Source of the DNA: Agarophyton chilense
Taxonomy: Eukaryota > Rhodophyta > Florideophyceae > Gracilariales > Gracilariaceae
Assembly: GCA_030374765.1 (NCBI GenBank)
Contig: JARGXX010000111.1
Location: forward strand, 124,001-188,000
Direction of reading: 5' to 3'
Length of the DNA: 64,000 nucleotides
Translations under genes and position numbers: made by a program
In this document: positions 1 through 64,000 of the stretch, piece after piece
How positions within the stretch are numbered: the first letter of the stretch is position 1
Layout: each line of letters begins with the position of its first letter
Notes under the pieces: generated by a model
Told to the model about the DNA's origin: nothing
Database searches by the model: none
What the model saw: only the letters and a program-made list of their open reading frames with translations

Positions 1-1015
1 AAGGATTTAAGCATCCTGTTTGGATTTTTATAATTTCATATATCTCTTCTGAAAGATTATTAAACAGAGCCAAGATAAACCCATCAGAAAGTTGATGACC
101 AAAACAATTTTCAAAAGTAGAGCACTCTTGTCCGCCCATTGCAGAAAAAAGAATCAACTTGAATCCCTCTGGAGCCTTTACGGTCCGCCAGTTATACGCT
201 GAAAGGCCTGACAATGTGCTCTGGCCTCCGTTTATCATGAAACTCACAACTCGCTCTTTCCAGTACACTTTAAGTGATCCATGCATGGACACCAACTTCC
301 ACTTTCCCAGGTACACACGTACTGCCTTTAGAGGGAGAACCACAATGCTCTCAGCGCGAGCGATACCACTTTAGCGCTATATGGAGTCAGGCTTGCATCG
401 TTCGACATCACAAGAAATTTTAGACAGATATCAGCGAACATAAACAAAAACAAAACATTATGGGGATAAAAGTTGAAACACACATGCATGTCGCGGATTT
501 GCAGCTGCTGAAGCTCAATTTCGTCCGTTCCGGTTGCAAAGGACGAAATTGTCCAACTTCTGTATAGGACATAGCAGCGGCTGCGGACGCAGTCTGGATG
601 TTGGCGAAAACGAAAGGCATTCGCCTTCGAGACATATCTCGATCATTTCAATGCAGAAAAAGCGCCGTTCGGCGACGATTTCACATTTTTGAAACTGGAG
701 AGTAACGCAAACCTTCTTCGCATGGAATGAAGCGGGTGCAGTACTGCATGGATTTCCCTGACCAATGTTTGGGCACAAAGAAAGCATATTGGTTTCAAAT
801 TCATACATGCTCTTCCTGCACCGATGGGTCCTGGCTCACTGTTGCCGCAGGGAGCCAGGGTTGTGAGGGAGAGGGGAGAAATGGCTGGCGGCAGCCACTG
901 AAGCAACTAAAGAAGCAGCCGTGGCAGCTCCAGCCTCGTCTCCTGTGCCAGGAGTACACAAAGTTTGATGGACTGCGACTTGCACGATCCATATGATGAG
1001 TAAGGAGGCGAAGCG
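1..1015. other. no supported gene
   Basis: Short overlapping frames occur on both strands, none with a recognisable domain, membrane segment or consistent composition. I see no RNA gene or repeat end. Treated as intergenic or decayed sequence. Confidence 0.5.
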
Positions 1016-1633
1016 TCATACGGAGAAATGCCTATTTTGCCGGTAAACAATTGGAGCAGCCAATGCATCGTGTTCATAATAAATCGAGAAAGGTGCCAGC
1101 TTTTTCCAATGCAGAGAAGTAAAGGAAACATATGGTGCTGCACGAGTTGGGCGCAAAACAGTAGGACGTATGGAAGACGCAGGAAGGGAAAGAGATTCGT
1201 GGAAACACTGTGGGTGTGGTGAAGAAGAGTGAGGCTTAACAGAGGTGGGAGTAGCCTGACAAAGGTTTGACGGCGACGTCAGGGCGAGGTGGGATTTTGC
1301 AGAGGAGCGCCTGTACAAATGGTTGTGGGTGGGCCGGCAGAATGCTTTCGTCAGTTTTAACGATGGATGGATGAGAAGAAGGGGGCATGGAGGAAGACTG
1401 CCGGAGTTGGAGGTGACAGGGGCAGACAGGAGAGGAGAGGAGCGGCGGCGGCGGGACGCCTGAGTGGACCGAGTGAAGGAGGCGAAGGTGCTTTTATGAG
1501 AAGCAGACCGTGGGCGCGGGGCGGAGGAGCAGCTCGATGCGCGACGGGGTGGCTGCGGGGAGGCGCAACACAAGCTCTGCACCTGGCCTCTCGCCCGACG
1601 TGGGAGCGCGGTGAAAGAGCCTGCGGCTGGCCG
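1016..1633. other. GC-rich low-complexity island
   Basis: A GC-rich stretch that is open on the minus strand for 188 codons (1016-1582) and partly open in other frames. The minus-strand frame is dominated by Ser, Pro and Arg with no domain, as expected when GC-rich DNA lacks stops by chance. It lies directly downstream of the minus-strand fragment ending at 1634, so it may be the decayed 3' part of that gene. I do not support a protein here. Confidence 0.35.
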
Positions 1634-2045
1634 CTAAGGCGCGCGCCCGAAGGGCAGCTCTAGTTTGGCGACGAAGGCCGCGCCGCTCTCCAGCGCGTGG
1701 CCGTGTGATAGCTTGAGAGGCTCCAAGCGCCACCCTATCAAAGTGGCGGCCGTGTCCAGCGCGCACACGGCTACAACGATGCCGACGTGCAGTGGAGCAG
1801 AGCACGCCAGCAGCGGGTACCTTTCACGGTACACGTGCATCACGGCGACAGACCAGCTGTCACGGTGGTTCAGCAACCGTGATTCGATTCAAACCACCCA
1901 TGCGCGTGCCGACCGCAAAACTCCTCCCCGCACAGCGCTTCTCCCGGTTGCAGAAGTGCCAGCGCCGCCGCAGCCGCGAAGCGAGTGGGCGCCTCGTCCG
2001 TCGTGGCTCCGCTCACAAAGATGGCCGCCGCCAGTGCATGATACT
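1634..2045 (-). pseudogene. fragment of an unrecognised membrane protein
   Basis: Reading leftward from about 2045, one frame gives a small-residue hydrophobic run containing IFVSG, followed by an Ala/Leu-rich segment. After a change of frame, an 80-codon frame (1876-1634) carries a second hydrophobic segment (VGIVVAVCALDTAATLIGW). The first run resembles a run at about 19.33 kb on the minus strand (VFVSG followed by an Ala-rich stretch at matching spacing), so the two loci probably descend from one gene family. The family is not recognised. At least one stop and one frame change interrupt it, so it is called a pseudogene. The alternative is a chance open frame in GC-rich DNA. Confidence 0.35.
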
Positions 2046-2099
2046 ACTTCCGCGCCACACAGTGTTCTGCTCGTTTCGAGCCCTGCCGTACCGCTGTAA

Positions 2100-3076
2100 A
2101 TCAACTGACAGTACCAAGAATGTTCTAAAAATGGCCGAAACCCCATCCAAAAACTTCACATTTTCATGTTTCGAGATATACCAGAACACGGCCGAATTTT
2201 AAGCACAAAATTGCCGTTCAAAATGTCCGGGAAATGGTCATATACAGTGTGGTATAGTAGGTCCGAAAAGTGGGCAAGAAAGCCTTCTTCGGACGTATGT
2301 CGAGCTACTTTAGTAGATTTTCTGTGCATTATCAGCCTTGGTAGTATCTACAAAAATGTGTCAAGATGTGGCCAAGTAGAGTTCGAAGTAAATCCTCGAG
2401 CACTACCAAGGAAGTACCGTAACTGTTCGAGAATAGTACCGAAAATGTGCAAAAGCTCACCGTGAGGCAGCCTGCACATGTTCTGTTGAGGCTTTAATAG
2501 TTGCTATTATAGTACAAAATCTATTCTATGGTAGATCACGCCTGCATCCAGAACCCATAATGTCATGCACAAGGCACAAATCATGACCTTGAAGGCCACG
2601 AGCATGGCCCCAAACTTCCAAAAGGGACCCATGAACACCCAAAGCGCGCCACTAGATGTACGCAAGCGAACCAGAATATGGGTTTTACATGTTAGAACTT
2701 CTACGTAATCCTTGGAAGAAGGCACGTTGGACGCCAGCAATAAAATGCTCGAGAGAGACTAAATCAATCCAGATATGTTAACATTGTTAGTGTCGAGAAA
2801 GAAGTGCACAACAGAAAGTGAAAGAGATATACTTTCCTGGCAAAAAGATCGTCTACATCACACCCAGGAGTTATCGGAACGGTAAGGAATCTTGAACATT
2901 CTATTAGGCTCTTTTTTCGACCCTTGATTGGACACATTCCTCGCCGCTCTTTTCCACGCGGTGTTCGAGGACTTCTGCTTTTGGCACCTTAACTTCCTCT
3001 CCTTCTGTCGCCGATAGAAGCCGTCCCCCCCGTCCGAGTCGGATGTCTCAATATCCTACCTCGTGAAACGCCGCGG
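2100..3076. other. no supported gene
   Basis: Only short frames on both strands (for example 2166-2465 + and 2507-2740 -) without domains. The left-most part of the minus-strand gene to the right may run in here as an Arg-rich tail down to about 2989 in a different frame. No repeat ends seen. Confidence 0.4.
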
Positions 3077-4288
3077 TCATCTTTCTTGATAACGAGTTTC
3101 TCCTTCAGAATCAGAAACATCTTCCTTACTTCTTTCCTCTTCATCGTCGTCGTTCTCCGCAGACATATTCGAAATTTCAGAAGAGGATCCTGCTTCCTTG
3201 TAATTGCGGTGGTGAAAGAGATCTTTCCTAGGCTGCTTCTCGGCTCGCGCGGCTTTGCGCTCATGAGATTCTGGGGCGTCCTCTTCCGAATATTCGACAG
3301 GTGTGGGTGGTATTAGCACCTCTGGTCGAGCTCTTCCGACTTCTTTACACAGTGGAGGGCTGTGAAACCCTTTTCTGACAACGACTGCGACACTCTGTCC
3401 TTCTCCCCCTTGCCCCATTGCCCTCAGTTCTTACCGGAACATTACGAAGAGGGCTGTCCATCTTCTGTTCATGTGCAACAACAGTGCTTCTTCGTTGAGT
3501 GCTCCCTTCTCTACTATTTTTTCTGCGGGGAGTACAGATGTTTGGGGTAGGCATTGCACCTTGTGACGTATCTGCAATATCCGTAACTTTTTCATACTGA
3601 TGCGTGACCGTTAAAGTACGCATTACACCCTTTTCATTGACTTAGTTCTCCTCGGTCTCATAGGCCTCCTTCTTCTTTTCCATGGCCACCTTTTTCTTTG
3701 CTGCCTCCGCCATAGCCGTTTTGTCCAGTTGAATGGCTTTCTTGATGAATTCATTCGAGACCCATCCGCTCTGCGCCGCACTCAAAACCGGGTAAGTGTG
3801 TTCCAGCTTCCTCTTCGAAGCCGAAATATGTGACGAGAACTCCGTTCTAACAGAGTTTTACGTGCGAAATCCACAATCCAGGTTCAGCTTCTGATACAGG
3901 TATAGACGGATATCGTCCTTGATCCTGTTTGCTAGTTCCAAGTACCCAGGAAAGTTCGAGTCAAACAACTCTATTCTCTGCCCATTTGGTTTTGATACAG
4001 GCGGTTGAACCTTGCCCGAGCAGAGACCACAGTACCTGGTGGAACCCTTGGCCTGTCGTTAGCTTTCATCTTTCTCCAGTCTGATGACGTCTGTTTGCGA
4101 ACAGAGTTACGCGGAAGAATGTTACCTTCGGTTGTATTCGATTGAACGGCCAGTACTGCCCTTCTTTACGGCCCCTCCGCCAAAGGGCCGAATCCATTTC
4201 GCTGTGACACTTGGAGCGAGACGCCCCTTTGCATTTTCGAGCTCACGGCGCTATCAGCTGTAAAGTGGTTCGGATTCCTGGCACTCAT
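3077..4288 (-). pseudogene. unrecognised basic/coiled protein with acidic tail, broken
   Basis: The ATG at 4288 opens a hydrophilic frame that contains one stop near 4167 and continues as an Arg/Lys-rich segment with a short SSDWRKMK motif. A frame change near 4000 leads into a well-formed stretch (about 3987-3642) with predicted helices (GYLELANRIKDDIRLYLYQK; SNEFIKKAIQLD), one internal stop and a Lys-rich end (AAKKKVAMEKKKEAYETEE). Farther left, 3418-3077 gives a Pro/Glu-rich segment and a strongly acidic Asp/Glu/Ser tail. Composition stays protein-like through all parts, which argues against chance frames. A basic DNA-binding head, coil and acidic tail would suit a chromatin or transposon accessory protein, but no family is recognised. 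It lies head to head with the transposase copy starting at 4811, about 0.5 kb apart. Confidence 0.45.
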
Positions 4289-4810
4289 GATGTTCCTGAC
4301 AGAAGCGAATTGAAGCACGATGTTAGAATGAACAGATAGAATCGAAGGGAAAGCATCCAGTTGAATGCATGTAACTCTTGTAAATACGTACTCGAGAAGA
4401 TATCAGAGATGAAAAGGACCTATGCAGACTGGTGCCTGCGCGAGATCTCGGGATGAGAAGAACGCTGCACTCAGGAGATAATGTGAAAAGACGAAAATGG
4501 TGCCCCTGTCAAACAGAGAACGAAGGGAAGAGGTCGTCCGGAGGAGAGGAGCGAGAAGAGCAGATAAACCGCCTCGTATACCAAGTGAAAAGTTTGAATG
4601 AAGAGAAAAGTTACCGACTTTCAAATTTTCCAGTTTTAGAGAACATCGTATCAGGACTTGGAGCTCATTCTGCAAACCCCGAAAGCCAGTAGAAGTCTTA
4701 CAAGTGAGCAAAAATTTGAGATCCATATTTCATTGAATAACCTAAAAGACGCCGACAAAGACTTAGACGTCGATGATACCCTGCATTCTTACCATAGTTT
4801 TTAAATCATT
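4289..4810 (+). other. divergent spacer with a charged frame
   Basis: This is the spacer between the minus-strand gene ending its 5' side at 4288 and the transposase start at 4811. A plus-strand frame at 4432-4692 is rich in Glu, Lys and Arg with a coil-like segment (REEQINRLVYQVKSLNEEK). It may be a decayed upstream exon or chance. No promoter motif is convincing. Confidence 0.25.
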
Positions 4811-7765
4811 ATGTCGAGGGCAAGAGGAAGGAAACGGTATAGCTGGGAGATATCTTCTCATAGCAGAAGCGTTCGGTTTTCGAACGATGACGACCAATAA
4901 GAATTGAACAAATATGAGGAGGAAGACACAAACAAGATGGAGGGAAAAAGACCTTTTACGTGGCAAGGCAGAAACCAGAGCATTCCGGTTGAGCCATTTG
5001 CGTTAAGTAGATCAGTAGTCTCTAAGTATCTAAACAATGCTAACTCACAGGACGCAGAGAAATTCTCATACCATTAAAATGCGGTCCCAGAACAGGAACG
5101 ATTGGAAGAATCGCAACAACACTCAGGCATCGATGTAAGGGATGCTTCTGAAATGAGAGAAGCACATGGTTTTGGCGCTGTTGCTGTCGTTGAAGCAATC
5201 CCTGGTGATGTGGCTGGCGTTGCAGCGTTCTGTGATGAAATAGAGATGATGTCCGACAGCATTGCAAGCGAATCTTTTGCTACTTCAAGCTTTTCCAATC
5301 CGTACTTCAATAATGCTGAGACCAATCCAAAGATGATTGAGTTCAAGCGATTTGCTTGCATAATCTACGCAGACGAGCTCTCGAATTTTTCGCAAAGAGG
5401 CATGAAGATGCTTACAAAGATGCCTCCAATAAGTTCTCGATTCCAATATCGAACTATGATCACTTCTGCCATACGCCAGTCCTGCCTTTCTAAATCATAC
5501 GTTCGAACTTGCCCAAATGGATACGCAGCTCAATCCGGGAGGCTCCGTTTAGCTTCCACATGTCTCGTTTGCGATTGATATTGGAAGAAAGGTAATGAGA
5601 AATTTATTTCTTGAGACCTTCATCAGCATTGAAAGGACTTTGTAGGTCCAGTAATTCACTGAAAGGTCTCCTTGAAGGTTGTATGAGAGCGAAGAAGTCA
5701 CTTTTCGAAGATAAAGCGAAGACTACAGTTCATGATTACTATCATGGAAATATGTTTGTTCGAAATCACGCTGATAAGCTTCTCAAGTGGTACAGTGACG
5801 GAAAGGAAATCATCGTGTTCCTCACACTTTCCACTGATGGCTTCGAGTGTAAAAGAAATTGCAAAGGGGAAACAATATCATCGAAGCTAATTGTATCCAG
5901 CGTGCTGAACTTTTCTCCTATGTGGCGGAGCCAAGCATCCAATTCAATCGTATTTGGAATCATTCCAGCTTCACACGATTCAGAGTACTTTGACACGTTC
6001 ATGAGCGAGATCGTTCTGAATCTGAAAAGCCTTGAAAGTGATATCTTGGTTTCATGTTGCGATGGTAAACTGCGGAGATTGAGAGCACTCGTGGTGTATT
6101 TCATAGAAGACTGGCCTGCGGCCTCAAAATTGTTGGGCTACGTAGGGCAGACGGGCAGTATCTTTTGCCGATTCTATTTGGATAAACGTGTATTTGTCAA
6201 GGAATATAAATGTCTTTTTGCGGTTCCAAATGTCTATTCCAAGATCATCAAAAGTATCATCAAAACAAGCCGGCCCTAGAATACTGGCGACGTCATTAAC
6301 TCTAAATGTGGAACCAGGCGATCGAAGTCTGATGTTGTATCGACTTGGAAGGCACTTGGATCTTCCAGAACAGACGAAAGGGTCCGAAATCAACTCATCA
6401 AAACCACAGGAACAAAGCGAGCGTCATGCTTGAAAGGACTTTCCATCGACTACATCTACTCTTTCCCATATGATGTTATGTACATGCTTCTGCTTGGCTG
6501 GGTAAAGCATGTCCTGCGCCTTTTGACCGGTACACATCCACAACATGCGAGTTCTAGCGCCCTTCCAAACTATTGCATACCCCAGCAAACTCTTCAGAAA
6601 ATCAATGAGGCCATGGAGTCGTCATGTGCTGTAATACCCCCCTCGTGGGGTCGATCCACTTTTTCTCTTCACAATCTTTCGAAATAAAAAGCGGAGGATT
6701 TGAAACGGCATGCTGACTTGTACCTGCTTCTATTCTTCCACAAGTTCAATGTCCACAGGAACATTCTTCTTCTTTTGGAACGCACAGCCGATATGATATC
6801 CCTAAGTTTTTGATTCAATAGTACAATGATTTTTCCAGCAACTGAAAGTTATAGTGTAAGTAGGGTATGCGAGATTCGTTGACTTATTCGACAACAATGG
6901 TACTCATACGTACTGCTTGCCACCAACCACCTATGCAATTCTTCACCTTCCACAACTACTTCGAGAATGTGGCCCTCTTACCATTACATCCCAATTTGTT
7001 GTTGAACGAAATCTAGGAGAGATCGAGCGAAGAGTTCAAAAAAAATAGATTCTCACAACACATATATTTCACAAGAACTTCAAACTTCTAGCGTTAGAGA
7101 TTTCAAAGGATTGGAAAACTCCTCCTTGCGAAAGACCGGTACTCGCGGCGTGGACCGAAACGAGCTGGGTCCGAATGACAACGACAGAAACCATGAGTAG
7201 TATATCCGAGTTCCATACTAGTTCTCAGTGTCTTGGTGCTGTAGGTGTAGAGATTCGAATACGGAATTGTCAGAAAAGTGCTGTGAAACTGTTTATCCGA
7301 GAGATCTTTCCCGCCTACTACAATGATTTTATCATCACATTTGCAAGATGCTTCAAGAAGTTGAGGGTAACCAAAGCATCACAGCAATTCGTGGTTGAGA
7401 GCAAGGCCCCCCATATTATTCGTTCTCGCTATCCGGGACGCAATTCACGCCAGAAGTTCTGCATTGCAGCCGAATTAGATCCGGTATCAGAGGAATCTTT
7501 TTGTTCACAATCTCCTACCATTACAGCTCCACAAGCACAGAAACTGAAACACTTGTACTATGGTAGCGTCAAGGATATCATAGAAGTTACTCTCGAGGTT
7601 GGATCCATGCGGGTAGTGACGGCATTTATGGAGGTAAAATGGCGGTACGGTCTTCGACAAGATGAGAGTTTTGATCTTGTGTACACATATAAGAAAGGCA
7701 GTGGCGAAATCACCACGGAACCCGCTGTTTGTATTCAAAGACTCGTAGAATTCCTTGATATTTAA
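4811..7765 (+). mobile_element. Tnp2/Plavaka-like (CMC/CACTA) transposase, copy 1, broken
   Basis: The likely start is the ATG at 4811 (a basic head with the RKRYSWE motif, parallel to GRRSRWE in the copy at 16 kb). Frame 2 runs to 5578 with stops near 4898 and 5070. Frame 1 continues from about 5611 to 6279 with the catalytic-region signatures LSTDGFE, SCCDGKLRRL and DWPAASKLLGYVG. Frame changes follow at about 6280 and 6430, then YDVMYMLLLGWVKHVL, the cognate of the DxMHLxxLGxxKHLL motif of Plavaka transposases. A decayed gap (6690-7170) leads to a C-terminal 196-codon frame (7175-7765). The order and spacing match the second copy throughout. Family assignment rests on these signatures and the DDE-type layout. 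No CACTA-type terminal repeats were found. It is non-functional as read: at least two stops and several frame changes. Confidence 0.65.
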
Positions 7766-8315
7766 GGCCGACGTTACTACCTCGATCCAGTTCGAATCGT
7801 AGCTCAAGCGGGGAGAAAGGAAGAGCTACAAGGAGTAGCCAGAAGGACCAGCCGGTGATGATTATTTCCCAATCCAAGAAGGTTCACTCCACAGTTGAGT
7901 ACAAGATCACACATGGCACACTGAAGGTACTATAACTCATGTAGATCATTTTCAACGGGGTGAAGATAGGCTTGATGTATAAAAAGATGATTCAGAGTAG
8001 GAGGTGCTCATCCTCGTTCTTGTTTCCTGGAGGTAGCAACGCCTTTTCCAGCTTCGCGATAACCTTATGAGCATGCTTTTTGATCTACTTCGATTCTTCT
8101 GCTTGAGAATATGTATGACATGCAGTTATTGTATCCCCATTCGAATGAGCAACGCATGCAACCCAGAAAAGGAAAATGGCGTCGTGGCATATGGAGAAAC
8201 ACGACCACTTTTGAAAGGGTACATCATTTCACAGCAATAAACAACAAAGTTATGATGGGTACCTTATTATAACATGCGAAGCTTTCTTTACCATTGACCA
8301 ACAGATTCATGGCCT
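7766..8315. other. no supported gene
   Basis: Downstream of the first transposase copy. No frame above about 60 codons and no recognisable repeat end. It may contain the 3' end of the transposon, but I could not locate an inverted terminal repeat. Confidence 0.4.
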
Positions 8316-8624
8316 CTACTTGCATGGACTTACAAAGGAACATGCTTCCCATACCAGTACCTTTGTCCGTTTCAGAGTAAGATATTTAGACTGCCTTTCT
8401 TTCCAATGAACTACATTAGGGGTTATATTCACTTGTTCGAGGACAAAGGTGGCACTTGCACCGCGGTGAGCAGCGGGCGATACTGGGGGCTGCGAGAGAG
8501 GTGATGAGGTGGAGAGAAGGTCGTTGTTTTGCATGGCGACGAAGTGTGGCTGCCTCCTGGAGAGAAACATGATACGCACAATCTTTTCAAAACACTCAAA
8601 ACTTTCGGACAAACATTCTGTCAC
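8316..8624 (-). CDS. hypothetical protein, 102 codons
   Basis: An open frame from an ATG at 8624 to a stop at 8316. It encodes a mixed-composition polypeptide with a Ser/Pro-rich middle and no membrane segment, signal peptide or recognised domain. It is only modestly longer than chance frames nearby and has no supporting context. Confidence 0.2.
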   Translation of the reverse strand: MTECLSESFECFEKIVRIMFLSRRQPHFVAMQNNDLLSTSSPLSQPPVSPAAHRGASATFVLEQVNITPNVVHWKERQSKYLTLKRTKVLVWEACSFVSPCK

Positions 8625-8759
8625 TCCACTTTCTCTCGGTACGAATAAAATCTGACCGCTTCGTTCTCGCGATATTTCACGGCTCTTTTTGGTCGTACAA
8701 GCGCCGTCCGTGGGAGTTACAAATATGTAAACTTCAAATCGTCCAGAATGGTCTACTCT

Positions 8760-8810
8760 TTCTGAAATGGGCCGCTTTCGTAAATCATACGAAAGTGGCT
8801 CATTACAGAA
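8760..8810. repeat. imperfect inverted repeat, 23-bp arms, 5-bp loop
   Basis: The left arm 8760-8782 and right arm 8788-8810 pair at about 20 of 23 positions around the loop aatca. The core CTTTCGTA/TACGAAAG is exact. Such a hairpin may be a fold-back element remnant or the subterminal hairpin of a rolling-circle transposon. Nothing around it decides between these. Confidence 0.6.
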
Positions 8811-9802
8811 ATAGATTGTTGTAAACGGAAGTTGTTTTGCATCGCAATCTAGTGGAGTTTAAGACCTAGTGTCTCTACTGTTTGGGTTTGTTGCAAAGCT
8901 AATTTCGTGATTGAGGTATGGCTTTGGTTCGTGCTGTAGTTCAGAGCGCGAACTTGACAAAAAATTTTGCTTGAGAGGAAACCATTTGTACTTGAAGAAA
9001 GCTTGCGACATTAAATATATAGCAGATTTGTTAACAGACTCTCACGCTTGTTTCTCAAAAGCGAAATTGCATAAGAAATTTCTTGGATATTGCCGCGGTG
9101 GTGACGACAACGAAGCAAAAGACGCGAGGCAGGTGGGAAGAGAGGCGCGCCAGCGTGGCGGAGCGGCACAGACAAGCAGTGACTGAGTGGCGATGCGCGT
9201 CAGACGCGCGGAAGCGTACATTGGGGGGAGGCGAGGCGAGAGAGGGGGGCGGAGACGGAAGGGCGGATGGTGGCACGCTGACAGGGAGGCCCGCGTGCTG
9301 CAGTGCGAGCGTGGTGACTGTTGTGGCGGGGGGAGAAGGGAAAGGCGCGCCAAGTCGGTCGGTGTTTGGGGGGGTGGGGAGGTTGGGGCGGACGCACGCA
9401 GTGGCTTTCGAATCGAAAGTATGGGAGACAAGTACCACTGCGCGGCACACGACACACGTCGCAGATGAGTCGCCGCGGAGAGGGCACGCTAAGACCATTT
9501 TTAAACGTCTTATTTTTTTCTTACGTCTGTCTGCGCTGCAACGTTCAGTACGACTTTTAGCCAATGCCTCGTCGGGAGTTGTGCTGTGTGCACTGCTATA
9601 AATGCTGATTAGCAGGTGGCACTCGGTGCTCAGAACAAGGGGGGGCCACTGCGCGCGGCTCGTTCACGCCCTGGCTCACGACCTGGCCCACGAACTCGCC
9701 TTTTGTTGAACGGCAAGTGACTATCCAATAGCCTGACCGCACCGCCATCGTCGCACCTTCACCATACCGGCTGCGCGCATACGCCCGTTCTTCGGCATCC
9801 TC
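8811..9802. other. AT-rich spacer then GC-rich island
   Basis: 8811-9040 is AT-rich and featureless. 9040-9620 is strongly G/A-rich on the plus strand, so frames are open on both strands (172 codons + and 169 codons -). Neither frame has a domain. The plus frame is Gly/Arg/Ala and the minus frame Pro/Ser/Ala, typical of open frames produced by composition alone. Its position just upstream of the membrane-protein remnant at 9803 would suit a GC-rich promoter or 5' region. That is inference. Confidence 0.35.
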
Positions 9803-11099
9803 TTGCCTACTACAGCAGTGAGCGTAGCCACCATAATATGGGCGGGTATTCTTGCCCTGGCCATCGCACTGCACGCAGTCGGTCACTGCCCGCTGGTGCT
9901 GATGTTCACTTGCAACCTGCTTGTACAGCTCGGAGTCGCCGCTGCCACCAGCGAGCTTTTTCCAAGCGCGTACTATACACCTTATGAAGCTGTGGGTTAT
10001 CAGCGCGTTGATTCGTACAAGAAGTCGCATTTGGGCCAGGCAACTTCCCTGCAATCGCTGGAGGCGCTTTGCATCCCGTACCGTTGGTACACGCCGGCCT
10101 AATAGCTTCTTGCGCTTGCTGTTCTGACATATTATCGGTCCATTCCGTCGGCGTATTCCATTCCCGGGCCGCAGGCGGACGTTGCGCTCATTCCCCTTCT
10201 GGGTAGATTTTCCATGCATTTTCTGGCGGAGGTGTTTGTGCTGGTACCAGCCCTGCTCATAACGCTGGCATACCAGAGACTCTTGTCGTGCCTCACATTG
10301 GGCACCAAACCTAAGGAGTGGCACTCATTGTTCTCATCTCACTCATGCTTGCACGAGGGTTGACCATTCGTCAGCCCGTCACTAACTCGTGGAAGCTCTC
10401 GCAACTATATGTTCCACTACTCATGGGTACCATAACCCTCAGTGGTGTCCCAATACAGACGATCAGTGCCCTTGATACCAAGAATGGAGAGGGTGAGATC
10501 TCATGTCATTGTTGCACTTTCCACAGTATCAATACAATCTTTTTCAACTCGTGTTGAAAAATTAACAAGATCTTCATTACGATCGAGTTTTTCTCGATGT
10601 TGCAAACCACCCTTCCCAGGAAATATGGATGCAATGGGATTGATGCTGGCGTCCTGACCTGCCTGATGCTGACGATAACGGGGAATTACCGTACCATGCG
10701 CCGCTTCTGTTTCAGTAGTTTTAACATTGTCTTGTCAACTGTGACGGCACGCGTGAGCAAGCGCCTGAGACGCGTCCCGTCCGTCCCGCTCTATCCGCTT
10801 TGCACTGCGAGTCCAACATCACCACACGGGCTGGTGCATGTGAGGCTGCTGTTGCACACGCTTATCCTTTCTTGGCCGACGATCTGTTTGTTAAGTTGGG
10901 CACCGACGTCGTGAATCTGCACGCGCTGCACACCACTCTCGCGAAAACCGCTCCAACCGATCTTCCCGCTGAAATGGGAACAAGGGCGACAATCTTCTAT
11001 CAACAACATGTGCGAGGGAACATCCCTCAGATGCTCCACAGCCTCATGAACAGTTCCATGCATGTTATGCAAGTGTTGGACGAACGGAACAGGGAATAA
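9803..11099 (+). pseudogene. multi-pass membrane protein remnant, family not recognised
   Basis: The frame from 9803 begins with about 50 hydrophobic residues (IIWAGILALAIALHAVGH and a second segment), then a soluble stretch to 10102. A frame change leads to a segment at about 10106-10376 with a membrane span (LAEVFVLVPALLITLAYQRL). Another change leads to 10318-10560 (VALIVLISLMLA; a span near LYVPLLMGTITL), and then 10597-10740. From 10800 to a stop at 11099 the frame is soluble and Ala/Thr/His-rich. Hydrophobic and soluble blocks alternate across at least four frame pieces, all on the plus strand. The 242-codon minus-strand frame over 9596-10324 is Arg/Gln-rich with no spans and is read as its shadow. 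Could be a transporter or a membrane-anchored enzyme. I cannot name it. Confidence 0.45.
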
Positions 11100-11658
11100 T
11101 GTTTTGATGATTGGACAATGCGCTGCTGGAGTTGACGAGAACCCCAGGCACTCTGGAGCTCTTTCATTTCATTTCAATACATGTTTATCAATCATTCTAA
11201 CCCTTCTTAACTAACCACCCCTTCCCTCGACGAGGATCCTGGGTTGGGCTTGCCTGTTTGTTGCTCCCGTGCTCCCATCTAGTTTATTAAAGCACGGTTG
11301 GGTCGACTTATTGCGGCTGACCTAACCCTCATCCGGCTCCCCAACTGAGCCATTTTTTTCTGAGCCCCGTGGAGCTGTTGCTTACAAGCCCGGAGCCGGT
11401 TCACCTCTTTCTCGAGCTCAGCTATCTTTTATCGAAGAGCGGGCTCTACGTCCTCCTTCGGCTCTTCTGCGCTCGCCACAAAAACCACCAATTCATCCAC
11501 TTTTTTCGCCCCCACCTCTTCCAGCTCCACTCGTCACCTTGGTGGAACACCGTGATTGTGAGATAGATACCCCAAATGCACTCATATCTAGTTAACTTTA
11601 CTTATATAGTATGGTAATCATCGTTTAACCGTACTTTTCAATGTCTGTGGTTGCTAGC
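11100..11658. other. no supported gene
   Basis: C/T-rich sequence downstream of the membrane-protein remnant. It could be the 3' flank or a piece of an LTR-like repeat, but no boundary is visible. Confidence 0.35.
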
Positions 11659-11841
11659 TTACTGTTCATTACCATAATATGTACAAGCTAGGCATGACTT
11701 GCATACATTATGGCTCGGATCGCTTGAGCCGTTACGGTTGATGTCAAAAATGCTCCTGAGGAGCTCCACCTTCTCCCGATGGGCCTCCTCATCGTTCGCA
11801 TTGTAGAGCAACGCCCAGTTAGGGGATACTTGAAGATGCAA
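11659..11841 (-). CDS. small hypothetical frame, 60 codons
   Basis: The ATG at 11841 opens a hydrophilic, well-mixed peptide with a NANDEEAHREK helix and four cysteines near its end (one CKSC pair). The composition is more protein-like than surrounding frames. It may be the last piece of a decayed gene. No family recognised. Confidence 0.2.
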   Translation of the reverse strand: MHLQVSPNWALLYNANDEEAHREKVELLRSIFDINRNGSSDPSHNVCKSCLACTYYGNEQ

Positions 11842-12236
11842 CTCATAGAATGAGGATTGAACCCTCCGAGGGTTATGATTATGATCCCCTCTAAGGTGTG
11901 CTGAGGTGGCACTGTTTTCTGGTTATATTTCGCCTATAAGGGAAAATTCGGATGGGCCATGGTTGAATTGGCCCCGTGATACACGTGGCTTAATTTTGGC
12001 ACCGATTTTCGGATATTTGTAGAACGTTGGACTTTTGGGCCCTAACAGTTGGATCTCCACGTGTAGGCCCTGAGCAGGTGTGCACTACTGTAGAGTTTAG
12101 TTAGTGGGCCCTACTTAGGGAGATGAGATCTGACAGTCCGAAGTTCAGAGTAAATGGTAACCAAGGATGGTCTTCGATACCTTTAGAGGTTCTTCGTCGC
12201 CATCGTTTCGGCCTTACACCCCGGAACGGGCTCTGG
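11842..12236. other. no supported gene
   Basis: No frame of note. Several short direct motifs (GGGCCC, CACGTG) give it the look of an LTR or promoter remnant, but no second copy is present in the window. Confidence 0.3.
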
Positions 12237-12799
12237 TTAGCAACGCCTGCGTAGGGACACGACTCCACTTGGAGAGTGCCCACGTTTGGGTTCCGTGCAA
12301 CCACCCCCTTGGGACCCCTCAGACGACCTGCGTGCACGATACCCCGTGGGGGTTCTGCTTACTTGTTGCGTGCTTTTTGTGTTTCCTTTCGAGGACAGGT
12401 TTTCGCCCCTGTATTGGGTTCCTTTTGTTGTTTCGCCCCTTTTCTGGTTCTGGGGTTCGGTGCCTGTTAGTGCCCGACCCTCGCCCCGTTTTTCCTCGTC
12501 GTCGGATTTTCCCCCATTCTTAGGGATACCCGTACCCATTCCCGATTCAACGGTTTCTACCCCTCACCTCCGTCGGTACTGCCGGAATCTCCCGTGGGAG
12601 TTACACCCCACACTACGGGTGGAACAGAGGGCTCTGTCTCTGAGTCTGCCTCCCCCAGGGAGCAAGGCTTCGAACACCTTGAGAGCACTTCCCGTCGCCG
12701 GGGTTTGCTCCACACGCATGACGTAGCCTGGGCCTCTTCACATGGATGACACTCAAATATCGATCGAGCAAGTGATTGCCAGCGGTTCACGCCGCACAT
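12237..12799 (-). other. hydrophilic minus-strand coding-like remnant
   Basis: Two minus-strand frames (12799-12557 and 12539-12237) are strongly hydrophilic. The second is rich in Lys, Arg, Gly, Ser and Glu and lacks any domain. It could be the disordered head of a retroelement gag or a host basic protein. The plus-strand frames over the same bases are Phe/Pro/Ser-rich shadows. Confidence 0.25.
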
Positions 12800-13257
12800 G
12801 TTGCAAAGTGGTTTTTATGCTCCCATATCCAGAACCTGCTCGTACGAGAACCCTTCAAATGTAGGATAGGTCACATTCAAGCGTTTGAAGAGGAAAACTG
12901 AAACCTGAAACCTGTTCGTAATCGTATTGGAAACGAAGTGAGCTGGAATGAGGTCTCAGGAAACTGGGAAATTAGCAATTTATTGCGTTCACTGGAGAAG
13001 AGGTGTGTGCCATGACTCAAGCAATGGAATCTGCGTGTGTGATCTTGCGAAAAAGATAGAATGTCGAACATCAGACGGCACATTGCTTGTGTACTGTGTC
13101 TGTAAAGCAGGCTAGATGACTGTCCTACAGGCACAGTGCTTTCGAATTTTGCGATATTGTGCACTTTGAAACGCACTGTCCCGCAGCGCTGTCACCGAAC
13201 AGCCCCGTCTCGCCGCCCTGTTACTTGCTTTAGGAGTCGCATGGAGGGCAGGGCTGA
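12800..13257. other. no supported gene
   Basis: Upstream flank of the carrier pseudogene. A minus-strand frame at 12877-13176 shows no domain. The sequence before 13258 may include lost 5' exons of the carrier, but I see no carrier-like residues there. Confidence 0.35.
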
Positions 13258-14655
13258 GTGGAAGAAGAGTTCTATCGGTGTTATATTGTTATCACCAACC
13301 CTGACAATAAAGTGGCATTTCGGAAATCGGACCAGAGCAACACTGGCTTAATTTCTCTGGAAGACATGGAAGAACTGTTCCATGTGTACGCCGAATACGA
13401 CCACACTGTTCAAGAGATGTTACCTGGGGAAAATCCTTTGCTTAGGTCCGTGTTTGGGCGTCATGGAATTCGGACCTTGTCAGTGAAGGATTTCAATGAG
13501 GTTTCGAAGGATATTTTGCAGCCGTTGTTCAGAAAGGATTTTCCAACAATAAGAGAACACTTCCTGAATGCTGATACTATTGGATCTGCTCGGAAAGGAT
13601 ATCGTCGACGTGGCGTACCTTGGACCTTGTGCCACACCGTCCTTATTTGGATCGCAGTTTGTTAGTAGGAACACCATTCCAGCGACCTCTCGCTCAGCCT
13701 TGCAGACGCATTCTATGTACCAGTCACCTATGCCGAAATGGATGAAATGGTCCGCCTGGATGGCTCTGTGTCTGCCTGTAGTAGTGAGCAGGACTGCAGT
13801 TGCTCCCCTAAAAAGGCAAAGATACTGATGCAAACTGGAAACCGAGTTTAATACTCAGGAGAATGGATCGCAAGAATGCCGCAGGTGATTGCCAAAGAAC
13901 CCAGCATCAGATGTGCTTTGTCTAGGCAGAACGCAGCCAACATCCTTCGCCCGGTTCCCAGTACTATAATTCAAACTGTGTTCGTTATGCGCCTTGCGTC
14001 TTCCCCTGATGCAGCTGCATGGTTCTCGTCGCCAAGGTCGTGATTGAATGAAGACGGTGTGTCGTCCAATGTAACGGGAGCGGGCGGCAATCGTACTATT
14101 CTTGCGTTGTTCGCCGGAGGGGTGGCCGGAATGGTAAGTCACACAGCAATAAACACTTTCGATTTTGTGCGTGCGCGCTTGGCTATGAAGAGGAAGGGCT
14201 TCGAGCCCTATCGAGGCCCTTTTCATGCAATCAATGAAGCCATGCGGACAGAAGGGGTTCGTGGTATCTGTCATGGATTATTCCCTACGCTGGTTGGGAG
14301 CTTCGGTTCTGTGGGCATCACACTGGCTGTGTACGAAACATGCTTGTTACCTATCTTGCCGCGACGCAAAAGCGACCCTTCAAACACGCCGACACGAGGC
14401 GGTTTGGTTGCGGCCGGAATTCTAACGAACATGACGAGCCAGCTGGCAACGTATTCTATCGATAGGGGCCGTTGACGAATGCAGGTTGCTGGATATGATT
14501 CTTGATCAGGCTCACAATGGACGACTTTTTTCAATGCTTGGACAGAAATTGGGAGTCAGATGGGATGGCGCGGATATGTTCGGGGTGCCTTGCCGAACCT
14601 ATTCACGATTGCGCCGTCAACGGCTGTTAGTTTGCTGGGGTATGAACGGTTATGA
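13258..14655 (+). pseudogene. calcium-binding mitochondrial aspartate/glutamate-type carrier (citrin/Aralar-like), decayed
   Basis: 13258-13620 matches the EF-hand part of the aspartate/glutamate carrier family. An EF loop DQSNTGLISLED is followed by a second helix-loop region with VFGRHGIRTLSVKDF, cognate of the FG-x-R-x-L-x-Y-x-E/D-F stretch in Aralar. After a poorly preserved linker (13620-14040, several frames), 14044-14475 encodes a mitochondrial carrier repeat: FAGGVAGMVSHTAINTFDFVRARL, EGVRGICHGLFPTLVG, ITLAVYE. The same frame continues past TGA at 14473-14475 and TGA at 14503-14505 with the next half-repeat (MGWRGYVRGALPNLF, STAVSLLGYE), ending at TGA 14653-14655. In the family, six membrane helices and a P-x-[DE]-x-x-[RK] motif line the transport path. 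Here the first motif has Thr for Pro (TFDFVR), and in the last the proline is replaced too (YSIDRGR). Broken as read, and probably a dead duplicate. A multi-exon living gene is less likely given stops inside conserved blocks. Confidence 0.7.
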
Positions 14656-15080
14656 CCTCGTGTTGATGCTATCTACTCAACACGCTGTTGGGGATTTTCT
14701 GTTGCAGTCATCACCGCACGTAAGAACATTTTTGTAGAACGTCAGGGGCTTTGCTCTTTTTATTCTTTACGGTGCTGTATCGTTTTGTATGAAGACAGTG
14801 GTAGTTGTGCACTAATGCTCACGACATTTTATTTACTGACATGGAAATGAAAGACTAACTAAAATGTAGATGCGATTGTACTCCTGTACAATGGCTAGCT
14901 TTTGCTTGAAAAGCTATGAATACGTGTTTTATGTGAAATGATCGATAGTTGTAAGCTTTCTATCGATAGAACGACGTTTGCGGGTGTCGATGAGCGGGCC
15001 CATGAGGTGAAGATAATATGAATGGTTGTGGAACCACATATGTAGGACTTGAACACAATAAGCGCTGTGATGATGCGGTA
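14656..15080. other. no supported gene
   Basis: 3' flank of the carrier pseudogene. It holds a short inverted pair TATCGAT...ATCGATA near 14940-14970 and no frame of interest. Confidence 0.4.
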
Positions 15081-15440
15081 TTATGCGCGTTGTAAGACAT
15101 CGCTACCATCCGTAGTCATCCCAATGAGTAACTGCAAGAGTGATGTGTCAAAAAATGAACGAAGGTTAATATCGATTTTGCGCCTACATTCAATAATGCC
15201 CTCTACAGACTTGAAAAGACAACACGTAACACAATGTACATTGCGATAGATGAAAACACGAGCTCCACGTAATGTTTGAATCAAGTTATAAGCGACATAA
15301 GTTCCTGGAATAAATTCAATGGACCTAACAGCCACAAAGGCAATCGATGTAGCCTGATCTCTTTCGCAAAAGTGTAGCAAGCCGACGAGCAAAAACGAAC
15401 TACCGAAACCGAAAAGAAATAATGCTATAACGGTTTTTCT
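15081..15440 (-). pseudogene. TMEM230-like membrane protein, C-terminal exon or fragment
   Basis: Reading leftward from 15440, an open frame starts directly after TTTCCTTAG (a good splice-acceptor-like string) with RKTVIALFLFGFGSSFLL, then GLLHFCERDQATSIAFVAV, IEFIPGTYVAYN and LRGARVFIYRNV. This order (basic residues, first membrane span, DR-x-x-x loop, second span, F-x-PG-x-Y, then R-G near the end) is that of TMEM230/UPF0414 proteins, small two-span proteins linked in animals to vesicle trafficking. Family similarity ends near 15237, but the frame runs on to a stop at 15081 with unrelated residues, so the natural stop appears lost. No N-terminal exon was found upstream on the minus strand. 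It is either a 3' exon of a spliced gene or, more likely, a decayed partial copy. Confidence 0.5.
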
Positions 15441-15971
15441 CTAAGGAAATGATGTTCTGTGTTCACCTGCAGCACATATACGAAAGAGATGTGCATCACT
15501 GTAGCCACTTTGCGAAAGGTCGTACAAATGGGCTGGAATGTCTTTCTGAAAAGTGTGTAAGAGAGTGGTGCTGCGGTTGGTTTTTGCGCTTAGTTGAGTG
15601 ACGAACCTCTCTATAGGAGCTGTTGTTAGAGAAATTTAGAGTTGGCTGTGGTCGCCATGTCTCAGGTTCGGGGTGAAGAGCGAAGACGAAGACAACAAGC
15701 GAAGCAAAGCACGGAAGCATAACCTCACGAAGCAATCGTCTTTGCGTAAACCTTGAAAAGACGCCCCACAATGCACGCGCGACTTGAAAACGCCCCTTTC
15801 ACACGTCACCCGCATGCACCGCGCCTCGATTGGCCAAAAGGCGCGGCGCTTTGGCCTTCTCGACTGATTTGTCAATTGAGCGAAGGTCGGAGAGCATAGA
15901 ACTAGATTTGCTGAGTAACTTGTTCTAGAGCCCAAAAGCGCAGGGAGAAAAGCAATCCCCGGGTAGAAGGA
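15441..15971. other. spacer between TMEM230-like fragment and transposase copy 2
   Basis: Minus-strand frames (15496-15771, 15636-16046) lack domains. The second mostly overlaps the transposase start and is a shadow. An upstream exon of the TMEM230-like gene could lie here, but no candidate shows family residues. No transposon terminal repeat was recognised. Confidence 0.35.
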
Positions 15972-18754
15972 ATGCAGCAAGTGAAGCAGGTGGGGAAAGG
16001 AAGACGTAGTCGCTGGGAAGTGAAGCCTCACATCGATTTTGGGCATGTTTCTACTTCAAAATCTTATGATCGTCCTTCTCCAGACCAGTTTCAATCACAT
16101 TCTACAGAATTCAATAACGCTGGAGGCAATCCGGAAGAAATAGAAGACAGCGACCAGTGTTCAGCCGAGCGACAAGAGGCCAAGATAGATATCGAAAAGA
16201 TTGAGGTTTTCGCTGATGACGAGCAAGAGTATCTGGGATCCCTCACACACAACGAAGCAAACAAATCGAACCATGAAGTCTACGAGCAGCCCCGACTGCC
16301 GAGATCTGATGTTTCAGACTCTGAAAACGCTATTGAACAGGCTGTTGAAGGCTTCGATAGGGACAGCGAAGCCAAATTCCCATTTTCTCTGTCCATGAGC
16401 ACTTTTGATGGGCGTGATGAATACGAATTTGACATTAAAGATTCTCTTCCTGCTCAGGAGTTCAAAAGACTTGGGGGATTTCTTTTTATAGCCGAAGTTG
16501 TTGGACTATCGCAACGAAGTATTCAGCGTCTGTTATCAGTTGCTCCATTAAGATCAAAATGTTCGTATCGGTCGCTTCTTAATTTTGTTCGAAGAAGGTC
16601 GATGGTTCCAAAGTACTCCCTCCAGATGTGCCTAGATGAGCACGCAGCTGGCAGGAGATCTTTGAAAAACGCTTCTGAGTGCCCTGAGTGCTCCAAATCA
16701 CTGATGGGGTCTTCATCAAAGACGTTCTGGTTTGTAAGACCATCTGATATGATAAGCGCCCTGTGTAGAGCTCCGCAATCCTTTCCAGAAATCGCCGCTC
16801 GGTTGAAGCGTGCAAAGGAGTCCTTGGAAAAGCTGCGGACGTTGCTTCCTTTCAAGACTACTATAACGGCCTTCTCTTCCGGACGTTGCACGGCGATAAT
16901 GTACTCAAATGGCTCGAAGGACACGACAACAACCTTTATGTATTTATCCCTCTTTCGACAGATGGTTTTGAGGTATCGAAGACGAGAAATAGGGATGCGT
17001 TGTCCTGTTGGCCTGCGGTATCCATAATTCTCAACGACAGACATTCGGAAAGGTCAAAAGCGGTCAAATGCAATAATCTTTGCAGCGATTCCAGGAAATC
17101 ACAAGTCCGAGTTCTTTGATTCCTTCCTTCATGCCATCGTCAAAGATCTACGAGCCTTGGAAAAGGGAGTCAATGTTATGTGCGCCGATGGAAAGCTAAG
17201 AACTGTGTATGCATATTGTTGTTCTTTACCTCGGACTGGGCAGCGGCGTCAAAGGTACTTGGGCTTGTAAGTCATGCAGGGACCAAGTTCTGCCGATTCT
17301 TTGGTAAAGAGAAAACATATATGAGGAGTTGTAGATCTTCCGTTCCGATACCAGCCATTGATAGAAGAATAATACGAAGCTTTGCTAAGGGAAGAGTTGA
17401 TTATGATGTTGGAACAATCACCAGTGTAGAGTTTCCTGAAGCTCAAAACGCAGCCCAAATGCCTCCCATATGGAAGAAAGTTAAGAGTCTCAAGGACGGA
17501 TCCAGGGAGAAGAAAACCTTTCCTCGAGCAACAGGTGTATGCAGATCTTCCCTCCTGCGGAAGCTCACAATATCCTTTCCTCACTCCGCACCATACGATG
17601 CAATGCATCTTGTACTCCTTGGGTGGGTCAAACACTTATTGAAACTCATAACGGGATGTCATTCAGGGGTAGAGAAACTGGAAAAGCTGCCAAGGTTTGT
17701 TTTCCCCGAGCACCTCTTGTCAAAAATTAACGAAGGAATTGTGAATTCTGGCGCAACAATTACATCTTCATGGGGCCGGGGTCCATTCATACTCGATAAT
17801 TTGTCGAGATTTAAAGCGGAGGACCTGAAGAAGCATGCAGAATTGTATCTATTTTCCTTTCTACACTAGTACAAAGTGGATGAAAAGATGAGAGATGTGT
17901 GGGAAAAGACAAACGAGATGGTAGGAATTGTGTTTGACTATGAATGCAGGCCCTCGCAATGTCCAAAGTTGAAACTGGTTACAGAGCAGCTTTACGCACA
18001 TTTCGTTGAGCTGGTCCCCAATGAAGAGATCCTCGGTTTCTGTTTTACACAGACAACTCATGCCATACTGCATCTTCCAGATATGTTAGAGCAGTGTGGG
18101 CCCCTCCCTACCTCCTCACAATTCCTTGTGCAGCGATTGGTTGGCGAGATTGGACGACGCGTTCATTCAAGAAAGGATCTTTCATCCCATATACTTCTCG
18201 ATAATCACACTTCGTTTGCATTCAGAATAATGAACGGTGGTTTACCGCCAGTAAAGGAAGGAAGCGATGACAATGTTTTGGAGGATTACTGCCAAGAAAA
18301 GTTTCATACTGCCGGAGACGATGAATATGAAAGTGATGCCCTTGGTAATAGAAAAGGAACACCGATGGATACTGTTAATACTAACCAAGTGACATGTATT
18401 CGTCGGTATGTTGAACAGAATATGCCAATATGGCACTTGGTGTCATTCGAAGAACTGAAAATATATGGCTCTGCAAGAATCAAGGTTGGGGAAACTAAAG
18501 TCTCTATCGAATCGGAAACTTGTTAAAAAATGTGAAAAGAAAGATCCGGAGATAGTAGACTAAAGTTTTGCGTTTCGGCTATGTTTATTCCGGATCGGTT
18601 CTCCATATCCAGTGCTTCCAATTCCACTGAAAATGAGGACGTCGTCAAACCGATGTACTATGGAATTCTCAAGCACATATGGGGATGTTCCATAGTAGGG
18701 TATGCCGGGAACATAAAATCAAGAGCGAATGCAGTTTTTGTCGACCTATGGTGA
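15972..18754 (+). mobile_element. Tnp2/Plavaka-like (CMC/CACTA) transposase, copy 2, better preserved
   Basis: The ATG at 15972 opens a 351-codon frame: basic head (GRRSRWE), long acidic linker, then a helix-rich domain with a CPECSKS zinc-binding-like pair, ending at 17027. The catalytic core continues in another frame from about 16886: FIPLSTDGFEV, a gap with a frame change near 17110, VMCADGKLRT, then from 17180 DWAAASKVLGLVSHAG-x-KFCRFF, YDAMHLVLLGWVKHLL (the DxMHLxxLG-x-x-KHLL signature), SWGRGPFILDNLSRFKAEDLKKHAELY, a stop near 17869, and an open run to 18526. After a break, 18589-18754 resumes with MYYGILKHIW, aligning to LYYGSVKDII in copy 1, so the element extends past the 18526 stop. 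It aligns to copy 1 over its whole length. About four breaks, so inactive as read. Flanking terminal repeats not found. Confidence 0.7.
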
Positions 18755-19150
18755 CAGTGTAGTTTGAAGTATAACACATCAAGAACGCTTCTTTACGCTC
18801 AAGACAAGAGACTTGAATAGAAAGTTACTGAACCAGCTACCTGCATTGTGTCATCGTCGGGTTTCATGGATATAGCAGGTCGTCGTTACTTTCTTGAGAG
18901 ATGCAGGCAACAGCACATGATTTATCAACTCTATGGCGCATCTATTGAAAATTGAGAGAGCCACAAAGTCAGCATAACCGTGATCGTTAAATCTCATGGT
19001 ATTGTTTCCCTGTGACCTCTTCCACTTCTGATACCTTCGTTACAGTTTACCAGTTCTGGTTCGTAAAACAACATTCTTTTGGGCCAAGACCATCCCCCCA
19101 GCGCGCAGCGCCGCACTACACCCACAGATACATGTCCACACGGCCCCCGC
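18755..19150. other. no supported gene
   Basis: Transposon 3' flank and then the GC rise toward the membrane-protein fragment. No supported frame and no terminal inverted repeat seen. Confidence 0.35.
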
Positions 19151-19800
19151 TCAAATACCAGCCTCTTCTAGGAGCCGCAAGCCCGTGCGAAAGTTTAAAA
19201 TCCTCTCCCACGCCGTCCCGCGTCCTACTCCTGTTCGCACCGTGTCACCGAGCCACAGCCCCGCCAGCTTCGCCCCCGCCTCCGCAATGGGCGTCTGCGG
19301 CGCGTGCGCCGCCCCGCCGCTCACAAAGACGGCTACCGCAAGCGCCAAGCGCATAGCACTGTTTCTGCATCAAGTGGTGCTCTCTTCTGCCACGCCCGAT
19401 GGCACTTCCACCACGGTCGCCGCTGTCTTCGCGCCGCACCCTCCCAGCAGCGCATGCCACACTCCCGAGTTGTACGCGAACAGCAATGTCTTCCACACCG
19501 GCTCCGCTTGCCACACACGCCACTCCTTTCCTGTTGAGAGTCGCCAGCGCATTGCCGTCACCACTGCGAGTCGCTGCAAGCTGTCCTGCACAGCCTTTAT
19601 GTACAAGGGATATTCACCAGCGCGTCCTCAACCGAGCACACCTTTTGTCCGTCGCGCATCAGCGCTGCCGCCACCGAGCCCGACATCAGCTTCGCCTTGC
19701 GGCCTGTGATCAGCACCACGTGTACCACTGGCACTGTGCCGATGATAGCAGCGCTTACGCAAGCTACTAAGCGAATGAACGTCAACTCCGCGAGCGCCAA
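19151..19800 (-). pseudogene. unrecognised membrane protein, broken
   Basis: The ATG at 19800 opens a frame with an early membrane span (LVACVSAAIIGTVPVVHVVLI) followed by a basic loop (TGRKAKLMSG) and a soluble part to 19597. A frame change leads to 19606-19370, soluble with some Trp. The same frame, past one stop near 19368, continues with RLALAVAVFVSG and an Ala/Gly-rich stretch to a stop at 19151. The last part resembles the run at about 2.0 kb on the minus strand. The plus strand is also open for 174 codons (19185-19709) but is Ser/Pro/Thr/Ala-rich without spans, so it is treated as a shadow. Probably a dead member of the same family as the 2-kb fragment. Product unknown. Confidence 0.4.
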
Positions 19801-21095
19801 CTGATACTTTTTCGACTCTGGCGCTCCGCCGTCCGACTTAGGACTCCAAAGATCGCTCTGTTAGCCTTTGCACTGTGCTGCGTAGATATCGGGTGGGCTG
19901 ATGATCTCAGCTGATTAGATCATCATCATCTGTAAGGATTACACGCACAATAGGTTTCATCATCACCGAAATGTGTAGTTGTTTCTATAACTCTACCTTG
20001 ATTAGATGGATTACTTCATCAAATCATAACGTCTATCACACTCAACATTCAACACGTACATTCACCGCTGTCGCCTTGCTTGGAGACCAACGCTTTCTGA
20101 GCCTTCCGTGAATATAGAGCGCGGTTTAAGGGCACGTTTATTGCTTTCAGGGAGTCTTTGTGCTACGACGGGTATGAAATTAGCCGTTCGTCGCTGTGCA
20201 ATATACTGCGTTTCGCGTCTCTTCGCCGCTGTGGTTTCCTTGCTCTCGAGCTTTAGGTGGTGATATGGGCTGCCTCCGCCGCTGCTCATTTAGAGTAGTC
20301 CCGTGAACGTGCTCTCCACAAGCAGCTTCGCGTCTCCGTTTCACGATCAGCTTTCACTTGTTGGTGGCGTGTTCACACGCCGCCATTCCGCTCCTGCTTC
20401 GTCCGTGAGTGGTATGTGTTCATTTGTAAGTTCTCAATTTGTCCAGTGCGCTTGTTTCAAGCATGAGGCGTCGAGGATCATCCGAAGGTAATCTTCGTAT
20501 ACCTGCGGAAAGTCTTTCTCTATGAACTCAACCACGTTTTCGTTGTTTAATAATTCCGTAATCTATATCTGAGGCAATTCTAATTCACATTCATTGTCGT
20601 TCTGTTTTTTAACCCTTTGCCGTCGTCCAGCCAAAGTGATAATCTGCCTAACTTTTCCATAGATGACCGCAACCTCAAAATGGGCACAACGTTAACCCAG
20701 ATTCTCATATGATTATGTGCAGATCAGCTGTCAATGTCTACACTCGTCGTAACAATAATATCAGAGCATGAGTCCCTTGCAGACGAACGGTAAGAGGGCT
20801 ACTTCAAAACTTCCGTGTTCACTCTTGTGTCTACTGAATGCGTCAAGGCCAGGTCACTTCTACCATACCGCCATACCAAAGCTTTACGTACTCTATAAAC
20901 GTTTCATGCGTCACACGGTTCTCAACCTGGTCATCTCAATTCCCCTACTGTGCATGTTTCGTCTTATCCCACTACATCGACCATATGAGCGAAACGTTCC
21001 GCAGTCCTCACATATTTACCACTCGTCGAGAGACTTATTAAGCCTCCTTCAAACATGTGCCATACCATGTTCATTTCTTGCGTAGCAACACTGCC
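19801..21095. other. no supported gene
   Basis: Short frames only (20062-20289 -, 20303-20491 +, 20768-21085 +), none with a domain. A small inverted pair around TGATGATCT/AGATCATCA lies at about 19900-19922. The plus-strand frame 20768-21085 has one hydrophobic stretch (LNLVISIPLLCMFRLIPL) but no other support. Confidence 0.35.
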
Positions 21096-22047
21096 TCATA
21101 TGAAGTAGATGACATCCCCCAACACGAACAACAGCATGCTCGGTAGGGATAAGGTTACGGCTATGCGTTCAGGATTGTAGGTATTCCTTCTATAGTTGGC
21201 TTCTTGGCTCCTCTTAGCAGAAGTGTGTTCAGACTGTTGCCGCTCTCCATAACGTCTGTGGATACGCGCGTGTCTCACAGTGCACTTTTTCCATCTCTCT
21301 CTGTTACTCTCGGCGCTGATTCTCTTCTTAAAATCGGTCAACTACCGAACGAAACTTGTCACCAGCAACGCGTACTTAAAAAATATATCAATGACTGCGT
21401 CTCCGTAAATCGCCGCTAAGTTTGGGTGAGATCACAGAAAAGCAACCTCTTGATCCTGTAAAATTCAATTTTATGATGTGGTCCTCGTATTTTGCTACAT
21501 GTTCACTTATAGGGTTTTGAATTTGACCTATGGCACCCCCAATGCAGTGCTCGCCCGATGCGAAGTTGCCGTTGTCGTTACTGTGGCAGATAGGAAAGGC
21601 GCGTTGATGCCCCCATCTTCGCGTTTCTCTCCTTGACCAGACAGTTTCTCAACATGTGCAGTATGAATCTGTAGATTCTCCTCTAGTACTTCGGACGGCA
21701 TAGAATCAGTCGCGCTCTTCTCAGCGCTGGAAAGAACCTCAGCACCTTTTTGAGCCTTGAAATCTGGGAGATAGATTCCTTCAAGACAAGCGAAGATTAA
21801 CGTTGAGCAGCGGGTCAGTTGTTCATGGTTTACAATTTTCGGGCCATGAACACATGAAGATTGTGCGCCACACATGCTCAAAGCATACCACAACTGTTAT
21901 AATAGCAAGTACATATGGTATGTACCTTATAAGATATGTCCTACTGCATAGCACAGTATAGCAAACAAAGAAGATAGTAAGCGCTCGTGAGTAAAGTTTT
22001 TGTAATGGGAGGGGGGCTTCACAAACTCCAAGATCCTTGTCGCTCAC
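21096..22047 (-). other. coding-like minus-strand stretch, unrecognised
   Basis: Three consecutive minus-strand frames (22047-21823, 21893-21528, 21341-21096) keep protein-like composition. The first has a hydrophobic span (IPYVLAIITVVVCF), the second is acidic and soluble, and the third is Arg/Lys-rich ending in a hydrophobic run (LPSMLLFVLGDVIYFI). They may be pieces of one decayed membrane gene, but the frames do not join and no family is recognised. Confidence 0.2.
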
Positions 22048-23032
22048 GCTGGGCTTGAGTAGCGCAATGCTCCGTAGTTACGAGGTCAAAAAGAAAAGGC
22101 GAGCTGTAACAGCAGTTGTTGGTGGAAGCAATGGATTGGCAATTGCCAACTAATTCTTCCGGCATGCTATCAAAGATTCTCGACAGCTAATATTCGTTTG
22201 CAATACACGCTTGTGAGCAACCCTTCGACATTTGACAACATGCATCAAGCTGCTACGATCATTTACTGACGAAAATTGTGCAAGCACGCAACACGAAACG
22301 CTGAATCATAGCGTCATGAAATGTACGCACCGCACCTACCTACCACAGTGCACTCGAACGCTCGGGCAAGAAAAGCTCCGCCCTCCTCGTGGCACGCGCG
22401 ACACAGTCAATAAAGGCAACTGCAAAAGCGCCGCTCCGCCTCGTCTCAGGTGATGAGCTGGCACCCAACTCATGACACGGCAATCAAGCCACCACTACCA
22501 CCACGCACCGTTAACCACCCGAACGAAACTCGCGCACGCCCGCCAACAAGCTGCACCTCGAATGCATCAAATGCACCCTTCACCATCCTCAAATCCACAA
22601 CAGTCCCCCATTCCTCCCAAAGAACCACCCAACATCCCACTGTCGCCTTGTAAACAGCTCAGAATGTGTCTTGTAGATGTTCAGAATGTGATCTTTGTCC
22701 TGCGTGCGTTTCTTCCTGGACATAGCATGACCGAAACATCCAGGTAGTCTTTGCTTTGCCGAAATGTGTAGAGAACAAGACCGAGTTATTTTAATTGACA
22801 GATTTTTGATCACATTTTCAGTGATTTCAAAACAACGAACATGTTTTTCCTATGATGTGATCTCCTTCAAATTTTTCAGAAATATTAGCTGAGCCCAATG
22901 CCCAAATTTTTTGTGCCTTTAGGCTATATTTCGACAGTTTTGTACTACGATGGCCCGGGTTTGGACCACATTTTGTACTGAATGTAGGTTCACTGGGTGA
23001 CGTGAATTCCAAAACTGTTCTGAAAGAGAAAA
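22048..23032. other. no supported gene
   Basis: Contains a C/A-rich tract (22480-22640) that keeps several plus-strand frames open by composition. A minus-strand frame at 22813-22589 has a basic segment but no domain. Nothing else supported. Confidence 0.35.
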
Positions 23033-23960
23033 TTGTGTATCTTACGTCACTTGAGTAAACAATTTATGTCAATGGAAGTACAGGCCACGACCCTTGAGTT
23101 GAGCCGAAGTGCACGCAAAGTAGACAAAAAAGGAAAGCTGGGCGAGCGATGCCTAGATGGTTATGTGAAGGTTAAAAAATTTGCACCGATTGGTGCAGAA
23201 GGAAAAGATCCCAAATAATTGAAGAGGAAGCTCGGCGATATTAAATTGTCGTTTTAGAATGACGTGTACTTTCAAGAAAAAGAAAAAACGAAAATATATA
23301 AAGCTCAAAAGGTGCGTCAGTGGGCAGGGTATGCAAAAAGAATGCATTCGCAGTGTCACACACAGACTGAAATCCTGCTTAAAAATGCAGTTGTTTTGAA
23401 GTATGGTAAATAAAAACACCGAATATTTCATGGGAAGAAAAGTGCATATCAAGGATGAACAGGGCAATCTGAAGTGGCAGGCGAGTGGCTGGCGGGCTCT
23501 ATATAAAATTAATACGGCATTTTTAGTAAAAATAGAAGTGCCGACAAAAGCTTAACCAAAAAACACAGCTTCATAAAAGAAGGGAGCAAAAATTTGACCG
23601 CACATGTAGACGAGAAAGCTTTGAGCTAAATTTCAAACTAAGTTGAGGACATATGCGAAGCGTCAGCAATTTATACGAATTTCTAAAGTGAAAACGGATA
23701 TCAGAAATCTACGGATTATGTTGTAGAGAGATTTGGAAATGAAAAAACGTTCACCAGAATTAGATTTATTTCTACGGGCGAACCAGAATGATTCGCTTTT
23801 GGCTCGCGTCTTACAGAACGTGCATTCGATTCTTATGATGACTTCAACAAGTTAAGTTAGAAATGAAAAAGATTAAAACTACAGAGCGGCTTTTATAGCT
23901 CGAAAACTGAGTATTTTATTTGACGACCACGAAACAGTTTTCAGTGAAACAGAAGGAAAA
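23033..23960 (+). other. Lys-rich decayed coding-like stretch
   Basis: On the plus strand the frame from about 23069 reads as a Lys-rich soluble peptide (TLELSRSARKVDKKGKLGER), stops near 23216, and then similar Lys/Glu-rich pieces continue in varying frames with many stops to about 23960. Composition suggests an old coding region, but AT-rich DNA can mimic Lys-rich frames. Family unknown. Confidence 0.2.
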
Positions 23961-24070
23961 AAGATCAATTCCTTCTGGACTCAGATATATTGTTATTACT
24001 TTTATGAGCAGAAAGTCTTTCGGTGTAAGTTTATTCAAAGGCACGAAACAGCTTTGGATGCTATCATAAC

Positions 24071-24571
24071 TTATGAAAATGTACTGCCAAGCCGAAAAAA
24101 TACGTTGAAGTCGCGCAAACGCCTGTCTTTCGACCCATCTTGCATATCGAAAAAAGTCACATACCGATGAACCTGACAGAAATATTGACTAGGGCCCGTC
24201 ACAGTTCCGCAGAGATAGGCTGTGAGTTCCTCCTCACTGAAAGTTTTGTAAGAGGAAGCAAGAAATCTTTCCAAGAATGCGGCGCCGGAAGCGTTCTTGC
24301 GACGAGTCTGCAGAAGGTACTCCACGAAATTGTCGAACGTGACATAGCGTTTCGGATCCCGAGGGTCTCTGAAATCGGTGTTTGCATCACGGACTGCCAT
24401 GAACGCCCTCCATACGGTTGTAAAACTTTCAGCGTTAATGACGGGGGCTGGGCAACCACGAGCTTGGAACCCTGAACTTGAGGAAGTTGTAGAACTCCCT
24501 TCCCGGGAAAGGGCCTCCATTAGCACGAGCGCACACGGTTTGTTTGAAGAAGGATTGAACGGGAACAGCAC
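24071..24571 (-). CDS. hypothetical protein, 166 codons, open frame
   Basis: The ATG at 24571 runs open to a stop at 24071. The peptide has a Ser-rich head (about residues 18-40), then a globular, well-mixed body with helical segments (VWRAFMAVRDANTDF, FDNFVEYLLQTRRK, FLERFLASSYKTFSEEELTAYL) and an aromatic C-terminal part. No membrane segment or catalytic motif is recognised. A second in-frame ATG lies at residue 18. Codon and residue use is better balanced than in surrounding frames, and this is one of the few long uninterrupted protein-like frames in the window. It may be a single-exon host gene, or the preserved 5' exon of a larger gene. The plus-strand frame at 24378-24707 is its shadow. 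Confidence 0.45.
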   Translation of the reverse strand: MLFPFNPSSNKPCALVLMEALSREGSSTTSSSSGFQARGCPAPVINAESFTTVWRAFMAVRDANTDFRDPRDPKRYVTFDNFVEYLLQTRRKNASGAAFLERFLASSYKTFSEEELTAYLCGTVTGPSQYFCQVHRYVTFFDMQDGSKDRRLRDFNVFFRLGSTFS

Positions 24572-24814
24572 GGCATATCGTTTTGAGTTTCAATGGGTGC
24601 GGAAGTGGGGGGGGAGGGGGGAGGGTCGTAGCAAGAGATGTTTCGTGGCGTTAGACGGCCGTCCGCGGTTCAAAAAAATGTCTCTCGTTAGCAGAGATGC
24701 TAGATAGGCAGGAGATGAGGGTTGGAGTGTGCGGAAACAGTAGAACGGACGACGACGTGGATCAGATGAAGAGTCTTCCTATTTCATCCATGTTCTCAAA
24801 GTCTCCGAACGCTT

Positions 24815-25622
24815 GGGGGCCCCTTTTTGACATTGTCGACGGACAATGTCAAAACCGGTAAGGAAGCGCAGCTGCGGCCACCCAGAAACTTGCATATATA
24901 AATATATCTCACCCATGTAGGGGACGGATCGCCCTTGATCGCCTAAATGAATAGTACCGGCCAGTGAATTGAACCCCCATAGTCGAATGGCCCAAGAATG
25001 GCGATAGTCTATAACTACGGAAACTAGAAAGTGCTCAAACCACCAGTCCCGCTAGCACGGCAGCAATCTTCTCGCAAATTAGGATGATTGGATGGTAGTT
25101 TAAAACATCTTGCAGCCCTTAAAACCGCTTCTATCGCCTTTCAATCGTTTAAAACTTCCCCGCCCGGTTCCACATAGAGAAAGCGTGGCGGATCGTGACG
25201 GCTCCTGGGAGGCTGGTGACTGACGAGGTGGCGACTCGTTTTAATCAGCTCGCAATTACGGAAAGGCAGACCTAAAATATCTACGAGGTATTTTCAGCGT
25301 GTAGTGTCAACGTATACCTATTATACGGGATTGACTGTATATTTCTTGTAATATGCACAGCTAGTTCTGGTGTCTACACACGTAGTAATTACTAAGGATT
25401 GTTAGTTACAGCGGTGGCTGTGTGTCCGATTATTTATACTGTTATCGTTGAAGTTCTCTATATATATCGCGATACCGTTTGTTAGTGCTGGATTCATTTA
25501 CCACTTGGCCAGTGAGCCAGTAGCACCCCCGCTGCACGCAACGGCAAATTGCCGGGTGGGCACAGCTGCGCCTCCGGACTATTTAGTAAATTGTTGGTCG
25601 ACAATATGAAAAAGTGGCCCCC
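24815..25622. mobile_element. small non-autonomous element with palindromic inverted-repeat ends
   Basis: The left end 24815-24840 (GGGGGCCCCTTTTTGACATT and on through GTCGAC) matches the right end 25597-25622 in reverse complement at about 22-23 of 26 bases. Just inside the left end is a perfect 13-bp stem (24825-24837 with 24842-24854, loop GACG). The right end has a decayed counterpart (ACAATTT...GTCGAC). The 0.8-kb interior is non-coding. This fits a MITE-like or fold-back DNA element. No clear target duplication flanks it. Confidence 0.5.
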
Positions 25623-25647
25623 TAAAAGAAACCAAAAATCAACATTG

Positions 25648-25691
25648 AGAGGGCCATTTTTTGATATTGTCGGGCGCCAATGTCAAAATTG
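25648..25691 (+). repeat. third copy of the palindromic element end
   Basis: The segment from 25648 repeats the left-end sequence (GAGGGCC, a T run, GATATTGTCG) followed by its partner arm CAATGTCAAAATTGG. It lies only 25 bases beyond the right end of the 0.8-kb element and has the same orientation as that element's left end. It could be the left end of a second, perhaps larger element running rightward. No matching right end was located. Confidence 0.5.
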
Positions 25692-26026
25692 GTCTCCCCT
25701 TGGTTACCAGAAATGGCGGGGTGGTACCGAGTATAGGAGAGCGTGTGGAAAGTGCGCAGTCAGAGAAAAAGTTCCCAAACTGAATACAACCTGCTTACTT
25801 CCCCGAAACGAATCGAAGGGCACCAACCGGGCCATTGCGCAGCGTTAATGGCATATGTCAGTGCGCGTTTCATTTAGAAACCTTCCGGAAGAGGTCTCGC
25901 AGTTCCGTGGCGCCTCTTGAAATGATACCTACCCAGCAGTCGTTTAGTCCCGTTGTCCGTGCGACCGTCTGTGATAGGTTCCGCAATTCTGTGGCGCATA
26001 TCTAGGCCCCTCATCGATCGTATGGA
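25692..26026. other. spacer, no gene seen
   Basis: Lies between the third palindromic end and the next coding-like region. No frame with support. Confidence 0.4.
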
Positions 26027-29000
26027 ATGGGTCACGTGATGGTGAAGAAGAACACGAACGACGACAACAGAAGGCTCAATCTGAGATCTCCACGATCTAA
26101 GGCGCCTGTTTGGACAGCTCTGAAGAACCCCATGCCTACGACGCGCAGCGGTGAAACGCAGTGGACGCCGAAACCAGGGAAAGAGATGACTTTGGGGGTG
26201 GCCACGCCGAATGGTGTGACGAAGGGCGCTGGGAATGCTTGCGTTCGGGGTGACCATGATGCCAAGTGTCAGGCGACGGGTTATTCAGTCAGGAATTTGC
26301 ATGCACACAATCTGGTCGGTAAAGGAAGACCTTGTGGTCGTGTGGAAGGTGTTTATTTTAGAGGAGAAACAAATGGAATTCCCCTATCGGTTCAAGATCA
26401 ATGATACCGTGCCGGACACTTTGTGGAATATGCACAGCAACGCTTTCTATTGTTGGGCCGTCAATATGATTAAAACGTATGGTCATGAAGCCGAAACAGC
26501 TCGACCGAATCCAACGTCCACTCCGTCTCCATCACTAGCGAGGACACTTTCCACCAAGATGCTGAATGGTAACAGCGCAGCAAAGGCGAAGTCTAAGTCG
26601 ACTCTACAACCTACTACCGTGAGCGACGAGGACGGAGATGAGATGGTACGCAAGGGATCGTGGCGTCTTAGTTTCAAGACGACTGGCGCCACCGGGAACG
26701 CGAAGGTTGTAAAACTGCGCGACCCGATCAAAGCACCGAGCGCGACTCTCATTGTCACTCCGTCAAAACTCTCGTTTAAACCTGCAACGAGCAGTGAGGA
26801 AAGTGGGCTTCAAATAGAATCTCCGGACACTGTCGTTTCCCGATTACCGAAGGCTCTATGGACGGGTTGCGGCGAGGGTGAGAGCCAAGCAGCGCATCAA
26901 AATAAAGTGGCCGAAGCGATTGTAGTGGCAGGAAGCAGCGCGCCAATGGAATTAGTTGAAGTGGTGTCCCAAAAGCAGCCTGTTGCGGGAAGAGAGGGTT
27001 GTGGTAATGGTGAGGTGTAGTTCGTGGGTTCGAGGGTTTCGGATACCGAGGCTGAGGTTGACTTCTTCGGAAAGGGAGATGAGCTGCATTCCGATGATTT
27101 CGACGAAAGACTACTGGATTCCAGTTTTGACACGAATTTTTACACATAAGATACGTTGTTTGTGGACATTGCCCTCATTTAGAGTCAAGAAAACGGTGCG
27201 TGAGAATTGGACATAGCTCACAAGAAGAATGTCGATAATCTAATTGAGCTCTGCGGAATCTTGGGGTCTTTTGGAAACTTGAGTTTTGCGATTCTGGGTC
27301 CGAAGAATGCAGGGGAAGAATATTTTCAGGGGACTTCAATCGTCGTTAAGTGTACTTTGGTGGACGGATTACATCGTTTGAATGTGTACCTCGAGCTAAC
27401 GGAATGGAATGCAACACTTGTGGATCTCTTTCGCCGGCCGAGTGTATCGTTTTGGAGACCAGTTGATGGGCCGCCAATGAACATGTCTGAGGTGATATCA
27501 ATTGGAAATGTGCTGAACGATACGTTTGCTGCGGCAAGAGAGACGTCATTTCGAGACAAAATCCATTCCATTCCTTCGTTTAGGAAAACTATCGAGGAGT
27601 ACGGGAACGTGGACATCAAGAACGTCTCGCGCACAATGCTTCGTCGTGCCTTGTTGAAGCGCAAGATCAAAGGCTTGTCAAACCCGAAGAACATGTTGCG
27701 CTTCGCTGACATGATTTGAGAATGTACTTGGACAATGGCTTTATTTCGAAGATGAAGGAAATGTGTTTTAAGTACCCGGAGCTGGGCATTACGCACTTTT
27801 CGAATGAGAAGTTCTTCAAACTTAAGGTCAACTGTATGAATTTCGCGCTGGAAGTTCTGCAGGTGCAGTATGACGTGCCACAGGCATCGAGAGGAACTCC
27901 GTCATTTCCTTAGAGAGAATGATTCACTTCTCTTAAATGACGACGAAGAGGCAGAAGAAGACCCAAAACTTCCAAATATGAAGAAGTTCGATGATGAAGT
28001 ACCTCAGATTCCCCCAGAAAGTTTGCTGAAGGTCGAGGAGGATAATTAAGTGAGAGACTTAGATTGGGTGAAGTACGTTAACATGTTGCCCAGCAGGTGG
28101 CGGCCAGCAACTGAGAATGTCAACACGTGCTTCGCCCGAACGATATACGGCGTGTTCACCACGCCTTTTCTGGCATGAAGCGTTCTAGAAGGTGTACAAC
28201 ATATAGAAACTGGAGAGGAAAGCGTTGGGAGAGGGTGCCGTGGTACTGAAGCAAGATGACCACATCAGACTCTGGTAGCGGGCCATAAGCGAGGACAACT
28301 ACGTAATGGTGTACTTCGCGAAGAAAACTAGCGAACTGAATAAGTGTGGATTCTGTGCGTTAGAAAGGTTTTGAGTGGATGACGGGATCGAAGACCAGGT
28401 TAATTCGGAGAGCGAATTGATGGATGGTAATGTGAGTGAGAAGGTGCTTGGATTCTTCGAAGAATACTTCAGTTTCCAAGAAGATATTCGAGAAGCAGAG
28501 AACCGTCAGTATCGGGACCCATTTTCATTGCAGGGGAGCCAGCTGTTCAAACGGGCCGACTCACAGGGTCCACCAGGTATATGAAGACGCGGAGGGAAAT
28601 TGCGGACGAGATGAAAAGAGCGGGGGAGACTCACTGGGTGGCGAAGGGGCGTGCTATTTTGGATGCGTGCATGGGTCAGATATGTGTGTGCTTGGGATTG
28701 GAAGACAATGTGATGTCGGAGCATAAGATGTATGCACCGAAGACGGGAGGTAGGGTGCTGTGTACTGGTCGAGGCTGCACTACGCAGAAGCTGCATACCG
28801 ACATTCAGACACTGACAATCCCCGGAGAAGCTGAGAGGGAAGATTCCTGGATACTTCATATTAGCTTCTGGTAAGTATTCATTCCCATTGTATGTGTGCG
28901 CGAGGTCCCACAAGCACTCCGCAAAAACAAATGCGGAGTTTGAAGCGGTTTCTGGAAGATATGCCACAAGGAAGTTCAGAGTACCGCCGTTATCTATCTT

Positions 29001-29416
29001 CATTAGAACAGGAGATGTGTCCCGTGGGGGGGGGGGGCAGGGAGCAGAGATGCGATCATGGCGCAGAATTTCTGTTCCGGGACCATATGTAAATGGTACC
29101 GAAGGAGTACAGCCTTTCGGATGCGGATCAAATTCAGTCGAATTTCAGAACGAGGTTTATGGGCGATGAAGAGCTGAGACAAAAGGACAAAAATGGAATG
29201 AAGGGATATATACTATTGATACAAGTGGGCAGCGAGGAAGAGGGCTCTGTTAATAATGGAGTGACAGGAGATCGTTTAAAAGAGGGCAAGGACTCAGAGA
29301 GCGGAAGCGACGGGGATTATGACCCCAATGCTGATGGAAATGATAACGAGATCGATAAGATTTATACTCAAAAGGGGGGTGAGAAGGGAAATGAAGATAT
29401 GGAAGAGGATAATTAG
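26027..29416 (+). pseudogene. large unrecognised gene remnant with 2OG-Fe(II) oxygenase-like C-terminal part
   Basis: Protein-like composition persists on the plus strand for 3.4 kb over several frames. Pieces in order: a basic head (26027-26400); a soluble piece with a Pro/Ser-rich linker (about 26300-27020); a well-formed domain (27207-27720) with LVDGLHRLNVYLEL, a PPMNMSEV motif and a basic helix (MLRRALLKRKIKGL); a short helical piece and acidic linker (27720-28050); a piece at 28190-28580; then 28581-28870 with LCTGRGCTTQKLHTD, and 28892-29160 with PPLSIFIRTGDVSRGGGG. The H-x-D followed about 80-90 residues later by a GD-x-x-x-GG segment is the layout of 2-oxoglutarate/Fe(II) oxygenases, though the expected distal His is not obvious. 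A last frame (29093-29416) is strongly acidic. It has several breaks. It could be a host gene or the gene of a large unknown mobile element. Confidence 0.4.
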
Positions 29417-29607
29417 TGAGAAGTACTTTTCAGTAGTGGAGAGCGATTAGCAACCTCGTAAACAATTCATTGTTCTAAATGATTTATCTAGGGCGAATTA
29501 TCTTTGCTGTATTCTCCAAGGGAGTTTTTTACATTTCTTTCAGGCCTTTAAGCTCAAAAACGCGTAGCACTCGTGCGTTTGAATGTCTTTTTTCACTTTC
29601 ACTTGTT

Positions 29608-29676
29608 GCGTAAGAACAGGATTGATGATAAGATAGATATTGAATATCTATCTTATCATCAATTCCGTTCTCACCC
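29608..29676. repeat. palindrome: perfect 20-bp arms, 3-bp loop, longer imperfect stem
   Basis: Arms 29621-29640 and 29644-29663 are exact reverse complements (ATTGATGATAAGATAGATAT) around the loop TGA. Pairing continues outward imperfectly for about 13 more bases on each side (GTAAGAACAGG with TCCGTTCTCAC). This is far longer than expected by chance. It may be a fold-back element or two inverted transposon ends joined head to head. Confidence 0.8.
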
Positions 29677-30118
29677 CCTTCAAAAAACTCCCCACATTTC
29701 GAAGTGCCCTTTATAAACTCTTTCTTCTTCTTCCCGTCTTCCTCATCAACCTTTCCTTACCCACGTCCAACACTCTTTGTGGAAGTGGGAGAAAGACGTT
29801 GAAGAAGAGAGAAGGAAGTGTACTGGACGACTTCTACGAGTTGCGATTTTCGGAAAGGGAAACGCCATCTTCGCTCAGATGATCGTTGTTGTAGGAGCTA
29901 CCATTTTGATATCAGTTGATGTGGGAAGGGTTTGAGCCATACCGCCGTTACTCACATCTAGCTTCTGTCATCCCAACATCCATAGTAAACTAGCAGCGTC
30001 TTGGCCAGTCGTTTTTCATTCATAAGTTAGAGGGTGTTGTTCTAGAATCGAAATCCAAGTCTAGCTGGCACTCTAAAAAATAAATAAAAATTGCACCTGC
30101 ATCCGCCATTCGCCATTT
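29677..30118. other. no supported gene
   Basis: Between the palindrome and the copia relic. A short plus-strand frame at 29640-29882 starts inside the palindrome and has no domain. The 5' end and LTR of the copia relic should lie here but were not recognised. Confidence 0.35.
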
Positions 30119-31520
30119 TTGGCAGATGTTTTGCCGGATATTTTGCTGCATGCAAGTGTGGCTGCTACTACTATTTCGAGAACACAGACGCAGGTCAAGA
30201 AGTGTGACGACGAATCTCTTAATCTCAAGGCACGCATTGCAGTGCACGGAAACAAAGATAGAGACAAATATACTCCTCAACAACGATTCATCTACCTGTC
30301 CTTCGGTAGTAATCCAAATTCTATTATCTCTGACAACCGTTTCCAAGTAGACGCTTGACAAGATTGGCTTCAAGAGTGCCTTTCTGCAAACTGACGCCAA
30401 ACTTGATGTCTATATGATACTGCCACGACAGTGTAAGTCTAGGTATCACCAATATTGGTTGTTGCTTTCCGCTGCATGTGGACTAACTGATACAGGTGCT
30501 GAGTGGCAGCAGCTTAGTGACGATGTGATCAGAGGTTTCGGATTCGAGAAGCTGTTGTACGTTCTGCAACTTTTTTACAGCACCGAAGATGGTCGCATCT
30601 CCATCATTGCTCTCAAAGTCGTAGATGACATTCTTTTTTCTTCTGAAAAAAAAACTTGTCCTTACTCATCGAAAAGATTGGAAGTGAGTATAATTTAGGG
30701 ACTATTGTGCATGGTCCAGGACAGCTCCACTTTTACGTACTTTTGGTACATTAGAACGACGACAGCACAATCTCTGTTGATGGTAAGGAGAATTTGCAAG
30801 CCTTCGAAAGTTATGAACTGAGTAGACAACGACGCAAACACTCTGAAGAATTTCTCAACAATATCGAAGCCTCAGCATTTGGCTGGATGAACAGCTCCAT
30901 AGGTTGGCTAGTCATCGCTGCCTCTCCCTTCTGTGCCTACGATGCGAGCTTTCTGCAGCAGAAGAGACCTTCTCCGCTCGTCAAAGACCTCATTGCTCAA
31001 ATTAACGTTTTGAAGCAGTTGAAAAGATGCGGTTCAACACTGTATTACACCACACCGACAGAAAAACTGGAATATTAAGGGTCTATAGTTGTGTTCTGCG
31101 ATGCCAGTGGAAAAAGTGACCATGGACAGCTTGGAATTTTTAAAGGGCTGTTGTTTGCAGAACTTCGCCTCGAATCTGTCTTTCGCACGATCCTTTAGGC
31201 TCGCACAAAATCCGTCAAACGATGTTGTCAATTGGCTCTGGCGAGATTTCAGCGGCCGGTGAAGCTATTGGTAAGGAGAAAGTACTCGTTAACGCTCTTC
31301 GAATCATTTTCGGTATGGAAATTGAAGTTTGGATAGTTTTCGACTGTGAGGACCTGTATGGAACTTTGTCTACCTGCTGAAATGCAACTGATCGATCCAT
31401 TTGAAGAGATTTCAGCGTGATTAGATACAAATTTGAGACTGGGAAAATCGACCGCAGGGTGTGGATTCCAGAAAAATACAACCACGCAGACCCTCTCACA
31501 AAAACTGAAAGCCAAATGGT
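30119..31520 (+). mobile_element. Ty1/copia retroelement relic (reverse transcriptase to RNase H end)
   Basis: A fossil copia-type pol on the plus strand. Signs in order: the start of the RT domain (LNLKARIAVHGNKDRDK, then SAFLQTDAKLDVYM), the middle of RT (LSAACGLTDTGAEWQQL, ALKVVDDILF), the connection region (SIGWLVIAASPFC), an RNase H segment (VVFCDASGK), and the typical copia C-terminal string WIPEKYNHADPLTK. Gag, protease and integrase are not recognised and LTRs were not found, so this is a 5'-incomplete relic. It is broken, with many breaks, and looks old. Confidence 0.75.
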
Positions 31521-32008
31521 TTAGAGTCTTCAGCTACTGCTCTATTCGGGTGGGATCTCAAGCGATTTATCCAGCGCGTTGTGCATTCGCTCAGAGAAGT
31601 CTAGCAGAAAATTGGTTTACGAAGAGGGATAAGTATAGAATTCATGTTCTCGTGTTATATCCAGTCGATGAGCTCTTGCAATTGAGGCTTATACTGATGT
31701 GGAGCCATACGTGTGCAGATTGATTTGCAAATTTGTAACGATCTACTGTGAGAACTGTAGATGAAATGAGTTCAACCGTCTCGAGCAGCTCCCTTTATAG
31801 ATCTCTAGTGATGATAGTGATGGTTAGGTCGTCGATGGGTAGCAGTTTTGACTCGGAGGCGCTCCAATTGGTTCGCTTAAAGACCAGTATTTTGATATTC
31901 AAAATTGAATTCGGGAAGTCATACGCCACCTTCTCGTCAGAAAAGATGAGGGTGAACGAAAGTTGCTGAGAAAATTCGTCACCTCTCTCTCCTGCATGGC
32001 ATCGGTCT
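31521..32008. other. no supported gene
   Basis: 3' flank of the copia relic. No LTR boundary or supported frame seen. Confidence 0.35.
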
Positions 32009-33409
32009 TCACACTGGTGACTTTTTCCCTTGCCAAGCGAGTCTTTGCCTCGTTCTTTTTACTGTTTTCGTTTTTAATAGGGGTCTTGACCGCGGATCAT
32101 CTCGTCGCAGTCTCTTCAGTATTAGATGGCGAGTAAATCCCTCATCTCGCACATCTTTTATGCCAACGTTGTCGCTTTGGATCGCTTTCACAGAGTGCTC
32201 ACCTCACTCGTGCAATGGAGCTTGGTTTTGCAATCCAAAAAGTCCACGCGTTGAAATCCCTGCTTTTCGCAGCCGAAACCATTCATATCGAAGGGCTTGG
32301 AGCTGGTTCCGCCTTCATGGGTTCGAGAGGTTGGCCAAAATCGAGCTCATGAACCCGCGCGGTTGTGGCATGCGTGCAGTGATAACGACGGACCGCATTA
32401 TTGACACACAACACTGGTCTTTGTTAGTTTGCCTAGCCTTCGGTACGAGATGAACGTGCTTCATGTCTTCATCACTTACCGCTTTCAAGCAGCCCACTTA
32501 CAATACTTTCTCTTTTACGAGATTGTACATGTGGAAAGCGTTAAAGTCCCACAGGGTAGCTTCTTCGGCTTCCTGGCCGTAAAACGTTTCCATCATGAAT
32601 CAATGAACGTAATCGCAGCATCCGAAAAACTCTGAATTGGCTTGTATCTGCCTTTCAAAATAAGTCTTTGAATTTTTTGCATGAATATTATCTATGTTTC
32701 TCAAAGCCTCGTGCTCGAGCATCCCCCACTGAATGCACATTTGACATGTGTCTATTATATGTCCTCCCATTTCTCCCAGTCGTCTCCATCAAACTTCTCA
32801 CTCCTATCTTTGAAGCGCGTTGCAAGGATGAAAAGCACACTGACAGCATGAGGAGGGATGCATTCTCACTCGGAGATTTGGGTAGGGTAGACGTAAAACC
32901 TCTGTTTGAAACTGGCATATATCAGTCACGGTTTCATGGTCCCGGTTGATCTCCATGCGGAGATCTCGAACATTGTCGGGGATACGGGGGGAATTGCAGT
33001 ATATTCCTGTTCGGCCTAGTGCCCTGTGCTTAGCCGTTCGGTCTGTCACCAAAATACGCCACCGCAGTTTGGTCTGAGATGGCACGATGAGCAAAGAACT
33101 AAGGTGACTGGAACGGGCGTAGGTGGTCTTGGCGTGTGCTTGACTGAAATTCGCTCCTGGCGAGGTTCATCTGTGTCTTTCTCAGACTAGATATCCTGGC
33201 CTCCACGAATTCTCTATCACGGTCGACGGCATCCTGCATTGACCCGTCATCTGAGTAGAAGGATGCCAAAACACACCTGATTCGTAGTCGCCAGCGTTTC
33301 TGTATCGAACCTTCGCGAGCCCAGAAGAGGTCACGAAGCTCCCTATGCAATCCAGGCGCTGTGCTGCCATGGACAGCTCACAAGAGGACAGACTTTCTAG
33401 TGGCATCAT
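32009..33409 (-). other. coding-like minus-strand stretch, unrecognised
   Basis: Minus-strand frames at 33409-33182, 33350-33099, 33094-32804, 32497-32315 and 32191-32009 have protein-like composition, including a charged helical segment (DAVDRDREFVEARISSLRK) and a basic C-terminal stretch (KTKTVKRTRQRL). They may be parts of one decayed gene, possibly the gag or 5' pol end of another retroelement running opposite to the copia relic. No signature motif decides this. Confidence 0.25.
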
Positions 33410-33998
33410 TTTAAAAAAATAATTGCTGAGGTCTTCTCCCGTCTCGCTCCTGCGATCATCTGGCTCATCTCATGGTGAATGAAGTCTTGCTTGGGGCTCT
33501 TGGCTTCAGCGATCCCTTAGAAGTGTTGGACTTCACAATATAAAGGGTCGCTAAGCTTTTTGTGTACCGAGGTGTTATGATTCAATTACGGTAGTGTCTT
33601 ACATAGCAGTTACCCTTCTGCGATAGGAGTCGTGCCATAAATCGCGTCATCCGTCCGTTTTCCATAATATTTTTGCCATTTTCGATGCGGAAGACAGTCC
33701 AAACGTCAACTCACAATTCAGGAATATTGTCATACTAAAGCTGCAGAACTACAGCGAAGGATCACATTGAATCGATAGATCTTTTGAAGGGATGATTTAA
33801 AAGAGATAAAATTTTGAGAATTGAGCGCCGTACTCTAATACGCTTCCTCGCCGCCTAGTTTATTGACTACAATACAAGAGGCTTAAGACAGAGATACAAT
33901 GCGCCTGAGAGAACAGAGTTGCCTACCAGTATGTAAGTATGTAGGCTACTTTTACCGCTTTCGGCCCACGACGGTTGGTAGCGCCCTTTCTCTCTGCA
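33410..33998. other. no supported gene
   Basis: AT-rich, no frame of note. It ends at the target duplication (33994-33998) of the solo LTR. Confidence 0.4.
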
Positions 33999-34446
33999 TG
34001 TAACGCAATGACGGATTGAGTCAGTATACCGGTCTCGAGCGGTAGTAGCGTGGTAGAGCGGGTCCTAAGGATCGAATCCTTGACGGCGGCACTCCCAGAG
34101 TACTTGGTGCAATGGGCTGGCGTTTATTGCGTAGTCCTACAGGTTGGAGCTACAGAAAAGAGAGCTTGAAGACCAACGGGTGGAACTAATATACTACAGG
34201 GTGTTATTTATTATCCAGACGGTGCCTGCCGTACTCTTGAAGGAGAAGCGTCACTCGAGCCAAGTAAATAGTACTGGCGAGGATCTGAGATCTCCCTGGC
34301 ACTGTAGTATTAATATATTAACCTAATTAAATTAAATTAATAATCTAAATGAGTCCAGCGAAGGTCGACCCGTCCACGTGTCATCTTCAAGATCCTTCAA
34401 GGCCCGGCGGCCTACAGGGCTCAACCGCTATCACCGCTCCTTCACA
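33999..34446 (-). repeat. solo LTR of the 445-bp gypsy LTR family
   Basis: A 448-bp sequence starting TGTAAC and ending TTCACA on the plus strand, homologous over its full length to the LTRs at 54448 and 62580 and the solo copy at 57631. It is flanked by an exact 5-bp duplication CTGCA (33994-33998 and 34447-34451), the hallmark of integrase-mediated insertion. No internal region is attached, so it is a solo LTR left by LTR-LTR recombination. Strand follows the coding direction of the full element. It is most like the 57631 copy (shared run ATTAACCTAATTAAA-like and GGCCCGGCGG). Confidence 0.85.
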
Positions 34447-35956
34447 CTGCATTCTTCCACCCATATGTCGCTTTGCTAGATGAATATGCTCGAGGATATC
34501 ATGAAAAACATTAATTAATACCGCCTTGACTTCACGTAAGCATCCGCCTGACAAACAGAGCATTGTCATAGCTCACATCACAACCCCACCTCAGGCGATT
34601 GAGTTTCATATTATTTTCCAACTTTCAGAAAGACCACAGCCGTGCCATCGAAATTTCTTGAAAAGGTCTCGTCGCCAACAATTTTACCATCACAAACACT
34701 TGTGCAGTAGGTAAAATTTATTTTTGGAGCGCCGCTGTAACTTTGCCTTTTAACATTGTGAGAAACTGTTTTGCATATTCACCTACACTTCTTTTCCTGT
34801 AGAACACCGCTATTCTATACCTTTCTATACGTTTTGTCAGCCACTTAATCTAGCATTGGTACGCTTAGCGTATCAAAATCTTGGCTTTTGCCTACAGCAC
34901 AACGAGAAGCAATCGTTTCTGAACAGTACTACAAGTTCGATATGGGTCATAAGGCACGTGTTTTACATCTTCCCTGTCAAATGAGTTGTACGATCTGTTC
35001 TTACGAGTAGCCTGTACCAAATCACAACAGATATAACACAAAAGCTATACCACAACAATCACCAGATTCCAAAGCACTATCGGAACCTTAGGTTTAATGA
35101 AGCCTCGAAAGCCGCACTGGAATAGAACCGGAGTACGAGACAAGCCCAAACAGAGGGGCAGTACTGAGCGCTTGGCTTACTGGTGGCCAGAGACAAAGAT
35201 ACCCAGCGAGTAGGAGGAAGCAAAGAAAGGGGGCGAATGGTTGAAGACAGGGGAGAACTGACTGTGCTTATGGGTTCGGGTCACCACAGAAAAGGTCGGG
35301 GGTAAAAGGGGGAAGATGTTCTGCCCTTTCTCTTGGTCAAAAACCTCGAGGAGTAGAGGTTTATATAGACATTTATATCACTGGTTCGTACCTAGGACTT
35401 CATGCTTCTTTATTCTGTGTCATAACTCAGGGTTCCCAGATTCATCTTGTTCCAGCTTCAAACCAGCAGGATTGTTCCGTTATATAGGGAACACCGAGGA
35501 TAATTCTTGGGATCATTTCCAGTGCCGTGCGGCGTGGAAGCGCGCCGCACGTTCGTTTTTGTGGTATGAATAGCTCAATCCGCGTGGAGGTGCTGTAGCG
35601 TGCCGCTATCTGCTTCATTGATTTCCCTTCTGCATAGCGCGCACTGGTGCTATCAGTCTTGCGCAATTGAGTCGGGCGTAGCGGATTGATGTTGGGCACG
35701 GCGACGTGGTCTCCAGCATGTCGACTGAACGTGCCCTCTGTTTGTGCAGGGGCGAGGTGTTTGGAACAGCGACACTCGGCGCCCTGCTCAATGTAGCATG
35801 CACCATACTCTTATGAGATAGCGGTTGCCATAGATGTTGTATCTCCCGCGACGAAATTTTTTTTTTCTATTTTGGAGCGGTGTCCAAACACACCATAACA
35901 GCCCCTCGTAGTCAGTCTCCACATATACTATGATATACTTAAAATGAACGAGTTGG
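34447..35956. other. no supported gene
   Basis: Short frames at 34526-34714, 35316-35573 (+) and 35442-35806 (-) lack domains. A poly-T run lies near 35858. The right part may hold the 3' end of the minus-strand gypsy relic, but integrase signatures were not found. Confidence 0.35.
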
Positions 35957-38900
35957 TCAGACCACCGCGTGGTTATGGGGATAACAGTGCGCCGGGTGTA
36001 TACAAAAGTCAGTGGGCGATGGTCGGTATGCAGTACAAACTGTATTCCCAGTAACTACCATTTCCACTTTTTTAAGCTCCGAAGAATAGCTACCGCTTCT
36101 GTCTTCTTTACTCCGGAGACTTTTTTGGACGTCCGTAGCGATCTTTACACAAATAAAAAAACCAAGGTTGTTTTCATCTGGATTCTTTCGGATCCAACTA
36201 CCTACTTTGTTGTCTGACCCATCAGTTCGGACAACAATTTTTTTTGTCTTCGACCGCATATGGTAGAATTGAATTCTCAGCCATCTATCTCCTGGTTTTA
36301 ATGAAGGAGTTTTCCATTTCTGGTTTTACTGGAGAGCACTTCTGAGCTTGCGAGCAGCATTGAGGGGATGGAAAAGATGGTAATACTGTTCGATGAATTG
36401 GTGGTAAGATTCGGCTGCGTCCAGAAAGATAATAAGTAGTTTGACTGTTTGCAATCGTTCCGAGTTCTTGATTGCTTCCAACTTCACCCAGTTTTCCGAT
36501 TTCGGTGTCCAAGAGCAAAACCCCGAGTAGCTGTATTGTCCCTGGTCCAAAGCGACAGATATCCAATCTAATAAGATTTGTTAATTGTGTGAGTCTGTTC
36601 ACATCGTCACTAAGATTGCCAGCATGATAAGCCATGAAGATGTAGAAGATGATGATGTCACTAATATATCCTTTGAGATAAAGCACGTCTTTGGAGATCT
36701 TGTCCATCAGCTGTTCAAAACTGGCAAACATGGTTTTGATACTAAAATCCGTGAAACATATTCTATAATGCGCGTCGTCTCACCGAAACGCGATATTTTT
36801 CCTATCCTATTCAAGAATTCAGAAGCAGACATATCCTCCAATTAATCAAGAGGAGTGAAAAAACGGCATCTCGTCCCGTGACCGATCGAATAGCGTCCAC
36901 AAAGACCTGTACGTGTGGCAAAGGGTTGCCAAAGTCTGGCAAGAAGCGGTTGAGGCAGCGGAGATCGATATATGGTCGAAACTCGTCCTTATCTCCCATG
37001 CCGTCTTTCGACTGCACACTGAGAATTGAGAACGAGTTCGCTGATTCTTCCGGGCCTGGTTCGAAATCTTTAGGCTCTACCTATCGCCTGATTTCTGCAT
37101 GTAGCCGGTTCTCATGGCTTTTCGATACAAAGTTCGCGTGACTCTATATACGAGATTTTTATGCTGCATTTATACGCAGTACAGTGAGGCAGTGATGGCG
37201 TCCACCTGACAGGCGGATTTCTTATTTCCGTTTTAGAGATTCTGCAACTTCTTGGGATACTCTGTTTGGTATATTAGTCATTTCTTGCAGTAGTTCTGTG
37301 TTTTATTCTACCTGATCTGATATGGGGGATTGCTTTTCTTTCGATTTGTTGAGGGCCTGTAGGACTGCTCAAACAGTATAACCAAAACGAAAAAAATGTG
37401 GAAGTCCAATGATCAAATTGCGCACAGGCGGCATCTGCATCAGATCTGCTGTTAGGAATGCAGTTCGAGGTTCATTCTCCACGCTAATTATTGCCAGTGC
37501 TTTACGCTTGGACATGAATTTCTCAGGGCCGTCTTGGAAGTTCCCACTAACATCTTTGAACATTATACACTACTTCATCGAACATGTCTTCGAGATGACC
37601 TTTAGATTTGTGTAGAAAACAACAATACCCTTTCAGTCAGTCTTCTTGATTCGAAATGAGGTGTATATTAGTTCTATTGCATCGTCTGGAGTGCCTCAAA
37701 ATGAGCTCAAAGTCGGCTGCGTTGGCCCTGCGGCTTTTGCGCGCTTCGAAAATCATTGGGATCCTGGATCATTCTTGTGTTATATTATCAATATACGGAG
37801 CTCTGCATCAAAACACCGAGGAGAACCGTAGTCGTTCGGCGCATCTCATGGTTTATACACATGCAGGACCTGCATGTTAGCCACCTAAGGTTCAGCTTTC
37901 TCGGTTGTCTCGCAGTTTTTGCCAGGCTTCCATTTCGTTCAGAATCTAAATATTCGCTTCTTCTTTCCCAGTTGCTCCCTGGTGCCTATGCGAGTCTGTT
38001 TGACTTTTCTTGCGCTCATTTTTGCCACTATATGCTGTTGTTACGTGTGACATGATGGTGAGAGTTGAAGTGCGAGCAGCGCTTCTTTCGTAAACAGACT
38101 GCTTCTTTGTCTCATTATTTCTGATTGCTTTGGGCTTTTCTGTTTGACGTTATACAAAAAGCGATGAATCCATTGTGATCGCATTTCAGTCTTGTCTGCG
38201 ACAGACATGCATGGCGTGCCCCGATTCGACCATTTCTAGGTAATGAGTGTCGCTTCGCAAGAAAAATGCATGAAATTCTGTAGCCTGTAATGAAAACCCT
38301 AGATGGAGACCAATATCAGCTTCTCATCGTCACCTCGTCTTCCCGAGCAAGACATGAGATTAGTGACTCGAACACTGTATTCTTAAACCAATTCAAGAAT
38401 GACTAAACTCATCGTCATCAACTTGCGCACGAACTGGTCTCCGATACGCGGTGACTCGAAATTATATAGATATCGATCATGCACGTCTTTGCAGCCCATT
38501 TCAGTCAGATTTTCCCCTCGCATTGTCTGTCCGAATAATTTAATGTGGTTATCAGGCCAGAAAATCATTGTTTAGTTTGTCAACCGTGAGCCGATGGCAA
38601 GGCTTTGAAATTTCCAAGAAACTCGAAGTGATCCTTGAAAGAGTTTGACTCACTTCCGTGAAACGATTTTCAATTTAGAAGGTGGCATATCACACCGCGA
38701 GAGATGCTCAGTGACTGCTGGTAACTGCGCGGTGCGTGTGCAGTGGAAATGATACCTCGAGTAGTGCCAATGCGCCTCCCAGCTCATTCAATGTGCTTTA
38801 TGCTTCAGTCCAAATATGATGAACGTCTTATAGTCTGTAGATAAACTCTACCTTCAGAGGTGAACCCAAATCGTCGTACTCGACTGCAGCCAGCTCGTGG

Positions 38901-39049
38901 TAATATTTTTCTAAATTCACAAGTGAGGCAGACGTTGATTTCATCTGTATTTCTTGCCGGCGCAATAAAACAATAGTAAGTTGTTTTCCGCCATATCGCC
39001 GAATGAGAAATATGTGAGAGGCGAACTTCGATCGTCGAATGGAAAACAA
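35957..39049 (-). mobile_element. Ty3/gypsy retroelement relic, pol and probable gag
   Basis: A fossil gypsy-type element on the minus strand. The RT start is clear at 37017-36811 (DEFRPYIDLRCLN, NPLPHVQVFVD), followed by a decayed RT core (36731-36285, with YISDIIIF in the place of the YxDD-containing string) and an RNase H part at 36259-35957 (VVRTDGSDNKVG). Protein-like pieces upstream (37563-37369 and between about 37640 and 39049) stand where gag and protease are expected but lack decisive motifs. LTRs and integrase are not recognised. Broken, with many breaks, and old. Its outer limits are uncertain. Confidence 0.65.
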
Positions 39050-41420
39050 GGAGCGCGGAGGCTCGATAAGAGTTTAAATCAGACGCCTGCCGGGTCTTCT
39101 TTGTATATTAGCCCATCACCTGTCATTAAATCTGGGGCGGAGGCGACTTCGTACTGGTCGAATACATATCGAAGACAAAATCAGAAGCCTACGAACTTAG
39201 TGACAGCTTCAAACCGAAGTGAACGTAGTGTGGTGTCACAGCCTGTTCCCATGGGTTAAAAAACTTCTTGGTAGATAACGGCTAGCTTGAACTAACTTTT
39301 TAAAGCCCAGAATCAGTGCAACTGTAGTGTATCGTTGGCCCGACGATACTCATATTTTTTTAACACGGCTGCTCAGGTATTCCCTTTGATTGTTCACCTT
39401 ACTGCATCTCCACGGATTTCAATAATTCCTAAAGGATTTTTTCCTCAAAAAAGGAAATCGCTCTGCTTCTCTCTGTTCTCCTTATCAGTTTATTTGTCAC
39501 GCAATCGTGCCTCGTCATCAGTAATAACAATGTAGTTAACCTTTCTACTCTTCATCAACTTCTCGGTAATTTCTAACAACCACTTTTACTGAAACCCCGT
39601 CAACCCAGATGAGTACTTTAGATCTACGGCCTCACTACTTCTTGTAATTTCCCAGGATCGGCATATAGACCAAGCTCGACTTTCGGTTCTACAAAATTCT
39701 GTAAATGAAAAAGCTTAATCTATAGTATATCTCAAAAACCTGATGTGTTGCTTCGGAGCTTTTCAATGTGCTTGTTAATAGCTTTATAGTAACTTTCAAA
39801 GTTCAAAGACGTTCGGTGTTATGTTCACTCGACTCCAGGTTGGCAGGAAACGATTTTTTCCCAACTTTTCCCGTACTAAAAGTTCTCTATTTCATCAAAA
39901 TCGAGTTTCATACATTGTAAACGGTTCTCATAGAGTGCACGGAACAGTAGAAGCGGTATCCCAGCTGATTTTTTGTGCCAATCACAAATATTTCGCGGGG
40001 ATCAATTTCCTCTGAGATGACATGATGTCTTGCACTGTTCTATCATGCGAACACGGAAATACAGTACTTCTCTTCCAGCAGCTTTAAAATAGAACGAGGG
40101 TTTCATACCTATTCTTTTTCTACGCGTACATTTTCCACTTCCAAACATAATAAAAAAATCCATATCCTCCAAAGCAAATTGAAAAAAAGATGTTTTCTCG
40201 TTTTCTAAATAAGCTAACCGGTTTAGAAACAGGACACATCTGCAAGAAAAGAAGAAATCGTTGAGGTTTTTGTATCACATGGTGGGACTTCTTGCCAGCC
40301 ATGTATAGATTTTCGGTGTCTAGGATATAATCATCTGCCTCAAGGATGAACGTATTTTGGGAGCAGCCGTAACAAATGTAAATGTTCTTGGAAGGTCGGG
40401 CATAGAGTGAAACTTATCTGATGTAAGCTTCTTTCTATTTCATTTCAGAAAAAAATAAACCAATATTATTCATGACCGGAGACATGGGTATACCACTGTT
40501 TCACATTGAAATGTGATAGCTTCTGAAAACTGCCCCCAAGCAACCGAAAATGCTTTGCAGAGTAGTCGATTTCCATGCCCATCTGTTTCAAATCTTAAGA
40601 TTATTGGTGTCAGAAGTAAGATATTCTTGACCTCTTTCTTTCGTTCTTACGTTTGGGGATGCAGAGTTTTGGTAATTTTTCTAGGATTGTGGTTATCCAC
40701 TACTTTCTCTCCTTTGACTACGTTTAATGGGTCTGTGTAGGTTTTTAATCACTTTAAAGGGACCTTAATAAGCAGACAGTAGCCATTGACTGATTTCTAA
40801 TGTCTTCTTTGTTTTTTGATACTAGAGGTCTAAACATTATCAATTTTTTCGACCCAGGATTATGAAATTTGATGCCCTCAAATAAGGACATGTATTCAAT
40901 CTTGTGATTTTCTGATGCTTACATATCAAGACCGCCTTTTCCATAACATCAACTGTGGTGCATAAATTCTTCAGTAGCTTTCTTTTAGCTTTCTTTTTGC
41001 TCTCTTTTCAAGAATTCTGTTTCTTCGGAAGAACCATGTTAGATAGTCAAAAATCTTTTATTTGTTCTGAATCTTCTTTGGCAGCGTTGGGTGAAAGGAC
41101 CTTTTTGTCGAGATATGATCCTTCAATGCCCTGGAGGTATTCAGAGTTTCGAAATCAGTCCTTGGATAGAATCCTATAGATTGTTTCATCAACATGTCTA
41201 AGATTTATACCTTTTTGAGCCCCGGGGGCCGCCTTTCCACTTTGTTTCATTTAAGAAATTGGAAACCTGATAGTGCGTAAATAGCGAATCAGTTTCATAG
41301 GCTTAGTATAAAAAAAGTATACGCCGCTGAATTCTACAAATGGTATTTTTTGTCACAGAGTAATGTACGATGGGTTTGCAGTCTACTACGTGCTAAATAG
41401 TGTAGAAGCCATCTTTTGAA
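39050..41420. other. AT-rich stretch, no supported gene
   Basis: AT-rich with Lys-, Ser- and Phe-rich short frames on both strands. Minus-strand frames around 40300-41000 are somewhat protein-like (GIPMSPVMNNIG near 40490, ADDYILDTENL near 40340) and could be an old reverse transcriptase, but spacing and frames are not good enough to call a family. Confidence 0.3.
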
Positions 41421-42459
41421 TGTGAGACGGAGTGCTGAACTTGAACATAAATATCAGTGGAAATGAAACATTTCCGTTATTGAAAGGCCCGAAGAGATGA
41501 ACGTGATATACTTATTCCAAAATCATTCTCTTCTTCATGAGCTTTTTCAAACGGTGCTCAGCCTATGCACTTTTGTCTATAGTGACTAGGAGTCAGAATC
41601 TTTCGCGTCTGGTTAAATTCGTTGGCTGTGGAATGACTTTTCAACCCTTTGATTTCGGTGTAAATAGAATCAGGAGTTTCTAACTATACAAGGCTTCCCG
41701 AGGAGAGGCACTAACAAAAAGATATGCTTTCAAACTATACCCAAATAAGTTGTTTGCATAAAACATTCGTGGCTCCACTTGTGGCAGCTCCTCATTAAGC
41801 GTTACATCAAAAGTCGCCCCCAACTCTTTATGACGGGCATAGGCTTATCATTTCATGGCGGCGTCCTAGACAGCTCCAGAACAGTTCAGACACACACGCT
41901 GTCTTCTGTCTACGCTGAGGGCACTTCGACAGATTCAATGAAAGACAGAGGGTGTTTTGCCCAACAGGAAGCGCTTCAATGATCTCCTGATAATCGGTAA
42001 AGGCCTCACAGATCTTTTATTTAACTTGAGGTACATTATCGAGCAGCAAACGCCACACTGGATCCCATGTGAGAAACTTCTTACATTTCGATAACGTTGA
42101 AGGTCTCGAAGCCAAAGAAAATGAAGACTGTGGGCGGTTTGGTATCGGTTAAGGTCTTGCAAGAGAGATCTTGTAGAAGTTAGAGTCTCTTTTATAGATT
42201 CGTAGGATGTCTCAAAGAAGCGGAGACGCGATACTACTCGAAAGATACGACTCTGTGCTTTTAGCTTACTCTCATTGCTGCTCACAGCGTCTAAAGCAGC
42301 ACGTCAACCACTAAGAATGTAATAACTATAGTTCTTTTGGCAAAACCGCCAGTGGTCGTTTTGGTGCCATCGACGGTATAAAAACTGTAGATGCTGCTGG
42401 CACTTCATACGCGTGCATTCCAGCAGTGACCTAATGCTCTACGCATTTTGCAACCCACA
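41421..42459 (+). repeat. left LTR (copy A) of the 1.05-kb LTR family
   Basis: Starts TGTGAGACGG and ends CAACCCACA. Aligns from end to end with the copies at 47862 and 50466. Clear shared blocks are AAGGCTTCCCGAGGAGAGG near 41690 and GAAGCCAAAG near 42110. It is the most diverged of the three copies by eye. Flanks show no matching 5-bp duplication with copy B. Confidence 0.65.
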
Positions 42460-45400
42460 TGCAACTGGTACGTTGCGGGGAGATTAGATTGTCCCAAGCA
42501 CTTTTGAGTAGCTGTAATTTGTACAGTCTGCTTTTTTTGAGAAACAAATCAAGCGACGAAGTGGAAGGGAGTGATGGTGAATGTTGAGATGGTTAACGTC
42601 TCCAGTTACAAAGAAATAAAACTAAATCCCTTTTTTACATCATTACGTGGCGAAATGATTTTAGTCTGGGTTTGTCTCTCTATCTAATACGTAAACCTTT
42701 GACATAACAAGGACTCCTAGCCCTCCCATTAAATGGATAGTGCGAAAGTAAGTCTACTGTTTTATTCCAAAATAGTGCAATAGTAGTTGTGGCCATTTCC
42801 AGTCTTTGGAATAATTTACCCCACGATTTTAACATATATGCCACCTAGTCTGTTTGACTTAGTCAAATAGCAAGTGTACGATGTCCAAGTTTTTGGATTT
42901 TTACCGAGAATGAGATTTATCCTATTCAGTTTAATTGTCGATGGAGTTTCATCGGACATGATTTATTGAACTTGTTTCTCAAATCTCAAAAATTCGAAAC
43001 TGTTGTGCAAGGTTCCTGTTGTACACTATAAATCAAGATGTCCATCATGCCCATCATGCCCATCCCAGGCCGACATTTTCCACTTCCCCTTGTGTGCCGT
43101 TGGTGTAAGCAATGATTTGGGAAAGGCCATCGATTACATTATCTATTTTAGTCTCACCAAAAACGTCTTTTATTTTGAATGTCAGCCTTCATGTGACCCG
43201 AATCGAATGCTGCGAGTACTATGCTTCATTCGAAGGTATGTGTGGTATACCATATTCTGATACATTTTTTACCTGTGTGTTTCAGGGTCTGCAAGCTTTT
43301 CCATGAGATTTTATTCCCTAAAACAATACAATAAGTGATCATTACAATTCAAAATAAATAATAGGCAATCAATGCTTTTTATTGTGACCAAAACAGGTTT
43401 CAACTGGTTTTTTTCAACAAAAGAAACCACTTTCGTTATTGAGAATAGAAGGCAGAACTTCTTTTCCGTCAATGCTGAATGGAGAATGACATTTATCGCC
43501 AAGCTTTTTGCTATCTATGGTGTTGCCAAAAAAGCTTCAGTACGCATACCATCCGCATTCAATTGAACTTTTTTCGTTTTTCGCTTGGTAGCATGGAATA
43601 TAAAGTCAGCACCTGTAGCAGTAAGAAAGTGGTCTTATTCTACGTTCTGGAATGTTTTCAGAAATGATTAGTATCTGTATTGGTTCCCGAGTCGAGTAGA
43701 GCTCAGTCTTGGTTTTCAATCTTTGCTAAACAGGCACGAGCAAATACTGCAATAACCCTTGCTTCCCCCATCATCCTCTGACTTACCTCGCGAGATACAG
43801 CCTTTGAAGAATTGATACTTTCATTTCATCCCATCTTTTATATATGTTAATAATATTTTTGGGTTTGGTCTGGGGTTTGAGGGAGCTCCTCCAGCATCGT
43901 TCTGCATTACGTACATGTTTTTGTGCATATGTGACAAACGTCTTATCCAATGTCTGCATTTCCTAAAAGGATATGGTTTGCTTTCGAAAATGGTTGTTTA
44001 TATATCATTCGCGTCGATACTCGTTCTTTGTTAGCAGCGTCTTTTGCGCCCATTCTCAACGCAGCCATTGAAGAAATAAGCTCACTTACATTATCTGTTG
44101 CAAAAGCGTTACAATTGCTTGTTTTTATTGAATTTTTGTATTTATCGCATCTAGAATTTCAAGAATTTCTGTTAATGTGTCAATGTTTCTTCCAATTTCT
44201 TCTTTATAGGTACCCTACGAAATTGCAACCGCTGTAGTCATCTTGGCTATTCTAAATGTTGCACATTTGAACCATATCGCTCTCCAAGCATTTAAAGCAT
44301 CACTTTCGAGTTGTTAACGTAGTTTTGAACGATCCGTGAGAAACCAAGGGTAAGGAATTTTGGTTTCCGTAGTTCGGTTGTCACTTCATTCAAATATATG
44401 AATCGTAGTGTGACGAAATTACATATTTCATCATGAGTGAAAAATCCATAGACATCACGGTGTGCTTACAGCTTTTCTACTGTAACATAAGTCTTCCTAC
44501 GTAATTTTCCGTGGCTTTCTCAAAGAGGAATCTACAGGTATTGAGATTGTCAAGGTAAACCAGTTAAAGATGCTGGAGGTGACTGAAGTCAATCTTGGCT
44601 TTTTGTTGCCAGATTTCTTTAACCAGTCAAGAGTATCTACAGCGGTTGTCAGTTTCACCAGTGTATCTACATGGCGAGCGTACTGATCCGTATCAATCCT
44701 AAAAATGTCAGGGTTAGATGCTAACCAAAATGACGCAAACTGATACAGCATCCCGTCTGAAAAGCGTTTTTTCGGGGCTGTGGCGACGTATGGGCAAGTT
44801 CAGGTTCGTGCTTTTCATGAATCTTCTGAATAACCAGTCGTAACGGAGACTCTTACAGTTGATGATGAAAACAGCTGGAAACGTGTACCCAGAGCTTCAA
44901 TGTAAATGAACTTATATCTCGCCGCAAAACCTCCGAAAAGAACAAAACGGAGCATTCGAAATTTTTGGCGAGCGCCCAGCATTGAAGACGACTGGCTAGA
45001 AAAAAGTCCTACGGGTCAATGGCCAGCAGGATAGTCTCTTTACTTCTGGAAAGAGAAGCAAGAAAATGTTCGTGTATTTACTACAGTGACAAGAATACTA
45101 AAAAAGCGAAACGTCTTACAAGCCATACTCCGCCTGATTCATTCGGGTTTCACGGAAGGCACGGCACATTCGGAGTAGTACTGAAGAATGCAACGTTATA
45201 TAATTTCTGATGTGAAGAAGCTGTCTCAAGGACCATTAATGTTGGAAAGTCACAACACTTAACGCAGCGTACCCTGATCTAGCGTTTAAATCTTTCGGAC
45301 ACCCGCCATCAAAGGGAGAGGCTTTCAAATCTAGAATCCGTTTGAACTATAGGGCATCTCAATCTGGAGTACTTACTGTCACGGTCTACGCATCGCATTC

Positions 45401-45700
45401 CGTTTCTACTGTACGCGTGCTTCGCTTTTAATTATAGAGTTTGGACCATGAGATGAATGAAATTCTTTTGGGCGACCGTGTCGAAAGTGAATATGCTAAA
45501 TGCTGAACGATCATCTCACCCATTTCCGGAAAGATATAAAAAATGGGCACATAAATGAACTACATATCGAAAACCTGAAGCTCGCCGCTGCACAAAAACC
45601 AAGACTTGTCCAACATGGCTGCAGATGCCAACTCAATTGAACTTTCTGAGCGCCATGCGGCTGAAATTGGCAAAGACACCAAATTTCCTCTTGATCAGGC
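42460..45700. other. 5' interior of the 1.05-kb-LTR gypsy element, gag not recognisable
   Basis: AT-rich. Short frames on both strands without capsid or zinc-knuckle signatures. A minus-strand frame 44751-44497 is somewhat protein-like but unassigned. A small CATCATGCC tandem lies near 43045. Confidence 0.35.
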
Positions 45701-47861
45701 ATTCAACAAGATCATAATCGATGCCAAGACCATGGAAATTCTAGAATAAGGTTAACATTGCTGTAACCGATACTCCAAGACTACAAGAACGTCTTCCGAA
45801 ATAATCTTGGTTCCAACGAACCAATTGACGTATCTTTGCATGAAATTAATCAGAATGAGAAAATGAGGCTTTAGAGTCCCTCACAATCGTTACTCACTTT
45901 GGAAACGAGACTTTTTCATCAAGAAGACATGTGAGCTCGACGATATTGATTCGGAAACCTTCGTTAGCCCCAAACGTCCTACATGCTCTCTCCGTTCCAA
46001 AACCTGGTTCAACAAATTTACAGCTTCCTGTATATTTTTGTGAACCGAATGCTCCACCTGGATCCATTTATTTCTCTATGAAACATCTTAAATCCAAACT
46101 CCAGGACATTTCTGGAAGCTTATGCTTCTCAAAAATTGGACAATTCGGTGGACGCCTTAAAAAGTTGATGCATTGGATCCATGGTTTCATTCAAAGCGAA
46201 ACACGAGACGGCCCTGTTGGCTACCACTTCATCATTCCTTCGCGTCTGGCAAAAAATCCCGGCTCAACCTATAGGCTGGAATATTAACTCTATTCGCACA
46301 AGAAGTGCAGTTCGGCATAAGTATCATATCCGATAACGGTCTACATTATCAAAACTATTATTTCTATTCATTGGTATCTAAGAAGAACTCTATAGTGAAG
46401 AGCGAGCTGCAGTAGTTCGTATGCACAACAAAGTGGATCCAGAACTATATTCTCGCAGACGCCGAAGAAATTGCTTGCCTTCATCAACAAGTTGACGGGT
46501 GCTACACCACGTCAGAAAGGCGTACGAAGCAAGGTCTTCGCAATCCTTTAGTATGCATCTCATAAGGCGTTTAACATGATGCCTCTTTCACTGGCATCAA
46601 ATATCAACCGGCGGTCTCCGTCAAGCTAGCATATTCCAAGCGAGAACCATTTCTATGCGTTTTAAAAAATGGATCTGAGTCGCACTGGGCGGAAGAACTC
46701 ACCCACGTTCTCGAGTACGACAAAAATGCGTCCACAGAATGGGTGCGCCACAAAAAATTGTGTTTCCAATCCGGTGCCTTCTCTGGAAAATCCATGATCT
46801 GGTTTGGTCCCGAAAAGAAATAATTCGCAATCATAGAAGCAATGTGGTGCCTCGAGTATCTGGTCATAGTTCTAAAGATTAATAAATATAAAGATCACGC
46901 AAAGGTCGTACATCTGTACTACCTTTACGGTAGAAACCAAAGAATTGCAATCCATACAAAGCGAACTGATGCCCTGGGTGATTTTGCTTATTGCGTTCCG
47001 ATACATTGTAGAACACCTTCCCAGCGAGATAAACGTCTAGGTAAACATGATTACATTGTTAGTCATCAAACCTGCACGCAAGATAAGGGCCGCAACGGTA
47101 TTACGAGTTGCGGTTGTCATGATAGCTCCAAGTAGCACAGATACGGACTTCAAGCTCGATCGGATCACCGTTAAATATATCGAATAGATTCAAAATCGTT
47201 CTACACAACTTCAACCAAATAAGTTCCGAAAGACTGATAAATTGGTCAAGGACTAATGAAACGATTTATGAATTCCGACAGACACGAAACTTCCCCACCA
47301 ACCATTGTGAATAGCTGCACACACAGCTCATGGGAGTCATTATTCCTTCAACATGATTATGGCTGACGTAGAGGGGTATTTATAATAGAAAGTAACGGAT
47401 ATTATCTTTAGATATTTTGCAGGCCGGTGCTTTCTTTGCCTTTAGACTCAGTTGAGGATGACTCTTTTCCTTCATGTTGGCATTCATTGCATTTGGAACG
47501 TCCCAACGAGCTCCTGCATTTTGGGTCTTGCTACACGTCTCTCGCCAAGATTAATAGCTCTATGTCTTCATCTTCAAAGTAGAATACATAGGGTACGTGT
47601 CGCTCATCCCTTCCCGCAAAACTACTTCAAACGACGTTGCGGAAAAGATGATATAATTGGGTTTTTGCGTTTTGCGTTTAAATACAGTAGGGATCCGACA
47701 GATGCTTTCATTTTGAAAAGAAGTGTCGCAAAGGCTCTAGAAAAAACAGTTTTCTCTCCGCACTTCACGCTTTACACTGTCCGTGTTCACACGTATTAAT
47801 GAAGGTAGTATGCCAAGAGTTTCCACAAAAATGTCGAGCACTTTGTGGCCGCCGTCATTGG

Positions 47862-48915
47862 TGTGACGCTGTGGGCTTGACGTTACAGTAAACTTCGGCG
47901 TCATAAAGCCTTTTCGGTTACTGAGCTGCGCAGATAGATGAAATAAGATATAAATATTTTGAAATAAATTTCTTCAACTCCTTATATTTCTTAAACTTCT
48001 TAAACCAACGCAACCAAAGACTTATGTCAATAGTGACTAGGGGTCAAACACCCTGGCTTCCGTTCAGACACTCTGGATGTGTTACGATTTCTTCAGTCTT
48101 TTCACTTCTGCGTTATCCAGAAGCAGGCGTGTACAATCCCTACAAGGCTTCCCGAGGAGAGGTAATAACAAAAGGATATGTTTTCACTCTATACCCGACG
48201 CTGGCCTTTTGCGGGAAATGTTACGTTGCACCACTTGCGGCAGCTTCCCGTCCAGTACTAGATCCCAGATCGCCACCAAGTCTTTACGACCGTCGCAGGC
48301 TTTTCACTCTGGGAGGGCTCTCTAGACACACTCAGTACCGTTGGTACACACAGACCGTCTCCCGTCCACGCCGGGGGCGCTTCAACCGAGGCAGTGGGCT
48401 GACAGGAGGTGCTCCGCCCAGCGGCTAACGCCTCCCTGGACCCCTGTACTGCTGCAAACGCCTCACAGTTTTTTATAATGTATGGGGTTGCTCTCCCAGC
48501 GGCACTCGCCTCACTGGACCCGAGATGGCAAACGCCTCACCTTTTGATAAAGGTGAAGGGCTCCAAGCCAAAGGAAAATAGTTTTGTTGGGTATTAATTG
48601 TTGGTTGAAGTCGTCCGAGAAAGAACTCGGAGACATCAGAGCCCTTTTTGTAGAGATCTAGAACCTCGAAGAAGGATCTAATATGCATTACTACGCGATA
48701 GTTACTACTATGTGATTCTAGGTTACTGTAATCGCTGGCAGCAGCGATTAAAGCAGCACACTAACCAATGAAATTATAACAACTATATTAATTTTCCTAA
48801 TGCGCCATTACGGTTTTCGACGCCAGCGGTGAAATACGGAGTGAAGATCCTGCTGGCACTCCATAAACGCGTTTTCCAGCATTGCTAAAACACTGTACGC
48901 ATTAGGAGACCCACA
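47862..48915 (+). repeat. right LTR (copy B) of the 1.05-kb LTR family
   Basis: Starts TGTGACGCTG and ends GACCCACA. It shares long blocks with the minus-strand copy at 50466-51507 (CAACCAAAGACTTATGTCAA, GATCGCCACCAAGT, AGCCAAAGGAAAATAGTTTT). By eye it is closer to that copy than to copy A. The plus-strand frame at 48024-48428 is inside this repeat and is not a gene. Confidence 0.75.
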
Positions 48916-50465
48916 AACGTTTTACTGGGTACTACTTCTTGCACTGTTTCTGGCCCAGTATATTTCCAAGCATACATTTTTTAATGAATAAATCAGTGCA
49001 AGATCGTGTAAATAAATGATCTCCTTTGACAATGTACCGGTCCCGAACCAGATTTGTCGCTCTCGACAGTCACGCGTAAGATCAGAGAAAAAAGGAAAAT
49101 CCTCAATAGCTACGCAGTCAAAGAGCTACAGCTGAAGAACGCCACCGTCGTTAACTGGCTTCGTAAATCATTTACAAAAATGTCACAACTGGTTCCGCTT
49201 AGAAGCAAAAATGGGGTGCCATTTTTTAGTGCGGCGACGTCAGTGTACGCGCTTTCAGCTTTAGTTTGTCCTGCAGGGTATTCCAAAAACAAAGCAGTCT
49301 CGAAAGAATTCTTTGAAGTGACCTCAAATGTGCTGGGTAATGGATGACCGATCTGAGTACAAATTGTAGTTAAATCTTTTCGTGATGGGAAGATGATGAT
49401 ATTATACGGTATGATACTTGAAATGTTTCAAAATAAAAATCTTTTAAGGATGCTGCCAATCTTGAGGACCATTTGGTCTTCAGCAGGACAAATTGCAAGT
49501 CTTTGACCGCGTTTTGGATATCAGGCGCAATAATGGCACCATCAAATTGCTCATCAGATGTTGTGGCTTCTTGTAAGACAAGACGAACTGTGGTACCAGA
49601 CAATCTATTCGTGGTGAAGTTCCAGTACTTGTCCAGAAAAACCATTAAAATGAGGAAAACACGGAACTTTTCGCCGTCGCTCTATAGTCACCTCCATTTA
49701 ATCAACTTCTCTCGGGTTTCAGATCGAAATTGACGGGACGCTACTTTGAAATGTTTTCTTTCTTCCGCATTCGAAGCTTTAAAAAAGTAGTTATACCTAA
49801 GGCACAAATTCCCTGTAGGCAATAGTTTGTGCATGGAATAAAATGGGACAGAGCAAAGTGTGTGAATGTTCTAGTGGAATACGCTTTTGCCTCAACTTCT
49901 GTAATCTCTTTCTGATGTATCTTTTGTTTCTGTTAAAACTATACACACCGCTATTTGGTTCTTACCCGCCGAGTTAGAGGTGAGGGGATATGAAAAAAGG
50001 TGCTCATAAAGGTCACCCAACCCTGGAGTGGCCAATCCCAGAAAGGGGAACAACACTGGTGAGCATGCCCAATTTCATGCTTTTGTTAAACTGCGTTTCC
50101 AAATTTACATCCACGCAGCGTTCGCAGCTCGACGTGTAGTGCACCAACCCTCAGTATTACCGTACAACCGAAAACTGTTAAAAGTTTTATTTTCAGGTTG
50201 GCGAATGGCTCATTATCTGGTGTTGGAAGGCAATAATCTGCTTCAATCTTTTTACGGTTGCTTTTGATCTTATTCATAGTTTTGTGTACTAAAAGTCTGT
50301 TTGGCAGATACAACGAACACACAATTAAGATTGTTTAGAGTTCTCCTTCCAGAAAATTTCAAATATATTCATTTCCTGGTGTTTGCCCACTGCAAGTTAT
50401 GGATATGTTAATCTTGCATACCGGCACATGTTTAAGAAACTATATTGGTTTTCCTCTTTCGAAAG
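48916..50465. other. spacer between two inverted LTR copies
   Basis: Holds a 97-codon plus-strand frame (49054-49347) with a basic helical head (RKIREKRKILNSYAVKELQL) and a minus-strand frame (49645-49370), both unassigned. These may be retroelement or host remnants. Confidence 0.3.
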
Positions 50466-51507
50466 TGTGAGTTCTGTAATGCATACAGTGTTTTCGAATT
50501 GCTGGAACACACATTTATTGAATGCAAGCAGGTTCTGCACTGTGTATTCTACCGCTGGTGTTGAAATCCACAATGGTAAAGTAAGAAAATAAGCAAGTTT
50601 TTATATTTCTATTGGTTAATGTGCTGCTTTGCACGCTGCTAGTGGCAACTAGAGTAACCTAGAAGCACAGAGTAGGAACCTTCGATTAGTAATGTCCTTC
50701 AGGTTCATTTTTAAGGGTCTAGTTCTCTATGAAAGAGCCCTGGTGTCTCCAAATTCTCTCTCTACGATGACTAAAACTAACAGTTGACACCCAAAAACTA
50801 TTTTCCTTTGGCTTCGAGCCCTTCAAATCTATTAAAAGGTGAGACGTTGGCCGGTTGGGGTCTAGTTCGATGACTTACGCTCAAATAACAACCCCCTACA
50901 TTATAAAAATCTGTGAGGCGTTTGCCGCCGTACGAGAGTCCAGCGAAACGTTGGACGCTGGTCGTGGTACCTCCTGTCAGCAAGATGCACCAATAAAAGC
51001 GCCCTTGGCATGAACGAAAGACCTTGTGTGTTTCAACAGTACTGGGTCGGTCTAGAAAGCCGTTACATCTTGGAAAGGCTGTGAAGTTTGTAAAAACTTG
51101 GTGGCGATCTGGTATCGAGTATTGAAAGGAAAGCTTTCGCAAATGGTGCCGCGAAACCCTTCCTGCAAAATAACAGCTTCTGGGATATAGTGGAAACATA
51201 TCCTTTACTTATAACCTCGGCCCGAGAAGCCTTTTAAGGATTTTGAACGCCGGCTTCTGGTTAAACCAGAAGTGGAGAGGCTGAAGAAAATTGTTACACA
51301 TCCAAAATACCTGACCAGAAGCCAAGGCGCCTGACCCCTAGTGAGTATTGACATAAGTCTTTGGTTGCATTTGTTGAAGAAGATCAAGAAGAAGGAGAAG
51401 TTTATATCGGAATCTTTTTTTCTCATTTCGTCTATCTGGGCCATATAGTAACGCAAAACGCTTACGTTTGCCAACCTTTACTGTAAAGTCTGGCCTACAG
51501 CGTCACA
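50466..51507 (-). repeat. extra LTR (copy C) of the 1.05-kb LTR family, inverted
   Basis: Reverse-strand copy of the same LTR, starting TGTGACGC at 51507 and ending CTCACA at 50466, about 1.04 kb. No recognisable gypsy interior adjoins it on either side, so it is a solo LTR or the end of a lost element. Flanking pentamers (GAAAG, CCCAA) do not match. Confidence 0.7.
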
Positions 51508-52060
51508 CCCAAAAATGGCACGCACTAAAAGCATCTTGCAAAGAAAGAGTGCAAATAGCACGAATCAGTGGTGGACATAGTGGTGCCGACCGCCATTTAG
51601 TAATAAATCGAAATTGGTGACTGTTTCCAAAGTCTCAAGTGTTTTTGTACTTTTCATTCCAATATCTGTTTTTTTGTGCATCGTACATTTCTCTTACAAC
51701 ACCATCCTGGAAACTACGATAACTTCGGGAAGTTCTTAATCGTAACTGTAAACGTCACATCGCCTGTTATACAGAATGTCCTTTTCAAGTATGTCTTTCA
51801 TGTGCCTATGGCACAAATAAATCGAGTAACGGCGAAAGTCGTACAGAGCGTCTCAAAGTATTTTGGGTCATCGGGGTCTTTTGCACAGAATGGATACGAG
51901 AAATTGCATCGCGGTTATTCAAACCCTATTCGTTCTCAATATTACACAGGGAATAAGAAAAAACAGGAACATGTTTAGAAGCAAAAAATATTAAATCGCT
52001 GTTGTCACATTTCTGGCAGGTTTCAACTTTTTCTTGTGTTGATAGCACATTTTGGATCAG
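51508..52060. other. no supported gene
   Basis: AT-rich. A 100-codon plus frame (51676-51978) has no domain. If copy C is a 3' LTR, this is where the end of its pol should lie, but no signature is seen. Confidence 0.3.
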
Positions 52061-52490
52061 CAGTCGTTATGAAGAGGATACGAGTTATGGAAGAAGCTAA
52101 ACTGGGGACCGGGGCTGCAGGAGAATTGAACATGGAAAAAACTGACAAGCGGGAGAAGAGAATTATGGTCATTCGATGAAAATTGCGACACCAATATACA
52201 ATTTTCCCTAACAAGAAGACTGTGCAGGAACGGCCAAAACCGGTACCAGACAAAGTTACGGAACGGAAATCTTTCAGATTAGTTTTACAAAGGGGCTATT
52301 TCTTATCCCCCAAATTAAACGAGCTGGGCGCCTGTTAGAAATATACACGAGTATTGGAATCAATGAAATTGTTGGAATAAACTGAGACGATTTATTATAA
52401 TGCAAGCAGAATTGTGTACATATTGGAGACGTAAGAGAATAAAATGCTAGTCGGTAAGCCAAAGAAAGATGTTGAGTTCAATATTTAGGT
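52061..52490 (+). other. decayed coding-like stretch
   Basis: On the plus strand one region reads as a charged soluble peptide in pieces (KRIRVMEEAKLGTGAAGELN, then KTVQERPKPVPDKVTERKSF) with stops between. Composition suggests former coding sequence. Family unknown. Confidence 0.2.
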
Positions 52491-54447
52491 TAATTGAACT
52501 ATCTAATCCGTTGTGAAATAAAAACAGTTACGTGCTTCTGTCTTGATAGGAAGTACTGTATACAAAAAAATTTTAATTTTTTTGTATGAAATACTGCTTT
52601 ATGATCCGTAATCTCAAGTTGGAGAATACTAGAATTCTACTGAAATATATGATGCTTGCAGGGAAAAGCCTTCGTATGTTTTGGGTTTCTAAAGGGTCAT
52701 ACTTAACCCTTCTAACTACTTGTGATGATTTAAAGCATTTCCAAAGCACCATTATTGTACGGTGTACGCAGTCCAGAGACCATAAAGATTCTGATTAAAA
52801 AATGACAAGCTAAATTCTGTATTACCATACAGTTGGAGTGCTGCTAAGGAGCGAAATATCGCAGATAACAGGTTTTAGTTTCGCATGTCGAAGACGATAG
52901 AATAGGGACACTGTCCTCATGAGTGGTTATGTATTGTTGTACTCTACTGAGTAAAGCTGTTTTCAAATATACATATGAATTTTTTTTCAAGTTCCAATCT
53001 AGTTAGTAGTATTGAATTCCTATGTTTATCTGGGATGGTGTCTATAATGGGTTGAAGATCAAGCATATTTAAAAGTTTTTCTTTAGTAAAATCGAGAAAT
53101 TTCATCCTGCAGGCAATTAATTTAAAACGTTTACCAACTTCCATTTCTTCTCTTCACAAACCTTATTGAAATCTTCTTGCAGCATTCACGTTTTTGTTGA
53201 TTCTTTAGCTTGCAATACTAACTATAAGGAGTCTCCACATATTCTACACATTTAAAGTAGTCACCAGGCCTCCATTTTTGTTGTACAATCGCTTCAAAAA
53301 GCTTTGTTTATGCACTCAGATTCATAGCTTTTTTTAACAGCGCAAAAACTCTGGGTTTGGGCACTTTACCAACTTAAACACGTCTCCTGCAGTTCAAATT
53401 GACGTTTGGGTTGCTGCTGCAAATATTCCTCTAAATCTTGTGGCGGACTGTTTTGCAAGTACCAATTTTACTTCTGTTTCGAAACTATTGAAAAGCATTG
53501 CTATTTTACAACACTCCTTCCTTCATTCCAGCCATTAAATCTAACACTGAACGTTTTAGTATACCCACATCTTCGCTTCGGTATACAGCACAACAATAAG
53601 TTATCTTTTCTGCACAACACTACTAGTTAAATATGCATTCAAAAGGTGTACTTTCTACGTTTTCTATTTCAAATCAGTTGCAGGATAAATCCTTCGATTC
53701 TTCTTAAAAAAGAGGAATTCGTCCCCTAGTCCGATCAATGGAAGTCACCTTGAAACCCTTTGCAGCAGCCAGGCGTTTTTGTTATGCAGACGACTTATGT
53801 AAAATTTTACATTGCATCCTCTTCACAAGCACTCCGTTATCGGGGTCCCCGGGGAGATACAAAATAATCGACAAAATAGCAAACAATAGTTCCTAGTGGT
53901 TGAACAAACCGTTTATTTTCTTTAGAGTAGAACTTGTTGTCAGAAATATTTTCTACGGATTACGAAGTTTGTAGAATAGTGTGCGTTGTCTTCGGTTTTT
54001 GAAACAGTACTTAGTATTTGAACGTATCTGAAAGTGTCAGGGACGGTTCTTTAGGGAACGTTTAACGAAAATTTTTGTCGAATGGGACAAATGCAACTTT
54101 TAAACATCTGACAAAGAAAAACAGAATCACATAAATAGTGACTTTTGACCTGCGTATAACTTTTTCGAACGTACATAATGCTAAGATTTCGTTTTGGAGA
54201 AATCAATTATGTCCTTAAAGGGGCAAAGTAATAAGTTCATGCTCGTCTCTATACAGCACCACTAGCTAGAACGGGTTTATTTTAATATTCAATATAGTTA
54301 AAGTGATCGAAATCTGTCGTCAAAATATGCCAACTTCCCTATGAAACCTGTACATCTCGAAGAAAAAAATATCTTCAACTCCAAATTCTGCCGATCTTAG
54401 TAGATCACAAGTTTCACTGTTTTTATCTATAGCTGTTCTTTCAAAAC
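52491..54447. other. AT-rich stretch, no supported gene
   Basis: Only short Lys/Phe/Ile-rich frames. The minus-strand frame 53144-52944 reads as a helical soluble peptide but is only 66 codons. No repeats recognised. It ends at the 3' LTR boundary of the next element. Confidence 0.4.
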
Positions 54448-54892
54448 TGTAACTCAATGACTGGTGGGTCAGCGTACTGGTCTCAACCTGAGGTAGCGTG
54501 GTAGATCGGGTCCTAAGGTCCTTATCCTTAACGGTGACACTCCCAGAGTACTTCGTGCTATGGGTAGGCGTTTACTGCGTATTCCTACAGGTCAGAGCTC
54601 CGGAAACGATGCCTTGAAGACCAATTGGTGGAACTAATGTAACAAAGGGGGTAATTTTGTATCTAACGGTACCCACCAGATTCTAAGGGAGAAGCGTCAC
54701 TCGAGCCAAGTAAATATCAATGGGGAGGTGCTGGCATCTCCCTGGCACTGTAAAGCTATTCTATCATACTAAATAAAATAAAACAAAAATCTAAATGAGC
54801 CCGGCTGAGGTCGGCCAGTCCATGCGGCATCTGTATTATACTTCAGGAACAGGCGGTTTACAGGACTCAACCGTAATAGTTGAACTTTCCCA
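54448..54892 (-). repeat. 3' LTR of the 445-bp-LTR gypsy element
   Basis: Plus-strand reading begins TGTAACTCAATGACTGG and ends TTTCCCA. It matches the copy at 62580 at the same length and is closer to it than to the solo copies (shared TGACTGGTGGGTCAGCGTAC). The 5-base flanks outside the element (AAAAC here, ATTAT beyond 63024) do not match. Confidence 0.8.
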
Positions 54893-54906
54893 TATCTCCC
54901 TCCTTA
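54893..54906 (-). promoter_or_regulatory. polypurine tract
   Basis: On the minus strand, TAAGGAGGGAGATA lies immediately before the TG start of the 3' LTR, the position and composition expected for the plus-strand DNA primer of a gypsy element. Confidence 0.65.
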
Positions 54907-55038
54907 GGACTCGACGGCCACGGGGAAGTCCAAATTTCCTCACACCTTCCTTGGTGTCTGGTCCTAATCGGACCTATAGGTGAATCCCCAGTCTTGCCTT
55001 TAGGGTCAGAACCTCGTGATCATCAGCCCCCTAATAGA

Positions 55039-55986
55039 ATGGACACGAGCGGTGCCGTGTCCGACATGTCGGAGTCCCATGACCAATCTGGGGAACGTGA
55101 GTGCTTAGTTGCTTGCGTTACCATTAGGCGCGACGAGGTGTCGAATCGCCACCATCTACAAGAATATGAGTACGAATGAGCTGACCCTTGGCGCCGGGTT
55201 GGGAATTAATTCGCTTAAGGTACTGTACGCGCTTCGTGCACCGTAGTTCACGTCGTTCAGCCGCCTGATGCAGTTCTATCCCCCCTTCTTTTCGTGGGTG
55301 TATTCCTCCATTGGTAGAACGCGATGCCGAACTGGCCTTATAAGCCCGTCGAATACTTCAATCTCCCTCCGGACTTTGTCGCTTCCGTCGGTACCCCAAG
55401 TCATATCCCAACGAACAAACCTGTGGGCAGCGGCGCCATGGCTAAAACATCCCACTGGGGAGGTCCTCGGGATATCAAGTGCCGTATGAGCGCCTCGACG
55501 AGAGTTATGACCATACCAGCAAACGAAACACGCGAGTAGTGCGTCATGCTATCCTGCTGACCTCTGTGAAAAAATACCCGAGGTTTTTTCACGTGTATCT
55601 CGATGCCCGGAGGTTCAAAAAGATCTCCGGTTTTTGTAAGGCCAATAAGAACGCGCACAACGTCTCATGGTATAACCGTTGGTTGCAATGTCCAGCAGGT
55701 TGAAGATCTGAAGACCTTTATGGTCAATCTCCTGCAGCAGACTGCACAAATGATGTCCCAGAGGGTTACTGCAAACTTGGATGGCCGATATGGTCTAGCT
55801 TTGAGCGTCCGGGAGGCTTCCGAGGGTGAAAATAGTTTTTCAGGTGAATCTCCACTGAAGAAACGTACTCAGCTCTCTGGTACCGGTTCTATTGGTACCC
55901 TTGGTTCCTTGGGTGATCCCAGCCCCTGTTTCGCTCCTGCAGGGTCCGATGGAAACAACGGGGTTACCCGTTCGCCGCCGCAGTGA
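55039..55986 (+). other. coding-like region antisense to pol, near the 3' LTR
   Basis: Between the end of pol and the 3' LTR, the opposite strand has protein-like reading frames: a Ser/Asp/Glu-rich head (55039-55179), a segment near 55324-55540, one at 55479-55703 (TRVVRHAILL, FFHVYLDARRFKKI), and a Gly/Ser-rich segment at 55603-55986. Several plant gypsy lineages are known to carry additional frames, some antisense, in this position. It could also be a captured or pre-existing sequence. Function unknown; interrupted. Confidence 0.35.
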
Positions 55987-56872
55987 GTCCTGTTGGTGTT
56001 CGAAGCTCTTTGGCGAACGTTAAAATCATGGCGTGGGCTATTAGGCCTCTGCTAGTTAATCTATTACAGTAGTTTTTATGCTTTTTAAAAGTCAATCCAG
56101 TATTCTTTAAACGTGCGTGGCCTCGGACGCCATCAGAACATAGAGAGCTTCTTCATGTCTTCCTCAGGTATCGCCTGAGGACTGACGTTGTTCTCTGATG
56201 TGGGAGCTACGGCGGACCTTCGTGTTGGGAGGCGTATCGAGAGCCATTTTGGTATTTTGGGGCCAATGGGTGCCTCTTGCTGAAGGCTATGCTCCGTCCC
56301 CGACCTGCGGGGATGATCCGTGCAATAACGTATTCCTGTTGGTGTTCCTCCTCCACAAGGAGAGTCTAGTAACGGAGGGCGAATTCACCGGAGTTGGTTG
56401 GGATAGATGGAGGTCAGCACTTTCTTTCGGTGGCCGGTCCAGGTAAACCAATTCTCTTTTCATAAAGGTAGGTGTGTTTCAGACAGCTTTATCGAAATTG
56501 ATCTTGTAGCGCCGTTTGGCTTGGTCAGTACAGCTCTAGCTGATTGGAAAATGTTTTCGATGCGTCGTCGCGAGTAGCGCTTTGCCTGAGTAGAAGTCAT
56601 TCCTTCGGTTATGTCTTGGGGTATAATGGACTTTTGAAGGTCAATAGCTATCGGCGGTGGCGATCTCGTTAGCGTTAAATCAAAAGGTGTTGTCCCCGTG
56701 GAAGCGTGTCATAGAATTTTGTAGGCATCAACCAGTGGCTCAACACAGTCGTCCCAGTCTAGTTGGTGCTCCGATACGTAGTGTACCAATCGGTCCAAAT
56801 GGGTACGGTTGAAGCGTTCGGCTTGGCCATTGGTGTGCGGGTGGTATGCCCTTGGGGTTACATGTTTGATAC
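55987..56872 (-). other. 3' part of the gypsy interior
   Basis: Minus-strand sequence between the integrase core and the antisense coding-like region. It should hold the integrase C-terminal end; no clear chromodomain was recognised. The plus-strand frame 56198-56446 is unassigned. Confidence 0.35.
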
Positions 56873-57630
56873 CTAAGGTAACAGAAACACGCGAAAAAAA
56901 TTTGGAAACAAATTGGCTGCCATTATCCGTAAGGAGGTAGAGTGGAATGGTGGGATGCTATATGGATATTTCCAGTGAGACAAGAATGCCGTGGCGAAAT
57001 CCGTGGCTGTTGTGTTTCCTAGAGGTAGGGGTCGAGTAAGCTCGGTAAACATATCTTTTATTACCAAGACAAACCGTTTCCCATGGGACGACTTTGGCAA
57101 AGGTCGAAGTATATCCATTCCGACGAATTCCCTCGGGCTTGAGGCGGGAAAAAGTTTCAATTTGGACTGATGGTTGGCGCAAGACCCTCATATTTGTGTG
57201 CAAGAAGTGCAATTTCATGCGTTTTGCTAGAGATCCTGCGCCATTAGTGGCCAGTAGAAGAACTTCCTAAGGTTCTGGTACATTCGTCGGCCTTTAAGGT
57301 GACCAGCCAAGCGAGTGAAATGGGCGAGGTATAGGAATCGCACCCTTAATGACCTTGGTACTACCCGTTGGATTGCACCATCCAGTGATGAGCGGCAACA
57401 CAGTATTCCGAATCGGTCGTAGTCGAATAAGCATCCAGGGGTTCCTACAGATTTGGCCTTTTCCTTGTAGTACTCATCTGCTTCCTGCGCATGTGGGAGC
57501 TCCTCAATGGTTATAGGAAGCATCTCTTCTACCACTGAGGTTATTGCATTAACCTAAAGTGGTGTCAAATTGGGTGGTACTGTCTCCCAGTCTAATAAGT
57601 AGACTTCGTTCTCTTTTACCTCAGGACCAT

Positions 57631-58076
57631 TGTAACGCAATGAATTGTTAAGTCAGCGCTTGGGTTTCGACCGGTGGTAGCGTTGCAGAGCGGGTCCTAA
57701 GGTTCGAACCCTTGACGGCAGCACTCCCAGAGTACTTGATGCAATGGGCTGGCGCTTACTGCGTAGTCCTAAAGGTTGGAGCTACGGAAACGATGGCTTG
57801 AAGACAAAAGGAGGGAACTAATGTACCAAAGGGGGCCATTTAGTATCCCAACGGTGCCTACCGTACTCTAAGGGAGAAGTGTGACTCGAGCCAAGTAAAT
57901 AGTACTGGCGAGGCGCTTAGCTCTCCCTGGAACTGTAGTGTTAATCGATTACACGAATTAAAGAGATTAATATTCTACATGAGTCTACCTGAGGTCGACC
58001 CGTACACGTGTCATTTTCAAGATCGTTCAAGGCCCGGCGGCTTACAGGGCTCAACTGCTATCACCGCTTCTCCACA
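57631..58076 (-). repeat. solo LTR nested inside the gypsy pol region
   Basis: A 446-bp copy of the same LTR family, TGTAAC...TCCACA on the plus strand, lying between the RNase H and integrase segments of the host element. Flanking pentamers ACCAT (57626-57630) and ATCAT (58077-58081) differ at one base, consistent with a target duplication that has decayed. It is most like the solo copy at 33999 and so belongs to a different subfamily from the element's own LTRs. It carries the string GGTTCGAACCC at 57701-57711. Confidence 0.8.
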
Positions 58077-61000
58077 ATCATCCACTTTGACCGTACCCAT
58101 AAGCTAATCCGTTTCCGTGTTATCCTGAGGTCCATGATCTTCGAAGGGAGTAGAATTGAGGTCGTCCAATGGCGTGTCATCAGTTCCGTCGGTAATGATT
58201 TGCCAGAGGGCATCTGCTGCCTGGTGCTTGATGCCTGGCCTATAGGTTATCTAGTAGTCATATGCTTACAGACTGAGGGCCCACCGACTGAGGCGACTTG
58301 ATGAATAGGTCATATTTAGTAACCAACGGAGCGAGTCGTCGTCTGTACTAATATTGAATCTAGCTTCCTCGAGATATGGTCGGAGTGGTAATACAGACCA
58401 TACTATGGCGAGACATTCGTTTTCGGTAGTACTGTAGTATCGCTCCGCGCTGGGGAGCGTTCTGCTCAAGTATCCAATAGGGGGATAATCCTTTGGTGAA
58501 TCTTATTCCTGTTGCAGTGCACATCCCATTTAGACATCATAAGCGTCTGCATCAAAGACCAAGGGCCTAGTGGGGTTTGGTAAAGCCAGTATGGGTGGGT
58601 TTAGCATTTTGATCTTTAGGGTCTGGAATGCCTGATATTGGTCCTCGGTAAGGCATTCAAAATCCGAAGATTTTTTTTCTTCAAGACTGAGTTGAAAAGA
58701 GCTGAGGTTTTAGCTAATCTTTGGACAAAACGTCGGTAGACATTTCATAAGCCAAAAAAGGATCGTAGATCCGTTGGGGTTCTAGGAGATTGAGCCTGGC
58801 TGATCGCATCTGTGCTCCGTTTTGCTACCTTTCACTCTCTTGGAAGACCGAAGTGACCGAGATAGTCCACTCAAGCCTGAAAGAAGGCGCATTTGCGGAG
58901 TTAAAGTTTTAACCCAGCGTCCTGTAGGATTGTTAGCACCTTCTTCACGTGGCGATGGTGTTTCTTCACGGTTCGTGAGAATGTTCTTACATCATCCAAA
59001 TACACCATGGCGAATTTCCATAGGAATCTGGACAGTACGATGTCTATTACTTTTTTGAAGCTCGCTGGCGCATTCTTTAAACCAAAGGACATCCCTCTTG
59101 GTTAATGCGTTCAGCTTCCTAGAGTCGACACAGAACCTGACGGAGCCATCCTTCTTAGGCCCGAGGACAAGGGGACTTGCCCAATCGGATTGGTTAGGAG
59201 GCACCGGCTCTATGACGTGAGTTTTGCTCATCTTGTCCATCTTGTCGGCGACAATTTCCGTACCCTTCATTTCTGTACAGTATGGATGCTGGAACTGTAG
59301 TCTAACATCATGCTGAAGGTCAACGCAGTGTCTGGTGGCTGTGAGTTTTCCCAACCTACCTGACCACATGGTCTCGTACTCCCTGAAAAGATCAATCACC
59401 TGGGGCCTTTAGGATTCGAGTTCTACGCCAATAGCAACTGCCATCTTACATGAATCGACGTCCTCGTCGGTTGTAGTTGAGAATGTACCCAATTGGGCCT
59501 TCGTAATGGCCACAGGGCCAGGTAGAGTGATACCAATTACGAACCTTTAGGTAGCCGTACGGGCCTATCTCCGAAGTTACTAATTGTGAACAGGAAGGGC
59601 CTGTTGGGACAGACATCAATTTTTCCATTGGCTATTACGGTGATGTGTCTCAGAACCGTTTCCAGGTGGTTCTGTATCGCCACACGACCTGAAGATGGGC
59701 TTTCGATAAGCGAACCTTATTGGACTTGATTTCTTCGGAGATAATTGATCGTTTGGGGTTAGCTTCTGGCCATAGGCGGAACAAATTACGGAGATGGAAG
59801 GTCCGCGGTAGAACACGACTTTCCTATGTCCTGGATAAATCTTACTGTATCGATCTATGAAAGACGTCCCTAGGATTGCGTCAGCGCCCAGATTAGCACA
59901 AGAAAGGAACCAAGTGCGGACTTTGAATTGTCCGAAGTGTATGTAGAGTGGTACTATACCTTCAATGTTCATTGGTCTACGTGATTCATCGGTAATCCTG
60001 GTGGTCTTTCTTGCCTGAACGAAATTTTGCGAAACAATTCGGAGTAGCTTAGCATGGGCCAAATTGGGACCAGCGCCTGTGTCCAACACGGCTGTGGCCA
60101 CTCGGAGGCTTTTGGAACATAGTCCCATGGTTACCCGAACTTTATCATTTTCCTTCCTGAGGATACAGACAGGGTCGTTACAGTCTTCCAATTATAGTTC
60201 ATTCTGAATGGTGCAATTGTTGTCGTTTGCATTGGAATGTGAGGTGCTACTTTGCTTCTTACCGTCCAATTGGTTGAGCCATGGACTTTCAGAGGGAGTA
60301 TTTGCCTCGTGTGGACCCTCTAAGCATTTTTTGATGGGATTTTTCTTTCTTCCTGAGGGTGGGGTTCCTCTTCGGGGTCATCCGTAGGGTTCAAAATAGC
60401 GTGGACCTGTGGGGCCTTCATTGAGATATCCGGAGGTGTGGCATAGCGGGAGCTTCCAGGTGTTCTTGTGGCTCGTTGCTGTGACCTGTTAAACATTACT
60501 TCGGATCTTAGCACGTTCGAATTCTCTTCCCTTAACACTAGGAGATTTTTGCGTGCGTCCTCAGGCAGAAACTTCGTGCAGTAGCAGGGTTGGAGCATGA
60601 AAGGGCAGAGGGAGCAAGCCCTTGGTGAGCGATGAAAAACGTCTTTGCAGGGTGGAAAGGGGTAATACTTGGGTATGGGTGGTCCAGTGGTCGCTGTAGT
60701 TCCCTGGGAGGTATATGATGGGGTCTCAGATGGAGGGGCACCGAAATTCACGGCAAGGATATATCCCTAATCGCCATAATAAAGTGATGAATCCATGTCG
60801 GATTCAGTGGAGCTAACCAAATGGGCTTTGTTTGGTTTACCCAATGGAGTTGCGTGTCCTCTGAATATATCGGCATTCCGCCTGGAACTCCTGTACGTTT
60901 TCCCATAACCTACGGCATAAATGACGAGCCTTTGGAAGGATTACTTTGGGTTTTCCGTGTGTTAATTGCGGACATGTGTCCAAATGAAAGGGAGTAGTTC

Positions 61001-62579
61001 CGTGATGAAATAAAGTTTAAGCTGCTCTTCGGAGAATACGTTTCCACGTCGGTCAACTGTCTTCCATAGGTCGTCTGCAAAAGCCTATACGGTCATGTTG
61101 GGGCTCTGCCTGAAGGATATCACTTCCTGGGGGCCATCCGTTATGACGTCATCCGTGGCGTAGGTACCAAAGAGGTAATAAACAACCTGGGAGTATGACC
61201 AGAAAAGCTCACCGTCTTTAGCATCCACGAGGTCAGTTGTGCCAGATATCTTCGAAAATATTCGGTCACTCGCCTGTCCTGTTAGAAAGAATTGGAAAGT
61301 GTACAGAGCGGCGCCCTTGTGAATACCGTTTTGATCACAGGCCGTAAGGAACAAAATAAAAAATCTGAGGACAGCAATGGGATCGGAACCCAATAACTTA
61401 TCCGTAATGGTTAGATGCATCCGTTAGGCCAATTTTGGGACTCTTCGAGCCACCGAACCAGAATATTTCGGGATCTTGTCAGCCAACCGGTAATACCGGT
61501 AGTCCAGAACCTTGAGAAAAAGTTGGTTTGTTGTTGTCAGTGGTTTGAGGCCTCGAAAGGCAGCCTCATCCACTTCCGAGTCGGTCGTTTCGGTCGAGGT
61601 CGATTCGGAATCACTCGTGTTCGAATGGTTTCTTCTTTTACTCCTTCTGTTCTTCTTTCTCCTTCGCTTACTTGTTTTCTTTCCAGCGGAATAGAGACAT
61701 AAAGAATATATCTCTCTATCAGATCCGTTGGAGCGCTGAGGTCGCTGTACCTCATATTGTCCTTTGGGTAAGGCAATCTGTCTTTTTCTGGACGAAAAGC
61801 TTCTCTACTGCTCCTATATTGTCTTTACATTGGATTTTCCTGATAATGTCCTCGCAAGGGCTTGGTAGTACTGCCACTCCTGGGGGTTCGGCTTGATGGT
61901 TGCCATATGGAAACCGGATGGGTACCTTGTGTAGTACTCCTAGGGACTGCATTGCCTGCTTGGCTGGTGACTGCCCCTTGAACGGCCTGTAGGAGGGAGT
62001 CTATGAATAATTCAGACTCCCTTCACTTAAGGACTATTTGCGTAATGAGGTAATTCGTACTGTCAGCGACTGACGTCGTGAGTCGCATGTCCATAATGGA
62101 ATCCACATGGGCTAAGAAGAGCTCACGGAGACGGCGTCAGAGATGGTCGGCAAGCCCTGCGGGCATGTTCTATCTAATTCCTTCTGTCCGGCATGGTAGT
62201 CGTTGAGGTGTTTCTGGCCTAGAGTCGGCCCTGGGGAGACGTTCTCGTGAACGCGCTGCCACCAGGAGTTCTCGGCGGATCCTCTCAGGGTTATCCAGGG
62301 GGGTCAGTACTTCTTGCGGCTGGTTTCTCGTGTTCCTGCGGTCGCTAAAGTTATCAACCTGAGGTTGAGACAACATCGTTGGCGTTGTAGTCGCAAGTTG
62401 TTTGGCCGTGGAAGTTTTATGGTCTTGTATGTTCGGTGTGTTTCTTGCATCCATGATGGCAGTTGCTTCTGTACGTCTGGTCAATTGGGGAATTAAACTA
62501 AAGGCTAAAGTATGTATAATTCTTGTTTCCAGTCGTCATCTCAATCATTCCTAAGAGATTATAGGTGGGAAGACCAAAA

Positions 62580-63024
62580 TGTAACACAATGACTGGTGGG
62601 TCAGCGTACTGGTCTCAACCTCAGGTAGCGTGGTAGAGCGGGTCTTAAGGCCCCTATCCTTGACGGTGGCACTCCCAGAGTATTAATGCAGTGAGCGGTC
62701 TGTCACTGCGTAGTCCCACAGGTCGGAGCTATGGAAACAATGGCTTGAGACCGATTGGTGGAACAAATGTACCAAAAGGGGTAATTTATTATCGTAACGG
62801 TGCCTACACGATTCTAAGGGAGAAGCAGCACTCGAGCCAAGTAAATATCAATGGCGAGGCGCTAAAATCTCGCTCGCACTGTAAGGCTATTGTATCACAA
62901 CTAAATAAAATGAAATAAAACTCTAAATATCTCCAGCTGAAGTCGGGCAGTCCACGTGGCATCTGTAAGATTCCTTAGGCCCTGACGGCTTTCATGAGTC
63001 AACCGTAATCGTGGCTCCTTCACA
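62580..63024 (-). repeat. 5' LTR of the 445-bp-LTR gypsy element
   Basis: Begins TGTGAAGGAGCC on the minus strand at 63024 and ends GTGTTACA at 62580. Same length as the downstream LTR. The primer-binding-site candidate starts two to three bases inside it. Confidence 0.8.
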
Positions 63025-64000
63025 ATTATAGCCAAAATATCATCCAGCTTTAAAGCTTTGATCAGAGGCTTTTCCAATTTCCATGTAGATCTTACTGTTT
63101 TGGTTACAAACTATAAGTAGCAGCGTCACTGTGGCGAACCATGCAACTTCTTTCTTAGTGAAAATTGAGGTTTTTTGGATCTAATCTACCTAAAGGCCGA
63201 ATTTAAGGTGACTCGCTAACGCAAAAACGTTTCCTGACCAGGGAACAAACAGATATAGAACATATTACCTACTGTTTTTCTTAGTGTTGTGTTCTATTTG
63301 CGGGAACCTTATTGGATTCCGTCTGAAGATGCAACTAATAACACGGCTATACATTCCGCTTTAAAAGAAATAGTTCTGCGTGTTTTGTTGTAAGACAAGT
63401 CCGCTGGTAAGGTACTACGACACAGAAGGCGGTTCAACACTACAGGGACTTTTTCTTATATTCGCGGGAGCGGGTCTAATTAATCTTCTTTATCGCTTAT
63501 TCCTTTTTCTTATACTTGTACCATAAGTCTCTTGTTGGTCCGGAATAATTTCATGAGTCCCGCGACGGGCATTCTCGGTTCAGATGCAATTACGTCTTAC
63601 ATGCTTGCTTCAGTGTTCAGTGAACGGTCATGACAATACCTGAGCCGACACATGCAGACGTCTCTAAGGAGTCTGTTTCGAAGATCTTTCACATGAAAGA
63701 CTTAGTCCGAGTTTTTTCTGTTCTTCTGCAAAGTCCGTGGCACAAGTGGGTGTAGTTCTGCACATGCTCGTGGAGGTGCCTCGACATTTTCCACTTGTTG
63801 TTAGATGAATTTAGTAACGAAAACGATCTTTCGAGTGGAGAACAAGCACAGTGGAATGGGCTGGGAACCTGTGGAAAGCTGTAATTTTACCGATATTAAA
63901 CGTCAGTACCGGAGGTCGGGCCGTTCAAAATATCTTTTTGTTTACCGAGAAGAGCTTCAACGAATGAAAACAGTCCATTTTGTGAATGAGCAACGATAAC
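63025..64000. other. no supported gene
   Basis: Outside the gypsy element. One plus-strand frame near the window edge (63805-63999, 64 codons) reads as a basic soluble peptide (FTDIKRQYRRSGRSKYLFVYREE split at its ends), perhaps a piece of a decayed gene, but no family is recognised. Confidence 0.3.

Follow-up and report, generated by a model that had tools for sequence, protein, structure and literature searches.

Dioxygenase genes of the TET/JBP type are known as cargo of fungal transposons, Plavaka elements among them (Kojima 2025; PMC12730594); according to the accessible part of that paper, these transposon-borne enzymes are thought to erase cytosine methylation, and the type carried by Plavaka shows an H-x-E motif. 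In red algae, large EnSpm elements with four to five open reading frames have been reported from Chondrus (2013, as cited in the accessible part of PMC6431247). By 2015, Repbase listed 1,181 C. crispus families (PMC4455052, accessible part), so that relatives of the element described below may sit there without a named function. No report of the oxygenase-like gene described here on red-algal elements was found in the titles and abstract openings that we searched, a coverage that leaves most subscription journals outside.

Here, we analyzed a stretch of 64,000 nucleotides from the red alga Agarophyton chilense (the window). We consider it probable that it holds a dead, left-truncated Plavaka/EnSpm (CMC)-type transposon of the cut-and-paste class, with a cargo gene whose C-terminal part would be a dioxygenase countering a silencing mark on the element. 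The existence of the element and the cargo status of the gene family are well shown by the observations below; the vehicle is an ordinary one, the cargo unusual. The Chondrus EnSpm elements, as far as they are described in that source, resemble the present ones in their red-algal host, their size class and their combination of an EnSpm-related transposase with extra genes, and judged by description alone these families are the likeliest close relatives. The fungal TET+ Plavaka/EnSpm elements, as presented in the accessible part of PMC12730594, share with the algal elements a Plavaka-type transposase, a dioxygenase-like cargo inside terminal inverted repeats (TIRs) and 2-bp target duplications. 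However, the algal termini read CGTCW.. (CGTCT or CGTCA), unlike the TGT..ACA of PlavakaA and the CATCA..TGATG of PlavakaB, which are the two kinds of end seen in the fungal TET+ Plavaka elements, and unlike the CAC..GTG of EnSpm given in the same source. Moreover, the algal protein has H-x-D where the fungal PE type has H-x-E, and it lacks a match to the TET/JBP profile.

Over 26027-29416, the plus strand of the window is protein-like throughout, with a broken reading frame; none of its pieces matched a Pfam family above cut-off. In tblastn, a relative of 1316 codons (L044) aligned to 26292-27713 (residues 69-498, 23% identity, four stops), to 28267-29154 (residues 937-1236, 31% identity, six stops) and to 28515-28817 (residues 1014-1114, 43% identity, no stops), the matches being spread over two frames. 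These alignments confirm the gene remnant on one strand that an earlier note, made from the letters of the window, had proposed. The N-terminal region aligned with the stop-free relative P0002 in two pieces, 26033-26329 and 26310-27320, at 44-46% identity and with four stops in the second piece. A middle domain, drawn at 27207-27720 in the earlier note, is real (Table 1) and contains the motif DGLHR at 27363. By eye, and as a lead only, this DGLHR/GLHR motif may be ParB/sulfiredoxin-like; Pfam gave no ParB profile match for the domain, and a model of it, with a pLDDT of about 45-75 for the block of residues 10-94, gave no match in Foldseek. Several relatives carry about 0.6 kb extra at window position 27900. 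Towards the C-terminus, both signatures that had been pointed out from the letters, H-x-D and GD-x-x-x-GG, are present: H-T-D is retained at 28794-28802, and GDVSRGGG begins at 29011. The latter shows an Arg in place of the distal His (GDVSR), and the frame of the window copy breaks near this position. The predicted acidic tail is there as well. Between the window and the related locus L012, differences at codon positions 1/2/3 amount to.122/.146/.114, a pattern that is the mark of neutral decay; the window copy of the gene is dead.

Table 1. Features of the element copy in the window, and positions of the third gene in related loci
Feature	Position	Strand	Basis
Left-most retained element part	24103-24994	+	84-86% identical in four of 20 fetched loci (L010, L011, L012, L014)
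Segment of about 0.5 kb without counterpart in four copies	24995-25500		L010, L011, L012, L014 contiguous across the junction
Main part of the transposon copy, with its right end	25501-30190	+	closest copies about 83-87% identical at the DNA level
Imperfect inverted repeat, element-internal	25577-25626/25645-25694		arms 72% complementary
Cargo gene, N-terminal region (broken)	26033-27320	+	tblastn with stop-free relative P0002
Middle domain	27204-27716	+	aligns to residues 330-498 of L044 (1316 codons) at 30% identity, E 5e-18
Cargo gene, linker region (broken)	27879-28389	+	58-63% identity to P0003 in tblastn
Fragmented C-terminal part resembling a 2OG oxygenase	28515-29154	+	tblastn with relatives
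Acidic C-terminal tail	29093-29416	+	64% identity to the tail of P0001 over 107 residues (alignment A2)
Near-perfect palindrome, 32-nt arms, element-internal	29610-29641/29643-29674		arms 91% complementary
Right TIR, CGTCTGTGTTCTCGA	30176-30190	-	position corresponds to that of the right TIR in full copies
Third gene	L017:1660-2711, L018:7850-8566, L016:1867-2802	opposite	N-terminal module in common with the oxygenase-like protein

The element is longer than its gene. Its left-most retained part corresponds to internal sequence of full copies, and the left TIR together with about 3.4 kb is gone from the window; in the full copy A68, about 3.4 kb more plus the left TIR lie upstream of the equivalent of 24103-24994. 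Of the segment that is missing from four copies (Table 1), locus L015 has the last 140 bases (from 25361). Homology stops at 30184-30210 in 14 of the 20 loci of 9.9 kb that were fetched around DNA matches. L010, L011 and L012 are homologous to the window through 30190-30194 and L014 only to 27577, while L009 begins at 25838 and L015 at 25361, both finishing at 30190. The right TIR is the sole match to the TIR pattern in the window at up to two mismatches, with 0.21 expected by chance. The window copy is the left-truncated right-hand part (24103-30190) of a TIR-bounded DNA transposon. Two palindromes that the earlier note had taken as possible boundaries do exist. As the element extends past the limits assumed there, from 24103 to about 30190, both are internal to it: homologous DNA in other copies flanks 25577-25694 on both sides, and six loci (L009-L013, L015) match the palindrome at 29610-29674 in inverted orientation as well. 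The idea that the palindromes are the element ends is thus ruled out by homologous DNA running beyond both.

A search of the genome (79.8 Mb in 135 contigs) returned 64 matching DNA pieces, the window itself included, ranging from long pieces with 85-87% identity to short ones; one copy often yields several pieces. Three full copies, A68, B22 and C95 (on contigs C68, C22 and C95), measure 9.66-9.68 kb each, and a fourth, D128 (on contig C128), 13.1 kb. All four have TIRs in common, about 5'-CGTCWGTGTTYTCGG, and the element ends read inwards about 5'-CGTCTGTGTT(T/C)TCGG; the left end of A68 deviates (CATCTG), and the right end of C95 has further changes. Dispersed copies with shared ends, which the earlier note had named as the mark of a mobile element, are therefore found in this genome. 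That note had also named two results as speaking against its reading, the lack of a profile hit and the lack of other copies; the former was observed, but other copies are plentiful.

The TIR pattern occurs 435 times in the genome at up to two mismatches, compared with 31 matches for a reversed-pattern control. Pairing convergent sites within 30 kb, among 99 sites listed, gave 15 pairs, with lengths of 4.5-5.5 kb (four pairs), 9.7-11.0 kb (four), 18.5-19.4 kb (six) and 28.1 kb (one). The flanking dinucleotides match in all 15 pairs. The 11 pairs with TA are biased because the TIR pattern itself contains TA; the four non-TA pairs (TG, AA, CA, CA) agree without exception and therefore support a 2-bp target duplication. 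D128 is flanked by TG on both sides, and the flanks of A68 are unequal. A duplication of TA only, as in ESTA-like elements, had been read from loci chosen with the TA-containing pattern, and 2-bp duplications of varying sequence replace it.

As to the source of mobility, the Plavaka transposase profile (PF18759) gave 123 genome matches, all above cut-off; open frames of at least 1,000 codons contain 26 of these matches. One match (C128:452090-452851) lies inside the full copy D128, and pieces of the transposase were also found by tblastn in L021, L023, L024 and L026. The element is Plavaka-like, of the Plavaka/EnSpm (CMC) kind. The earlier note had suspected cargo, or the core, of an undescribed mobile element; a cargo gene beside a transposase is indeed what related copies hold, but its vehicle belongs to a described class, as the Plavaka-type transposase in related complete elements shows. 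By tblastn, no transposase was found in the 9.7-kb elements A68, B22 and C95, which are of the window's own kind, and this kind is therefore probably non-autonomous. Likewise, no transposase was found in the window copy.

We mapped the gene family with P0001, a stop-free 336-aa piece of the oxygenase-like part from L017, which gave 123 protein matches in the genome. After 20 fragmentary matches had been dropped, including the window itself and four copies present as fragments only, 103 places were used. At 56 of these, the oxygenase match follows a same-strand Plavaka match lying no more than 20 kb upstream (range 5.7-19.3 kb), and in 41 of the 56 pairs the distance is 10.9-12.5 kb; any other arrangement of the two within 20 kb was seen at one of the 103 places. 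At the remaining 47, that of L044 included, no Plavaka match was found within 20 kb upstream. In 33 of the 56 pairs, a third gene lies between Plavaka and oxygenase, always on the opposite strand. This gene was mapped with a query from L019, of whose 115 matches 91 were used; the 24 dropped were mostly pieces of kept copies, along with three short separate matches. Its first ~190 residues are common to the oxygenase-like protein. These gene positions and strands yield a complete arrangement of the form [TIR] Plavaka > ... < gene 3 ... oxygenase-like > [TIR]. The gene remnant in the window thus belongs to an accessory gene of the transposon family, which stands beside the transposase in related complete elements.

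The contents of the TIR pairs, compared with 14 of the 115 third-gene matches taken in, vary around this arrangement. The pairs C10:918485-937298 (minus strand) and C2:40668-59138 enclose all three genes. Plavaka and oxygenase matches are found together in the 18.5-18.9-kb pairs of C2, C10 and C12, the last of these with no third gene among the matches listed, while the C21 pair holds Plavaka and the third gene, with no oxygenase among the matches listed. The C22 pair, which is copy B22, holds an oxygenase match alone. Four short pairs (C3:24938-29751, C3:97008-101524, C1:1548338-1553176 and C1:1564188-1569645) contain Plavaka and no listed oxygenase; these pairs of 4.5-5.5 kb are probably short elements without cargo. 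The six remaining pairs, those on C13 and C88 included, hold none of the listed matches, so that 11 of the 15 pairs have no oxygenase among the matches listed. A rule by which every element of 18.5-19 kb carries three genes was weakened, as the C12, C21, C13 and C88 pairs do not show all three among the matches listed.

The L044 group, which is 39% identical to P0001, raises a different reading, in which the family is a host multigene family secondarily picked up or hit by transposons and the L044 group represents the host gene. Such an origin would account for 13 places of near-equal score, 12 of which lack a Plavaka match in the 20 kb upstream (at the remaining one it lies 18.2 kb away). However, the near-identical scores of the group suggest recent amplification, and 15 of the 26 places with frames of at least 1,000 codons stand in the transposase arrangement. 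We therefore regard a host family as very improbable and retain the reading as transposon cargo. Four L044-group copies (C33:3325, C96:2832, C95:3867 and C106:358686) lie less than 5 kb from a contig end and point outwards. Telomere-like repeats open contig C95 but are absent from the contig ends at C33, C96 and C106; a subtelomeric family was accordingly rejected, contig breaks at near-identical repeats explaining the positions equally well.

The relatives show what an unbroken protein of the family looks like. Open frames of at least 1,000 codons occur at 26 of the 103 oxygenase places, the longest having 1,335 codons. L044 itself (contig C92) has an open frame of 1316 codons (P0005), and the C-terminal part of a second family (L056, whose place holds a frame of 1247 codons) shares 53% identity with that of P0005 over 250 residues. 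Differences between these two unbroken relatives at codon positions 1/2/3 are.336/.328/.628 (250 codons, a single pair compared), a pattern of purifying selection. Both contain H-T-D-F, followed at +76 by the His of GDVFHAG and at a further +16 by the Arg of RYHMY (H1107, D1109, H1183 and R1199 in P0005, with the same spacing of 76 and 16 in L056). The pattern H.[DE].{50,110}GD..H.{10,20}R arises in 0.4-1.4% of residue shuffles and its loose form without GD in 26-85%, and therefore only the tighter pattern carries weight.

The H-x-D...H...R order with its spacing (76, 16) is what the protein shares with the 2-oxoglutarate/Fe(II) dioxygenase superfamily; neither a profile match nor a structural one was obtained for it. 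Searches of the 2OG-like part against Pfam, NCBIfam and PHROGs at E up to 10 gave nothing relevant, with scattered hits to unrelated families at E about 0.06 or worse. PDB sequence searches likewise gave nothing relevant (best E 0.57, unrelated), and hhalign to E. coli YbiX and AlkB, a weak test with single-sequence templates, returned 0.1-0.2% probability. AlphaFold models reached a mean pLDDT of 48 (decayed copies) and 44 (unbroken sequence plus pieces), too poor for fold comparison, and Foldseek gave no match at E 0.001 or better for the second. Among viral contigs, no relatives of the intact protein were found, nor of E. coli YbiX for a reference profile, and the one match among phages (E 3) is irrelevant. 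Alignments A4-A6 are partly misaligned and were left out of the conclusions. The 2OG assignment thus rests on motifs, given the lack of a relevant profile match and the two poor structure predictions. Of the 2OG-like C-terminus proposed in the earlier note, the motif and its spacing are borne out by two unbroken relatives, but the profile search gave no match. On this basis, the C-terminal part is likely an Fe(II)/2-oxoglutarate-dependent dioxygenase.

Alternatively, the accessory gene might end in something other than an oxygenase, with HTD, FHAG and RYH serving a structural, nuclease or DNA-binding role (e.g. TnpA-like). A second protein, one that binds the TIRs, can occur in EnSpm elements, and the N-terminal region that the oxygenase-like protein has in common with the opposite-strand third gene looks like a DNA- or partner-binding module; a second TIR-binding protein would agree with both, and with a 2OG reading that lacks profile and fold support. 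Nevertheless, the fixed 76/16 spacing in PPxSxFIGRGDVFHAG...RYHMY resembles a 2OG core, and the three motif residues are kept in two relatives as far apart as 53% identity over 250 residues, which leaves a non-oxygenase C-terminus rather unlikely in our estimate.

Given a dioxygenase, its closest model would be the fungal one. A TET/JBP-type enzyme proper, demethylating the 5-methylcytosine of the element, would fit the presence of HxD and of a Plavaka transposase with a dioxygenase-like gene inside TIRs, the layout of the fungal TET+ Plavaka elements in the accessible part of PMC12730594. Tet_JBP (PF12851), however, gave no hmmscan match to the proteins and none in the genome, in a search whose control was silent everywhere; the motif is H-x-D in place of the H-x-E that the same source gives for the Plavaka-carried PE type. 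Moreover, no C5 DNA methylase (PF00145) was matched in the genome by a six-frame, intron-blind search that could miss a split or diverged gene and whose control matched in 10 of 14 genomes. Taken together, these observations render a TET/JBP enzyme improbable. The genome otherwise has the contents of a red alga: 13 matches to the phycobilisome linker (PF00427), seven of them on contig C39 and the rest on six other contigs, nine matches to light-harvesting proteins (PF00504), four Piwi matches, each within a long single frame, and three contigs that begin with CCCCTAAA(A) repeats are all consistent with such a host. A fungal host, which the abundance of Plavaka might suggest, was rejected on the linkers, the light-harvesting genes and these repeats; hydrophobin and elicitin searches, with silent controls and thus no bearing on the matter, returned no match.

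For the dioxygenase-like cargo, we envisage the following scheme, in which activity, substrate and counter-silencing function are purely what we infer. Judging from the conserved motif, the C-terminus would act as an Fe(II)/2-oxoglutarate-dependent dioxygenase. It might, by analogy, act on the element's own DNA or chromatin, oxidizing a silencing or defence mark. Removal of the mark may then let the transposase be expressed, as has been proposed for fungal transposons with TET/JBP enzymes. As the genome yielded no C5-cytosine methyltransferase, 5-methylcytosine is probably not this mark; methyladenine, thymine or a methylated histone would be likelier substrates. The 9.7-kb copies like that of the window would have moved in trans, since they keep the cargo gene and show no transposase. 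A broader proposal is that the Plavaka-like giants of a red alga with no detectable C5 methyltransferase independently acquired a large oxidative enzyme, from a dioxygenase branch that profile libraries do not cover, and direct it at a silencing or defence mark that is not 5-methylcytosine; this is conceivable, though we lean against it. A red alga whose genome yielded no C5 methyltransferase but which has what looks like a parallel arrangement could be used to ask what mark such enzymes act on, and as 26 of the 103 places have frames of at least 1,000 codons, the protein is open to direct production and assay.

Other parts of the window contain further mobile or repeated DNA. On the plus strand, three successive long open reading frames (370, 249 and 218 aa) at 15915-18526 have no Pfam match above cut-off. 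A 226-aa open reading frame at 5599-6276 (plus strand) matches Transposase_21 (tnp2, PF02992) above cut-off (E 9e-8) and is a remnant of a second, CACTA-type element. Finally, 0.9 kb of the window (11802-12714) is 95.6% identical to a stretch of contig C68 outside the element and represents another, younger repeat.
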